NCBI GenBank assembly: GCA_905221615.1
Contig: CAJNDT010006157.1
Coordinates: 187,501-251,500, forward strand
Direction of reading: 5' to 3'
Length of the DNA stretch: 64,000 nucleotides
DNA from: Symbiodinium sp. CCMP2592
Taxonomy: Eukaryota; Sar; Dinophyceae; Suessiales; Symbiodiniaceae
Shown one piece after another: positions 1 to 64,000 of the stretch. The notes beneath the pieces are model-generated. The model did not search any database. It was not told where the DNA came from and saw only the letters and a program-made list of their open reading frames with translations. The position numbers and the translations under genes are program-made. The number at the start of each line of letters is the position of its first letter. Within the stretch, counting starts at the first letter, position 1.

Positions 1-709
1 ATCATTGAAGATGTTGCGTGTGTGTGATATAGTCACTAGCGATCCCTCGGTTTGCAGGTGCGTGTTGCATTTATCGCTTCATGAATGACATACGCGATAT
101 TTACTATCTAAGATTGAATTAGGACATAGCTTCTGCACAGTAGATAATTTCGTTTGTTGCTGCAGCGACTAAGCATTCCAGCAGTGAGCATTGGATGTCG
201 ATGAATATTTTCTAACTGCATATTGGCTGCAACAGAAGCAATGACGCATGCATCGTGATCGCCATGCGGATATTGGAAAGCAGGAAAAATACTGGTAGGC
301 AGCAATTCGGGCGGAGGAGAGCAGGTTTAGAACATCAACGATAGCATGAGAGCAGACAAAACGGCTAGAAATATGGGAAGCTGGAACCGGCTTTGATGAA
401 TGCTGCAAAATGACGCGCCCACGCTGTAGACAATGGTAATGAACATGGTAATGAACAGGAGCTAGAGCGGTGTTCATACTGGGGGGTTGTGTTAAGTCGT
501 ACCGCGCTGTGTGAAGTCATACCTTGGCGCGTGGACATGGGGATAAGCATATCCTAGCCCTATCGAGTTAATGAGGCAATATTCGCAAGTAGTCATGAAG
601 ATTTGGCTGGTGGTTGCTTTAGATGGGTTTTAGCGCCTGTTCGTGATCTCGTTCCTAGGTTTCTCGCTGCGTGTAAATCGTGATTTAGATCTCCAACGTT
701 CGAAATCGA

Positions 710-905
710 GCGTCTGCATGGGGAATGGCTGGTTTTGATTTGGTGTTTGCTGCGATGCCACTGATGTGTTTCTTGAGCGGCTGCTTACAGAATCCAGCGT
801 CTGCATGGGGAATGGATGGTTTTGATTTGGTGTTTGCTGCGATGCCACTGATGTGTTTCTTGAGCGGCTGCTTGCAAAATCGAGCGTCTACATGGGAAAT
901 GGGTG
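710..905. repeat. 87-bp tandem repeat, about 2.3 copies
   Basis: The segment starting gcgtctgcatgggg at 710 recurs at 797 and again, slightly changed, at 884, giving a period of exactly 87 bp. Because 87 is a multiple of three, one + strand frame stays open through all copies (725-1051) and encodes a repeated hydrophobic block containing GFDLVFAAMPLMCFLSG. There is no other evidence that it is translated. Confidence 0.9.
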
Positions 906-1611
906 GTTGCCATTGCCACTGCTACGACTGCGACGTCACTGTCACTCCTCCTGCTACCTGCTGCTACTACCACGACTACCACTACTACTACCACCAGCCA
1001 CCCCCCCTTCCAACTACCCCTCCTGCGTTTAGATGGGGTCTAGCAGTGTAATCGTGAAGTTTTGGGCGCATCGGGCACTGGTGCTCCCGGCTGGAAAGCG
1101 GAAATTTTGGGGTGCTGACCAGTCATTCTTTTTTATAAAGAGTCTTAACACAGAGGGGGGTCTCGGTCAGCCTGATCCACGCCGAATACAATCCCTGCCA
1201 CAGCCGCAGCACTGAAATCATGCGCATTCCCGACGTATCTGACTGCTCTTGCTACATGCTTGAAAGCGCGTGCACATGGTGATTAGCGGCCAAACTGGCA
1301 CACTTTTCAATTCTCTGTGACTTAATTTCCTAATAAAGCCTGCGCTTGGTGCTGGAAATCCTAAGTTCAAGAGTTTGCCAGGAATGTGCTAGGAAGCGCG
1401 TGGCCATGCGGAAGGCGATGTGCAGCTATGCTTGTGGTGTGACTTCGAACGCCCTGGTGTGGCTTCACGCGTTCCCGCGTGACCATGCAGTGTCGCGACT
1501 TCACACGCCCTATGGCGACATAAAGCTACCCCTTCTAGGGATTTCAGCTTCCATCCACAACACAGGAACGCACGTGAGCAAATGCATGGCCGAGGTTGGG
1601 TCAAGGGGGGT

Positions 1612-1702
1612 TACCACATACATATGTATATATATGTATATATATATACACACACATACATCCATCCATCCATCCATACATATATACATACATACGTAAG
1701 AA
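1612..1702. repeat. AT-rich microsatellite (TATA / CATC / TACA)
   Basis: Mixed short repeats: alternating TA with scattered G, then CA, then four CATC units, then TACA. It separates unassigned sequence on either side. Confidence 0.95.
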
Positions 1703-2399
1703 GCCATTCCTCGATGAGCTCCACGTTTGTATTGAGCCACAAACGTTACCACACCCTGCCGTGGTACAAGATCATAGAGTCAGCGGTTGTTCCAGTGTCA
1801 AAATAATGCAGCAACAAGCGTGCTTTTTTGTGTGGACTCGGCCGGAGATCTGCTGACACCACGAACAAACAGCGGCTGCGTAACAAGTGATGAATGTCGA
1901 CAGGTAGATGCACAGATGACAGTCCTTGAAACCAAGCGGCCTCCACAGTTTGCCCTGCAAACAGAAAGAGAGACGAGGGAACCCAGTCTACAAGCTCAGC
2001 AAGCCTAAGCAAGCACCTCCAAGCACCGCTGGGCTTGCGCGCCGAGGAGGGGCTCAACACCCGGACCAGCTTCCGTAAAGCAGGGAAGGAGAGAGAAGGA
2101 AGGGATGCCAGCAAGAGAGCAGTCTTGGGCACGCCTCATCCAAGGAACTTTTCGGCAAGGCAGCTGCAGCGCACCAGGGTTTTTCCATGAGGCGCTGGCC
2201 GGGATGCCGGAAACCATGCATGTACGCAGGCTGTCGCGATTCTCGCCACTGTTCGTATGCACGAAGCTCGCTCGCACCGATTATTTGTGTGCACATCTTG
2301 TTCTGGATGTATCGAAGCCACAATGCAGCTGGTGCGATGCAATCAGTCAATGGTGAACTGCTCTTGGAAGCGTGCTTTTCTCTTCACGATGCGGGTTGC

Positions 2400-2620
2400 A
2401 AGTGGACAGCGATCAAGCTGGGTTTCAGCTTATGCTGAGGATGGCCATCCACGTCGTGTACTTGGTATATTCTTTGTTGCAGGAGCCACATGTGAAAGGG
2501 CTCGTGTTCAGCAGGTGATCAAGCCAAGCTGTTAGTCTTTGTGAGTATAGCCGCACTCAACAGAACCTTACTGTCGTGTGCTGCCGGAAGCTTAAGGCAG
2601 CTGAGAACTGTCCAGGATGG
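2400..2620 (+). CDS. Possible 5' exons of the SLC35B-like transporter
   Basis: Two weak candidates sit upstream of the secure transporter exons. Around 2412-2443, after an AG, a frame reads GQRSSWVSAYAED. This resembles, position by position, the SLC35B first-helix signature in which a Q and S precede a W/T-rich turn and an acidic end. At 2551, after another AG, a frame reads ALNRTLLSCAAG, which parallels the family block FLVxxNRxLxxxxAG. Both are in the right order and on the right strand. I have not matched their splice phases to the next exon, so these are suggestions only. Confidence 0.25.
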
Positions 2621-2917
2621 CATGCGTGCATGCCAGGAGTTTCTGTCCAGCCACACTTTTGAAAGCGACCTGTTCAACTTTCCTCTAACGCTCGTCCGGA
2701 GCTAAGTTCAGACAGAAAGACCTTTGTCTTCGGCGGGAGTGCTGTTGGCCCCCCGAGACCACCGTCCAAAGGTTGCTCTGAGCCACTCTGCCGGCGCTTT
2801 GCTTTCACTGGCTGCGCTCTGTGCCAGCGGGCACCAAGTTGTTGCCCCAGGCTCCGAGCGTTCCACGGCATTGCATGGTGCACGTGCGCAGATGCTGGCT
2901 TGACGCTTTGCTTGCAG

Positions 2918-5900
2918 GCATGGTAGGCACACTTCTTCCTGCCACTACAGACTTGGTGGCTACATCCCTCCAGCACGCGGCGCTGTACCTGATGCTGCCT
3001 GATGGCACGCATGTGTGGTGTTGAGAATTGTCCGCATGCCCTGTGGAGTGTGTGCAACTTTCCATGTCTGTTGAGGTTCTTCCCAGCGCAGTCTTTGATG
3101 CTTAGAACGATATTCAGTAGCCGAGCCTGGGGCAGGCAGTGTCGATTTGTTTGAGCTTCCTGTGGTGTGAGCCAAGGATGAAGACGCTCAAAGTGCTTCC
3201 TGTCATGCTCGTTGGGATCCTCTGTCATGCAAAAGATATCCTTCAAAATATTATGATCCACTACTCTCCAGAAGACTCGAGTGTCTTAGCGCGGGCGAGA
3301 AAATATCCTAGAGTAGGAAGCATGGACACAGGTAGCAACTAGAGGAAATGGTTGGATTCAAACCTATGGTATGCTGATGGCATTCTACTGTTGTCCGCTT
3401 TCATACGTCTCTTGATTCTCGTGTCCTGTCTTCCTTTCGATTTTGTCTCCATGTTCTTTGTTTCGATCATGTTTCTGTCTTGCCTTGTACTGAATTTCGG
3501 AGGTTACCTGTCTTACGAGTGAGCAGTGGGTCAGAACCCCAGGGCAGGGTATCCGCTATCCCAACAAGAAGGTCGCTTCGACATGGGCTGTGAAGTCTGA
3601 AGTTTCAGGAGCTGTCTGCAGAACCGAGTCTACAGCCGCCTGGACTACGTGGAAGGCTTTCTGCTGACCTGCTCCTCGGATCGATGAACATGGGAGAACC
3701 AGATTCCACAGGCCCTCGGTTTCATGTACCTGTCAAGCTAAGCCTTCAGGATGCGCGTTCGCAGCACGCCTTACCGCCTTGGTTCAAGTCAGGTACATGA
3801 GCATTCTGAGTCCGGGACTTTACGAACCTTTGAGCACAGGCTGCCCGATGTCCACGGCTTAGCTTCATGCCCCTCACCCTGAATCCGACTCCCACAACCC
3901 GATGCCTAAACTCTGAAGGCTAAATGAAACTCAGACCCCGGCCCCAGACCGGTGCAACTCAGACCTGCCATGGAGCCTTCTGCTCGTGATGCTCAGCCGC
4001 TACCATTGCGAGCGCGTGGTTTGGAGAATGAGAATGGTGCTAACCACTGCAGCCAGACTTTGTGCAGATTCAAGGCTTTTTGTTCTATGTCAACTTTCTC
4101 CTTAGGCGCTATCAGAGTTAGAGGCATTTGCTACAACAAGTGTGCCGCAGTCCCACGCAGCCCCGGATTGTGGGGTGGCGTTATCAGCATGTGTGCTACC
4201 TGCTTAGTTGTTTTGCATAGTAAAGCCCCCCTTCTACGTTTAGTTGTTCGGTGATTGCAGTATGGTGGACGCTGATTGCCCTGATCCAAGGCTTCTTGAA
4301 CGTAGTTATTCAGGCTTTTTGGAACCTGCAGTCCTTCCGAAGACGAGTCCTCCATGGGTCCGAGAATGATTTTACCGGATCCACTGCTCAGAACCGAGTC
4401 GGAGCAACTGTTTACTGCGCTTTGAAAAGCGTGTTCCAGGAGTTTCAGTTTTCAGATGCAGACACGCTTCCTCCTGACTGCTTGCGGCGTGCCCTCTCCA
4501 GTGTGTATGATGCCCAGGGACGATTCAAAATAGGTGACATGGAAGATGCAACTGAGACGATAGAAACAATTCTCGGTTGTCTTCACGCATGCAACGTGTC
4601 GCACGGTCCCGCTTGCTGCCCGTTGCAGTCACAAGCCGAGTTTGTCGAAGAGGCGAGTGACTTTGGTTGTCACCCGATGTGCCTCGCCCATGAAGTGTTC
4701 GGGATTGAGTATGTTGATGTCACTCGTTGCACATTTTGCGGGGCCACGAGGGAACCATCAGTCTCAGGCGCCTACTTGTACAGAGCTTATGTTACAGAGC
4801 TGATTGACTGTCAAAGCCGAACTCCTGCGGAGCAGCAGGTTGTCGCAGATCGACAGAGCCTTTTCCAGGACATGGTGCTACAACTGACATCGAAGCTGGC
4901 AGGGCAGCATCCAGCCACCTTGCAGGAGGTTCTGAGAAAGCTTTGTCAGAGGGATGCTGAAGGGAAGTGCGTAGAGTGTAATTCGCGCAAGACTTTGGTT
5001 ACCGAGCGTTGGCTTACGAAACAACCGAAGACGTTCATTCTGTCGTTGATTTGGCCGACATCCACACCTGGACGCGAAGCCTTGTGGTTGGTGCTGGCAA
5101 TGATCCAGCCACAGCTGCATATGGACCAGATATTCCAGACAAACCCTCATTCTGACCAACCTTACGCGGGACCTTGCTCCTCCAAAGCATCCCGGGTCGA
5201 ACTGGGCGATGCATATTGCTTTCATGGGATGATTTGCTACTTTGGCATGCACTACGTGGCACTTTTCTGGTGTCCCGCGAGGAAGCGCTGGATCTTATTT
5301 GATGACACGAGTGTGCGTGAGAAGGCAGACTGGAACTCAGTTACCAAAGTGATGATGGCCGGCCAATACCTTCCCACCTTGCTCTTCTACGAGCATGTGT
5401 CAGAGGATGCCGTACTGGCAGACTCTCTCGAGGAACTCACCCGTCAAGTTAGCGAACTAGAGCAGCAGCCTTCATGTGCCGCGATGTAGAAAAGATCGTA
5501 ACCTCCTCCTGTGCGGGGTTGCATGACTCTAGCTAGAGGTGGGAGATGGTCCGTCATCCAATTTTGCTGGGGTGTGATGTTCGAAATTCGAAGAGAGCTG
5601 TCCGCAGATCCAGGGACTCACATCTGACATTGTCACCTGCTTGCACAAGGCTTTGTGGCGTTCTTTGTGTGGGACTTTCAGATCCACGAAGCGGAAGAGG
5701 TTGAAAAGAAGATGTCAATGGCTGGCATTTTTATGATGGTTGGTTACCTGACCGTGGACTCTTTTACCAGCAACTTTCAGGACGGCATGTCAATCATGCT
5801 ATTACTTGCATCCGGAAGCTACAGAGTTAGAAGTGGCAGAAAGCCGGCCTTAGTAGTTTGGCTTCTGTTAGTCTCAGAGAGAGGAAGACCGGCTTGCAGG

Positions 5901-6237
5901 ATCACATATACCAGACGACTGGACTTGAGCCTGGCCACATGCTTCTGGGAATGGACGCCGAGCTTTATAGAGACAGAACCAGCAACAGCAATACCGACTG
6001 CAGCAGACGTGGTTGTACTATAGCACTGTAGCAGTAGCACCACCACCACTCCCCCTGCCACTACTTCTAGCACTTGCTACTACGACTACTACGACGACGG
6101 CAACGACGACGACGACTACTACTGCTGCCACCACGACAACGACAGCAACGACAGCGACAACAGCGACAATAGCAACAATAGCTGCTACTACTACTACTAC
6201 TACTACTACTGCGACGACGACCACGACGACGACGACG

Positions 6238-6275
<38 letters not shown>

Positions 6276-6505
6276 CTACTCACTTGCACTACTCAGTCCT
6301 CGCTACTCACTACTCACTACGACTCACTACCCACTACTCACTGCGCACTACTGACTATTCACTACCACTAGCACTACCACTAGGACTGCCACTACCACGC
6401 ACGACCACGACAACCACCACCACCAACCAACCACCCACCACCACCACCACCACCACCACCACCACCACCACCACCACCACCACCACCACCACCACCACCA
6501 CCACC

Positions 6506-6550
<45 letters not shown>

Positions 6551-6593
6551 GCGACCGCGACCGCGACCGCGACCGCGACCGCGACCGCGACCC

Positions 6594-6643
<50 letters not shown>

Positions 6644-9600
6644 TCCACGTCCACGTCCACGTCCACTACCACTACCACTACCACTACCACTACCACTACC
6701 ACTACCACTGATTGCCATCGTCATCATCATTGTCACTTCCACCTTACCATCTTCACCGTCGTCACCATCATTTCCTCATCCTCACTTCCGTTATAGTTGA
6801 TCTAAATCTTCGTCTTCACCCCTACTATCATTATTATGATCGTCATCGCCATCATTGCCACCATCGCTACCATCCCCATCACCCTGCAAGTAGTGATTCA
6901 GCCTTCAGTCGGAAACCTGAGCGTCGGAGCGGCAGAGGGAGTGAAAGGGCTTCAGCCTCCGCACCGGGTGTCTCAGACTCAGAGACTGAGGAGTCGATCT
7001 CGGGAGTAATGGCCTGGATACTGACGATCGTCTCCGGTGAACTTCCTGTCGCCTTTCAGCCAGCTGGTGAAATATCGGCTGAAGTGCTTCAGCTTTCGGT
7101 TTGATGTTACAGTGGGGCCAGCAGCCCAGGTATCGTATCTAAAGATCTTCTCGCAACAGATAGCTGGTTCAAATCACCGCATTAGCCATTGATTACACAT
7201 GCGACAGAGCTTCATCCAGCCAGGAAGCCACCCAACTAGATGAGCAACCCCGCTAGGTGAGCTACCTGCATGACACAGCATTGAGCAGGTTCATCCGCTC
7301 GCATCCAGAGATAACTTTCTTTCTCACGCTCTTCGGCTGCAATCCTGTTCAGCTGTGGCCCCTCCTTAGACTTTTCGCCACACTACTGTACTGCCAAACC
7401 TGGCTTCCTGCTTCGGTCTGAGTGGCAGCTTGTGATCATGGTCGCATGCTTTGAAGTTGACCTCTGCATGAGATGAGCGAAAGAGTAAAAGACGTAGTAG
7501 GCTATGAGCAGGCTCAGTTGCTTCATTGCGTGAAGCCCAGGATGTCCTCCCGTGAGGTTTAGATCGCTCGAGGGTCTATACAAAGCTATAAGCTTGTTGA
7601 AGACAATGTTGAGGTAGTGTTGAGGTGTATCAAGATCTTACAGGCTTCAGAAAAGACATTTGAAGACACATAAAGCCAATATTAAGGTTGATAAGACTTG
7701 TATTGCAACATGAAGGTAAATGACAAGATATATCAACATTCTATGTAAGCCGTCTTTGACACAAATAATGACAACAAGTACAGACAAATGCAGGCAACTA
7801 AAAGCACGCAGCGGCAAATGAAGGAAACTAGAACACAGCAAAAACAAACTACGACACAAACAAAGTCAACCTCGAAGACAGTAATACTGCAGCTTGGTGT
7901 GATGTTGCGAGGCCAGAGTTCGTTGACCTGTCTAAGTCTACTATTGCTGCGAGCTCCCTTCACCATGCTCGTCTCAGGATCTTTGCTATGGCAGCTGCTG
8001 TTGGTGCCTTCAGCTGTGTGCTGACTGTTCGACTGTGGCTTGTCCATGAAGGAAACCAGAGCTTGTGGAAATGTGCCTGGGGCCACTGGGATCGACTGTT
8101 TGTAAGAGATTGCACTATGAGAACCCAGCTCTCCGAGCAATTCGGTCTAGTGCCGGCCAGATGTGCCAGCTTTGGTAAACCAGACAGAAGTCCATGGAGA
8201 GGCTGGTTCAGGCCGGGTGGGTGAGACGGGCAAAGCAAGCCGACAGGATGGAGCATCAGGATTCCAGGGAACCACCCAGTTTCGCGCAGCCTCAAGAATC
8301 GGGACAGACGGCACGAGCTGTCGTGCCCTTAGTTTGAAAGAGTCCTCTTCGATCAGCAGAAAGCATCTTGATGTGTGAAATCGGCTTGTTTCTACTTGCA
8401 AGCTCCGCATCGAGTCCAATCAAGTCTTTCAATGCTTTTAGAAGCCAAGGTTTGGGCCAGCGGTGTTTACTCTTATCATGACATCCCGTGCCATCATGAG
8501 CCTGTTGCTGTCGGTGCCTGTGCTGCCTTGTCTGGCTTTCATTCTGGTTTCTCGTAGGAGACTTCTTAGGGGGTTGTTAGCCTAAGAGCTACAGTGGACT
8601 GGACGAATGCCTTCAAGCGTAGCAGGTTGCTGACCATGCTTGAAGTCAGGTGTGCGAGGAAGACTGGTGGGGAGAGCGTTCTTTGGATACTGTAAGATGG
8701 TCTCCCTGTTTCCTGGTCTGAAGCAGGTTCAATGCTAAACCGGGCTGTTGGAAGGATTGTCTTTCAGGGAAGCTTCTGACTGCGTCCTCGTGTCAATGGG
8801 CTACTGACAGCGATGTCAGGTGATTTGCTTCCAGCACGAGGTGGCTTGGGCTGCTTGGCGCGAACGGTAAGTAAGGCATGCTTCAATTAAGCCGATCTAG
8901 CAATGCATCCATTCCTCCAATCCTAGGAAGAGTGCCTATGCCTCATCGTTGTGTCGCTGGTCATGCTGATCTCCTCAACACGTCGAGTATCGGTGGCAGC
9001 CTCGGTCCTCAGTACACTCAAAAGAGCGCCGACACAGCCTCCTCCCGACGATGGAGTTGACAGTGGGGACAAATCTGGACGTGTTGAGGAGATCAATTCT
9101 TTGCCAGCTCTTTCCAAGGCGCAGCTTCGCCAGCTGGACCTGTCCAAGCACGGTGAAAGTCGCCTTTCACTGACGGGCGGCCAAAGTAATTAAATTCCCT
9201 TAGCTTTGTGCCCTTGACAGCTTGGCTTATGGCATGTTGGCACTCTTTTTAAACTGCTGGTGCAGCCTGAACAATTCGAGAGGCTCAGTGCATGTGCTTT
9301 GCTCACGGTGAGCAGGAAAGTTTCGGCAGTTTGTTTGTCAGTGATAGACTGTAACTCCTGCCGCAAGACACCGGGACTCTGTGCCTGAAGTAGGGCATCT
9401 GAGGCAGCTCCTGCCTTTGCTTGGAGGTGTCAAAACGGCCAGCAACGTGTCATTGGTGTTGAGGCCAAGTGTCATGTGGTGTTGAGGCCAATCTGGATGT
9501 ATGTCTGTATGTGTTGAGCTTGTGAGATTGCAGGTTATTTAGTTTAGGCTTAAGGCTGTGCGCACACATCTAGTCGAGGAGCTTGAGATACGACAGCTTT

Positions 9601-11125
9601 GCGATCCGAGTTCTTTCCGGCTTTGGGGGTTGGGGAAGATAACGCCGACACATGGGCTAAGCAAGCGCTTCCCACATTTCGCAGTGGCAACCCGGCAGAT
9701 GGGCAAACAGCAGCAACCTTGTCGGAGAAAGCAAATTGGTGGTATCATGACCTCTTTAACTTGTATAGTGTCGGGTGGAAGTCGGGGCCTGCTTCATCTT
9801 CCTGTCTTGATGTTTTGTTTTTCAGACCGATCAATAGCGCTGGAGGGTTCGGCTGACGCTATTGTCGGGCGCGATTGCCGAAGCGGGCACTATACGAAAA
9901 AGGCTGTAGGTACAGCTATGCTGCTTATTCAGTATTCATTGTACTTGTATGCAGAGGAGCAACGGGTGTTGCAGAGAAAGTCTAGATGGGCGACTTGGTC
10001 GAATCTTGACAATGGCACGGGTCACAAGGGTGGGCCGGCGCCTGCTATCTGAGCAGGGCGCATGATTCCACGGGTACAGTAGTGTCGTGAACGGCAGCCG
10101 ATTTTTTTCAACGACAGCCAGCTGAACCGCGAAACCATCTCTGCTGTTCTCCGGCTCTCAGCCCTCAACCCGCCTCCTCGCCGCCACACGAGCAACCTCG
10201 AGGACGCTATGCAAAGCCGGATCGAGATCTTTGCACACGTGCTATGGACAAGCTAGTCGTCATGCATGTGCTTGACGAATTCCGGGAATCTCATTCCGAT
10301 CGTTCATCAGGTGTGCTTTTGGATGGCAACCAGGTCACAAGAGTCACAAGAGAAAGTCTGTCCATATGGATCATGAAAATACAGAAAAATCTCGCACCTT
10401 CATCGGTGCGCTCATCACAGCGGCATCATGATATTACGGATAAGAAGGAAACTGAAGCTGTTTGAAGCAAGCTGTTCTGATTTGTTATTCGTGCTGCCCT
10501 CATGGGTAGACTCGGCTAGATGGATTGAAAGGATGTCTTGTGCCGAAGCCACATCCGTGCGAAGGATCGATGCCATTCTGTTGCCCGCGCCGGGCTGGAG
10601 CAACAGCGGCAACGTACCACGACAGCAAGAATCTGATTTGGGGTGCCGCTTAGCCGGTCTTCAACTGTGCAATTGCCTGCGTGTGAGACCGGTGTTTCCA
10701 CAGAAACGGTGCAGGGCGGGAGTGGACGGCCTCGAGTGCCGTCTATGTCTCGGAGACCGCCTCAGTCTTTGCGAGTAACTGCGCCTTCGATCATATCGTT
10801 GCAGACTCTTTTGCTGCCGCAAACAAGACTGGGCTAAGGCCAGGGAGAAGAAGGTGAACTTATTGCACCTTGCAGGCCCAACTGTAAGCGCGTACAATGA
10901 CAGCTTCTGGGCCGGTTTTGGGCCAGGGTTCAGTTGGCAAGGATCAACAGTCTTACGGCATCTGCAGACTGCAGACGCTGAAGGGCACGTGGCACTGTGG
11001 CGTTGATTGATAGTCTTCTTCATATTCCGGTCAGATCTTACGATGGGCCACGACATCCCATCAAGAGTGAGTTGGTCTTTGAACTTTGGTCATTACATGT
11101 CATGATGCTGAGTGGTATTTGTAAT
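2918..11125 (+). CDS. SLC35B2-like nucleotide-sulfate (PAPS) or nucleotide-sugar transporter, core exons
   Basis: Multi-pass Golgi/ER antiporter family that moves PAPS or nucleotide sugars into the secretory lumen. Exons read: about 2918-2993 (TDLVATSLQHAALYLM), 3076-3096 (FFPAQSL), 3177-3215 (MKTLKVLPVMLVG), 3609-3670 (NRVYSRLDYVEGFLLT), 5650-5780 (FVAFFVWDFQ, then GYLTVDSFTSNFQ) and, less sure, 11066-11125 (SELVFELWSLHVMML). Joined, they follow the human SLC35B2 order without extra or missing residues: WCQYEAL, FPTQ, KVIPVML, Y..WEY, then D.FTSNWQD and the MMFG helix. Donors are GC (2994), GA (3097), GA (3216), GC (3671), GA (5781) and GC (11126); every acceptor is AG. The intron 3671-5649 contains a complete deubiquitinase gene. 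The last third of the transporter, with its RQ and H motifs, was not found. The substrate is an inference from family resemblance. Confidence 0.72.
3970..5489 (+). CDS. USP53/USP54-like ubiquitin carboxyl-terminal hydrolase
   Basis: Cysteine protease family C19, which removes ubiquitin from proteins. Two exons, 3970-4048 and 4291-5489, give 425 residues. The ATG at 3970 is followed by G, and an in-frame stop lies at 3925. Exon 1 ends in the catalytic Cys box GLENENGANH|C; Cys27 is split as T|GC across a 242-base GC-AG intron. Exon 2 continues FLNVVIQAFWNLQSFRR, like FLNSAVQVLWQLDIFRR of USP53/54. Further matches are CALKSVFQEFQFSDADTLP, a zinc pair CTFC/CVEC (about Cys173/176 and 253/256), and the His box YFGMHYVALFW (His347) followed by RKRWILFDD. 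Cys, His and the FDD acid are all present, so activity is plausible. The protein is little more than the catalytic domain. It lies wholly inside an intron of the transporter gene, on the same strand. Without the intron, exon 2 would read Gly instead of Cys. Confidence 0.9.
5785..6009. other. Intron-like sequence of the transporter
   Basis: This follows the exon ending at 5780. Frames here are open but match nothing. It leads directly into the triplet repeat, and I read it as part of the 5.3-kb intron. Confidence 0.4.
6010..6716. repeat. Large compound triplet/hexamer microsatellite (TAC, GAC, CAC)
   Basis: About 700 bases of TAC/GAC, then CAC, then CGACCA and CGACCG, then CGTCCA and CTACCA units. 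It creates long false open frames (poly-Thr, poly-Val, Gly-Arg) on both strands, and none of these should be taken as genes. It probably lies in the transporter intron 5781-11065. Confidence 0.97.
6717..11065. other. Unassigned, probably intronic
   Basis: No family recognised. An open + frame at 6890-7101 encodes a Ser/Glu-rich peptide ending in a stop. A + frame at 9599-9853 has protein-like composition (NPADGQTAATLSEKANWWYH) but no known domain. An inverted repeat lies at 8968-9094. If the exon at 11066 belongs to the transporter, all of this is one intron. If not, independent genes may be here. Confidence 0.35.
8968..9094. repeat. 15-bp perfect inverted repeat with 97-base spacer
   Basis: gatctcctcaacacg at 8968-8982 is the exact reverse complement of cgtgttgaggagatc at 9080-9094. 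Transcribed RNA could fold into a stem with a long loop. A + frame (8951-9190) is open across it, so it could also be chance within coding sequence. Confidence 0.85.
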
Positions 11126-14100
11126 GCCCCGCCACGAAAAAAATTGGGGCAGCCGCGCTGTGATGCCCCCATGCAGATCACGTAGCCATAGCTACGCTCT
11201 GACTCCCCTCCGCTTGATGAGGGCAAAGCACGCCTGGCCAGGTGCGCAGGCAGTATGCGCTGGGTGCACCGAGCATGCTCTTGCCTCAGCTGTGAAGAAC
11301 AGGGCTTGCCAAAGCTTGTCTGTGACATTGAGGCCTTGACACATGGCGAGCTTCTGGGCAGAACCCCAAGGCAAGGACCTGCATGAAAACTCAGCAGGGG
11401 CCAGTGATTTGATTTTGGACGTTGGCTGTTGCGTTGTTGGGAGCACGATGTTCTTACGAGGCCTTCACGCATTGCTGCGCTTGCGGCTTCCGCTTCTCGG
11501 TTTCGCAAGAGCAGTTGTCGTGGTCCAATTTCTGCAAGCAAATAGTTGTGATTGAATGAGGGAGATTATGATTGGTTTATCTAGAAAGTATAATTAGGCT
11601 CTTTGGGGCCAGGTGGCAGTCCCCATGCGTTGTTGAGATTGACCAGGTTCAGCTTACCCCACTTGGGTGTTAGCAGGGTGGGCACGAGGTGCCCTACATT
11701 AGGCACGTCGGATCCCGAATCCCAAGCGATGCCTGAATTGATTATTGGAGGCTGGGTACATTGCATTGCAGGATCCTCTGTCTTGACTGAGGCTACAAGC
11801 TACGCAAGGCATCTGAAGCGGTGAGCCCAGCTTCTGCACAATGGGTTTTTGGTCTCCAGCGTAACTGCGGTTCATCCGTGCTGATCGCGGTGCATGTCAA
11901 TCGCTTGACAGGGACGATCTGTGCAGCCGGTTTGGCAGCGTGCTGCTGACCTCATCTCAAGGCTTGTGCTCTTCAGTGCTCGAACCGGACCAATGGCGGT
12001 CTCATCTCTGAACGCGTTGGCATTTAAGACAATGGCGGGCGGTGGGGGGTCGTGGGAGCGGATGGCTCATCACCACGCAGGAGTGCGGCACCAGCCAAAA
12101 CGGAGCGGGGGTCGGCAATCAGTCTTTCGGGAAGTTGAGGCGCAGGTGACGGCTGCAGCTGCAATACTGTAGCAAATCCCAAAGGAATGTGACTCTGAAG
12201 CGAGCTTAGGCCTTGACAGGGGCTAGCTAGCGCGCAGAGATTTAAGTCAGGCGAGGTGGCAAGCTTGGATGAGGATCAGGTTCACGTGGAAATCGCTTGG
12301 AAAAAGGCGATCCTGATCCGTTTGCTCCTGTGCCGAAGGCCTGTCCAGAGCTTCGCGGTGCTGCCCGATACGTCGAAGCTTTCCTCAGATGTGTCTGCGT
12401 CCCAGCAAGCACACAAGGAGGGCAGCGGAATGCAGCTCAAATCACCTTGAGGTGCATCACTTCTTGTTCTTCTGTCCCCAGCGGCAATGCGGAGCATTGT
12501 CAGGACTTTTGACCATTGTCCCCTTCAGATCTAATTAGCGACCGCGTGGCTAGGCTTGAGGCTGCCAGTGAGGTCATGATTCTGATAGTGGACTGTCACC
12601 AGCTACAGCTACTTTGCAGTTACAGCAGCCAGTTCTACATACCTAAGCAGCCTGTTTATTCGCTGAAGCGTTCCGCAAGAAGCTTGCATATCCTTTCTGG
12701 AGGACTCGACCGATCTTACCCGTTTGGTGTCTTTGCCTGCAATCACGAATGAGACAGGGTCGTGACAAACCATATTGGCCCATTGACGCAATAAGTTACT
12801 GTATGTAAGAATCGTAACAGCCATAGCCGCAGCCATAGCCACCTATCCCGCGAGATTTTGTGCATCAGAAGCAGGGGACCGGCCGAACCAGCGGTGGCTT
12901 TGTACTTTCGTCACGGCATCGACCGAGCGCTGGCTTCGTGTGTTGGCCCCAGGCGGCTCAGTATGTCGTTGTGGATCAGAGCTCAACTCCGACAAGCACC
13001 GACTGCGCAGAGGCCCGGGGCAGTACAGTAGCCCTGAAGCTCCGTTCCTTTCGCCTCGCAGGACGACAGCAGCTTCTGCGCAATCGCACTTTATCCTTTT
13101 GATCCCACAGCGCTCGGTGGTCCCGACTGGTTTGCACTTGACATCACTCGACAGAAGTAAGCTGGAGCATACTCTTGTGCTTTGCCTGCGGTTGCGATTT
13201 TCAGTGTCACGCATGCTTTGATGGCCGTATTCTCTTCGAGACAGTGCGAATTGCGAGCGATTAAATGCATCGAGTAGGACTGGCAGCACAATTCACAAAG
13301 CAATTCCGAGTTACTCGTTACTAGTAGCTGAAGAGTGCGAGTCAACGCGATGCCCCCGAATTGTCTGGTGCGCAGGTGGAACCGAGCCTGGAAATTTCTT
13401 GGCGCTTGGAGTTGGGCAGTTGATGCAGGTGCATCATGGCGGAACCGTGGCTAGAGATAGTGCCACAATGCGCTCGCGGCAGGTCACTCATGATTCACGA
13501 AGCGGCTGGTTCTGGGGACATCCGGCTACCGAGCCGGAGAAGCGTGGCTACTTCCCCAAGAGCGGCTCTGGCTAATCACTCATGAAGACCACAGCTGTTC
13601 ACCAAAGACTCGGGTGTCAACTGTCGACGGCGCTGCTGGGTTGGCCGGTGCAGGTTTGGCAAACCATAAGGTTTAGTCGGCGCACGTTTGTTTGCGGACT
13701 TGCTGAGGTCATGTGGTGTCCTTCGCGGCTTTCTGCAAGCTGCAGCGGATGTACTATGCCAAACCAAAAGGGCTGTGACGGAAAGCTTCGCCACCTTGGC
13801 CCGAATTATCTTGAGAGGCACATTCGGCTCTCAGGAAAATGAAAGAACATCAACCACTTGTCAATGTCAAGTGGACGAACAGGACTGACCCAGCCTTGTA
13901 TAGAGCAGCACGCCTTCAGCAAATGAGTACCTCTGGTACCGGTTGTGGGTCGGTCAAGGCTGCCGGTTCAGAGTGCTTTGTGCTAGCCACCTTGGGGCTT
14001 CGCCAATTCTGTAATTATTTCTGAGGTTCGAAGACTCAAATCCTTAAACCATCTTAAATCATCACGGCTTGCAACCTGATACAGAGTTGGGAAACTGGAA

Positions 14101-17100
14101 GACCAGGTCTTGGAAGACCCAAAGGAGATGCACATCAGCACACAAGCAGCGGCATATGGCCAGTACCCATGGTGTGGAACATGCAAAGTACGCGCAGTAA
14201 CTGCGTGCAATGCGCTGTATGGGCGCAGTGCCGGCCATCGTTTTCAAAGTTGTTTGCGCACCCGCCGAGCAGCCGCAGGCTTCCACAGCCGCGTTCAAGG
14301 AAACCCCAAACGCAACCGGAACCGTCAAGCTTCAGATGGTAGCAACTTCAGACACTGGCAGATCTTTCTTTTTGGGTTTCTTTGCTCCGGTGTTGGCGCA
14401 AATTCCGCGACCGACCCGGTGCGAACTGTGAAGTTCTCGGAGTGGCGAGGTGCGCTCGATGCAGACATCTGTCATACCGGGCGGAGGGGCATGAAGGGCC
14501 ACGAGTCGTAGCAGATACAGGCTTCTGCCGATACCATTGTGCTGCACGTGGCACACTGACACACATTGCCAGAGATTGCCGTACATGTCAGATGAGCGAC
14601 GATGGTCGATGCACATGCAAAGAGTAGCCGTCGGCTGATGCAAGAAGCATGACTCCTTTTTTTGAGCAGCACAGCCTGCCTCATCTCAGGGGACGGTCGA
14701 ACGGCCCTTAACTGGCGCATGAGGCCAACAATGGGTGCACTCTTGAATTCTTGCAGAATGCAGTGGCGAAGCACAGAAAGCACGTGAAAAAGTCACAGAC
14801 ATGACGTTGTAAGTAAGGGACTAGGCAGGAAACCTGCCAATCCCAGCATAGGCACCTTGACGTTCTGTCATGCCTGCTGGCTCACAAACAGCAGCACAAG
14901 CATGAATACCGCCTTGCACTCTGCTTGGAGATCAGGGGCAAGTGGCCTTTCGGCACAGAACTGTTGCCTTATCTTTAAACATCAAAGAATTAGATCTGTG
15001 GTGCCCATGCTTCGACACAGCTGGGCACTGCAAGGCTGGAAGCGCCAGAGGACGCAGTGTTGTTGCCGGAGCATACTGTCTTATAGTGTCATGGTCTCGT
15101 GTGCAAACATGCATGCGGCAACCTCTGGTCTTGGCGATGGCTGCATGAGACGGAACAGCTCAATCAACAGCACCGCAGGGTGTTGCTTGATGCTGCTGAC
15201 GGGCGTGAGTGACCGGAGCACATGCAGGTTCTGCCCCGGACGAAAAAAGTTGTGCGGACAGAGCTGAGCTGGGGTGGGTCGTTCCACTTCTGCGGGCAGC
15301 AATCGTCTCCTTTTGAGACCACCTGCTTATCTCACCCGTTACCTCATCAAGCCTGCATCTCAGCAGCCAGCCTGTTCCAGACATATTATCCCTAAATTGC
15401 ATGAGAGCCGTATTCTGCGAGATGAATTTCAACGACCGGGGACCTCAACCCTGGAGTGCCACAGCCCCTGACACTGACACCTAGGCTACGGCTAGGGGAG
15501 CTTCCTGAGACCGATCTAGCAGTTTGCAGCATTTGGCAGAACCACTGCAGCAAGACGGGAAAGTGACCGCATGTCAATGTCATGGAGGTCCTTCGGATTA
15601 TCACAACGTGTGGTTCGATGCTCCTCAGCTGCGGAGTAAAAAGTACTCAAACCATGTCAATGTGGATTCGTAGCTCACATGGACGTTCCTCGAAGAAGCC
15701 CAGGGCATTGTCATGCTTGCGCTCCGAGCGTGGCATGTAGTTGCTAACCCACAAATTGCCAGCAAGAGCCCCAAATCCTGCTTGGCCTCTGCACCCGGCC
15801 ATGGCCCAATGGCAGAGAGCGCGCCAAATTGAAAGGCAAGGTCTGCAGAATTTACGAACATGCGGAAAGAAAGATGCTCTGTGTCACTGCACCTGGCATG
15901 GCAGGCGGGCGCTGGCAGAGCTGCCATCGAGGATGCGATTTTGATCTCGAGGCGACCGGCTGTGCTGAGATGCTCAGACTGGCAGCCGTCCATCAAGTAT
16001 GAAGTTTGCATGGTGCCAGCACTCCAACTGGAGATGATTGGAGTAACATCCGTCGCAAGAGAGGACAACTTTCCAAGCGAGTGTTCTATCCGGAACCGGT
16101 CGTGGAGTGTGTGGGACGGAAGCAGACGGTACTCATAGTATGACGGGCGCAAACATCATATTGACCCGAGCAGCTCCATCTGATGTGCTCTCGCCATGGC
16201 GAGTGGCGAGGAATACTATGTCAAGGCCTACCAGGACATTGAGCCCAGTTGTGCTCAGACTCCGGCAGCCATGTGTGTATGTGTACTTTGAGTGAAGTAC
16301 TAGCTGATCATTTGCTAGGAAGATTGGTTTGGTCCTCGTTTCCAAGCGGACGAAGCTTGACTCGCCGCACATGTGCATTGTAGGACTTCAAGGAGATGGG
16401 AATAGAAGGAGCTGCAGCTCAGGCCCGCGTTGAGGGCTCAAGGATTTTGCTCCTTCGTGGATTTCCAGCGAATAAGCAGGTTCTTGTGCAGCTCTCACAA
16501 GCTTCAAAGATGGTTAGACTCAACTCTGTTGGACGCTTTGGCCTGGCAATCCTTCATGTCGGAAAAGTCTGCGCGAGCAGGGCCGCAAGTATGCGAAGCA
16601 CACCACTACGCTGTGTCAGGCGACAACAACTACGCACACGATGCAAATGTTCTCCCGACAATGCGATGACAGACTCAGATTCTTACTTTGGGCGTGAGGA
16701 GGGATCCCGGTGGCACACACGGGAAATCCGGGCTCCCGCTGTGGCGCAGTGCTCATTCTGGGCTCATGTCCCATTACTAGCATAGTCTAGCTGCGGCTGC
16801 GTCCTCCGGACTACGTGCAAGCGGGGAGCGATCCTGGTCTTCCTGGTCGTCGTGGTGTTCGTGGGTGATCGTCCTGCTGGTCCTGGTGCGGTTGGTTGTC
16901 TTGGTCGTAGTGGTTGTGGTGTAGTCGTGGCGGCCGTACAGGTATCTTCGTGTTTACATGGTGCATGGCATTTCGGTGTTTGGGGATCTACGCTGGAACA
17001 GTAGTATTAAACAGAGGCTAGGATGGTAGTATTATTCATGAATAGGTATAGGTAGTATAGGACCAGCAGGACTCATAGTGTTTGCACTCTACAGAGTTGC

Positions 17101-18830
17101 AAATTCCAAGAACATATGCAATGTGATCATTGAGCAGCAACGTTACATCGGAAGGAAGAGGGGCACGCTAGCAACCATCCAAAGTCGCACAAGTGGCATT
17201 TTACATCGGCAATTATCCGAATACTCACACTGTAGTGAGGAGAGCGTTGCTTGTGTGCACTTGTCTCCGGCTTCCTTTCGCTGGCCTGCCTTTCTGGGGC
17301 GTCCCCTGCTCCGTGTAGTGACAGCTGCAGCTACTTCTCTAAACAATACTGTTGCTTACTTTTTGTGGGATTGACCATAACCGCGCTAACTCTCATGTGC
17401 CCTGTCCATCCGCATTCTCCGCGGGTCGCCTCTTTCTTGTAGGAACTCTTTAGACTTCCGCGCGGGCCATCACTTCGGAAACCCGGCCCAGTCACAGATA
17501 TGCAAATGCAACCCTTCTCGGACTTGAAGAAAGCATCACGGGAGCGAGCACAGAAGCTTGCATCGTGGCAGTTGGCAGGTGCTTGTGGAAGGCCTCACTG
17601 CTCATCCAGGCAGCGCTCGCTTGCTGGAGCTCGGTTCTCAGAGGGCGAAACTTAGGACTTACGGCCGTCGGCCGTAGGGTCGCAGAAGGTGCCTTTGCCA
17701 AGGCTTGCCAGTGGAAAGGCAGTCGCTCAGCCGCCTGAGCTTCCACAGGCTCGGAAGTTTTGAAGAGATACGACTAGACTCTAGATCTGAGCTTCTCCAG
17801 GAGGTCTCTTCCTTCCCTCCATGACCACGTGCTTAGTCACTTGAGTGTAGGATTAGGACAAGGTTCCAGTGCTCAAGAATTCCCCGAGCATCTCGACAGA
17901 CTCGGTCCAGGTCTGTACTGGTAGTGCTGCACACAGCCGGCAGATCTGGGCAATACTAGCTTGCTTCTCGCTGTCGTGCTCTTCTCTGTTATTCGTTCGC
18001 GTGCTTCTCACGTCTGCCTTCGAAGGTACTAGGTTACACGCAGTCTCATGGCATGCCTTCAACTCAGTGGCCTCCATTGCGCGTTGACCTGCAGTGCAAT
18101 CTCAAACCGCAAGAAAAGGCGCCTACTAAGATCCAAATTCGCCAGGGGAAACGCGAAAACAGAACAGGCTGCTCACCAAAGTCGCACACCACATCCGCAC
18201 ATCGACTGGAAGGGGTGAGGAAGACATCTGTGGCGACTGTCCAAATCTTCACGTTGCTGGTGACCGGTCCCTCCCCAGTGGGTTTTCCACACTACAGACA
18301 ACTGCGGATTGTTCGTCAGTTTCATGTTTGAATCGAGCAGAACAGAGCCTGCTGCTGTAGGCCTCCGCCTACCCTGTGGACCGGGGGACAAGTGGAGGTG
18401 CGCTGGAACAGGCGACGTGCTGCTTGAGAGCTGGTCTTTGAGTCGGTTGTGTCGGATGTTTTGTGATGATAAGGTCATAGAATCTGTCACAGCGTTTCAC
18501 GTAATAGTTGTGAATGAATAATCTTGCATAGCGTCACAGTAATGCTCATACAGGTCTTAAGCCGTTTGAATATCAGGATTCTTCCAATACAGGCAGCACA
18601 CAGTCTAAATTGGATGTACATACATCAAGACTTACAGATTACTCCCCCTGTGGTCCTCTCTTGTTCTTCCCGTCCCCTTGTCAAACGGCTTGGGGCTGCA
18701 GCTTCCGGGCTGCGGGGCGGAGGCTTTAGGGTTCATAGGACGGCTTGGCTTGAGGGTCGGGGTGTGGGGGGATACCATGCAGACAAGGGGGGGGGCGGGC
18801 GGCAGGGAAGAGCGGAAAGAGGGATACATT
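11126..18830. other. Unassigned; scattered exon-like frames
   Basis: No family recognised. Protein-like + strand pieces include: 13084-13163, read as AIALYPFDPTALGGPDWFAL; 13688-13885, a helical LLRSCGVLRGFLQAAADVL region; and 16197-16290, which starts MASGEEYYVKAYQDIEPS. Minus-strand frames at 11038-11541 (167 codons), 15625-16152 (175 codons) and 17492-17746 are open but also unrecognised. At about 50% GC, one frame of this length per 64 kb is expected by chance. Remaining exons of the transporter may be hidden here. Confidence 0.35.
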
Positions 18831-18834
18831 CATG

Positions 18835-19295
18835 TATATCTGCATATATATATATACACACATATAGAGTATATAAGTATAGATCATCTGTATACCCACA
18901 AATCCATATATCTATATAACATGTCTATGTATCTATATACCTGCATTTCTATACATCCATATTTCTATATACCAGTATGTCTGTATATCCATATGTCAAT
19001 GTTTCTATTTCTATACACCTCTCACTCGCTGTATCTATATATATATATATATATATATATGCGTCTCTGTATATTTATGTACGTATGTATGTATGTGCAT
19101 GCGTCTGTATGCATGTACGCATGTTTGTTTGTCTGTCTATCTGTCTGTACGTACGTGTACGTAAGTACGTACGCATACGTATGCAGGTATGCATGTACAT
19201 ATGCATGTATGTCTGTATGTATGCATGCATGTCTGTACGCATGTCAGTACGTATGTATGTATGTATGTATGTCTGTATGTATTGTATACATCTAA
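18835..19295. repeat. Tetranucleotide microsatellite (TATA/TGTA/TCTG family)
   Basis: About 460 bases of ATAT, TATC, TGTA, CGTA and TCTG units. The long Tyr/Cys/Val or Thr/His frames through it are artefacts of the repeat. Confidence 0.95.
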
Positions 19296-20084
19296 CAGTA
19301 CGTGTACTTGTGTTTCCTTGTGCATCCACAGGTATTCCTACGCAGAGGTTGATAACCTATCTTTCTAAATTTGTCTGTGCGTTTGTGTGTCTGTCTCTCT
19401 ATCCATCTATCTATCTCTATCTCTGCGTAGCGGTCTACATTGGTATATGTAGAATGTACGATCATTATGATTTTGTTGCGGTATCTTTCTTCCAACCGAG
19501 ATCCCGTTTTGTACACATCAACACTTTCGTTTGGATTCAAAGCCTGGTGACCCAGTCCTAGGCATCAACTGACTGGAAAGCGCCGCCGGGCCCAAGTTCT
19601 GCCTTGGACGCTTGATCTCAACTTCTGCCGATTCGTGTTTGTGAGCGTTGGGACTGAAGCTTTACATGCGAAGGCTTCTAGGGTTTGGGGCGTTGATGTA
19701 AGGATCGCGATGCCGGCATTGCTGCTGTGCAGAACTTCCGGAGCAAGCAGCTGGCACACGCCAGCTTTGTCGAGGCCTCCGCAGAGGCAGGTGAAGGGTG
19801 CGATGATTAGAGAAAACAGCCTTACATATGGTGATACGCATATAGAAAAGTATACATAGAAAAAAACCTAAACACAGCCGTAACAAGCCGTAATAGTAAT
19901 AGTAATGGCAATAACGGTACGGGTAAATCGTCATGGAATTCAATAGAACTGTCAACGTTGGCGATAAGCATAGTAACAACAAGAACAAGCTCATAACACA
20001 CAAAGGGCGTATACGAGTCTGTACATCTTTATCTCTCTGTATATAGATATGTTTCTATGTACGTATATGGTCTGCATTTTACAT
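19296..20084. other. No gene recognised
   Basis: Short open frames only. Near 19880-19925 there is a degenerate AAT/GTA-rich patch. Nothing here can be assigned. Confidence 0.5.
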
Positions 20085-20089
20085 GTTAG

Positions 20090-20142
<53 letters not shown>
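20085..20142. repeat. (TA)n-(GA)n microsatellite, 5' border of element copy 1
   Basis: About 20 bases of TA are followed by about 36 bases of GA, ending exactly where the coding block of copy 1 begins. The same type of GA tract marks the other borders of the 20-24 kb element. Confidence 0.9.
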
Positions 20143-20143
<1 letters not shown>

Positions 20144-20433
20144 CCTCACGGGCGTCAACGAAGAAGAAATAGCGGCGTTGGAGACGGACAGCTTCCTGGC
20201 GGACCTCAACGAAGTGGAAATGCTCCCTACCTTGCCAATGCCGGGGGAGGCGGTGAACAGTCAGTTAAGCACTGTGCCCTGGAACCCGCCACCTACAGTG
20301 CCAGTGGGGACAGCAATACAGCTCACTACAGAAGTGAGCCAAAGTGAGGGGGAGGTTGACTCCGACCCCAGCCCGGAAGGACACCGCCGTAGACGTATGC
20401 TAGCAGTGCTCTACGATAGACATGGGCCCATCT
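20143..20433 (+). CDS. Truncated copy of the element's last reading frame (copy 1)
   Basis: Unknown function. From the GA repeat border a frame reads TDSFLADLNEVEMLPTLPMP, passes an acidic Ser/Glu region and ends in HRRRRMLAVLYDRHGPI, then a stop. The frame ending at 23822 has the same plan: SDSFMADLGEVENMPTLPLP, an acidic linker, then HRRRRLHAAFFDRHGPI and a stop. The two are clearly related but diverged, especially in the linker, so this is an old duplication rather than a fresh one. Its 5' part is missing, cut off at the GA tract. The basic RRRR cluster and acidic linker are the only features I can point to. Confidence 0.6.
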
Positions 20434-20775
20434 GAAGGGGGAAACGCCCGCTTCCACAAGCCCAACCGCTACGGTCACGATACCCTGCAGAAACACTAGA
20501 CCAACTGACGCGTTCTATCCTTGTTGCTTGACAACCTGCAGAGTAAGTACCGCTACGAGGGGGAGAGCACAAACTAGGCAATGACCTCGTACTTCTTATT
20601 ACGCACTTGTTTTGCATGCTGTTGTCCCAACAACCTCCCAACCTCGCTAACTTGTAGACTACTGAGAAAGGCAGGGCAAAGGGGGAAAAACATTCTATCC
20701 ACAATGGCAAGCTGTCTGCACAATGAGCCCCAAAGCACTTCCAAAACTTACTGTACTGGCCTTAGTCCTTGGTGT

Positions 20776-21051
20776 TACGTATTCGGGGAAGTGCCACCTG
20801 CCGTAGACACTACTTGGGGGGATTGCCTGTCGCAGGGACTTAGGATAGTGCTACAGAGAGCGCGGTGATGAGGCCGGGATGCGCGATAACGTACAGGGTC
20901 AGGGTGGTTTACCGACAGGCAATCACCACAAACTGCGCCGACCTCTTGGGGAACAACCCCATGCGATACTGCCCCAAAGCCCTTTTCCACCGAAGACGGG
21001 GGAAGGGGGGCGCCCAGGCGCGGGCTCTTCGGAGCTTGACCCCAGTGAAGT

Positions 21052-21053
<2 letters not shown>
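20776..21053 (+). repeat. Conserved 3' block with hairpin, copy 1
   Basis: Non-coding block shared with 24105-24389. It contains attgcctgtcg at 20822-20832 and its exact reverse complement at 20913-20923. Between them is a conserved core, ggatagtgc...gcggtgatgaggccgggatgcg. It ends in ggagcttgacccc just before a GA repeat. In copy 2 the stem is kept although a base has changed on each side, which suggests a structured RNA or a transposon end. Confidence 0.7.

Positions 21054-21113
<60 letters not shown>
21054..21113. repeat. (GA)30 microsatellite between element copies
   Basis: An uninterrupted GA tract of about 60 bases. In frame it would encode alternating Arg-Glu at the start of the following long open frame. 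It marks the junction between the copy 1 tail and the start of copy 2. Confidence 0.97.
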
Positions 21114-21115
<2 letters not shown>

Positions 21116-22303
21116 GAGCAGCAGCAGCCGGGGGAGGCCCCGCCAGCAAACACCGACGCCACCGCATACAGCTACTATGGAGACTGGACCAGAAGCAAGC
21201 GTGCGACTGAAGCACGCGAACAGCACGCCCAGCGGAGCAACCGCCCACTCGACGCCGCACCGCAGAGTGAGCCACAACAACCTACAGCCGCAGCAGCACG
21301 TGACGGAGACAAAAGGAGCACGCAAGCGGCGGCCGACCACAAAGAAAGAGTACGCAGCAACCGCTACTTGCACCCGGACAAGGGGGAGCCACAGCAGCCA
21401 CCACAACCACCGCGACCACCAACAGATGAGCCACATGCGGAATCTGCCTGGGGGGAAGAGCGCCATGCCACCGCACAGGAAGAGCCGCAAGCCTTTTTCC
21501 AGGAACTGGACGACGCGGCGAACCGGGGGAACCACATCAAGCGACGTGGCCCACCAGCGCTCCCGCATACCGCAAGGACGGAGGTACTCTATGTGGCGGC
21601 AGGGAAAGGCAAGTGGGTCGCCCGAGTTGAATCGACCCCGGGGGCGCCCAATGCTCCTACCAACAGGGAGCAACCTCAACGGGGGATGCTACCAAGTGGG
21701 CAAGAGCTATGGACTTGCCCTGCCCTACCGGACGGAGCAATCGTCGAAGTGGAGACCACAGTCGGCCTGGTGTACATGATGACGATCATCTCCCTACCGC
21801 CTGAACATAGACAGGAGGGGGGGACACTTGCGACCACCGTCGGGGAAGCCTTCTTCATCGAAGAGATCGACGGCGTCTGGATGATTAGACCCACAGGGGG
21901 GACTCGGCATGGACCGCCCCGGAGGAAATACCAGCCACCACCTGCCAATACTGGCCGGGCAGTTGGCAACAGCACCAATCCGGGGAAACCGGCCAAAGCC
22001 ACAGCCAAAGCAGCCGAAGCGGGGAGTGCCCAGCAACCACAGAGAGGGGGAAGCATCAGCAAAGCCGCCGCCAGCAAAGCCACACCACAGCCAAAACAAC
22101 CGCCACAGCGACCAAGCCCCCTGCCAGCGCTACCTACACAAGGAGGGGGCACCACAGCCGACCTACCACCACAAGGCCAAGACACCTACCTTCATGGACA
22201 GACGGCCACTGCGAGGCCAAGACCCACCACCACCGAAAGCACTACAACCGCCTGCACAACAACCACCACAACCACACTTTTTCGAACTGATAAAGGACAA
22301 TAG
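21114..22303 (+). CDS. Element open reading frame A (unknown, Pro/Gln/Lys-rich)
   Basis: Unrecognised. A frame opens upstream at 20879, runs through the GA tract and stays open to 22303 (474 codons in all). The middle section looks like real protein: LYVAAGKGKWVARVESTPGA, then LPDGAIVEVETTVGLVYMM, then GEAFFIEEIDGVWMIRPTGG. This suggests a small beta-rich domain before a disordered Pro/Lys/Ala tail. An ATG at 21177 opens a different frame (METGPEASVRLKHANS) that also looks protein-like for about 65 codons, so the true start is uncertain. Beyond about 22180 the credible sequence moves to another frame. There are no reverse transcriptase, integrase or transposase motifs. Glycine is mostly GGG, giving frequent GGGGG runs. 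Confidence 0.45.
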
Positions 22304-23018
22304 ACAACGTGGCCGAACCCCAGGGAACGGGGAGCCCGACAATACCGAGCTGTGGCAGCACCAGCACCTGCACATGCGGCCAACAAGACAAAGCACAACA
22401 ACCACCACAACCACCACCACCACCACACCGGCAGTCTGCAACGAAGACAAGGGAGAGCGCAGCCCCAGCATGGATGGGACAACGACAGATGAAGAGAACT
22501 TCGGGCTGATACGCAGGCGCAGACGCACGCCTGTAGGAGGGGGAAGGCGCAGAAGCAACCGCAGCCGCCAGCAAAGCGCCACAGAAGCAGCCGCACCCGC
22601 ATTGCCGTCAGCTGCAATAGCCTCCATGCAGGGGGCACTGATGGCAGTCGCCACACAGCTGCAGCTCATAGAGGAGATAGCGGAGAGCCTACAGGGGGCG
22701 GAAGGGCAGATCATCACGAACATCTGCTCCATCGCCCTTGCCATGCTTGCAGACACTCAGCGGGGAGAAAACCCACCGAGTGTGCCGGGGGCGATCCCGC
22801 ACGAAGTCGAGTGTGGCGCACTACGGGAAGCCTACCGCCAGATCTCCAGCATGAGAATCAGACGGGGGGAAGGCCTCACTCATGAAGAATACGCCACCGA
22901 CCTCAGCTCCGTCAGGAACCTGTGCAGCATGGGGGAAGCCGAGCTACGGGAGTCCGCGTCTGGGGGAGTCTCAGCAGCTGCGAGAACCAAGGCCATAGCA
23001 GCCGCGCAGCAGGCCTAA
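22190..23018 (+). CDS. Element open reading frame B (unknown, helical C-terminus)
   Basis: Unrecognised. The frame is open from 21909, but the convincing part begins near 22190 with TPTFMDRRPLRGQ. It passes a Thr run, DEENFGLIRRRRRTP and an Arg/Gln-rich patch, and ends in an amphipathic helical region (MQGALMAVATQLQLIEEIAE ... ICSIALAMLADTQ ... HEEYATDLSSVRNL) before the stop at 23018. It overlaps frame A in a +1 relation, which would fit a programmed frameshift, a second cistron, or decay. No homolog comes to mind. Confidence 0.45.
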
Positions 23019-23282
23019 TCAGGCCTACCGACAGCTTGATACAGCCATATTGCCCGCATTGGGGGGCGACCGAAGCTGGAACACACTGCGATGGCGGAGT
23101 GACTTGCAAAACACCTTCATCCCAGCAATGACCATGGGGGAAAGGTGCCAGCGAGCAGACAAAACGCAAGTGCGAGAAGAGGGGGCGCCCGCCAGTGCGC
23201 ACCCAGCGGACGCCCTGGCCCTGGCTGAGCCAGGAACCAGACGGCGAGGACATCAAAGAGCCACTCCACGGCAAGGCGGCTT

Positions 23283-23822
23283 ATGGAAGCCGCACACCTA
23301 CTACGCGAACAAGTTCCACGAATGGGGGACGAGTCCATTGGCGCAGCGGTGCAAGTACTACAAGCGGTGGAAGCGTGGCAGCAAGCCTACTTCGGGGGAG
23401 TACATGCCGTACACGATGCCACGCAGACGGGCGAAGAAGAGGGGGAAGCGGATACCGGTGCAACGGAGGCCGCAGCTGAACAACCAGCAGCGGCAGAAGT
23501 ACCAACCAGAGGTACGAAGAGACGTTGGCTGGGGAGACAAGACCTCACAGACACCGAAGCCAGGGAGCTACAGAGTGACAGCTTCATGGCAGACTTGGGG
23601 GAAGTGGAGAACATGCCAACACTCCCGTTACCCACGGCCCCGGACGTGGACACAGCGAACGCCACCACACTGCCATGGGGAGACCTGGGGGAGACCAGCA
23701 GAAGGAGCCCTACTACACGAGTCAGCTCTGAGGGGGAAGGGAACAGCCCAGACTCCAGCCCGCGGTCGCATCGTCGGCGTCGACTACATGCTGCCTTTTT
23801 CGATCGCCACGGCCCTATCTAA
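23283..23822 (+). CDS. Element open reading frame C, full-length partner of the 20143-20433 fragment
   Basis: Unknown function. From an ATG at 23283 it reads MEAAHLLREQVPRMGDESIG, then an acidic Ala/Glu-rich stretch, then KRRWLGRQDLTDTEARELQ leading into SDSFMADLGEVENMPTLPLP and the terminal DRHGPI. About 180 residues. The last 80 are homologous to the copy 1 fragment at 20143-20433, so the C-terminal motif is conserved and probably functional. The region between frames B and C (23019-23282) changes best frame at least twice, near G runs. Confidence 0.5.
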   Translation: MEAAHLLREQVPRMGDESIGAAVQVLQAVEAWQQAYFGGVHAVHDATQTGEEEGEADTGATEAAAEQPAAAEVPTRGTKRRWLGRQDLTDTEARELQSDSFMADLGEVENMPTLPLPTAPDVDTANATTLPWGDLGETSRRSPTTRVSSEGEGNSPDSSPRSHRRRRLHAAFFDRHGPI

Positions 23823-24104
23823 GAAAGAAGGGGGAACGTGAGCCACCACCCCCAGTGCCAAGCCCACACTTGAGTTAGTTGTTTCAACAGGTCAGCGTTT
23901 TCCTTTTGCACAACGGGCGACTGGCAAGGGGGACGACCATGTAGAATAAGAGCGGGACCTTCCCTCGTCTTCGTCACTGTACCAGGGGGGTTTTGTGTGT
24001 TGCTTTGTTTGGGGACAAAGGGGGAAGGATCCCAAGCAGCCTATCCCGCATCGTACTTGTACTGTGTTCCTGCACTGCACGGTCCTTAGAGTGTTGCTTC
24101 AAAT
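23823..24104. other. Element 3' untranslated sequence
   Basis: Between the stop of frame C and the conserved 3' block there are only short frames and more GGGGG runs. The equivalent stretch of copy 1 is 20434-20775. Confidence 0.4.
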
Positions 24105-24389
24105 CAGGGGAAGGCTGCCGAACTACGTAAACTGTGGGGGGAGGAATTGCCTGACGAGGGTCTAAGGATAGTGCCATAGAGGGTGCGGTGACGAGGCCGG
24201 GATGCGGGCTAAAGTTCGGGGCTGATAGGGGGGGTTTGACCGTCAGGCAACTTCCACAACCCGAACAGTCCAGGGGGGAAACTCTCCATGTAAAAAGACC
24301 CCAATGCCCCTCTTCCACAATCGCGGGAAGAAAGGGGGGGCCTCGGCCCGGGTCCTTCGGGACTTGACCCCTGCAGCGAGCGAGCGAGC
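24105..24389 (+). repeat. Conserved 3' block with hairpin, copy 2
   Basis: Second copy of the 20776-21053 block. Stem arms are ttgcctgacg at 24147-24156 and cgtcaggcaa at 24241-24250. Relative to copy 1, T-A has become A-T with both arms changed, so pairing is preserved. The shared core (aggatagtgc, gcggtgacgaggccgggatgcg) and the ending gggacttgacccc before a GA repeat are retained. Confidence 0.7.
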
Positions 24390-24648
24390 GAGAGAGAGAG
24401 AGAGAGGTTTTGGTGACTTTATCGGGGGAATAATCTTTCTCTCTGTTGCCTTTTATTGGGGGGATCAGGCATATGCGATATGTCAAAGAAGAACGGAGGA
24501 ACATTGAATTCGTCATCGCATACTTTATGGCCTTAGCCTAAACGATGTTTTCCCGGTTCTTTCGTTTTCACCCCCCGTGTCCGTCAACACGACGGGTGGG
24601 CATGATGCCCGGGGGCGCTGACCCGTCCCCATGCCCGGGAGAGAGAGA

Positions 24649-24682
<34 letters not shown>

Positions 24683-24700
24683 CGTACGTAGTCTGTCTGT
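24390..24700. repeat. GA microsatellites and G/C-rich spacer
   Basis: GA at 24390-24406, preceded by GCGA units, then a second GA/CAGA tract at about 24640-24682 running into TACG/TCTG. Between them is a G/C-rich palindrome-like segment (cgggggcgctgacccgtccccatgcccggg). Confidence 0.85.
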
Positions 24701-26506
24701 CTGTACGCTTATCTGTATATTCCTAGCAGAACGTCTAGAATCAGTGAAAGTGTGGCGCACGGGCCTGATCAGAAGATGCCTTCCCTCGCAACGACCCGAC
24801 CAGACTATGCACCAGGAAGCAATTCAGCAGTTATTGAATGAAACGATGGGACTTTTTGTGTTCAAGAATCAGAGCTTGTGCATTGTGTGTGCGTAATGGT
24901 GAACTTTGGTTCAGGGTTTCGAGCTTGGGTGTTGGAGAGTGTTTTCTGTAAGAACGGCCGGTTAGCGAGAGTGATAACAACGCTGGTTTTAAAGCGGCGG
25001 GTCCGGATGGGTCTGATGTCTTACGGCACGGGTGTGAAGGGCAGTGAGGGGCTCAAGGGGTTGTTCCGGGTTGGGCCGGAATTTGGGCATAGGCAGTGGT
25101 CTCGAACGCCGGAGTGGCGCAATGAGCCGATACCCATCTTTGACGCAGGTTTCGGTCTGCTGAAGTAGACATGTATTCTTGTGTTCGTATGATGCCGACA
25201 TACAGTAGTCAGTGTCAGTCAATAGCACCATGATAGAAAAGATGTGCGAGTTCGAATTGAAAACAACTTCGTAGTATTGCCGATTAGTGTGAACAGTAGA
25301 TTGAGCCGTCCGGTCGGAGGTGTGGACAAAGCATGTGGGAAGCAGCAGCTGGACGGAGCTGAAACAAAGGGAAGAACGCCTAAGGCGCGATGCTGCCGAG
25401 GCCGCAAGTGTGTTTGTTGGGTTCTTCGACTATCGGGTCCTCGTGGATGCCTGTGGCAGCCATAGGTCGTCACATGCCTCTGTGAACAGAGTCCCAGGCC
25501 ATCTCCGGCTTTCATGCTCTCTCGATCGCACTGCTGGGTGCAGGGAGCGTTCAAACATGAGACCGAAGTCTATGCGCAGAAGCCTTCAGGACTAATCTGC
25601 GAACCAGACTGCATGTACTGTCATGTACTCACGTACTCGGCTTGGGTCTGCAGGGCTAGCTTGCGTCAGGGAGTGCGGTGCGAACACACGCACAAACACG
25701 GACACACGCTCATCAAGGGTGTCATCTCCTTGTGAAGCACTTGTACATGTTTCACGGGGCTGTTTTCAGTAGAGCCTCGCGCAACATGCTGGAGTTCGCG
25801 TCGCAACCCGGTGCGGCGTCATGGAATGCGGGAATCTGTCTTAGCTGGTGTCAGAGACTTCCAAAGGAAGGGGCCTCGGACTGCAGTGAACTCTCTTCAT
25901 TATTCGTTCGTTCACGCAAGTGGAAGCTGTGTCATGCCATGAGCCACAGTTGGGCGTGCCGCAGGCGTTTGCTGCTTGCAAAGAGTCCCTTCTGAAGCAC
26001 CGACTGGAGTTTCGAACGGAACTTCTGCGAACTCCACTTACGTGTCTCGGCCGCTCTTGGGAAGCATGAATCCGGACAACTCGAACTCACGCGAGATTCT
26101 GCAGAGAAGATTTACTTCGTACTTTGCAATTTTGATTGTGTTGTTCCGAAAAGGCCAGATGCTTTGACCGAGACGGCAGCTGCTTTGTCTGGCACTGTTG
26201 ACGGAGACGCAGCACTTCGAAGATTGCTAGACAATCCAGGCAGCAACTTTGCCTCGCATCGCATCAGACATAGTCTTTCGTCATGTTCTGTGCAGGAGTT
26301 TTCCAAGATCCAAGTCGGTGGTCCTCGGAAGGGCCTGGCAGGCTCGATGAAGTTACATGTAATCAAGACAAACTGCACCCAAGATGCCGGCTCGAAATCG
26401 CATCGTCACTGGCAGGCTGCTGGAACATGCGAGACGCATGTCCGAGATTGATGCGCTTCCAGCGCGAGCAAGGGAGCTGGCACAGATAGGAGGACTGGGC
26501 GAGTAG
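24701..26506. other. Unassigned
   Basis: No family recognised. A + frame at 25344-25460 reads ELKQREERLRRDAAEAASVF, a likely helix. A frame at 26384-26503, starting at an ATG, reads LLEHARRMSEIDALPARARE and could be a 5' exon of the following methyltransferase gene. The gap to the next secure exon would then be only about 20 bases, too short for a normal intron, so I do not join them. Confidence 0.35.
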
Positions 26507-29500
26507 GCCTAGTCCACACAAGATAGTGCTGGACGCATTGGCCGATTCGCCACGAAACATAGCCTTCTTTCGGAACGGTAAACGCCGATGGGGGCTGCTG
26601 CCTGCTCCGGGAGGACCCCTTGGCCAGCTCCTGGATTGCACATCGCAAGAGCTCCAGCGAGAGCTCGCGGGAAAGCAGTCGGCAAAGGTCTTGGTGCTCG
26701 GCGGCAATGGCACCATGGACGTTGATTCGTTAGGGCCGTTAGGAATCGCCTTCATCATGTCATGCGGGCCGAGCATAGGGAGGTCCCTGTGGCCGCTGCA
26801 GCACCGCTGAGGTGTGTCAGCCGTGTCCGCTCTTCGAGCTGGTGCCGCAAGGGTTGTGCTGTGGGAGCCTCTGCCGGACGTCGCTGCGATCGCAAAGGAG
26901 GCGGGAGCCCGGCATAGCCCAGCATGGTGTTGGTGTGTGGATCACTTTGATCATGTTGAAACCCTACGTCCTTTACCAGTCTGTGCTTTTGTTGTTAGAC
27001 GCATAGCCCCGCGTCGACCCAGGTTGTGCGCCGAAACCTGCCAGAACAGGCCAGATCCGTCGCTCATGGTGCCCGGACATTGTACAGTATTGCATAATCT
27101 ATCTTGAAGAATAGACGATCGTGCGGGGCAGCATAAATTCGCATACATTGAATTCTGTCGTCCGTTCATCTGTGGTTTTGAAGAGTGTCTCAGGTATGTA
27201 AGCTTGTGGTCCGGAAGTGCTTGTGCTACTAATGTCTTTACTGCAATGCTTCTCGACAACGACGACTCTGACCACCACAATCACGACCACATTCTTTACA
27301 CAAGGCATTTCTATGGCGAATCACGCACACATTTTGGCATAACAGGTTATAGCAGCATGTATACATAAATAGACATACATATTAATGTACTAGTATGTAT
27401 GTACGTATGTATGTCTGTCTGTATGTATGTATGTACGTGTAGGAGTGTTCTTAAGTTTGTGATGTTTGTCTGTACGAGCCCTGTACGTGTATGTATGTAT
27501 GTATGTATGCATGCGGGAACCTGCGTTGTTTTTTTGCTGTTGGTGCTTTTATGCTGTTCTGCTCTGCAGCTGAAGCCCCGCCAAACCAGCAAGTGAGAGA
27601 ACGGCCCGTCGCGGCAAAACAGCAAAACACGCCTCCCCGCAACCCCAGCCAAAAGACAAACCACAGCGCTTTATTTCGCTGAGCACCCCTTCCGCCCTGC
27701 ACTAACAGCAAGTGAAGAAACTTCGTCCCGTAGCAACAGCAAATAAAGCACCCCCCTGCAGCAACAGCAGAAAAAGCACTCTTAGCGTACGTATGTGTGT
27801 GTGTGCTTATGTATGTAGAGGTAGGTATGTATGTATGTCGTATGTCTCCGTGCATGTAGGTAGGTATGTATGTTTGTGTACACACGCACAGTCACACTCA
27901 TGCAGATATTGCAAGCATGCACAGTCACATCTCACATTAACGTGTTGATTTAATTGTCGCACATCTCACTCAAGTGTTGCGATGATTGCATGTCCCACTA
28001 AACTAAGCTTCGGACTATAGTATAATCAGTGTTGTTCTGCATAATGATGACGAATGCTAGCGATGCTACTACAACGTTTAATTCTCAGCATTGATCTTTC
28101 AGATCCTTATGCGTCATGGCGTACGTTCGTTGTCTATTACTACAGTACTTGCATCCTGTGATATCATCCGCTGTGTCCATGTGATGTCATACTGTGCAGA
28201 CATACTTGCGGACTTGGCCCGCCCCCCCGCGAGAGGTCGCCAGCTGTGAAATCTCCTCGGAAGCTATCCCATCAGGGCCCTGGGATTTGGTTGTCGTGGA
28301 TCGATGGCATGGCTCGGGTTTGTTCAGCTGCTCGGCTCAGACTGAGAGGACCACCATCGGCGTCTGGGCGGAATGCACATTGCACTGGTGGCATTTCTAA
28401 ATCAGCTCAGGCTGGGGGCCGGCGCAGTGCCTGAGAAAGGCAACTGCTGCGGCAACTGCGGGACTCTCGCAATTAAATTTCATCTTGCCCTCACAGTCCG
28501 GGCAATGTGCAGTTGAACCGTCGAAATTAAAAGTCTTTGACGATATGAAACCCAGTACAACAAGGGTGGACTTTCGTTTGAGGGTTTAAGGAGGGTTTAA
28601 GCGGGCTTAACTCATTGCTGAGGCTGCGCATCTGAATTGTAGGCGTTATTGCAATTCGAAAGTTGCCCTGACCGGTTGGTAAGTCTAGTGCCTCTCTGGC
28701 ACAAGAGTCTGCACCTGAGCCCTGAGCCCTATTGCAAGATTGGATCCAGAAATCTGTTACTGTAGCAAATTGTCGGCGAAAATCCGCTGATGTAGAAGCG
28801 TCTGCATTAGGGAGAGGGGAAACTGGAGCACAGGTTTTTTGAGTCCTTCGGTGCAGAAAAGTTTAGGGATTTCGACAGGCGCCCATGCCAAGGAACAAGT
28901 AGTAATAGTAGTAGTAGTAGTAGTAGTAGCAGTAGCAGTAGCAGTAGCAGTAGCAGTAGCAGTAGCAGTAGCAGTAGCAGTAGCAGTAGCAGCAGTAGTA
29001 GCAGTAGCAGCAGTAGTAGTGGTAGCAGCAGTAGTAGCAGTAGCAGTAGCAGTAGCATTAGCAGTAGCAGTAGCAGTAGCACTAGTAGTGGTAGCAGTAG
29101 CAGTAGCAGTAGCAGTAGCAGTAGCAGTGGCAGTAGCAGTAGCAGTAGCAGTAGCAGTAGCAGTAGTAGCAGTAGCAGTAGCAGTAGCAGTAGCAGTAGC
29201 AGTAGCAGTAGCAGCAGCAGTAGCAGTAGCAGTAGCAGTAGCAGTAGCAGTAGCAGTAGCAGTAGCAGTAGCAGTAGCAGTAGCAGTAGCAGTAGCAGTA
29301 GCAGTAGCAGTAGCAGTAGCAGTAGCAGTAGCAGTAGCAGTAGCAGTAGCAGTAGCAGTAGCAGTAGCAGTAGCAGTAGCAGTAGCAGTAGCAGTAGCAG
29401 TAGCAGTAGCAGTAGCAGTTAGCAGTAGCAGTAGCAGTAGCAGTAGCAGTAGCAGTAGCAGTAGCAGTAGCAGTAGCAGTAGCAGTAGCAGTAGCAGTAG

Positions 29501-29565
29501 TAGCAGTAGTAGCAGTAGCAGTAGTAGCAGTAGCAGCAGTAGCAGCAGTAGTAGTAGCAGTAGGC

Positions 29566-29630
<65 letters not shown>

Positions 29631-29659
29631 TAGTAGTAGCAGTGGTAGTTGTAGTAGTC

Positions 29660-29746
<87 letters not shown>

Positions 29747-29974
29747 TAGTAGTAGTAGTAGTAGTGGTAGTATGTAGTAGCCGTAGTAGGAGTAGCTGTA
29801 GCAGTAGCAGAAGGAGTAGGCGTAGGAGTGGGAGTCGGAGTGGGTGTGGGAGTAGGAGTAGGCTTATTGGTCTTATTCTGAAAGATTGAACTTTTAAGCC
29901 CTGGGGTTTCTGGGAAGTAAGGTAGGAGTAGGAGTAGTAGTAGTAGTAGGAGGAGGAGGAGGAGGAGTAGTCGT

Positions 29975-30006
<32 letters not shown>

Positions 30007-31535
30007 TAGTAGTAGTCGTAGTAGTAGTAGTCGTAGTAGTAGTAGTAGTAGTAGCAGTACTAGTAGTAGTAGTAGTACTAGTAGTAGTACTAGTAGTAGC
30101 AGTAGCAGTATCAGTAGAGGAGTAGCAGTAGATAGCAGTAGGAGCAGCAGGAGGAGGAGGAGGCGAGGAGTAGGAGTAGGAGGAGGTGTAGACTGTAGGA
30201 GTCGGAGTCGGCGTGGGAGTAGGAGTAGGAGCAGGAGCATGAGCAGGAGCAGAAGTAGGAGTAGAAGAGAGTCGGAGGAGGAGGTAGTGGTACTGGTGGT
30301 GGTGGTGGTGGTGGCGGTGGAGGTGACTGGTGGTTCCTGATTCTACGGTCAAACAGCTATCAACCACACTTTGATGCCTGAGCACTACACGGGCTGGTCT
30401 TGCCTGCGCAGCATGATCTTGAGGCACTTGCAGCGTAAGGCCATATGCGCGCGTGGATGTGTCTGTTTGTCTCTATCTCTGCGTGTGTGATTTTGTGTGT
30501 GGGCGTGCACGCCTTCAGCCAAGGGCGGATCCTTCCGGCCGCAGTGCGAGTCTCCGTGGCTTTGGCAGACGCGAGTCTGAAGGCATCGGGTTTTGACCTC
30601 ACCGCCATGGATTCCCGTGGCCTGGCTTAGCACTGAAGCCGTGAAACATGTCGCCTTCAGCGCAGACATTGAGGGCATTGAGGAGAGCAATGCACTGGTG
30701 CCGGGTGCCTTGAGGATTTCGTGCTCTATCGGCCGCTCCGATGAAGGCCTGGCTGGGGAAACAGAGGCTTGCAGCGATACCCGATCCAGGATTGAGCCGT
30801 TTCGAGCTGCCCGTGCGGTTCTGCCAAGGTCAGCATGGAGGAGTCCTCGCATGCAACCGCACTGAAGCCGGTGCGGATCGCAGCACGTTGAGAATGTCAC
30901 AATGTTGTCTGCAGCTGGGGTATTGCTAGGTAGTCACGACATGTCACGACCTCCACGGAGGTGCTTATGACAGACTTCTCGGCACCCGTCTTTGCCTGCT
31001 ACTTAAGACCTAATGCGTCGAGCGGCAGGGAGCATGATCGTCTTGTTGGAGATTTCGAGGAGTGGCAGCTGTCAGACGATGCGGAGGATGGCCCAGTGCC
31101 GGTCCACCTCCAAGCAACAGTCACTGGCAAGGCATCAGTTGCGATCATCCAAGCCGAGATCATCTTTCCGCATCTCGGCTCCGATGAAGAGTGATGAAGC
31201 TGAGGATTCATCCTGACGCGCTGCCTGGCACGGTGCTGTCGCCCCGAGGTCTGGCAGAAGCACTTCCGTGCGTTTCGCACAGTGGATGGCGGGCGGTCTG
31301 CCTTTACATGCTGGTCAAGTAACCAGGATGCAGCCAGCAATCATCAGAATCTCAACTTACGAACAAAGCAGCAGGGACCCGACTTGGATGTACATATTCT
31401 TGACATCTCTGATGTCCAGTGTCTTCTGAGTAGCCCAAGGATGTCAGTACATGTCAGATGAGGTTGTCTCGGGTATCACGGCACGGCGGAACGACGGCCG
31501 AGTTTGGATTGATTGGGACTACGCTGCATGTCGTA
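26507..31535 (+). CDS. Protein arginine methyltransferase-like module 1 (degenerate)
   Basis: First of two consecutive PRMT-fold modules, probably one PRMT7/PRMT9-type protein. Exons read: about 26507-26577 (DALADSPRNIAFFRN), 26650-26742 (AKVLVLGGNGTM, motif I position), 26812-26900 (SALRAGAARVVLWEPLPDVA), 27023-27068 (VVRRNLPEQARSVAH), 28234-28317 (GPWDLVVVDRWHGSG, double-E loop position), about 30524-30616 (GRILPAAVRVSVALADAS, barrel start), 30961-about 31180 (VLMTDFSAPVFA to GKASVAIIQAEIIF), and probable pieces near 31240-31310 and 31458-31535. Donors are GT, GA, GC, GT, GT in order, with consistent phases. The SAM motif I is unusual, with about ten extra residues, and the loop that normally carries two Glu reads VVVDRWHGSG. 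Methyl transfer by this module is therefore doubtful. Satellites at 27.4-27.9 and 28.9-30.3 kb lie in its introns. Confidence 0.6.
27365..27880. repeat. TGTA/TATG microsatellites in a methyltransferase intron
   Basis: Two patches, about 27380-27515 and 27790-27875, of TATG, TGTA and TCTG units. Both lie inside the reconstructed intron 27069-28233. Between them is an A/C-rich segment with several cagcaa/gcaaca repeats. Confidence 0.9.
28897..30320. repeat. 1.4-kb AGT/AGC satellite in a methyltransferase intron
   Basis: A long array of AGTAGC hexamers (about 28920-29560), then AGT triplets to about 29760, then degenerate AGG/AGT/CGT triplets to about 30310, interrupted at 29865-29920 by non-repetitive sequence. 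It gives long Val-Ala, Ser and Thr-Pro frames on both strands that are not genes. It lies between the exon ending at 28317 and the barrel exon at 30524. Confidence 0.97.
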
Positions 31536-31632
31536 TTGATTGTTTCTGCGTGGTGGCAAAGGCATCTCATGACGTCCCGGATCTGCGCTTGCCTTCCTAC
31601 AGGCGAAGAGTGCAGTGCCACCATTCGGATAC

Positions 31633-33490
31633 ATGGCGCTGTCGGAGTGGTACTTTGAGATGCTACGGGACTCCGCCAGGCCAGGGATTGCGAGTGTCCG
31701 CAGCGACTTAATCTCTTCTTTGTTCATGTCTTCACACAAAAGCAGGCATGATCTGTATGAACGAGCACTGCAAGTGGAGATTGCGAAGGTCAAGGCGATG
31801 CATCTTCCGACAATCCTGTACCAGTCGGCTTGTTAGTTGCCTGCAGGAGAAGGATGCTGACGGTTGCACGGTCTTGGACGTTGGTAGTGGTGATGGCATC
31901 CTGGCGCAAGTCTCATCACACCGCAGATAACTGCTGCTGTCTGGGCCTTCGCATCGGTGATGCCTGCAATGGTACACTGAAGCAACGAAGCAGTTCGCAA
32001 ATGAAGGGCTTAGAATGTTGCGGAGAAGAAGAGAAGAACGAGGAAGGACAGCCAGGAACAGTGATGGCACGGACAGGGCATGAAGCAGACTCAAACTTCG
32101 CTGTTCAGGAATTTTGTCAATGATGGCCATCAGAGCTGGGGCGACCGCGGGAACGGGAAACTCGTCCAGACTACCGAAATGGAGGAAGAGCCGTAGGATC
32201 CATCGTTGTGCACCTAAGGAGTTGAGTACGTCACGCAGATTGCTCGAGCATCGGAGGAGGGATTTGCTTTGCTGCCCTTTGCACAATGGGGCACACATGC
32301 TTGAAGCCGTGAGTCCTGGAGGAGGTCATCTTGGCAAACCGGTCCTGTAATGCATTGGGCGCTGGGCCGCTGGACATCTGGTGCACTGATGTGAGGCACA
32401 GGGCACAGAGTGTTAATTCCAAGCCGTTTTGGATTTTGCGAGCAGGCGGGTTCTTCGAAGATGCCTACTCGTAGTATGAAGTGTTGTACCAGGGTGGTGC
32501 CTACTCGGAAGTGATCTAACTGACAGAAGCCCATCTTGGAAGGGGTGTTCCAGAACTGCCGGAACAGCGCCGCTTCGATGTCTTGGTCAGCGAGCTAATG
32601 GATGCCTCTGGGCTCGGTGAGACGCTTTGACAAAGTAGAGGTGCTGGAGCATGTCTAGTCGGTGTCGGTACATAACTCGCGCCCACCACTTGTGTTTCTG
32701 CTTTCTGCTGGTGAGGAACCTGATTCTTCTTACGGAGGTGGGGAACGGCGTGCAGTACAGATGGGAGGCTGTGAAAGTGGGAGCGCTGTCGGGCTGCCAG
32801 GGCTCGAAGCGGCGCCTTTGCAAGCAGAACGCCCCGGTCATACCAGCCCGCCTCCGGCTGAGAGCGGTGCTCTGTGAGGCGCATGCATGCTTGCGGAATC
32901 GGTTTTCATTGCGTCTTGCATCCTTTCATCCGGAGGTGAAGCTGCCGTCTATCGACGGTATCAACATCGATGCTTTCTGGCCCTTCTGGCCCACAGATCG
33001 GGCATTTGGCAGTGCGCTCTGGCTTGGCGTCGACCTGGACAAGCAAGAAGGAACCTCGTCTCGGAAGTGCAGGCTTCTTGTATCCTATCCGGCACCGAGA
33101 AGCATCAAGGGAACAACGAACTGCCTGCAGGAGACTTCAAGGTGCTCACAGAGCCGGTAGAGCTCTTCGAAGTGGAGCTGGGGAAGGTGGCAGTGTGGTG
33201 AGCGCTCTTTCTTTACAAGCAGCAAATCAAGTCTTGTGCTGTATCGATGGCATTTTGCGCAGAGGCTGATGTGAATGATATTCCAGCACGGGCACAGTAT
33301 AGCTTCCCTGGGATTACCGCTGGCACTTGCAACATGGTCGTATGGCGGGGGGCTGAGATCTGGGCGGTCTAGGCCGTTTTGGAGATTGCATGACGGCCCG
33401 GCGATGACCGCGCACCTGAAAGCAGCAGAGGTGGTTCGAAGCGCAATTGAGCCAGACCGAGACTTGGCTCTTGGCTTCCGCTTGTCGAAC
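31633..33490 (+). CDS. Protein arginine methyltransferase-like module 2 (canonical motifs), PRMT7-like
   Basis: Transfers methyl groups from SAM to protein arginines. Exons: 31633-31679 (LSEWYFEMLRDSA), 31746-31788 (HDLYERALQVEIAK), 31847-31895 and 32109-32142 (together VLDVGSGDGILSMMAIRAGA), about 32544-32614 (RRFDVLVSELMDASGLG), about 32811-32990 (APVIPARLRLRAVLCEA, then DGINIDAFWPF), 33131-33186 (FKVLTEPVELFEVELGK), 33265-33344 and 33431-about 33490 (TAGTCNMVVW|WFEAQL). Human PRMT7 has the same blocks in order: ADMLHDKDRN, VLDIGTGTGLLSMMA, NILVTELFD, AVPHRATVYAQLVES, then AVVxW-type strands. Introns of 58-66 bases separate the first exons; donors include GC, GT, GC and GA. One exon between 32142 and 32544 (SAM-ribose acidic residue) and the final HW block are not identified. 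It follows module 1 by under 100 bases, so one two-module protein is the simplest reading. Confidence 0.8.
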
Positions 33491-35920
33491 AGGTGATAAG
33501 CTGCGGGTCACACGTGGCCAATGTCGCTGCTGGCTTGAGGAAATGCGGGGTCTAGGCGACCTAGGAACTGCCTGCACATTTTGAGGATCCCTCGGTGGTG
33601 CTGACGAATGCACCGACGCAGCTGGATGGCCGACATGCAGCAACATGTTGGGGGCAGGCAGTGCCCAAGGGCTGCGAGAACCACATGCCCTCGTTTCAAA
33701 CCGGCCGACTTCCCTCAGGCAGCGGCTGAGCTGGTGGGAACGGCGCAGGCAGGGCTGGACGGCTCACGACAGACAGTTCACAGTCTGACTCCGGCTAGGC
33801 CCGGCCCGGGGAAGATACGAGCATAACCATGGAGATGGTCTTTGGCGCTGCCCTGAGACGGGTTGCCTGGCTGGCGCCTTGATCTCTCAGACTCTGAGGC
33901 GACTACCAACTTCGCTTCAGAAGTGCCGAAAGTGGGGAATCCTCAGGCAGAGCCAGGGAAGGTGTAGTTTTGCATCCCCCTTATGGAATCTTATGGAAAC
34001 GGGAACGTCAGCATGAGTCACAGTCAAAGCAGGTATGCTTCGTGATGCACCACCTCCTGGGGCGCCACCCTATTCGCCTGACTTCAAGGAGATGATGCAG
34101 GCCTTGGACTGGCGCCTGGCGCACGCGCCGCCCGCCGTCCGCGCCTTCTGCCCGCGTAAGCGCGATCCTCCCCTGAAAGGCCTGGCGCGAGAAGCAGCGG
34201 GAGCTTGCCGTCTCGGGACGCCAGGTCGGTCGGACTGCAATCCGAGACGCAGATGTCGAGGCCGACAGCCACCACTGCCGCAGATCTCGAGATCAGACTA
34301 AGAACAAAGAATCGCGGAGCAGCGGTGTGGTGATGGTAAGCTGCAACAGTGCAATGATTGTGACAAGCAGTAGGAAGAAAGACCACAGCAACGGCGGCTA
34401 CGCCGGCTAGAAAACAAAGCCGCAGCTCAGTCCACGAAACTATGAAACCCCAAGGCAGACCATGTGACACTGTGGAAGCCTAAACCCGCAAACCTTCAAG
34501 CCTCAAACCCGAACCTAAAACGGTTCTGTCGCCCAAGCACTCGAGAATCCTCATGTCAGAGTTGGGCCGTTGGACAGGCCGTAGCAGCGCTTCAGAAGAC
34601 AGCTTTGGCTGTCGCGCTACATCCTCAAGGCCCAACTACTCTTGTTGCTGATGGAAATTCTTGATTCCAAGCGCATGTTGCGTTCTGTTTGCTGGCAAGC
34701 CTCAGTTGTGATCCACGCATGTTCTAGGCAAGCATGAGCAGGCACCTGCTTCGATCATGGAGAGCCAAAGCCTTCCAGCCTTTTGCCCCGACGGGCATTG
34801 CGTTGATGTAGCAGACAAGGCCCCAAAGCCACGTGGCGTTAGAATCTGATGCAGACTCCCTAATCCCCTGCATAAGAGACAGTAACCCTACGCAAACCGT
34901 TGTAGAATCTCTCCAGCAAGCTTCCAGTTAATTACACAAACCCTGGACAAAAGATTCTGCATCAAGAATCAACAACTTCCCTACGCCTACGCCCTGCATA
35001 AGCCCCACAAGAATCCTTGCCTTCCCCGCACCACACTTGGAGCGGAGGATTCGGCGTGGAGCCAGCCTCTGCAGCCAAGATGCTGTCGGGCTGGTATGCT
35101 GTGCCTGGAATGTCAGTCGAGGGTTTCGGGTGTGGCATATAATACGGGGAGGATGTACAGGGCGCAGGGAATGAGTTCAGGGTTTGGGGTAGACTACAGG
35201 GCAAAGCAGATCGGGCTTCGGACTTGGGGGTGCAATATCATGCAGGATACACGAAAAGGGTGTGGGGCCTTCTTGTTGGGTTGATACTGCTGGCAAGTTC
35301 GGCAAGGACCAGAGCATGACACGATGCTGAGAACGATGGCAGCGTAAACGAATCCAGAAGCAAGGTCATCGGAACATGCAACGTAAACTACAGCATGGCA
35401 TAGATTTCTTGGGCAGTCTCTATTCTGTCAACATACAGCATTCCACGTTGCTCGCTACAGTGTCAGTATGGCGAAAGTACAGTATACAGCAGGGGGCAGA
35501 AGAAAACTAAGCACAGCGGGATGAAGTCACTACGATGGGATGTTCATGAACAGTTCATGAAGCTGCGGTGCTGCAATTCACGACAGCCGTCTGCAAGAGC
35601 CCCTGTGTGGCGTAATAGCGTAGCACAATCACATGCGCCAAGTATTGTAAAATACCGCAGTGCGCCACAATGTAAACGTGCCATACTGGATGATTCGTGT
35701 CACCGGTGTGTTTTGCAAAGAAAGAGACAATGGTGATGCAATTGCGCGGGTATGTAAAATGATGAACGGATGGGACGCTAGGGCGCCGCTTCGTTCCATC
35801 ATTTTGAGAAGTCAGGAAACATGTGCTTCAGCGTAAGGCATTAGGCGAGACATTCAGCGGGGTTCGTCGCAATCCCAGGTTGGAGGAGAAGGGCGCACCT
35901 GAGATCCTTCTTGAGATCCT
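33491..35920. other. Unassigned; one likely exon at 34046-34165
   Basis: After an AG near 34032, a + frame reads DAPPPGAPPYSPDFKEMMQA and then DWRLAHAPPAVRAF. It is protein-like but unrecognised, and might be the C-terminus of the methyltransferase or the start of the next gene. A frame at 33714-33823 (AAAELVGTAQAGLDGSRQTV) ends in a stop. From 34.3 to 35.9 kb I see only short frames. Confidence 0.35.
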
Positions 35921-37320
35921 TCATTGCCGGTGATGTCGGGTCGTCCTCGTCGGGATCTTGAGACGACGGTCTGTTTCTCGCGGCTGCACAGACTCGTTGC
36001 CGAGCAGACCAAGATGTGGAACCTAGGAGACCCGGCTGTGCAGAAGACAGTGGCAGGCAGCGTGGAAGAACGCGGGGTCTCCCTCGTGATCGACTACGAC
36101 CACGCGTCCCAGAAGTCGAGCAGACAAGTGACAAGTGTGATGCCTTCGGTGGGCTTCGTCGGGCAGTGACGATCGATCTTTGCGCTTCGCGTCAGAGATG
36201 CTGCTGGCCACTCGCGAGCTGGCTCGGAAAAGATCATGGCCTTATCAGTGTGAGGAGTTCAGTCTTGTCAATCTTGGCAGTGGATTGTCGCCAGTTTGCA
36301 TGCCGGGCTTACAGGAGCTGGAGGCCGCCACCGTTGCGCTATTGCCACTGCTGCAGCTATGCAGAGCAGCTGCAGTCAGACAGCAATCTTGAATTTCATG
36401 CTCGCCGCGGATCTCGATGTCTTACGCTCAGGCAGCAAATGGCCTGGGCCATTGCCGTAGCCTTTCATGAAGAAGATCTACAAGGCAGGTCAATCATGCG
36501 ACTGGCGGGAGCGGTTCAGCTCACCCTTCGCGTAGCCTGTTCAGGCGGCTGTGCTATTTCTCAGCGTCAGCGGCCGAGCTTGCGGAGCGAATGCATGAAG
36601 ATCGCAAAGCATAAGAGATCTGACTTGGGCATGTGCTGCGATGCTGGGCTCGGCAAAGCACCAAGTCCATAGCAGGATGCGAAGTTGAATCTTTTGATGA
36701 GGACCGATGTGGTGTTTCACACGTTTCTGCATACTAGCATACTACAATGCTACAAGGGCCACCCTTGCTTCAGCAGCCTCATCATGAAGCAAGGCATGTG
36801 CGAACAATTGAGTATGCTGCAGACCATCGACGAGCCTTAGACTCCATGGCGTCCGCTGGCATAGCTGGATGACTGCTGGTTCCGTGCAGGAGCAGGAGCG
36901 ATCGTCAATTCGCGTGCCGCTTCTTGAGCCGAACGCAACTCTGCTCATTTAAGAACCAGGTGCTGAGCCTGGATGCCTTCGCATGGTGCGAAGAAGCGAG
37001 AACCCCCAAATCAAAGAAGCGCCAAGCCGTCTCAGAGGATGGCAGTGATGGCACTTGCACAGCGCCGCGACCTTCTTGCAGCACTTCATGGTACAAGTAG
37101 TGTTCGGGGCATGCATGTGGCAGGAGCCATCAGAGAGGACAAAGGCAAAAGCTGCACCAAGGAAAGCAAAAGCAAGCCACACAGGCGAAGGCAGCGACTG
37201 TGCGCGTGCTTGCTGGGCATTGGTGTGTCTCTTTGCGGTCACTTGCCAGGGGCCCTCAAGCCGAAGTATCGCCAAGCTAAGGCAGCGCGCATGGAATTGT
37301 CTTACCCCTACGCCGAATAA
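35921..37320 (+). other. Unassigned exon-like frames
   Basis: Consecutive + frames with natural composition but no known domain: 35945-36166 (RLHRLVAEQTKMWNLGDPAV, later ERGVSLVIDYDHASQK), 36192-36390 (SEMLLATRELARKRSW), 36886-36950 (RSSIRVPLLEPNATLL) and 36960-37060 (VLSLDAFAWCEEARTPKSKK, with a lysine cluster like a nuclear localisation signal). They may be exons of one gene. I cannot name it. Confidence 0.3.
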
Positions 37321-38330
37321 TGTAGAAAGCAGGGGCCTGTAGTTCAATCCGGCTCAATTCATTTTGGGTCGGCATGCTGAAATTCCTCTCCGAGGCCCTT
37401 CCATTCTACATTAAATGCTTTCGGAACCCCATCGATTCTACATTTTTGTGGGTTGGGGTATGTTTGGGTACACCGTCGTCATGCCGATGGAGTCCCTGGC
37501 AGACACACCGTCCCGCAGATGCGTTTCAGTCGAGTCTAGTGAGCGTCTAGTGGCTGTCGGAGCCCCCCAAACCCCGCTGATGCTCATTATGCTGGGTCGT
37601 AGCGTCCCACAGGGCTGCGGACAGAATCCTAGTTTCAGTGCCAGCACTTTCCGGGACATGTAACCTGAAGGCACGGCCTGGCTCACGCATGCAATGCAGG
37701 TACTATACAAGGTGTAGAATGGACCCACCCCCTCCATTCTACTTTTTACACCCGTGTAGAATACACCCAGAAACCCTGCCTTTATTTGCAGGGTCGTGGG
37801 CTGTCTTGTGTCCAGGTGTCAACCCAACGACTCGAGACATGGAGGGGGCGACGAAATTGTACCCAAACAACTTCCTTGTAAAGGTAGCGATTCAACACAT
37901 TCAACAGGCACGACCTTGTACCCCAACCTTCTGCACTGGGTCAAATAACTAGCCTGACAGTAGCCTGACAGTAGCCAGACTTCCCAGGATGCAGCGTCCC
38001 TGCTCGGGTATCTGAGGCTTGTAGAATGGACCCAAGATGACGTTCTGTGTGTGCATGAGTGAAACTGTGAGCACATGTGCTCCCCACACCATCCACCTCG
38101 AAGCTGCACATAGAAACACTCGGAAGCCTAGGCCCACACACCGTCATACTTGCATAACCCCGCAACTATGAATGCCCTGTAGCATGCTCGTCCGTAAAAG
38201 CACAAGCCATCGATTCTACATTTCCGATCCCGTCGGCATCAATTTCCATCCGGATTACTACTCATGCCTGGCCCCGCATCCATTCTACATTTAAAAGCCA
38301 CCCGAAAATGTAGATATCAGGGGCCCCTTT
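37320..38330. repeat. Cluster of ATTCTACA / TGTAGAAT motifs
   Basis: The 8-mer ATTCTACA or its complement, or one-base variants, recurs at about 37320, 37403, 37434, 37713, 37738, 37755, 38019, 38213, 38281 and 38309. Several carry shared flanks (ccattctacatt, tgtagaatggaccca, catcgattctacattt, tgtagaaagcaggggcc against tgtagatatcaggggcc). The spacing is irregular. No gene is apparent in this kilobase. Confidence 0.7.
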
Positions 38331-38390
38331 GCGAGTTGGGTTAGGCCTATGGGTATTGTCTTCGCGCTTTGAAATCAGTCTTCTTGGCAG

Positions 38391-38508
38391 AGCGGACAGG
38401 AGGAGGACGCTGTCGTTGAGGTGCTTTGCTTCAGCTGCCGCCGGGCGAGCGACGCCTCGGTCCAGCTAAGCGTCACCAGCTTCTTCAAGAAGGCTGGGCT
38501 CAGTATCA
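38391..38508 (+). CDS. Exon with a PCNA-interacting (PIP-box) motif and a CxxC pair
   Basis: Unknown protein. After a pyrimidine-rich AG, the frame reads EEDAVVEVLCFSCRRAS, then QLSVTSFFKKAG, and ends at a GT donor (38509). QLSVTSFF fits the PIP-box pattern Q-x-x-[ILMV]-x-x-F-F exactly and is followed by basic residues, as in proteins tethered to PCNA at replication forks. A second exon at 38796-38879 continues in phase with VIDLDAPLSVDPSVCSRCRK, giving another CxxC. A third protein-like block at about 38940-39050 reads KKSADAMKGVGELPQLQRLR. A zinc-binding replication or repair protein is possible, but the family is not recognised. Confidence 0.4.
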
Positions 38509-39479
38509 GTGTAGCAGGGAACATATATGATGAGCAGAGAGTGTATGCTGATGCCGCGCAGAGGGAGCGGCTCAGTGGGATTGAGTGGGGCTGAAAGACA
38601 AAAATGGTGCGCCGAAGGGCCGAAGTGGGGTTCGACGATCTTCTGTTCGGCGTCGCGAGATCTTGTTGCCATGAAAAAGGCGGCTGATGCAGTGTCGGCA
38701 CCACCACCACCACCACCAGAGGCGCCTCGGGCCATGAACTGAATGTATTTGAATTCCGGCCCTTCCCGTGACAGTCTCGGCAGCTCTTTGGGCAGAGGTG
38801 ATCGACCTTGATGCGCCGCTATCTGTGGATCCTTCTGTCTGCTCGCGCTGCCGCAAACCATTGCGCCACAAGCGCCTCGGCAGAATGTTGCAATGAGCCT
38901 GCAACAATCCGTATAGCAGTGGTCGTGCTTGGACAGGCTCCCCACATACAAAAAGTCGGCGGATGCTATGAAGGGCGTTGGCGAGCTTCCGCAACTTCAA
39001 CGACTCCGTGCGTATCGGCGAACAGCCGAAAAGCTCGGAACACAGATTGTTGTGACCTGTTGTGGCATAAGCCTCAGTTTCTGCATTATTCAAAACTGTT
39101 TTGTCCGAGGCAGGGGGTGCCGTTCCTGATCTCGGAGAAAAGTGCATGCGCCCTGATGCGAGGCACTGCACGGCCTAAATTCCGGCTGGCGGTACGTTGC
39201 GATTACTCTTCCAAGCCTTCAGCAAAGGCATTGAATTGACGTGAGTTTGTATTTTGAATTCCTGGAGGCGCGTGCTTCGGATGCGGGGCTCCGGCGCCGC
39301 AGCGCGGCCATGGCCTGACGCGGCTGCGCTTCTGGCCGGCAGGAGCGCTCGAGATCTTTAGAGTGGCGGGCCGTGTCGGGCCGTCGGGCTTCCAGGCTTA
39401 GGGTTGCGAGTTTCACGTTGACATCGACTCGGCACCAAAATACCGCAGAAGGCCATGCAGAGTCAGGCGAAGCAGCAGC

Positions 39480-39601
39480 AGCAACAACATCAGCAGTCGT
39501 CGTCGTAGTCGCAGCAGGTGGCAGTAGCAGTGCAGTAGTAGCAGTAGTAGCAGTAGTCGAAGTAGTAATAGTAGTAGCAGCAGTAGCAGCAGCAGCAGCA
39601 G

Positions 39602-39646
<45 letters not shown>

Positions 39647-39915
39647 GAGTAGTAGGAGTAGTAGGAGTAGTAGGAGTAGTAGGAGTAGTAGGAGTAGTAG
39701 GAGTAGTAGGAGGAGTAGGAGGAGTAGGAGGAGTAGGAGGAGTAGGAGGAGTAGGAGGAGTAGGAGTAGTAGGAGTAGTAGGAGTAGTAGGAGTAGTAGG
39801 AGGAGTAGGAGTAGTAGGAGTAGTAGGAGTAGTAGGAGTAGTAGGAGTCGTAGGAGTAGTAGGAGTCGTAGGAGTAGTAGGAGTAGTAGGAGTAGTAGGA
39901 GTAGTAGGAGTAGCC
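39480..39915. repeat. GTA/GGA triplet and nonamer satellite
   Basis: GTAGGAGTA and GGAGTA units after a short GCA/GTA part. The Val-Gly, Leu and Thr-Pro frames running through it on both strands are repeat artefacts. Confidence 0.96.
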
Positions 39916-39984
39916 CTGGCACCAGTGAGCTCCAACTTTGATCACCGGTGCCAATGGCAACCTATGCAGTGCAATGCGGAGGCC

Positions 39985-40134
39985 ATGCCTGCATTTCTAC
40001 TTCGTTTCTTCCGGAACGGACTGACGGCCTTTCTGCTGATTGCCGCCGCTGTCAGAGCAAAACATGCCTCGCCTTCTGCCAGTCGCAGAACTGTGCCTCT
40101 GCTACTAGTGCTGCATAATCACTATCCTCGCTCA
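39985..40134 (+). CDS. First exon with signal peptide or signal anchor
   Basis: From the ATG at 39985 the frame reads MPAFLLRFFRNGLTAFLLIA, then AAVRAKHAS. This is a short basic start, about 15 hydrophobic residues and an Ala-x-Ala-like end, as in secretory signal peptides or type II anchors. It continues RRTVPLLLVLHNHYPRS to a possible GT donor (CTCAG|GTACAC, 40135). It sits just downstream of the satellite. The mature protein is unknown; a luminal enzyme is likely from the leader alone. Confidence 0.4.
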
Positions 40135-40840
40135 GGTACACACAACAATCTGCAGCTTGATGCCTGGCAGCCTACAAACTTGCTTCGGCTGACCACTGCC
40201 AGTTAGCTGGAAGCCTGTAGGCCGCCAACACCCAAAGGTCTTCGACCTGGGCTGTTCAGCTATAGGGTCTGAGTCAGTTTCACACCATGTGAGTGCACCG
40301 CGGCAATCGCCCGCTATGTGCTGAGCCCGCTCGCACAGCGTTCAATTGAAATAGTAGGAGTAGTAGGAGTAGTAGTGGTAGGAGTAGGAGTGGGAGTGGG
40401 AGTGGGAGTGGGAGCAGGAGTAGGAGTAGGAGTAGGAGTAATAGTAGTAAAGTAGCAGCAGCAGCGACGCACCCTGTACCCTGGGTATTATTGTGCCAAA
40501 ATCCTGACAGTGTACAGTTCACCGCCCGCCAACGTGAGCGATGTTCCCGACGCAGTTCGGGTCATAGCATTACTGTGATGCTACTTACCTTGTACTTAGC
40601 ATCGTCGCGCAGGAGTTGCGAAGCCAGACCGTGGAGGCTTCATGGGCCCATATGCCGAGGCAACCGAAGCTGTGCAAGGATTCGCATCACAACGTCAAGC
40701 AGCCACTGACGACGTGAATCCCTAGACCGAATGGCCAGCGTTCGCAGTTGCACCACTGTCTGCATTTTGCCATATTTTTTGAAGCTTGGCTGCGGCGGAC
40801 ATTCGTCTTGGCAAAATCTCATAAACATAAACACCATCCA
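40135..40840. other. Short GGAGTA microsatellite and unassigned sequence
   Basis: About 40350-40455 is a degenerate GTAGGA/GGGAGT repeat. A + frame at about 40580-40690 reads DATYLVLSIVAQELRSQTVE, protein-like but unrecognised. It may belong to the gene starting at 39985. Confidence 0.4.
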
Positions 40841-40998
40841 TGGCAGAACAATGGGCAAGCTCCTACTGTGCAAGTTGCACTATGTCGCATTTCTTGGGGG
40901 GAACTCTAGCAAAAGAGAGGATCCTTTCAGCGCCTTCGCGTTGGTTCCCAAATGCTGGGCAATGTTTCGCAAAGCTCCCGCTTGACGTCGTCTTGCAG

Positions 40999-41050
40999 GC
41001 CAACGTCGCGCCAGCGTGCACGATGTGCAACATGATGAAAGGCTGCCGCC
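40999..41050 (+). CDS. Isolated HNH-type zinc-finger block (partial copy)
   Basis: After TTGCAG the frame reads ANVAPACTMCNMMKGCRL. This matches the second metal-binding half of an HNH/zinc-finger domain family in which a NVVxCCxxCNxMK block closes the fold. The first half (FYCG, GxDRxD) was not found just upstream. About 780 bases downstream a complete set of blocks occurs, so this is either a diverged tandem duplicate or a remnant. Confidence 0.5.
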
Positions 41051-41430
41051 TGAGCAGATGCAGCATGATGCTTGTGTGCGCGTCTTGGCTGTCGAAGCTC
41101 AGGCCATCGAAGGATCTCGGGATTCGTCGAATGTTGCCGGCACATTGCTACCAAGCACACAGAAGGACTCCAGAAAGATCGCAGCACTTTCAGTGCTGGC
41201 TTGTGATGGCGGTGAAACTCACGTTCCGTGGCCAGGAGAGAATTTCGGCGAGTACCCCCATAGATTCCGCGACAATGTGTCAAGAAGATCGCGCTCCTGC
41301 TACATTTCTCAGTCTAGTACTCACACGCGCCTTGGCTGTGCATCAGAGTTTAACAGTTCCTTGAGCCCTCAAGCTTTCCGATTTTTTCCGATGCTGCTCT
41401 CGTGTTCGCATTGCTGTGTGTAGTGCCGAG

Positions 41431-42330
41431 GAAGACGCATTCCCTGACAAACGAGCAGTTCAATGCCATCGTCTCCGGGCCGTGCTTCTACTGCGGCAAG
41501 GCCGTTGCACCGAAGTGGCCCTTGGTTAGGACTTAGTCCCAAACCTTGAGGAGCCGCGGAAGCCAAAGACCAACGGCCCGCACGATCGTGGGCATTTCAA
41601 TGGGCTAGATAGGCTGGATTCAGAGAATCGTGTCTACGCCAAAGAGACCACGGTCGCTTGGACAGAAGAGATCAGGTTCACCGATTTGAGTGGGGCACTG
41701 GGTGTATGGTAGTTTCCACCGCTCGAAAAGCCGACTTGGGTACAACTCATGCGACATGCTGCGCATGTGCTCGCTATGTGCAAGGTGGCATGCTGTGGAG
41801 ATTGCAACATCATGAAGTGCCTTGGCCATAATATTTCTGGTTGCGTTCGTGGCCGGTGACCACCTCTTTAGCCTCTGGTCGAATTTGTCCTGAGGTACCG
41901 ATGGGGACTTCAGGAATTTCTGGAGCACTGCCGCTTAGTGGCCCGTTTCCATCGAAACGAGGAGTGTCGTAGAATGCACGTGGATGGGGCATGATGGAGC
42001 ACCCTGCCGTGCTTGCAAGGTTGGCTTGAGTCAGCACTGAAGATTGGGTGATTGGGTGGCTTCACTGCCGCAGGAGTTTGCAGATGAGGCTGCATTGGAG
42101 GAGGCGGAACGTCGCGAGTTTGACGAGGTGGCACCGTGTGCAACAGAGTTGAGTTTGTGACGGCTGCTAGAATGGCCGCTGATGCGCTCACTGCAGGAAG
42201 TTGCGATCGAATCGGGTGAGGCCGAGGAGGATGTTGCAGAGACTGAAGACGATGACTGCGACAGCGATCAACAAAAGATCCACCTGAGCTCGACAGCTGA
42301 AGTTAAAGCCAGGCATGGTGCTGAAACAGA
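41431..42330 (+). CDS. HNH-endonuclease-like domain gene
   Basis: HNH domains coordinate zinc through Cys pairs and often cut DNA, but many eukaryotic versions are uncharacterised. Exons: 41431-about 41505 (LTNEQFNAIVSGPCFYCGK), 41551-41652 (GHFNGLDRLDSENRVYAKET), 41785-about 41820 (VACCGDCNIMK) and about 41914-41960 (EFLEHCRLVARFHRNEE). Together these give the family order: EEF..L...PCxYCG, then the GxDRxD loop, then the CCxxCNxMK block, then EFLxHCRxxA. The GT donor at 41653 and AG|G at 41785 are in phase; the junction before EFLEHC is not resolved. Acidic frames follow at about 42070-42165 (EFADEAALEEAERREFDE) and 42193-42290 (SGEAEEDVAETEDDDCDSDQ), probably the C-terminus. Confidence 0.65.
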
Positions 42331-43325
42331 CCAGTCATGTCGCAGCAATCTTCACACAAGCGGTTTGCTTGTTCAGAACCGTACTGGAGCAGCAGCGGAC
42401 CCGTATCACCATAAACCACTAAATTTGCCGTGGTCAAAGCGGATGACCTTCCGCGCAAGTTGCTGCCCAGGTCCGTGTTGCTGTCGGGTCCCAGCTGCTC
42501 TGCCAGGCTTCGCAACCGCATTGAGTCATAATCAGAATAGCTCAAGGATCTCATGTTGATGCTTCTCAAATGGTTGTTATTAATGGGGCGGCAGGATTAC
42601 TTGCAGCAAAAGCGGTATTGGAAAAGGCGGTATTTACCAAAGCTGAGAACATGAATAACCAAAAGGGTAGCAACGCCCGGCATCTTCTTCACCTGCCACA
42701 ACTCTGCCGCGGCACAGTACCACCACGACTACTGTTTGCTTTTTACTACCATTCCCTACTATTCTGCATTCCTGTTATCTACTATGCTTCACTCCTGCTA
42801 ATATTTCCTTCTGTTTCAAACCACTGTTTATGTACTTGCTACCACCTACTACGATTGTCTAGGTCTTGTCTTGTCGCTAGTCGCTGCTGCTAACCACGAC
42901 TTACTACGACCTCCTCCTCCTCCTCCTCCTCCTGCTGCTTCGACGACGACGACGGTCACGTCACATCCACTGCCGCTGCCACTGGAAGTGCAGCCAGGTC
43001 TGGTGGTGCTGCAATGAGGTATAGCAGTGACAAGCGCACTGACTACGGTCCTGGTAAGGACGCACCCAACAAGACAACCGTCGTAGGGTCACTTTTGACC
43101 GAGAAGGGTGATCATGTGCATAGTATATTGTCGTGAATATGGCAGGATAACCACGTGTAAGCAGTGTTGGCTTCCTCCCAGAGACTTGGACCGCCCCGCT
43201 TGGTTTTGAGGGTGGCAAGGTTTCTCCTGATCCGATTGAGGTCTTGCATACATGGTAGCAACCGCACTGTAAACTCCGTAGGCACTGCCGTGTGGACGGC
43301 TTGTCTGACAACGCTGCCTTGGCAG
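42331..43325. other. Unassigned, with a CTC/GAC microsatellite
   Basis: A + frame at 42575-42690 reads GAAGLLAAKAVLEKAVFTKA (helical, unrecognised). A short CTC then GAC repeat lies at about 42908-42955. Nothing else stands out. Confidence 0.4.
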
Positions 43326-44350
43326 GACAGGATCCGGATTCCTCGCATCATCCACCAGCTGTGGATGTCACCTCACCAGCCAGGCCTCCCCTGATACTTG
43401 TAGCCGTCGTACGTCGTAGTCATTCATGTCGGCGCAATGTGCAGTTCGCCTCGAGTCTTGAAGAGGTTTGACGTTCCAGGACCGCGAGCCCGAGCGCCCC
43501 AATCTCAGAGACCTGATGGCCTTTGGTCCACAGCACATGTGATGGATAAGCGTTTGTTGTGTCCCCACTTCTGCTGGTTTCGAGCGGTGCCGAGTTGAGG
43601 TCCTGACATTGTAGACGCCATTCGACAGTGGCGTTTTGCAGCGCACAGGGCTTGTGATCGAGTGCATGTAGTGAGTGTCTGTTTGCCCACGTCCAGATGC
43701 TCAGATGCTCGTTGTCATGATTGTCACACCGCTCCCACGGTGTCATCATACAGCAATTTCACTTACGAGCTCTTGTATGTCAAGGCTGCGCGACTCGCCG
43801 GAGCCTTGGCAACACCAGGCAGGGGCCTCTCTCCGTGAAGCAGAGCCCGAAGGCTTATCTTCGCTACACTCTGCAAGGTCTGGAACCGCTCCTCGGTGAG
43901 GTCCGTCCTTGACCCGTACCCTCATTTGGCAGACGGGTTTGAGCGCCTGGCAAGGCAGCTCGGCTGTTCACTGACTGGATGTTTCGTTCTACAACAGTAA
44001 TGCAGCCAGTTGGAGCACGGAGATGCATCGAAACAAACGCAGCCACGCATGTTTTGGAGAATGCTAAGAAGCTAGAGGCCATCACGGAAGGGCGTTCGTA
44101 TGTGTTTGGAAGTCTCGCGAGGTGGCCTGAGCGGCAAAAGGACTTCTTCATGTATGCCGCAAGCCCCTGCCAAAAGAGATTTCTTGTCAACACGAGTTGT
44201 CTTGTGCGAACGCTGCTGTCCCCTCTTGCGCAGAGAGTCTTCGGCAATAATTACTTGGCAAGTCTTCGAAAGGTACTGGGCATTGTTGGAGGCGTGTTCA
44301 TCGATGCCGATGTTGTGCCGCATGATGCTCAGTTTCTGCATCACATCAGC
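43326..44350 (+). CDS. OCH1/GT32-type glycosyltransferase (DXD sugar-binding family), partial
   Basis: Golgi enzymes that add sugars from nucleotide donors. Two family hallmarks appear in order on the + strand. At 43326, after TTGGCAG, the frame reads DRIRIPRIIHQLWMS, which is the IPxIIHQxW entry strand. At 44273, after CGAAAG, it reads VLGIVGGVFIDADVVPHDAQ, which is the GGxYxDxD box holding the metal-binding DXD (DAD). Between them lies a long open frame (43979-44272, VLENAKKLEAITEGRS), which is credible but not diagnostic, and a Tyr/Lys frame at about 43762-43810. Exon joins in the middle are unresolved. A signal-anchor exon lies 3.3 kb upstream (39985), but the HNH gene sits between, so I do not connect them. 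Confidence 0.62.
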
Positions 44351-44945
44351 TGGATGGGGGAATCTGACGGATGCCCTGGATTTGAACAGAGCTTCAGGCT
44401 GCAGTTGCCATCCGCTTGGTTCGAGGAAGCGTGCAGGACCTGAGGGTTCGCCGTTCACCAAGACATTCAGTGCAGGGTAGGTGCAGACAGCATGTTTCGA
44501 TTTCACCAATGGTTTCTGACCGGAAATTCGGGCAGTCATGCCCGGCAGGGCAGATGTGGCAGAATCTGCGCAGATTCAATTGATGGCCCGCACCTCAAAG
44601 CCAGGGCCACGCTCGTTCAGGGCAGCTCGTACTAAAATTCTAATCTCTAAATAGACTTTCAAGCCCATCTAAAGCCCGTAAACCCCAAACCCAAACCCCT
44701 AAGCCCCCAAATCCTAAACCTGTATCCCTGTTTGTTTGGGAGCGTGTGAGGTGGGCCTTGAATGCCGCGGCTCGGCCACGGAAGCCGAGGCATGGCGCCG
44801 GTGCCCCAGAGACAGCGTGCCTGTCGAGTTGGTGCAGCGAGTTTGTGGGAAGACCAATATCAGTAGCTGTAGACTTGGTCTTGCAGGCGCAACCAGTCAA
44901 CATTTACATGTATGTATGCTGTGTATGGTATGTATGCAGGCCAGG
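44351..44945. other. Unassigned, containing degenerate telomere-like sequence
   Basis: Around 44640-44730, variants of CCCTAAA follow one another (aaaccccaaacccaaacccctaagcc and similar), which is the complement of the TTTAGGG type. No gene is recognised. Confidence 0.5.
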
Positions 44946-45070
44946 CAGGAATGGATGGATGGATGGATGGACGGATGGATTGATGGATGGATATGTGGAT
45001 ATGTGGATAGATGGATACGTGGGTCCATGGATGCATGGATATCTGCATTTCGATATATGGATATATATAT

Positions 45071-45134
<64 letters not shown>
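44946..45134. repeat. GGAT and TA microsatellites
   Basis: GGAT units (about 44950-45050) followed by TA/TATG (about 45058-45134). The second type forms the left edge of the 538-bp tandem unit. Confidence 0.95.
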
Positions 45135-45136
<2 letters not shown>

Positions 45137-46205
45137 TCACGCGCTCCGCGGCCCCTCCCCCTCCCCCCTCCATGGTCTATGGTCCAGGATGCCCCCTCCT
45201 GTGGGATGGAGTGTGGGTTCCCTCTTCTCCCTGTGGGGTCGATGTGGGGGTTTTGGGGTTTTGGGTCTAGCTTAAGCTTGTGAGTTTTGGGTTTAGGGTT
45301 TTGGGTTAAAAGGTATAAGGCTTCGAGTCGACAAGGGCTTAGGGAGGGTTTGGGGTGTAGGTTCGCTAGGGTTGATAGTTTATGTCCTGGTTTATGCTTA
45401 GAGCCTGCATTTAGGCGGGGTTTAGGGTTGGTTGTAGGGTTTGAAGTTTAAGTTTAAGGTAATGAAAGCAGGAGCAGGCGCTACTGCGCTACGTTATAGG
45501 ATTTATGGCTTGCGTAGGGCTTGCGTACGATGCTGGCTGTCTGTGAGGCCTGGCCGTCCCTCCAGCTGCAGCTCCAACAGCCTCCAACCCTCTCCGCAAA
45601 CGCCAGCCCCCCCCCCCACCCCGTCGCAGACCATTGGGGGGGTCTGGGAAGGCCAGACGCCTGACCATATATGGTCATGCGCTCCGCGGCCCCCTCCCCC
45701 CCTTCCATGATCTATGGTCCGGTTTTGGGGTGAGACATGGGGTCCCTTCCACCTGCGGGGTTGCGTGGGTTTTTGGGTTTTGGGTTTACCTTAAGCTTTT
45801 GAGTTTTGGGTGTAGGGTGTGTCGACAAGGGCTTGGGGAGGGTTTGGGGTGTAGGTTCGTTAGCCTTGATGGTTTCTGTTCTGGTTTAGGCTTAGAGTCT
45901 TAGAGCCTGCATTTGGGCGGGGTTTAGTGTTGAGTGTAGGGTTTAACGGTTTAAAGTACAGATGAAGGCTAATAAAAACAGGAGCACGCGCTACTGCGCT
46001 AGGCTATAGGGTTCATGGCTTGCGTAGGGCTTGCGTACGATGCTGGCCTCGTCGGTAACCCCTGGCCGCCCCTTTAGCTGGAGGCTCCAACGGCCCCAAC
46101 CCCTCTCCACACACGCTAGCCCCACCCAACCCCCCCGGCCTACCAGACTATACCTTTGGGGGGCGGGTGGGGGGGCTGGGAACGCCAGACGCCTGTTCAT
46201 ATATG
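45129..46205. repeat. 538-bp tandem duplication rich in TTTAGGG-like sequence
   Basis: Unit 1 begins atatatggtcacgcgctccgcgg near 45129 and unit 2 begins atatatggtcatgcgctccgcgg near 45667, a period of 538 bases. Shared blocks run the full length: cttaagctt, gtcgacaagggctt, agagcctgcattt, gcgctactgcgcta, ggcttgcgtagggcttgcgtacgatgctggc and ccagacgcctg. The unit starts atatggtc and ends gaccatat, so the join is the palindrome gaccatatatggtc (45664-45677). The interior holds many TTTAGGG and TTTTGGG variants. The similarity is clear but imperfect, so the duplication is not recent. Confidence 0.9.
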
Positions 46206-48435
46206 CATGTACAGTTACATCCATACGACATACGTATGTACATGCATGCATAGACATACTTACTTACCTACTTAACTGCATAACTAGTTCCCTACTTGTG
46301 CTTCCGTACTTGTTTCGGTTCCTTGCCTACCTACCTACGTACCTACGTACTTAATTCCTTACTCAACGTAGGTGCATGCCATCTCTGTGCGACCACTGAG
46401 GCTGGTCGGGTCGGCTGCAACTTACAGCCTGGGCTCTGGCCGCAGCACCAGGCGAGCAGAAGCACCCCAAAGTAAGAAGTCAGGACGCGACTGATCTGCA
46501 GGCCATCCGGTCATGCTTCGTGCCCTCACCCGGTACCTAGAGACGTCAGGCTCTCAGTATTCTCAGTGCAAAGCTGATTAAGTCATTAAAGGACTGCTGG
46601 GAGTTTCTCTTTCTGGGGAGGCCTGGGCCTGCGATTGGCCTCCCGGCATTGGCGCACTACCAGCGCGCGGCAAAGAGAGCTCTGAAAAGTATAAGTAGCC
46701 CTTTAGCGAACTGGTGCTCAGGCATAGCGTGGCGATGGGGCCCGGGCTTCTCACACTCCTTGTGGACGAGTGGTGCCTCGGGCTCGAACTTACTCAGAGC
46801 TGCCCTGCTTCCGAAGGGGTTGAATAGAATTGCGCTACAAGGTAGGTCGTGACTGCTGGAAGGATCCAGGAGACTTCGCCCAATGGTGAGGGACTGAAGG
46901 CTCGTCTGTTCAACAGCGCATGGAGCGCTTGTAAACTAGTACGCACACGCGCCGGCAGCTGATGGAGGCAATGGCCAGCGTGCTCGACTTTTCTGTGGCG
47001 TCCGTCTCCTCCGACACGGTTGTGCCGGGACCCGAGCAGACACAATAATTTAAGGTTCATCTTGGATGATTCTGACTGAATCGCAAACCCATCTTCTAAA
47101 TGGAAGGAACCAGAACAGTGCCTACTACGGTTTTTATGCTGTAAGGCAGGGTCTACAAGACTGCTGGCTCATGAGCCAGGAGATAGAATCTGCGCACCCT
47201 TGTTCTGAACGTCCTCTGTGGCAAGTGCAACAGTCCCACTTGATTGTGTTATCTGTAGACTGAGTGAAGGCAAGCGCAGAACAAGGCCCTTTGACATTAG
47301 CCTTCTGAAAGCAGTTTGGCTCTTTGTCTCTAGGGTGGCGATTGCCCCGAGAACAGTCTACAGCTAAGAGAGCACAACTTCAGATCAAAAACACCTGCGA
47401 CTGCGCCCGCAGGCTGAACATCCATGGCTTTGGATGTGGACAGCCCCACAGTGGAAGCCGAACTCCCGACATGTCTTGACGAGCCCATAGATCTAAGCTA
47501 TAATTTACATGCATTCCGACATCTGGTGCCATACATGCAGCGTTGTGCTGCGGCGTGTTATGGTCCTTGACAGGCCCGTGTAACGAAAGCGAGGGCGCCC
47601 TCGTCCAGCACCTTTTCATGGGTGCCTGGAAGCCTCCGGAGGCACTCCTCTCTTGCCTTGTCACTTCTGGACTCTCTCGCTGAGACGACGATTTTCGATG
47701 CATGCTTCATGGTATTGGGTTTGTCGAAAAACAATGCATGTTACAGGGGTCGTGGGCTTTGGACGAAGATGAATCCAGACGCCGCCGCCGACGCTTCGTG
47801 CGCCTCCTACGCTCGTTAGTTTTGTGCATGCACGTGACAGGTGTCGTAATATTTATCTGTGAATACACCTAGGTGCGACAGCACGGTGATAGCTGCATCA
47901 TACCGCCTCCCCGTGCTCTTACCAACTACTGCGAGATAAGGATGGACCCACCGAGTTCATCGATTGGCGCGGTCCAGCGTCATCAACTTACTTCAGTGTT
48001 TTCCATGTGGTTGTGGACGGTCTATGGAATTGGAGTACGGGCTGTCTGACTCTGCCTGCGCCAGACTTTTGTTGAGGGCTGAGTTCTTCTTTTCCGCAGT
48101 CTGTCGAGCACACTGCGCCATGTCGCACTACTGGGTGCCTGCGTACTCATTCCTCGTGCTGGTACTGGGGCATATGTTCACCAAGTCTTCCCGCAAAGAT
48201 ACCGCGGTACATCCGTGCACGTTGGTAAAGTTTCCAGCTTGACATAGGCTGGGAGCACGATCGCAAGACCGCCAATGCTGGCATTATTGGCAGGCGTTCT
48301 GGCTCGCCAGTGTTTGTAACTTTGTCTATGCCGAGTCCCCCAAATGGTTGCAGGAGCATCCGCAGCACAGACATGTCAGGACAGCCGACCGTCAACACGG
48401 CTGACAGAGCTTGTGTTGCAAAGCACGTTAGCACC
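46206..48435. other. Unassigned
   Basis: A TACA/CTTACCTA-type microsatellite lies at 46195-46350. Frames further on are short. The + frame at 46655-46850 and another at 47964-48240 are open but unrecognised. Confidence 0.4.
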
Positions 48436-51400
48436 ATGCGGGCGTTGCGTGCTGCCTGGATCAGAGGTGGCACCTCGAAGGGTTGCTTGGCTCTTCCACG
48501 TTCCACAGTGTCCAAAGAGTTCATCAGGCAATGAGCACATCTCAGGCCTCTTCTTTCGCGAGGCTGACCTTCCACCCCCTGGTGACGCAAGAGACCAGCT
48601 GATCCTCGCAGCACTAGGCAGCCCTGAGACTTTGAATGCAGTTGGACCTCACGGAAGTGACGAATGTCCGAGCTTTGAAAGGGTAGATCCTAGATCTATT
48701 CGTGAGGATCCTTCCGGTCTCCAGCTTAATGGCCTTGGCGGTGGCATTTCGTCAACTAGCAAGGCCCGTCCACGTTTCAGCGTGTGGAGCCTCGCGAAGG
48801 AGTCTACAAGAACGTGCTTGAAGTTCAGATGGATAGGAAAGTGTCATATCATGGAAGTCGAATTACATGCAGCAACAAACCACAGTCTGACGCTTCCTGT
48901 GCCCTGAGGTGGCGATCCTGTCTGCATCACAACGCAGCCGGACCTGTACATAGATGATCATAGATGTTTCCATGATAGTGTCTCATGACGGGAGGGTATC
49001 CGAAGGTGATGGCTACGATGTGAACTATCTCATCGGCCAGGTCGACATCAAGGAGCTTCCGCTGCGAGCACTCAGTGCGATGCATCCTAAGAAGAAACTT
49101 GGACGCGGCAGAGCAACCAACAATCATCTCAGATGTAGTCGAAAGGTTGGAGAAGTCGTTCGAGCAGCGAGCAAGCACTGTCAGAGCTTTAAACGCTGAA
49201 GTTGCAGTGTTTTTGTAATGCAGGAGCGCTTGATTAATTGGGAGGCTGGGAGCTCGGATGAGACTGGCCGAGCTGGTCTGTCTTTCTTGTTCTTTTGAGC
49301 AGAGCCCACCCTGCTTGCGGAGCAATGTTGCCCTCAGGGCAGTTGTGGCAATCTCTCCGCTGGAGTTGGTCTTTTCGCTCTGGCCGAGCATCTTGTGAAG
49401 CCAACCTTCGATGGAAGCCTCGCTCCACACATATTAAGCAGAGAAATTCGACGGCGCTCGTCAGGTGGCTTAGGCATACTTCCACTTGCAGGGATTGTTG
49501 CTTCCTTAGTTTTGGAAGGCCTCACACGACCTCTCCTCCTTCCATCGGGGCACCATTCAAGCGGGGCTGGTTCCCATAGCAGTGGTTGGAGAGTGTAGGG
49601 TTCAACAACGACAGTGTCGAAGACGGGAGCGGTGGGCGGGAGAGAGTACGATGGAGCGGTCTTTACTTTGAGGGACGCAGGCAAGCTTTTGCAGCCCATG
49701 CGCCGTGCTGCTCTGTCGAGTGAGTTGGACTGGCAGTTGGCAGCCGAGGACCTTCGCAGGTGGTGCGTGTGTGGCAGCAAAATCAAGGGTACGGGATGAA
49801 CGTGCACGTGCCAAAGGGAGTGGATGCCCCCATCGCGGAGGCACTTCTAGATTCTAGATGTTTCCCCACAGCCGCTGGCCGCTGCCCCATGCGAGGCAGA
49901 GACCGGAGAGGAGGTCTCGCTTCTCTCCCTGGCCGGGATTCCAGGTCAGTGCCGAGGCAGAGATGAGCAGAGCCGATCGTCCGCGCCCTGTGTAGGCCGT
50001 GAACCGGCTGTGTACGTGGAGCTGCTGGAGCCTCACGGTGCGAAGCCACTGCTGCCAACAGGCGACCCCATGCGACCCCGACCATTCCTGAGCCTTACCA
50101 ACATCTTTCGCCTATTGCTGAACTCTGGAGTTGCAGACCCGGTCGAGGCAGATCCTCAAGTCATGCTTCTACTCGTCGTAGTAGCAAAAAGTGCACAACG
50201 CCCGAAGGCGAGCCAATCACTCTGCTACAGCTGGAAGATGGCTCTCAAGTTGAAGCGACGCTTGTAACGGCAGGCGTGCCAGGGCAAGATGTCGTGACAT
50301 CCAGACAGACGAAGTAGGGTTGCAATTCTGCAGCCACTCTAGCTGACTTTAGCTTGCGTGTGCCATGTGTGCCAGTGCAAGACCTGCAGATGGGGTTCAC
50401 ACCACAGAGCCAGCAGATGTGCGAAAGCGAAAGGTAATCCGACGATCTTCGTTCCGGCTGATGTCGTTGGGCTTCGTGGTAGTGACACTGGGCTTGATTC
50501 AGCTTCGTGCGGATCGAAGACACGGCTGAGACGTTCTGTACCCGAGGAGCTTCCCAGTGAGATGGACTACAGCCGCTTGCCTCGATACTTGTAGCTGCTT
50601 CTAGTCGCAAGGAGATTTGTTACAGCTCAAGGCCGCATCTTGCCCGTCGTGGACCGGTTACGTGCACAGGCCGCTCCTCTTTTCGGCATCGAGGTGCGCG
50701 AAGCCGACCCCTAGAGGTAGGCGTAATGAGACGTGCAGTGTCGTGCAGTGCTGCGCCACCCCGCCACAGCTTCAGGTCTCAGACCAGCCCCGTGTTAGCT
50801 TCGTTGCCCCGCCTGGATGCTACATGAGCACCACGGGCGATGCAGTCGACGAGACGGTGACTTGTTGGCTAATGCCTGTGAAGTTCTTTACGCCCTGCGC
50901 TGGTAAGCAAAATTGTCGCCAGCACGATGATGGTGGGCAGCTGTGAGTTTGTGCAGCCTACATGGACTGTTACACAGACAGCAGGTGGCCAGTGCCATGC
51001 ATGTTGACATGCATCCTGCATGCATGATGTATGCATGCATCTACAGTGACTGTGCTCGATTACACGCGCGTAGATTAGAGTACGCGCTGGGGGGTGGTAT
51101 CTTGAATGCTAGAGGCCCCAAGTTCAGCTGAGGCCATGGATCTTCTCGCTCGAATTAGCACACCTGGCCGCAGCTTCGAACAATAGACCCATTTGCACAC
51201 TAGTCTGTGTCGACGTCTTTGGAGCATGATTGCAAGCTGCTTGATTTTGTCCCGCCGAAGGCATAAGTTCGTGTTGAGGCATCCATCATGCTTTCACTGG
51301 AACCGGATCGATTGCAGTCGCATGCGCGGCACAGGCAAGGAAAGTGAACAGGGATGCTTGCAGTGTGCGGTGGTCGTAAGAGCTCTTGTCATGCCTCATT

Positions 51401-51600
51401 CAACTCTGCATTGAATTCTCCTAAGCATGCAGGACACCATGCGTCTATACGTGCACATGCACAGGCGTTCATGCATAGGCAAAGGCACAGGCACTTATGG
51501 TTTCGGGTCGTGGTTGGGCATGTAACCATTGAATCGGGAGCGTGCGCACTGGCCGATGCACATGTCAAGGCCTACGAAGCGGCGAAAACCCCAAGGGGTG
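48436..51600 (+). CDS. PrpF-family 2-methylaconitate / 3-methylitaconate isomerase
   Basis: PrpF proteins share the diaminopimelate-epimerase fold and isomerise methylaconitates in propionate breakdown. Exons: 48436-48481 (AAWIRGGTSKG), 48546-48625 (LFFREADLP to LAALGSP), 48707-48763 (GLQLNGLGGGISSTSK), 48909-48933 (VAILSASQ), 49006-49052 (GYDVNYLIGQVDIK), 49224-49244 (ERLINWE), 49338-about 49410 (GSCGNLSAGVGLFALAEHLV), 49760-about 49818 (VRVWQQNQGYGMNVHVPK), 49996-50061 (VELLEPHGAKPLLPTG), 50208-about 50272 (DGSQVEATLVTAGVP), 50434-about 50490 (NPTIFVPADVVG), 50632-50705 (VVDRLRAQAAPLFGIEVREA) and 50776-50850 (PRVSFVAPPGCYMSTTG). Each matches the PrpF order; RGGTSKG, GLGGGxSSTSK and xCGNLSAxVG are signatures, and SCGN carries the expected catalytic-type Cys. 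Donors are GT, GA, GC, GC, GA, GC in sequence, all in phase. A last exon near 51519-51590 (SGACALADAHVKAYEAAKTP) is tentative, and the HHAxTGT block was not found. A start upstream of 48436 is possible. Confidence 0.9.
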
Positions 51601-54600
51601 CAACTGCTTAGCAGCTATGCAAATATCGACAAGCCTTTGCAGCTTGCTCTTTCTAAATGCTTTTTAACGACAGCAATGTGTGTAACCGTGTGACGATTGT
51701 CGAGTGGCTCCTGGGGGTGGTGCGGCGACTCAAGTTCACAATAATTTGCACGCAAGTCTCGACCTATGACTCTTTTGCGGCCTATTGGGACAATCGCCAC
51801 TCAGGGTTGGTTTCTGAAGTGAAGCTTTGGGGACGGGTTCCAATGTAATCACGACAGCAGCAGACATTCTTGCAATTTGTTTGCAGAAGGCCTTGTCCGT
51901 CTGGGTCGAATGTTGTCTTACGGACTGTTGGTTTTCCCTCTCAACATTAATGATTGTTCAGCAGCGCGGAGGTGAAGAAGAGCGTTCCGTGGCGCTGCAT
52001 TCCGGAGAATCGACGGAGGTCTCTACTTCGTGTTGGGCATCCTGGCGGCGTCCCATGGCTGCAGCTTTAGACACCGTCTGTGGATTCGCGCCCAGCCCGT
52101 TGCTATTGAATCACAATTACAATTGCCGGTAGGGTTGCGTTCGCGTCTGGACTCTACCGCCGCCAGGATGTGCCTCGTAGATCCTCGTAGCAAACTCGAC
52201 AGACAGAGGTTATGGAAGTGAAGGCCGATGTTCGACACTCCGCTGATCGTGGATGGCATGCGGTTGGTGCGGGCTTTGAGCGAACCTCCAGGTACAACAT
52301 GCGCAATGCTGAGTGATCGTCAGTGGCATGTGTGTAAATGGAGTTCCGCCGGGTTCGGCTGGTGCTGGTTGCTTCTCGTTTCGCCTGTGCTACTTCTTGT
52401 GCTTCAGAACGGGAATAGACACATGCAGAGAACTTGTCGTCGTACACTTCAGCGCAGGTACTTGATGCGTGGAGACGTGTTCATCCCTCGTCCAGGACGA
52501 GCTCCCTGAGAAAACACAGCAACCATCTGCGACCTAAACTTGCGTTGGCCGTGATCCCGGCGCTGGAACACAGAGCGATACGGCTTGTAACGCCGGCCAC
52601 GACCAGCTGGCAAGCTGGCAAGCCAAGCAGATCACGCATCCACAAACTGACCGAAGCTCTGCAGCTCTGAGAAGCCCCGGCACGGAGACGGAGCCAGCAG
52701 GAAGACGGCGAGACCGATGCATCCATTTTTTCATTTGAGCTGCAAGAAAAGAGCAGGTGATATAAGTCCCTGGAGGCGTTGCCCGAGGATCGTGAAGTTC
52801 GAGCTGCGAAGCATGCCACTGCAAGTTTCTAGAGTAGCTTCATGACCAAGCTTGAAGCCTGATCTTTGGTCGCCTGGGGTTCGGAATCGTAGCAATGCTT
52901 GCAGCCTTCACCCCTCTCAAGGCTCTCGTTGCTTCATCGGCTGGAGGGATTGGGCTACCAGCTTCCTTGGGAGGCTCGCCTTGGAGTCCAGCATTTTCCA
53001 ATATCATGTGTGCAATTTTGGTATCGTGGTGCTAGGAGTAGGTTGTGCCCGACATCACGTAACATGGAATGCAGAGAACTCTCGACGGACAGCGGAGAGA
53101 CACTGCCCCGTCTGCCGTCATTAGAAACGTGCCATGATGCGTCACCTTGCGACGGACAGTTTCCTCGCTGACAAGCAGCACCGTTGGCAGGCAACGCCTC
53201 TGCTCTTCTCTCGAATGGTTGGGTCCTAAGTTTGATGCGCAGTTGAGATCCTCCTTTCCACCCATCCTCGAATCACTTGAACAAGGACATTCCGCTAAAC
53301 CCAACAAAAATTCTTCAAGCACTGCTAGATGTTGCATTGAGCACCTCTCAACTCTACGCGGATGCGAGGCAGGCGCAGCAGGATGCCAAGAAGACCACTA
53401 CAAGTCACTACAAATGTGCCCCAGGAGCACTAGTCACTAGTCCCTTGACTGTGCGCCCGACGGAGCCGCGGACCGGAACCGGCAAACTACAGTTCTCCTG
53501 AGCTGCAGGTCACGAGATGTCACGAGCCAACATGCTGGGAACGGCTGGGTTAATGTAATGCTAGAGAGAGGCTTGGTGGCTCGCCATCGAGCAACAAGCA
53601 CCAAGACGCGAAGCCGTTTACTGGACCCTGAATGTATCATACGGCACGCTGTGTCAGGTTCCAGTGGAGCCGCAAGATCCTCAGTAATTACGGGATGCAT
53701 TCTGCATGCATGATGGCATGACCTGGGCAATCTATGTGAATGAGGCCTTTGCTTCCTCTTCCAGGGCCCTTTTACACGGCATGACCTCATGCAAAAGGCC
53801 GCGCGCACTGACAGTCCAAGCGAAGCAGGTGACAGTGCTACCCTAGGAAGAGTCAATCTTGCCCATGGCGAGCGTAGGAAATCTATCACAGCGTACTGGT
53901 CACAGGTGCAGAGTGGTGCAGAGCGGCGTGACCATGTCATTGGCAACACTGACAAGTCTGGAGAAGTTTGTCCAACAAGGACTGGACTGGGGAAGAGGGT
54001 GTGCACTTTTCAATTGTAACGTGATTGCTGGAACCGGTGGTCCATGGTGGTTCATATTCGGCAGGCATTGGCTGTTGATGCCGTCCGCTCGTTGATGCAC
54101 GAACTACGATAAGTCATGCCTCAGAGACTTCTGGCGTCCGCGCCAGCAGCGGTCTAGTGTGTTACGAAAGCCGAACTTCTGCACCCACAATCCGGCTTCC
54201 GCAAGTAATGATCGCCCCTTCTTTTTCTATGAGGGGTTCACAGTGGTGCCCTGTTAACCGATGCTTTTTGCAGGAGGCCCAGCAACAGTTTAGTTGTGTC
54301 TGCATCTCGATCGTGCAAAAAGTGTTGTCGCAACACGCTCGCTGTGGCTCACGGCAGGCGCCGACTGCAGAAGCCGCCAACGCCGAGCATCTTCTGAAAC
54401 TCCGAAGAAGCGGAGCTGGTGCAGTTGGCTCTACTCTATGCTGCTGGGCTGCTACGAGTAGGTAGACCCGACATATGATGCGACAGTGAGCGACATGCAA
54501 AGGGATATTTGGACAAGGTCTTGCGGAAGAAGCCAGCTTGCCATACAGGAGCCGAGGCAGGTCAAACCAGGCGGCAGGCGACAAGGTCTCAAGTCGCTTG

Positions 54601-54640
54601 AAGGCGTCTTTGTTGCTGATTTCGGAGACACTTGGGCATC
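51601..54640. other. Unassigned, with an exon-like frame at 53277-53400
   Basis: The + frame at 53277-53400 reads NKDIPLNPTKILQALLDVAL, then STSQLYADARQAQQDAKK, a convincing helical exon with no family I know. The frame from 52228 (MFDTPLIVDGMRLVRALSEP) is also protein-like. Minus-strand frames at 52481-52819 and 53437-54006 are open but look like shadows. These may be 5' exons of the amine oxidase whose tail is at 54.7 kb, but I see none of its motifs. Confidence 0.3.
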
Positions 54641-54675
54641 AGAATTTCTAGATACGGAGCTTGGTCGGTTGGGCT

Positions 54676-54786
54676 TTCGAAGTACCAGCTGAGGATGAGC
54701 ACTCAGGGTCACGGCGTTGTGGCAGCCAGTGCAACAGGCGGGTTTTGCACTTGGCAGAGTGCTTCTCGGGAGTGGGATGATGTGCG
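54676..54786 (+). pseudogene. 3' tail of an upstream amine oxidase copy, broken at a poly-C run
   Basis: The segment cgaagtaccagctgaggatgagcac through gagtgggatgatgtgcg repeats, with changes, the exon pair found at 61711-61828 in the downstream amine oxidase gene. Shared parts are tcgaag, then tgcca/tacca, ctgaggatgagcac, cagccagtgca and gagtgggatgatgtgcg. In the downstream gene the last of these continues into the FAD-contacting RLAGEHT segment. Here it runs straight into 19 C residues and the match stops. It may be a decayed tandem duplicate or a place where the assembly is wrong. No upstream amine oxidase motifs were found in the preceding 3 kb. Confidence 0.5.
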
Positions 54787-54812
54787 CCCCCCCCCCCCCC
54801 CCCCCTCCCCCC
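54787..54812. repeat. Poly-C tract
   Basis: Nineteen C, one T, six C. It interrupts the amine-oxidase-like tail. Confidence 0.95.
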
Positions 54813-56337
54813 AATGATTGCAGACGGCAGCTACTTGCCCCAAGACCCAGATGCCAGTGGTCAACTTGTCTCAGGAATCCTCCGAGAGTTGCGGCAGAGG
54901 CTGGGGCGCCACCGCGATGTGATCACAGCGTAGAGGCCAGGCCGCCAGGCCGCAGGCATGGCCTTGCTGCAGAGCCGCTCACACGGGATCTCCAGATGCA
55001 AACCGCTTCTGCAAAAGCAGATGCAGTTCCTGCATCCTGCATCGTGCCGTTCCGACTTGAGCGCCGTGGTAGGCGAAAGACGCACTCAATCAGCAGCCAA
55101 TTTTTGGCGCTTGGTGTTGAAAGTTGAGGAATTCGCCGGATGTGGGATCCACCTCGATGCACCCTCGCGCTGTTGGTTAGTCTTTGAATTTGGGTTTCTT
55201 CTTGTACAGTAGGTTGCGAAACTTTTGGGTGCAGCGTTTACATCTTCATGCTGTGCAGTAGCTCTCCCGACACTGCGCACAGACACCCAAGCACTCGCCC
55301 ACTTAACTTGCATCATTCCGGTTTCTGTATCTTGTTGCTCCTTGGTCCTAGCCGGTTCTAGCCACAAACTGCTCTGTGCAGGCTTTCGGGCTTGTGGTCA
55401 CATCCCATCAAGCTGTCGCAGGAACTCTTGAGTCATGTTCAAGGCAGCCTGAAACAGTTGCGGAACTGCAGTCAGGAAGAGTTTGATGGTTCCGGTCTTG
55501 AGGGTTCTCTCGTTCGAGAAGCTCTCGGAGCGCGAAGCTTAGGGTTCAAAAAGCTTGTTTCGGATGTTGTTGATTCGGGGAGTTTCGGCGCTTGAACTTT
55601 TCTGATCAGCTTCGGGTTTGGCAAACCTTGCCGGCCTTCCAGCTCGAAAGTCCGCCTTGGTGCCCGATAGATCAGTCTGTAAAGATGGTCGCTATGTCGG
55701 ACGATGAAATTTACGGCCATTTGGATCTGGTCGTCGCGCGCCTCAGCTGCAAAGACGGGGGAGTTTTGGCGAGCAGCCCCGCGGAGGCAGAGATGGAGAG
55801 ACTCGCCAAACTTCAGGACCATGCTGTGGCCACTACTCGTTGGGCCGAACATGCCCATCTTGATGAACGCCGAGGAGGACTCTGATGACGACGGCGGCTG
55901 AGGCTGACTGGTTTTGGCGTATTTGTCTTCGTCGATGAGTTTTTGATTCGTGCTGAATTGCATCCCCTACTAGTAGCAAGCTTTTTTGATTGTGTGGACA
56001 CTGGAGAGTGGAAATTGAACAGTTTCTGTACACGTGGCACTCGCAGCGACTGACCACGGCATGGCCGGATCATCGCCAGTTTCGAGGCCTTCATGGAGCG
56101 TTTCGAAGCCATGCACATGGACGAGGCAAGGCACTGGAAAATTCCTCGCATCGTGCACGATCCAACCATGTGCAGAATTACATACGTTATCTAATTACCG
56201 ATTTACCAACGACCAGTTCCTATGGATGTCTGTGCCAAAATCATGAGGTGTTGTCACACTGCTCAGCTTACCTGAACATGTGCGTCTCGTGGGCCTTTGA
56301 GCTCAGGGATCCCCTGACAATTTCATGAGTTATTCAG
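54813..56337. other. Unassigned
   Basis: The + frame from an ATG at 55686, inside a frame open from 55592, reads MVAMSDDEIYGHLDLVVARL and is acidic at its start. The overlapping minus frame 55472-55963 (163 codons) is equally open. I cannot decide which, if either, is coding. Confidence 0.3.
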
Positions 56338-59300
56338 GAATCAGAGCTGTCTGCTGACGTTGTGGTCGTTGGAGGCGGGGGCGGGGTATCGATCTCCGGC
56401 ACTAGGACGTGCTTTCGTCTTGCCAGTGTGTGGTGATGATGACGCTGGGACCCACGGAGAGAGTCCTCCAAACGGAAAGCTACGTAAGCCCATCAAGCTC
56501 ATCGGTGAGTCAGTGTTGGGAGGTAGTTCCGCCGTGCCTTTTCATGCGAACTGTTTTGGCAGGGACTAGGGTCTTCCCTGGGGAAGGACTCTATTGTCGT
56601 ATGGAGGATGCTAGCGCAAGTTGTATCAGTGCACCAGACATTGCAGATCAACACAGCCGCTGATGTGGGCGATTGCTACAAACTTGCATGCACATGCTGT
56701 CGCATGCTGTCGCATGCTGTCGCTGAAAAGTCCTGTCCTGCAGGCGGCGTTGCCGGCCTGACCTGCTCGGAGCGACTTCTGCGTGCGCGACCGGAGCTGC
56801 AGGCCTCGCGGCGGCGAGCGGTTTGAGCGCCCATGATTGCTTGGCGAAGGTTCTGCTCCTCGAGTGGCAGGACCGGCTTGGGGGCAGACTTTGCAGCCAC
56901 AAGGCCTGGCCTACGACTTCGTGCTCCAGAATTGTGTCACATTCTTGCTTTCGAAGCGTGTCAAGGCTTCGCCAGGGTCGAACGTGTAGCTGGGAGTTGT
57001 GTGAGTGACGCGAATGACACTCCATGCCTACGATGTGCTGTGTATTGCTGCGTGTTGTGCTAGCTCAGCAGGATGAGATTTGGGGAACTGCTGATTCGGT
57101 TCTGCTTCAGGCATGCGCGTCATATCCACTCCCTGCTGTCGAGGTCGGCGATGTGACAGCGGACGCCGGCGCGGCATGGGTTCATGGAAGCCCGTTCTGC
57201 AAGAAGCACCGACTTGCCATTATGATCCATCAGCGGTGCGTGCGTACCTGAGTGAAGGCACTGACGGCAACCCTTTGCTGCTGGACGGCCTACTTCACGA
57301 GGAGGCAGGGTGCGTGCGCTGCCGCGCTGCCGGTGCCATGCTGGCTGCTGTTGGACTTGAGGACATCTTGCCGAGCAGTGGCCACAACATCTGGCTGCAC
57401 GGTGCCGCTGACGGCGACAGCTGCAGCTTCGTCCGCTCTGCGGTGCGCCCTTTGCCAAGCCAGCACTGCATCTGTGCGCATCCGGGCTCTAGCAGGATGA
57501 TGACCTTTGGGAGCGCCGGCTTGCTCAGCTTGGGAGCGCAGCCGCCGCAGCCGGATGCGCCGTTCCAGGAAAGTCCCTCCAGGAGCTGCAGACTAAGGGC
57601 AGGCAGGCGCCAGGCCGGTACTAGGCTGCTAGGCCACGGCTGACCCCATCTCGACGCAGTGTGCTGTCAGGAAGGACTTCGAGACACCGAAGCCACACTG
57701 GGGCCACTGAGCGAAGCCGAAGCCAGGCGTCTGCGGCTTCTGCAGCTTTGGTTCGGGACGTCTGCTGATCCTTGTCGTGAGCTTTGCAACCTTTGCGCAC
57801 CAGATCGCGAGCGGTTCTCTAAAGTCTTCACAAGCATCAACAAGCAAATTGATGTAGCGGCCAGTGCGACTTGTTCAGAACACCTTCCGAGATGCCACCA
57901 GGGGCTTTTCCGATCAGACCTCATGTTTCCCGAAGCATGTAAATGGGATTTCGTGTGAGATGCGTGTTCTCACTGTGTACACGTAACTAGTCTGTATCGG
58001 TGTTCCGGTGCATAGGAAGTTGTCAACTCGAAAAGTCTCTAGGATCGCAGTTTTGAAAGGCTTTGCTTACAAGAGTACATTCCAACCGAGGAGGAGATTG
58101 GCATGCTGGAGTGGGACTCGGAGCATGGATCCATGGGAGACTATCCCGGACCCCATGCTGTCTTGAAAGGCAGCCCGCCAGCGCATTCATGGACAAGACA
58201 TCGAACCATCGGTGGCATGTCCAGGCGGTGCAGAGTCCCTCGCAAAACGTTTGGCTGCGCATGCACAGCGGCGTGGCGTCCAAGCTCCTTGGCCACTGAG
58301 ATGGGTCGGAATGGCTGCTGCCTGCACCTGATGTGGTTTGGGCGTGGCATTGAGGTGCGCTTCGGAGAAGAGGTGATCCGTATGCGAGAGGCATCGACGG
58401 TTGATACAGTCCGCTTCTGCTGCTTGATGCATCCAAATGCCTGACAGGATCCAGCAGGCGTTGTTGTACACTGCCGAAGTGGCCTTCGCTGCCGTGCCAC
58501 ATGGGCAGTGCTGACAGCGTCTTTGGGCTCCTTTGCACAACAGTTCGCGTCGTTGCCTAGACAGCCGCACGATGCAAGATCTGTCCACGTATCAAGCTAG
58601 ATCAATTATTCTAGCATCCGGAGTATTCTGATAGGTGTGCTGAAAAAGCTGGGGCCAGACTTCATCGATCCAGCTATGCCAGCGACCGTCCAACGTGCTC
58701 TGTCACGCCTACAGATGTGTCCCCGTGCTGCAATCAGCTGTTGAAGCGGCGACGAGACTTCCCAGCGTACGAAGCATGGTGAATGCTGAGGTCATTACAA
58801 CAAGATCCTTCTCGAGGTTACGGAGAAGGCCCGCCACGGAGAGCGTGTTACGTCATGTTATGTCAGGGTTGACACCCATCTCCCGGAAATGCCACACGAA
58901 GGAGTGCATGTCCCCACAGAGGACGGCACCTTCCGCAAGTAGCAGTAGGATGTTAGTTTGCTGACTACGGAGGCTGCAGCACGATTTCCCGTATGGGCAG
59001 ACATAGATACTTGGCCGCTGCTGAGTAGCTTGGTATGTGGGATGTCGTGCCGCAGAAGCGCAACGCATCAGCACGATGCTGGGCAAACGGCCGGTTGGAT
59101 GAAACCCGTGCTGAGGATTCGCGCTACTTCTGGCAGCTTTTCAACTACTGGCCCCTGAATGGCAAAGCGCTAATGCTCGAGCCTGACGACTATTGTTTGT
59201 TGAAGCAAATGCATTTGTCTTCCTGACGGAGAGCTTCGCCAAGGTCGATGGCTTCGGTCATCCCAGAAGTACAGGCGATGTCTGACGAGGAAGCGCGAGA

Positions 59301-59915
59301 GGTGCTCCTCAGGGATTAGTTTCGGCTGCTGCATCAGAGAGTTCATGATGAGTAGCAATGCGGAGCCACAGCGGAAATGACGGGCGTGACGATATGACAG
59401 CTCATTTCGAGCACGGCCATGACGATACGTACGATATCACACACGATAATACCAGCTAACATTGAACTACGATCGTAGCAGTAAGCTAAGTGGCAGGTCT
59501 ACAGCACCAGGTAAAAGTCAGCTTGATGTAATCATGCTTCTCCTCACAAACTCCCACTTCATGCAGGCAGCGGTACGAGTTTGTCGTACTGACTGAAAGT
59601 GGTGCTGGCAGCGGCATTATTCCTTGTAAAGTTGGAGAGCAGATTGCAGGAGTAGTAGTCGTAGTCTTAATGACTGTGGTGTGTCATAGCGGCAGTGGTA
59701 GTACTCGTCGTCGTCTCAGTCGTAGTAGTATTAGTCGATATTAGTCGAAATAGTGTCAGTGGCGGTGGTGGTAGTAGTAGTAGCGGTAGCAGTAGCGATA
59801 GCAGTAGCAGTAGCAGTAGAGTAGGAGTAGTAGCAGTGGCAGTGGCAGTAGCGGTAGCGGTCGTGGTAGCGGTAGCAGTAGTAGTAGCAGTAGTAGTAGT
59901 AGCAGTAGTATTAGC

Positions 59916-59973
<58 letters not shown>

Positions 59974-60940
59974 CTGTTGATGGAGGAAATCTTGCACCAG
60001 TTTAAGTGGCCAAGCCAAGCAGACACCCCACGCCCCCTTTTTAACATTGACCGGTGATCCTCGGAAGTGCCGTGAGTTCCAATGACAAAAATCTTGCACC
60101 ACCTCCGTATCCATCATCTTCAATGTTAAAAAGGGGGTGCGGGGTTATGCTCAAGTGTCGTGTCACCTGTTATTAGGCAGATGGTGCAAGATTTCCTCCA
60201 TCAACCGACAGGATCCTTCTTGCTGAGATGACCAAAGTAGCCTGTGTCTTCACTCGACTGTACCACGCTTCCTGTGACGGGTACCATCCACATGCAGACT
60301 AAGCCCGATACATGTCCAAGAATGCGATACGGCAAGCTTGTTGGCACGGCTGGTTGCTATAGGTACGGCCCAAGACCACACAAGCCGACTGTGGTTGCAG
60401 GCTTCCAGGATGCGACTTTTTTTTGCACCCTGACCCGGGTGCTCCACTTCGATCCAAGTCTGCTCCATGCAGCTCCGCGGCACTCCAGTGGGACTCCCAC
60501 TGGCGAGCTCCTCGTGTATTCTGGCTTAGTGATTAGTGTAAATTCCTGGCATTTCCCACAGTTAACGCTCAGTTAACACTCAGTTAACGCTCAGTTAACA
60601 CTACAGTTAACACTACAGTTAACACTGCCGAAATGCTGCGAAAACCAGCATACTACTACTGCTGCTACTACTGCTACTACTGCTTCTACTGCTACTACTG
60701 CTACTACTGCTACTACTGCTACTACTGCTACTACTGCTACTCCTACTACTACTACTACTAATACTAGAAGTAGTAGTAGTAGTAGTAGTAGGAGTAGTAA
60801 GAGTAGCAGTATTAGCAGTAGTAGCAGTAGTAGCAGTGGTAGCAGTAGTAGCAGTAGTAGTAGTAGCAGTGGTAGTAGTAGTAGTAGTAGTAGTAGTAGA
60901 GTAGTAGCAGTAGAGTAGTAGTAGTAGTAGTAGTAGCAGC

Positions 60941-60981
<41 letters not shown>

Positions 60982-61921
60982 CAGTAGCACTACTACTACG
61001 ACGACGAGTAGTAGCAATGGTGGTGGTACTAGCAGTACCATGTAATACGGTTGTTGTTGTTGTTGTTGCTGCTTTGGTGGTGGTGGTGGTGGTGGTGGTA
61101 GTGGTGTCGCAGCAACAGTAGCGGCGCGAGGTCACGGCAAAGCCAGCATTATCAGCAGCAAAAACTAGCAGCTAACAACAACAATGGGACTTCTAATTTT
61201 GCATGTCACTTCGACTGGAATCGCAATACCGATGCCTGAGAACAATGAAACGGACAGGAACAGCGGTGTTTCATGTATTTCCAATGCGTAGCACCACTCG
61301 CACCAGCTGCTTGCGCAGCAGGTCGCTGAGCAGCTGCTTGGACTACTTCCTGGCGAAGTCTTGGCTGTGCACATGACGCGATGGGGCCAGGTGGAGTGGG
61401 CACTGGGATCCTACTCGAAGCTTGCTGCCGTTTATTTACTTGCGTCGGCAGGTAGCGTCTAGGTCTTGCCTTGCTTTTTCTCGAGCCATGTCATGGAATG
61501 GACATTTGTGACCGGGGCTTGTTGTTACTTGCTGTGCGATCCTACGACTCTCTCTTGTTGAGGGAGCTTGAGTTTCTGGCTGCCGGCCTGGGACGCCCTT
61601 TTTGGCTGTCGTTCGACCTCTGCTAGCACGGCCTTGAAACTTGCAGCTTCCGTAGCCCATGCTTCAGCAGTCAGCGCGTGCTACCCAACCAGAACAAGCT
61701 AGAATACGTCGAAGTGCCAACTGAGGATGAGCACGAAAGATGCGGCAGCTTTGCTGCAGCCAGTGCATCCTTGCGCTTACCCTTGAATCGTGTATGCTTC
61801 CGAGGAGTGGGATGATGTGCGGTCATTGGTTTCTGGCATGGAAGGCAGAAGGATCCGGCTTGCAGGCGAACATACCCACGAAGAGCATCAGGACGGGCCC
61901 TCAGAGATTACTGCTTCATGA
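56338..61921 (+). CDS. Flavin-containing amine oxidase (polyamine/monoamine oxidase family)
   Basis: FAD enzyme that oxidises amines, releasing H2O2. Exons: 56338-56371 and 56744-56793 (joined ADVVVVGGGVAGLTCSERLL, the GxGxxG dinucleotide fold), 56850-56903 (VLLLEWQDRLGGRL, the GG motif), 57111-57186 (DVTADAGAAWVHG), 57258-about 57300 (GTDGNPLLLDGLL), about 57668-57776 (SEAEARRLRLLQLWFGTSAD), 58074-58169 (LEWDSEHGSMGDYPGPHAVL), about 58330-58375 (RGIEVRFGEEV), about 59095-59186 (RYFWQLFNYWPLNGKALML), about 59246-59312 (SVIPEVQAMSDEEAREVLL), about 61716-61775 (DEHERCGSFAAAS) and 61805-about 61891 (RRIRLAGEHTHEEHQ). This is the order in polyamine oxidases: EARDRxGGR, DxGAxWIHG, GNPL, WDxD..F.GxH, then AGEHT. 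Donors are GA, GA, GC, GA, GT, GC with matching phases. The final GAxxSGxRAA helix and the VPLGVLK strand were not located. Large repeats and a fold-back element lie between 59.6 and 61.1 kb, inside one intron. Confidence 0.85.
59645..59975. repeat. GTA/GCA triplet microsatellite
   Basis: Degenerate GTAGTC, GTAGCG and GTAGCA units, then about 60 bases of pure AGT. It lies in the amine oxidase intron and abuts the fold-back element. Confidence 0.95.
59976..60205. mobile_element. Fold-back / MITE-like element with 24-bp perfect terminal inverted repeats
   Basis: The left end gttgatggaggaaatcttgc(acca) at 59976-59999 is the exact reverse complement of 60182-60205. A second inverted pair lies inside: 60027-60050 (ccacgccccctttttaac...) against 60120-60144 (...gttaaaaagggggtgcgg), nearly perfect. 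Part of the end sequence (aatcttgcacca) recurs internally at about 60090. The 230-base unit has no open frame of note, so it would depend on a transposase supplied elsewhere. I see no clear target-site duplication; the left flank is AGT microsatellite. Confidence 0.8.
60555..60627. repeat. Short tandem repeat of CAGTTAAC units
   Basis: Six CAGTTAAC units spaced by GCT, ACT or ACTA, a period of 11-13 bases. CAGTTAAC contains the palindrome GTTAAC. Confidence 0.9.
60650..61110. repeat. TAC/TGC then AGT/AGC microsatellites, then GTT/GGT
   Basis: A TACTGC strand switches at about 60765 to its near complement GTAGTA, so the RNA could fold back on itself. GTT and GGT repeats follow at 61045-61105. 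The long Ser, Thr and Leu frames are artefacts. Confidence 0.95.
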
Positions 61922-62326
61922 CCGCTCGTGGTTCGAGATCCATGGTGCACTTCCCAATCTGCTGACACCCGGGATCGGTCGTGAGAAGCATTGTGACACC
62001 GGCGAAAGCCGTAAGAGGAGTGCTCGTAGCCGGATGATATCTGTGTCGCTGGACTCAGGGCGGCTTTCATGCCGCATATCTGTCTGGCATACGAGCCGCA
62101 GAGGAGGCCTTGCAAGGCTGGGTCAGTGCTGTCCTGTACGGAGACTGATGTGAAGAGCAAAGCCACTCTCTTCCAGTTACCTGTTCTCCAGGCCTTTCTG
62201 GCCCCCCAAAATGTGATGCGCTGCATTTGGGCAAGGACCCCTGAGAAGTCGTGGTCTGCAGTGTGTGAACTGTAGCCGGCGTGTGGGCTGAGCTCGCTTC
62301 GATTTGGAAAAGATATGGATCGGCAA

Positions 62327-62357
<31 letters not shown>

Positions 62358-62635
62358 AAAGTGTGGCAAATTGCACAGCTGCGCAGGCTCGCGAGTGCCG
62401 TCTGATGTAGGTCAATCCGTGGTGTGGAGACAGCGGATTCACTCGCCAACACTTTCTCTCATGTGTGTGGCCCAAGAAGTGTAGAGGTCCCTCGGGAAGG
62501 CCGGGGGAGAGCCAGGGATTCTCAGGCTTGCGGCGAGCTCTGAGGCTGGCCCCTTGGAACAGCTGGGCATCGTCTTCATAAGATCTCAGTAGCAGTGGCA
62601 CTGTCGTGGCAGTCTTTTCAAACGTGTCAGCAAGA
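61922..62635. other. No gene recognised; CTG repeat
   Basis: Eight CTG units sit at about 62332-62356. Nothing else can be assigned. The last exon of the amine oxidase may be here. Confidence 0.4.
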
Positions 62636-62639
62636 GCAA

Positions 62640-63258
62640 GGCCATGAAGAATGACGATGTCAGCGAGGGCAGCCGGGAGCTGGTCGACCTCAGCGCAGAG
62701 GCACAGCAGAGAGCTGTTTTTTTGTTTTTTTCTTTTTCTGGGGCCGTTGCACATGATGATCTGCCTCTATCGCCTCGCTTGATGCGTCTGGTTCTCATGA
62801 CTGACACAGCAACAGCTCTGGAAGCCTGCGAGGCTGTCAGCTCATTGGGCATTCACCTGGCTCAGATCGGGCAGATTATCTCCAAGCGCAGCCCTTGAGC
62901 TTCCCCACGGTTCTCAGGATACTGGCAGTTTTGAACTTCAAGCGATCGTGGGACAGGTCCCAGCTGCCTCCTAACAGAGGGGAGAAGAGCTCAGCGCACA
63001 AGCTGAAGAACTCTCTAGAGATGTACCAGGCCGGACAACTTTTGGGATTGTGTGATGCAATGAAAGCTTCTGCTCTGCCAGGGCTACACTGATGAAGTGC
63101 AGCGGAGAAGAATGGAGTTAGAGACCGCCTGGCATGTCGAGCCACGAGTGTACGGAATCCGCTTCCTGCATGCGCCAGCTAGGCAGAAGATGGCAGATGA
63201 CTTCGCCCGACTGAAAGCCTGGCGTGCACAGTCCGGCACCGAAGGCCAGGCTTGGTAG
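62640..63258 (+). CDS. Exons of an unrecognised gene with a clear C-terminal exon
   Basis: Three + frames follow each other with natural composition. About 62641-62720 reads MKNDDVSEGSRELVDLSAEA and 62905-63090 includes FKRSWDRSQLPPNRGEK and KLKNSLEMYQAGQLLGLCDA. About 63112-63258 starts MELETAWHVEPRVYGIRFLH and ends at TAG after LKAWRAQSGTEGQAW. A middle frame at about 62760-62897 reads DLPLSPRLMRLVLMTDTATA and ends in a stop. I do not recognise the family. The tail looks like a soluble, helical protein. Confidence 0.35.
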
Positions 63259-64000
63259 ACAAGAACGCGGATTGTGCCCGAGTGGCCAGAACAGTAGTGG
63301 AGTATCTCGGAAATGTGGTTGCCGTTTTTCTGATTTTTTTGACTGTGTGTTCACACTTATAGCTTGTGACTGTGTAATGTATCTATGTTTGTATGCATGC
63401 ATGTATGCATGATTATGCGTGCCTACAGGTTGCATGCATGGACTAGAAGGACGGAGGGACGGACGAATGGATGGATGGATGGATGGATGATGGATGCAAG
63501 CAACGTCATATAGACATTTACGGTTGTTGTATTTGTTGTTGCTGCCGCTGTGAAATCTGTTAGTGCTAGTATGCACTGTTATTACATAAATGTTATTCTT
63601 TTAAATGCTCGTGGTAGTATGTTTGCTGTCATCGGTATCATCTGTCATCCGTTATTTCACGTTGACGACAATCGTGATGGTTGCACAGAAAGATTCGCAA
63701 GATGATAAATTTCTTCAGTAATCTTGCGATGTTGTTCTTATTTGGACGTGAGTGCAGATTTAGTGCATGTAATCATGCAAGACACGTTTGTACGCAAAAA
63801 CTTTCCTGCAACATCTTGGGCTAGCAGACCTCATCGGCAATATCTTGTCTGCAGGCTGCGAGCTGCAGAAAGTTCTGTCCATGTAAAGTCAACTTGTTTT
63901 TGGCACAGGCCAAGCCCTAGTTAATGATTTCCGGCTGACTTTGTACAGCCCCATGTCATGCATGGACTCATCAGACTCTTTCCGCCTGCTCAGGCAAGGG
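63259..64000. other. 3' flank with ATGC/TATG and GGAT microsatellites
   Basis: TATG/CATG units at about 63375-63415 and GGAT units at about 63462-63490. After that only short frames run to the window end. Confidence 0.6.

Follow-up and report, generated by a model that had tools for sequence, protein, structure and literature searches.

The locus lies within a 64,000-nt stretch of Symbiodinium DNA, which we refer to as the window, and comprises two homologous units arranged nose to tail in the same orientation, each placed between GA tracts within a GA repeat (Table 1). The first-pass annotation had described two homologous 3′ halves at this locus, bordered by GA repeats. Both points are borne out: in tblastn, the unit 2 tail recovers unit 1 (45 identities over 102 residues, E 5e-18), the nucleotide match reaches 72% (blastn), and the bordering tracts are (AG)18, (AG)30, and (CGAG)n(GA)n. 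The units have their 3′ end in common but not their 5′ end, as they begin at different points of the coding sequence, that of unit 1 lying ∼2.4 kb further 3′. These two homologous copies thus agree at their 3′ end and differ in the extent of 5′ truncation. A third GA-tailed fragment adjoins them, in which homology to units 1 and 2 was not detected. The array is head-to-tail with a strand composition bias. Over 21114–24389, the strand is U-poor (12% T).

Table 1. Features of the GA-bounded array, in window coordinates
Feature	Position	Strand	Remarks
Compound (TA)n(GA)n microsatellite end, (AG)18	20107–20142	+	5′ side of unit 1
Unit 1, 5′-truncated copy	20143–21053	+	Last ∼96 codons and 3′ non-coding block; sequence similarity to unit 2
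Unit 1 protein tail, HRRRR...DRHGPI end	20145–20435	+	Stop 20433–20435; 45% identity to unit 2 (MAFFT alignment)
Unit 1 RNA domain	20823–20922	+	P1 20823–20832 with 20913–20922, enclosing hairpin P2 20848–20863; compensatory changes relative to unit 2
Unit 1 3′-terminal junction	21006–21043	+	GGGG/CCCC stem around two hairpins, of which one has a UUCG loop
(AG)30 tract	21054–21113	+	Separates units 1 and 2
Unit 2, longer copy	21114–24376	+	Start also within coding sequence; open frames, blast, composition scores
Unit 2 frame A	21116–22300	+	395 aa, Q/P-rich; first Met codon 21686
Unit 2 frame B	21885–23018	+	Helical segment about 22.6–22.9 kb; stop 23016–23018 at a 10-nt tandem repeat
Unit 2 frame C with DRHGPI tail	23229–23822	+	Stop 23820–23822
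Unit 2 RNA domain	24147–24250	+	P1 24147–24156 with 24241–24250; P2 24171–24186
Unit 2 3′-terminal junction	24334–24371	+	UUCG hairpin
(CGAG)n(GA)n tail of unit 2	about 24377–24406	+	
Unit 3, GA-tailed fragment	about 24407–24638	+	∼232 nt; two GGGGGA motifs; predicted GC-rich 3′ hairpins
(GA)22 tract	24639–24682	+	3′ of unit 3

The protein tail and the downstream non-coding block proposed to be shared by the units are indeed common to both, with the shared coding part limited to about 96 codons. Among 93 aligned tail codons, 42 encode identical residues, and dN/dS is about 0.31, with dS near saturation. Because 27 of these 42 identical residues are specified by different codons, and dN is 0.63 against a dS of 2.05, the DRHGPI tail is under purifying selection. 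Upstream of the tail, the body of unit 2 looks like a single reading path interrupted by frame changes. Open frames and composition scores place these changes near 22.2 kb (frame 2 to 0), near 23.01 kb (to frame 1), and near 23.26 kb (to frame 0), the second at the tandem repeat, in which 9 of 10 bases were found by eye to be equal. The visible ∼2.7 kb of coding sequence is decayed. In addition, the N terminus of unit 2 is apparently missing, since the first 190 codons of frame A contain no Met.

No known domain was detected in the long frames, in agreement with the initial reading: none gave a Pfam match above cut-off, and 0 of 4 proteins matched a PHROG family. Neither a reverse transcriptase nor an endonuclease was detected by Pfam in the frames of units 1 and 2, the visible part of the element, nor in nine other long ORFs of the window. 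Likewise, neither Pfam nor PHROG linked the ORF to a known Gag, and neither did PDB sequences, with which frame B and the tail were compared. In structure prediction, suggested earlier as a check on the frames, the helical segment of frame B was modeled with a mean pLDDT of 64.9. Comparison of this weak model with known folds gave best E values of 3.0 in the PDB (41 matches with E of 10 or less) and 1.2 in BFVD (best 50 of 89 matches), and these matches were set aside. The model of 21590–21961 in frame A is of low confidence (mean pLDDT 42.5). A splice-leader motif was absent from both strands of the window, allowing up to one substitution.

The non-coding 3′ block common to both units spans ∼600 nt, and its similarity is concentrated at the very end (72% over 237–275 nt, E 9e-24 to 4e-31, blastn). 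In the 3′ domain, comprising the last ∼230 nt, 164 of 229 positions are identical (72%), compared with 134 of 260 in the coding part (52%) and 147 of 309 in the initial stretch of the UTR (48%), which is conserved no better than the coding part. The 3′ domain thus exceeds both, which marks the 3′ terminus as a selected RNA end, a pattern that would not be expected of an ordinary gene. RNAalifold applied to the two 3′ ends places compensatory changes at 8 of 49 pairs. In a hand-written structure of 29 pairs, all 58 cells can pair, and 5 pairs are changed on both sides; six slid versions of this structure each gave 0 double changes, and 14 of 500 shuffles reached 5. This covariation derives from two sequences only. 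By folding energy, the 3′ blocks do not surpass shuffled sequence (z −0.93 and −0.48).

A model of the P1 domain matched only the two units over the window at E up to 1 with default filters. The terminal-junction model gave two additional matches that we take as chance, at 46089–46203 (13 bits, E 0.044) and, on the minus strand, at 45263–45219 (E 0.88). Rfam gave 0 matches for the whole window at gathering score and, for 20000–24500 with E up to 10, 8 matches, all under gathering score. A hammerhead core was sought by eye in the P1 domain, and no convincing candidate emerged. Scanning genome contigs with a sequence pattern produced 13 bacterial matches, also taken as chance, as blastn with the 3′ blocks aligns only 20–25 nt at these sites (22 alignments, 13 loci). 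The unit 1 RNA end was unmatched in phage records.

The conserved RNA end bears directly on whether the locus is a tandemly duplicated host gene, represented by two decayed members with GA-rich spacers. The common orientation of the units and the selected coding tail are in line with such a duplication, and tandem gene arrays are described for a dinoflagellate in the available portion of PMC7245778. We nevertheless consider this rather unlikely, as the 3′ non-coding end is conserved above the coding tail and contains covarying pairs. Moreover, the units differ in length, each is GA-bounded, and the adjoining GA-tailed fragment has no detected homology to them.

A further feature of the array is a one-strand peppering with GGGGGA, a new observation. 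On the plus strand, this motif occurs 31 times in units 1 and 2 (4.2 kb), twice in unit 3, and 6 times elsewhere (∼59 kb outside the array); the minus strand has 8 occurrences in the window, none within the units. Unit 2 contains 34 runs of G5 or longer, whereas 300 dinucleotide shuffles averaged 8.7 and never exceeded 18, and an A directly follows 43 of the 55 runs of G4 or longer. The GGGGGA motifs within these runs are spaced at about 70 nt on the sense strand. A codon effect can be rejected because the runs start in all three reading phases and are also present in the UTR. Among sampled Gly codons, 37 of 63 are GGG. The one-strand excess of G-runs is absent from unit 3 (3 G4+ versus 2 C4+ runs).

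The places of the runs also tend to be kept between the units. When the runs were removed prior to alignment, 4, 5, and 7 of the 8 runs in the unit 1 UTR have a unit 2 run within 2, 5, and 10 nt, respectively, where the null means are 0.78, 1.61, and 2.73 (p 0.003, 0.005, and 0.0008). A run-masked variant of the alignment gave 8 of 8 and was set aside, since masking favors run-to-run alignment. We read the G-runs as putative RNA-level signals.

Our preferred explanation, which we regard as somewhat more probable than not, is that 5′-truncated insertions of an RNA-copied element, one that integrates into (GA)n microsatellites, lie clustered head to tail in the region. We infer 5′-truncated retrotransposition into a GA microsatellite because the copies have different coding starts, a shared 3′ end, and GA borders, and because a third GA-tailed fragment is present. 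The first-pass annotation had proposed an undescribed mobile or repeated system. The element is indeed coding, repeated, GA-bounded, and endowed with a conserved RNA end, and it matched no known family; its mobility is plausible from the anatomy of the copies. The RNA intermediate and the choice of target are likewise read from this anatomy. Within a GA microsatellite, a target-site duplication would be indistinguishable from the repeat itself. As no reverse transcriptase was found, the element would be either Gag-type and non-autonomous or without its upstream half.

In the proposed mechanism, a reverse transcriptase supplied by a partner element or by the missing upstream part would recognize the folded 3′ RNA end, consisting of the P1 domain and terminal junction. 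A nicked (TC)n strand would pair with this RNA's GA tail; cDNA synthesis would begin there and often end early, leaving copies with different starts directly after GA. The protein of the visible ORF would be long, of low complexity, and helical in part, with HRRRR...DRHGPI as its basic tail; that it is a Gag-like RNA-binding protein is a guess. The GGGGGA motifs could serve as repeated RNA-level marks, bound by the ORF protein or by a host G-tract protein. A more specific version, which we hold only tentatively, is that a Gag-only retroelement family marks its own RNA, coding and non-coding alike, with spaced GGGGGA as packaging or RNP-assembly sites, and colonizes GA microsatellites via the reverse transcriptase of a partner. 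If so, unit 3, which has the motif and no detected homology, would suggest a mark common to more than one family.

The upstream-half variant corresponds to an autonomous retroelement whose reverse transcriptase lay 5′ of the ORF and was truncated off both copies. Being one particular form of the preferred explanation, it shares part of that explanation's probability, and we regard it as possible rather than probable. Both units do appear to begin within coding sequence, but ∼900 codons precede the stop without a reverse transcriptase detected by Pfam, and to our knowledge non-LTR families carry this enzyme in their last ORF. Alternatively, the locus could be a retro-copied fragment of a host RNA virus. 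The structured RNA end and U-poor strand would suit such an endogenous viral element, and virus-derived inserts occur in symbiotic dinoflagellates, according to the part of PMC10235124 available to us. However, viral contigs contained no relative of the unit 2 tail, the 20-nt RNA-domain pattern, the tail alignment, or the frame B segment, the PHROG and BFVD comparisons described above gave no relative either, and three GA-tailed units in one array suggest a target preference; we judge a viral origin highly improbable.

A microsatellite-targeted DNA transposon family, forming a modular array like the SaTar Mu-like elements of guayule and rice, would also place units side by side. The SaTar array form reported in the accessible sections of PMC5907723 is one of unrelated, non-nested neighbors with microsatellites between them, and end-to-end inverted similarity is somewhat above average in units 1 and 2, with 18 and 21 of 500 shuffles reaching their scores. 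SaTars are, however, defined by long terminal inverted repeats, whereas local comparison of the first 60 nt with the reversed last 60 nt here scores 10, 12, and 5, and shuffles reach up to 13, 14, and 11. No inverted repeat pair of at least 18 nt was detected over 20100–24420, and the 3′ end is shared while the 5′ end is not. A DNA transposon origin is therefore improbable.

If the preferred explanation holds, retroelement RNA may be recognized by many short one-strand marks rather than by one packaging site, and the array would be a further example of modular arrays arising from microsatellite targeting. Further families might be sought by composition alone, given how simple the G-run signature is. 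SaTar arrays apart, no comparable element appeared among the matches listed from the open-licence literature, as far as the retrieved excerpts extend; the consulted passages of PMC5890265 and PMC11453091 held nothing applicable to it. The ORF of HeT-A, the Drosophila telomeric non-LTR retrotransposon, encodes a Gag, while the ORF described here has no similarity to Gag that we could find. As presented in the consulted part of PMC5537684, HeT-A resembles this element in having no reverse transcriptase of its own, a long 3′ UTR, head-to-tail arrays in the same direction, and a strong strand bias over the whole element. HeT-A differs in its poly(A) and its attachment to chromosome ends, in place of a GA tail and a microsatellite site, and the bias of the present element, unlike that of HeT-A, is a discrete motif, a G-run and then an A. 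Microsatellite-targeted non-LTR retrotransposons, such as the (TG)n-specific Togen of the NeSL group, share insertion into a simple repeat, according to the excerpted account of PMC4640811. Such families are known by their reverse transcriptase, and none is seen here. SaTar arrays, in turn, share the non-nested arrangement of different elements and the microsatellite junctions, and are set apart by long terminal inverted repeats, of which this array has no clear counterpart.

The array occupies 20107–24682 and reads, in order, (TA)n(GA)n, unit 1, (AG)30, unit 2, (CGAG)n(GA)n, unit 3 and (GA)22. Two stretches are common to units 1 and 2: a protein tail, in which 45 of 102 residues are identical (E = 5e-18), and a non-coding block at the 3′ end that is 72% identical across 237–275 nt (E = 9e-24 to 4e-31). 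No homology of unit 3 to units 1 and 2 was detected by blastn (best E = 2.7) or with the RNA models, and this unit perhaps belongs to another family of similar habit.

Features of the array and of the rest of the window
Feature	Position	Description
Unit 1	20143–21053 (+)	GA-bordered
Unit 2	21114–24376 (+)	GA-bordered; open frames A, B and C
Unit 3	about 24407–24638	third GA-tailed fragment; two GGGGGA motifs; GC-rich 3′ hairpins predicted
Open frame, 421 aa	4224–5486	ubiquitin carboxyl-terminal hydrolase match (Pfam UCH, E = 1.9e-15)
Frame, 195 aa	48320–48904	PrpF match under curated cut-off (E = 2.9e-5, 23.6 vs 27 bits)
Repeat arrays	28898–30334, 39534–40440, 59771–60987	long, trinucleotide-based (AGT/AGG/TAG types)

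In MAFFT alignments of units 1 and 2, identity is 134/260 in the coding part (41 gapped columns excluded), 147/309 in the UTR as far as 20815 (74 excluded) and 164/229 in 20816–21046 (11 excluded). A UTR end better conserved than the coding tail is not expected of a tandem host gene, which we regard as an unlikely account of the two units. RNAalifold gives 49 base pairs for the two 3′ ends, 8 of them compensatory. In a hand-written structure of 29 pairs (P1, P2, a stem at the terminus and two hairpins, of which one has a UUCG loop), 58/58 cells are paired and five pairs are altered on both sides; six slid versions each gave no such pair, and 14 of 500 shuffles equalled the structure. However, neither sequence folded singly has an unusual energy (z = −0.93 and −0.48, with 33/200 and 57/200 shuffles folding at least equally well), which counts against the pairing evidence. 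Judged from two sequences, support for the predicted structure is limited to the named helices.

The common 3′ end with its paired RNA, the GA repeats on both sides, the unlike 5′ starts and the single direction suggest that units 1 and 2 may have been inserted in GA repeats by target-primed reverse transcription that stopped early. Neither a target duplication, which would be unreadable inside a GA microsatellite, nor a further copy in the window was observed.

A stop codon directly follows DRHGPI in both tails. Their 93 aligned codons include 42 identical residues, 27 of which are specified by different codons, with dN 0.63 and dS 2.05 (ratio ∼0.31, with dS near saturation). Composition scores, trained on both tails (a set that contains the known tail itself), trace a path through unit 2 with which the open frames agree: they favor frame 2 from 21114 to ∼22.1 kb, frame 0 in the majority of windows from there to 23.0 kb, frame 1 at 23094–23274 and frame 0 once more up to 23.7 kb. 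The scores do not decide at every point: frames 0 and 2 score equally near 22.0–22.2 kb, and the leading frame departs from the path at 22374–22554 (frame 1 ahead), 23004–23184 (frame 0 ahead in spite of its stops) and 23634–23814 (frame 1 ahead, within the known tail). Because this path changes frame, with a 10-nt tandem repeat at the second change (9/10 bases equal, by eye), unit 2 looks like a decayed copy. The N terminus of its protein appears to be missing, since frame A has its earliest Met only at 21686.

Pfam searches of the unit frames gave best E values of 0.65 and 0.12, both below cut-off, and no match for three further frames; no reverse transcriptase was seen among the unit frames and nine other long window ORFs. 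None of four proteins matched PHROGs. The PDB sequence comparison, covering frame B and the tail profile, returned a best E of 0.22 for the former and no match for the latter. A frame B segment is predicted to be helical (mean pLDDT 64.9), and no fold match to this model was found. The microsatellites and the ubiquitin hydrolase match at 4224–5486 suggest a eukaryotic host. A splice-leader motif, sought as a check of the dinoflagellate label, was found on neither window strand with at most one substitution allowed.

Unit 2 carries 34 G-runs of at least five (G5+) vs two such C-runs (300 dinucleotide shuffles: mean 8.7 G5+, maximum 18), and unit 1 carries eight (shuffle mean 1.9, maximum 7). 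Elsewhere, plus-strand G5+ runs number at most five per sliding window of 3276 b (step 100, starts before 16800 or after 24400); some of these sliding windows, at 43901–44301, hold eight C-runs. A follows 43 of the 55 G4+ runs in units 1 and 2. GGGGGA occurs on the plus strand 31 times in these units, twice in unit 3 and six times elsewhere; its complement occurs eight times, never within 20143–24638. The share of unit 3 in this signature is weak, because a comparable pair of GGGGGA per 233 nt is found once outside the array, on the minus strand, and the unit has three G4+ vs two C4+ runs. Beyond this enrichment, run starts (G4+) in units 1 and 2 occupy all reading phases; spacing in unit 2 (median 68 nt) is more even than random for G4+ (CV 0.67 vs 0.96, p = 0.003) and G5+ (CV 0.70, p = 0.026); and UTR run places are kept between units in 4/8, 5/8 and 7/8 cases within 2, 5 and 10 nt (p = 0.003, 0.005 and 0.0008). 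The motif is therefore a nucleotide-level feature, present in coding as well as non-coding sequence.

The Mu-like SaTar DNA elements likewise make arrays in which microsatellites connect unrelated units (PMC5907723), and an array built by elements of this kind would resemble the present one in layout. We nevertheless consider such an origin very improbable: SaTar elements have long inverted repeats, whereas the two ends of unit 1 and those of unit 2 are only a little more alike than shuffled ends, their inverted similarity scores being reached by 18/500 and 21/500 shuffles.
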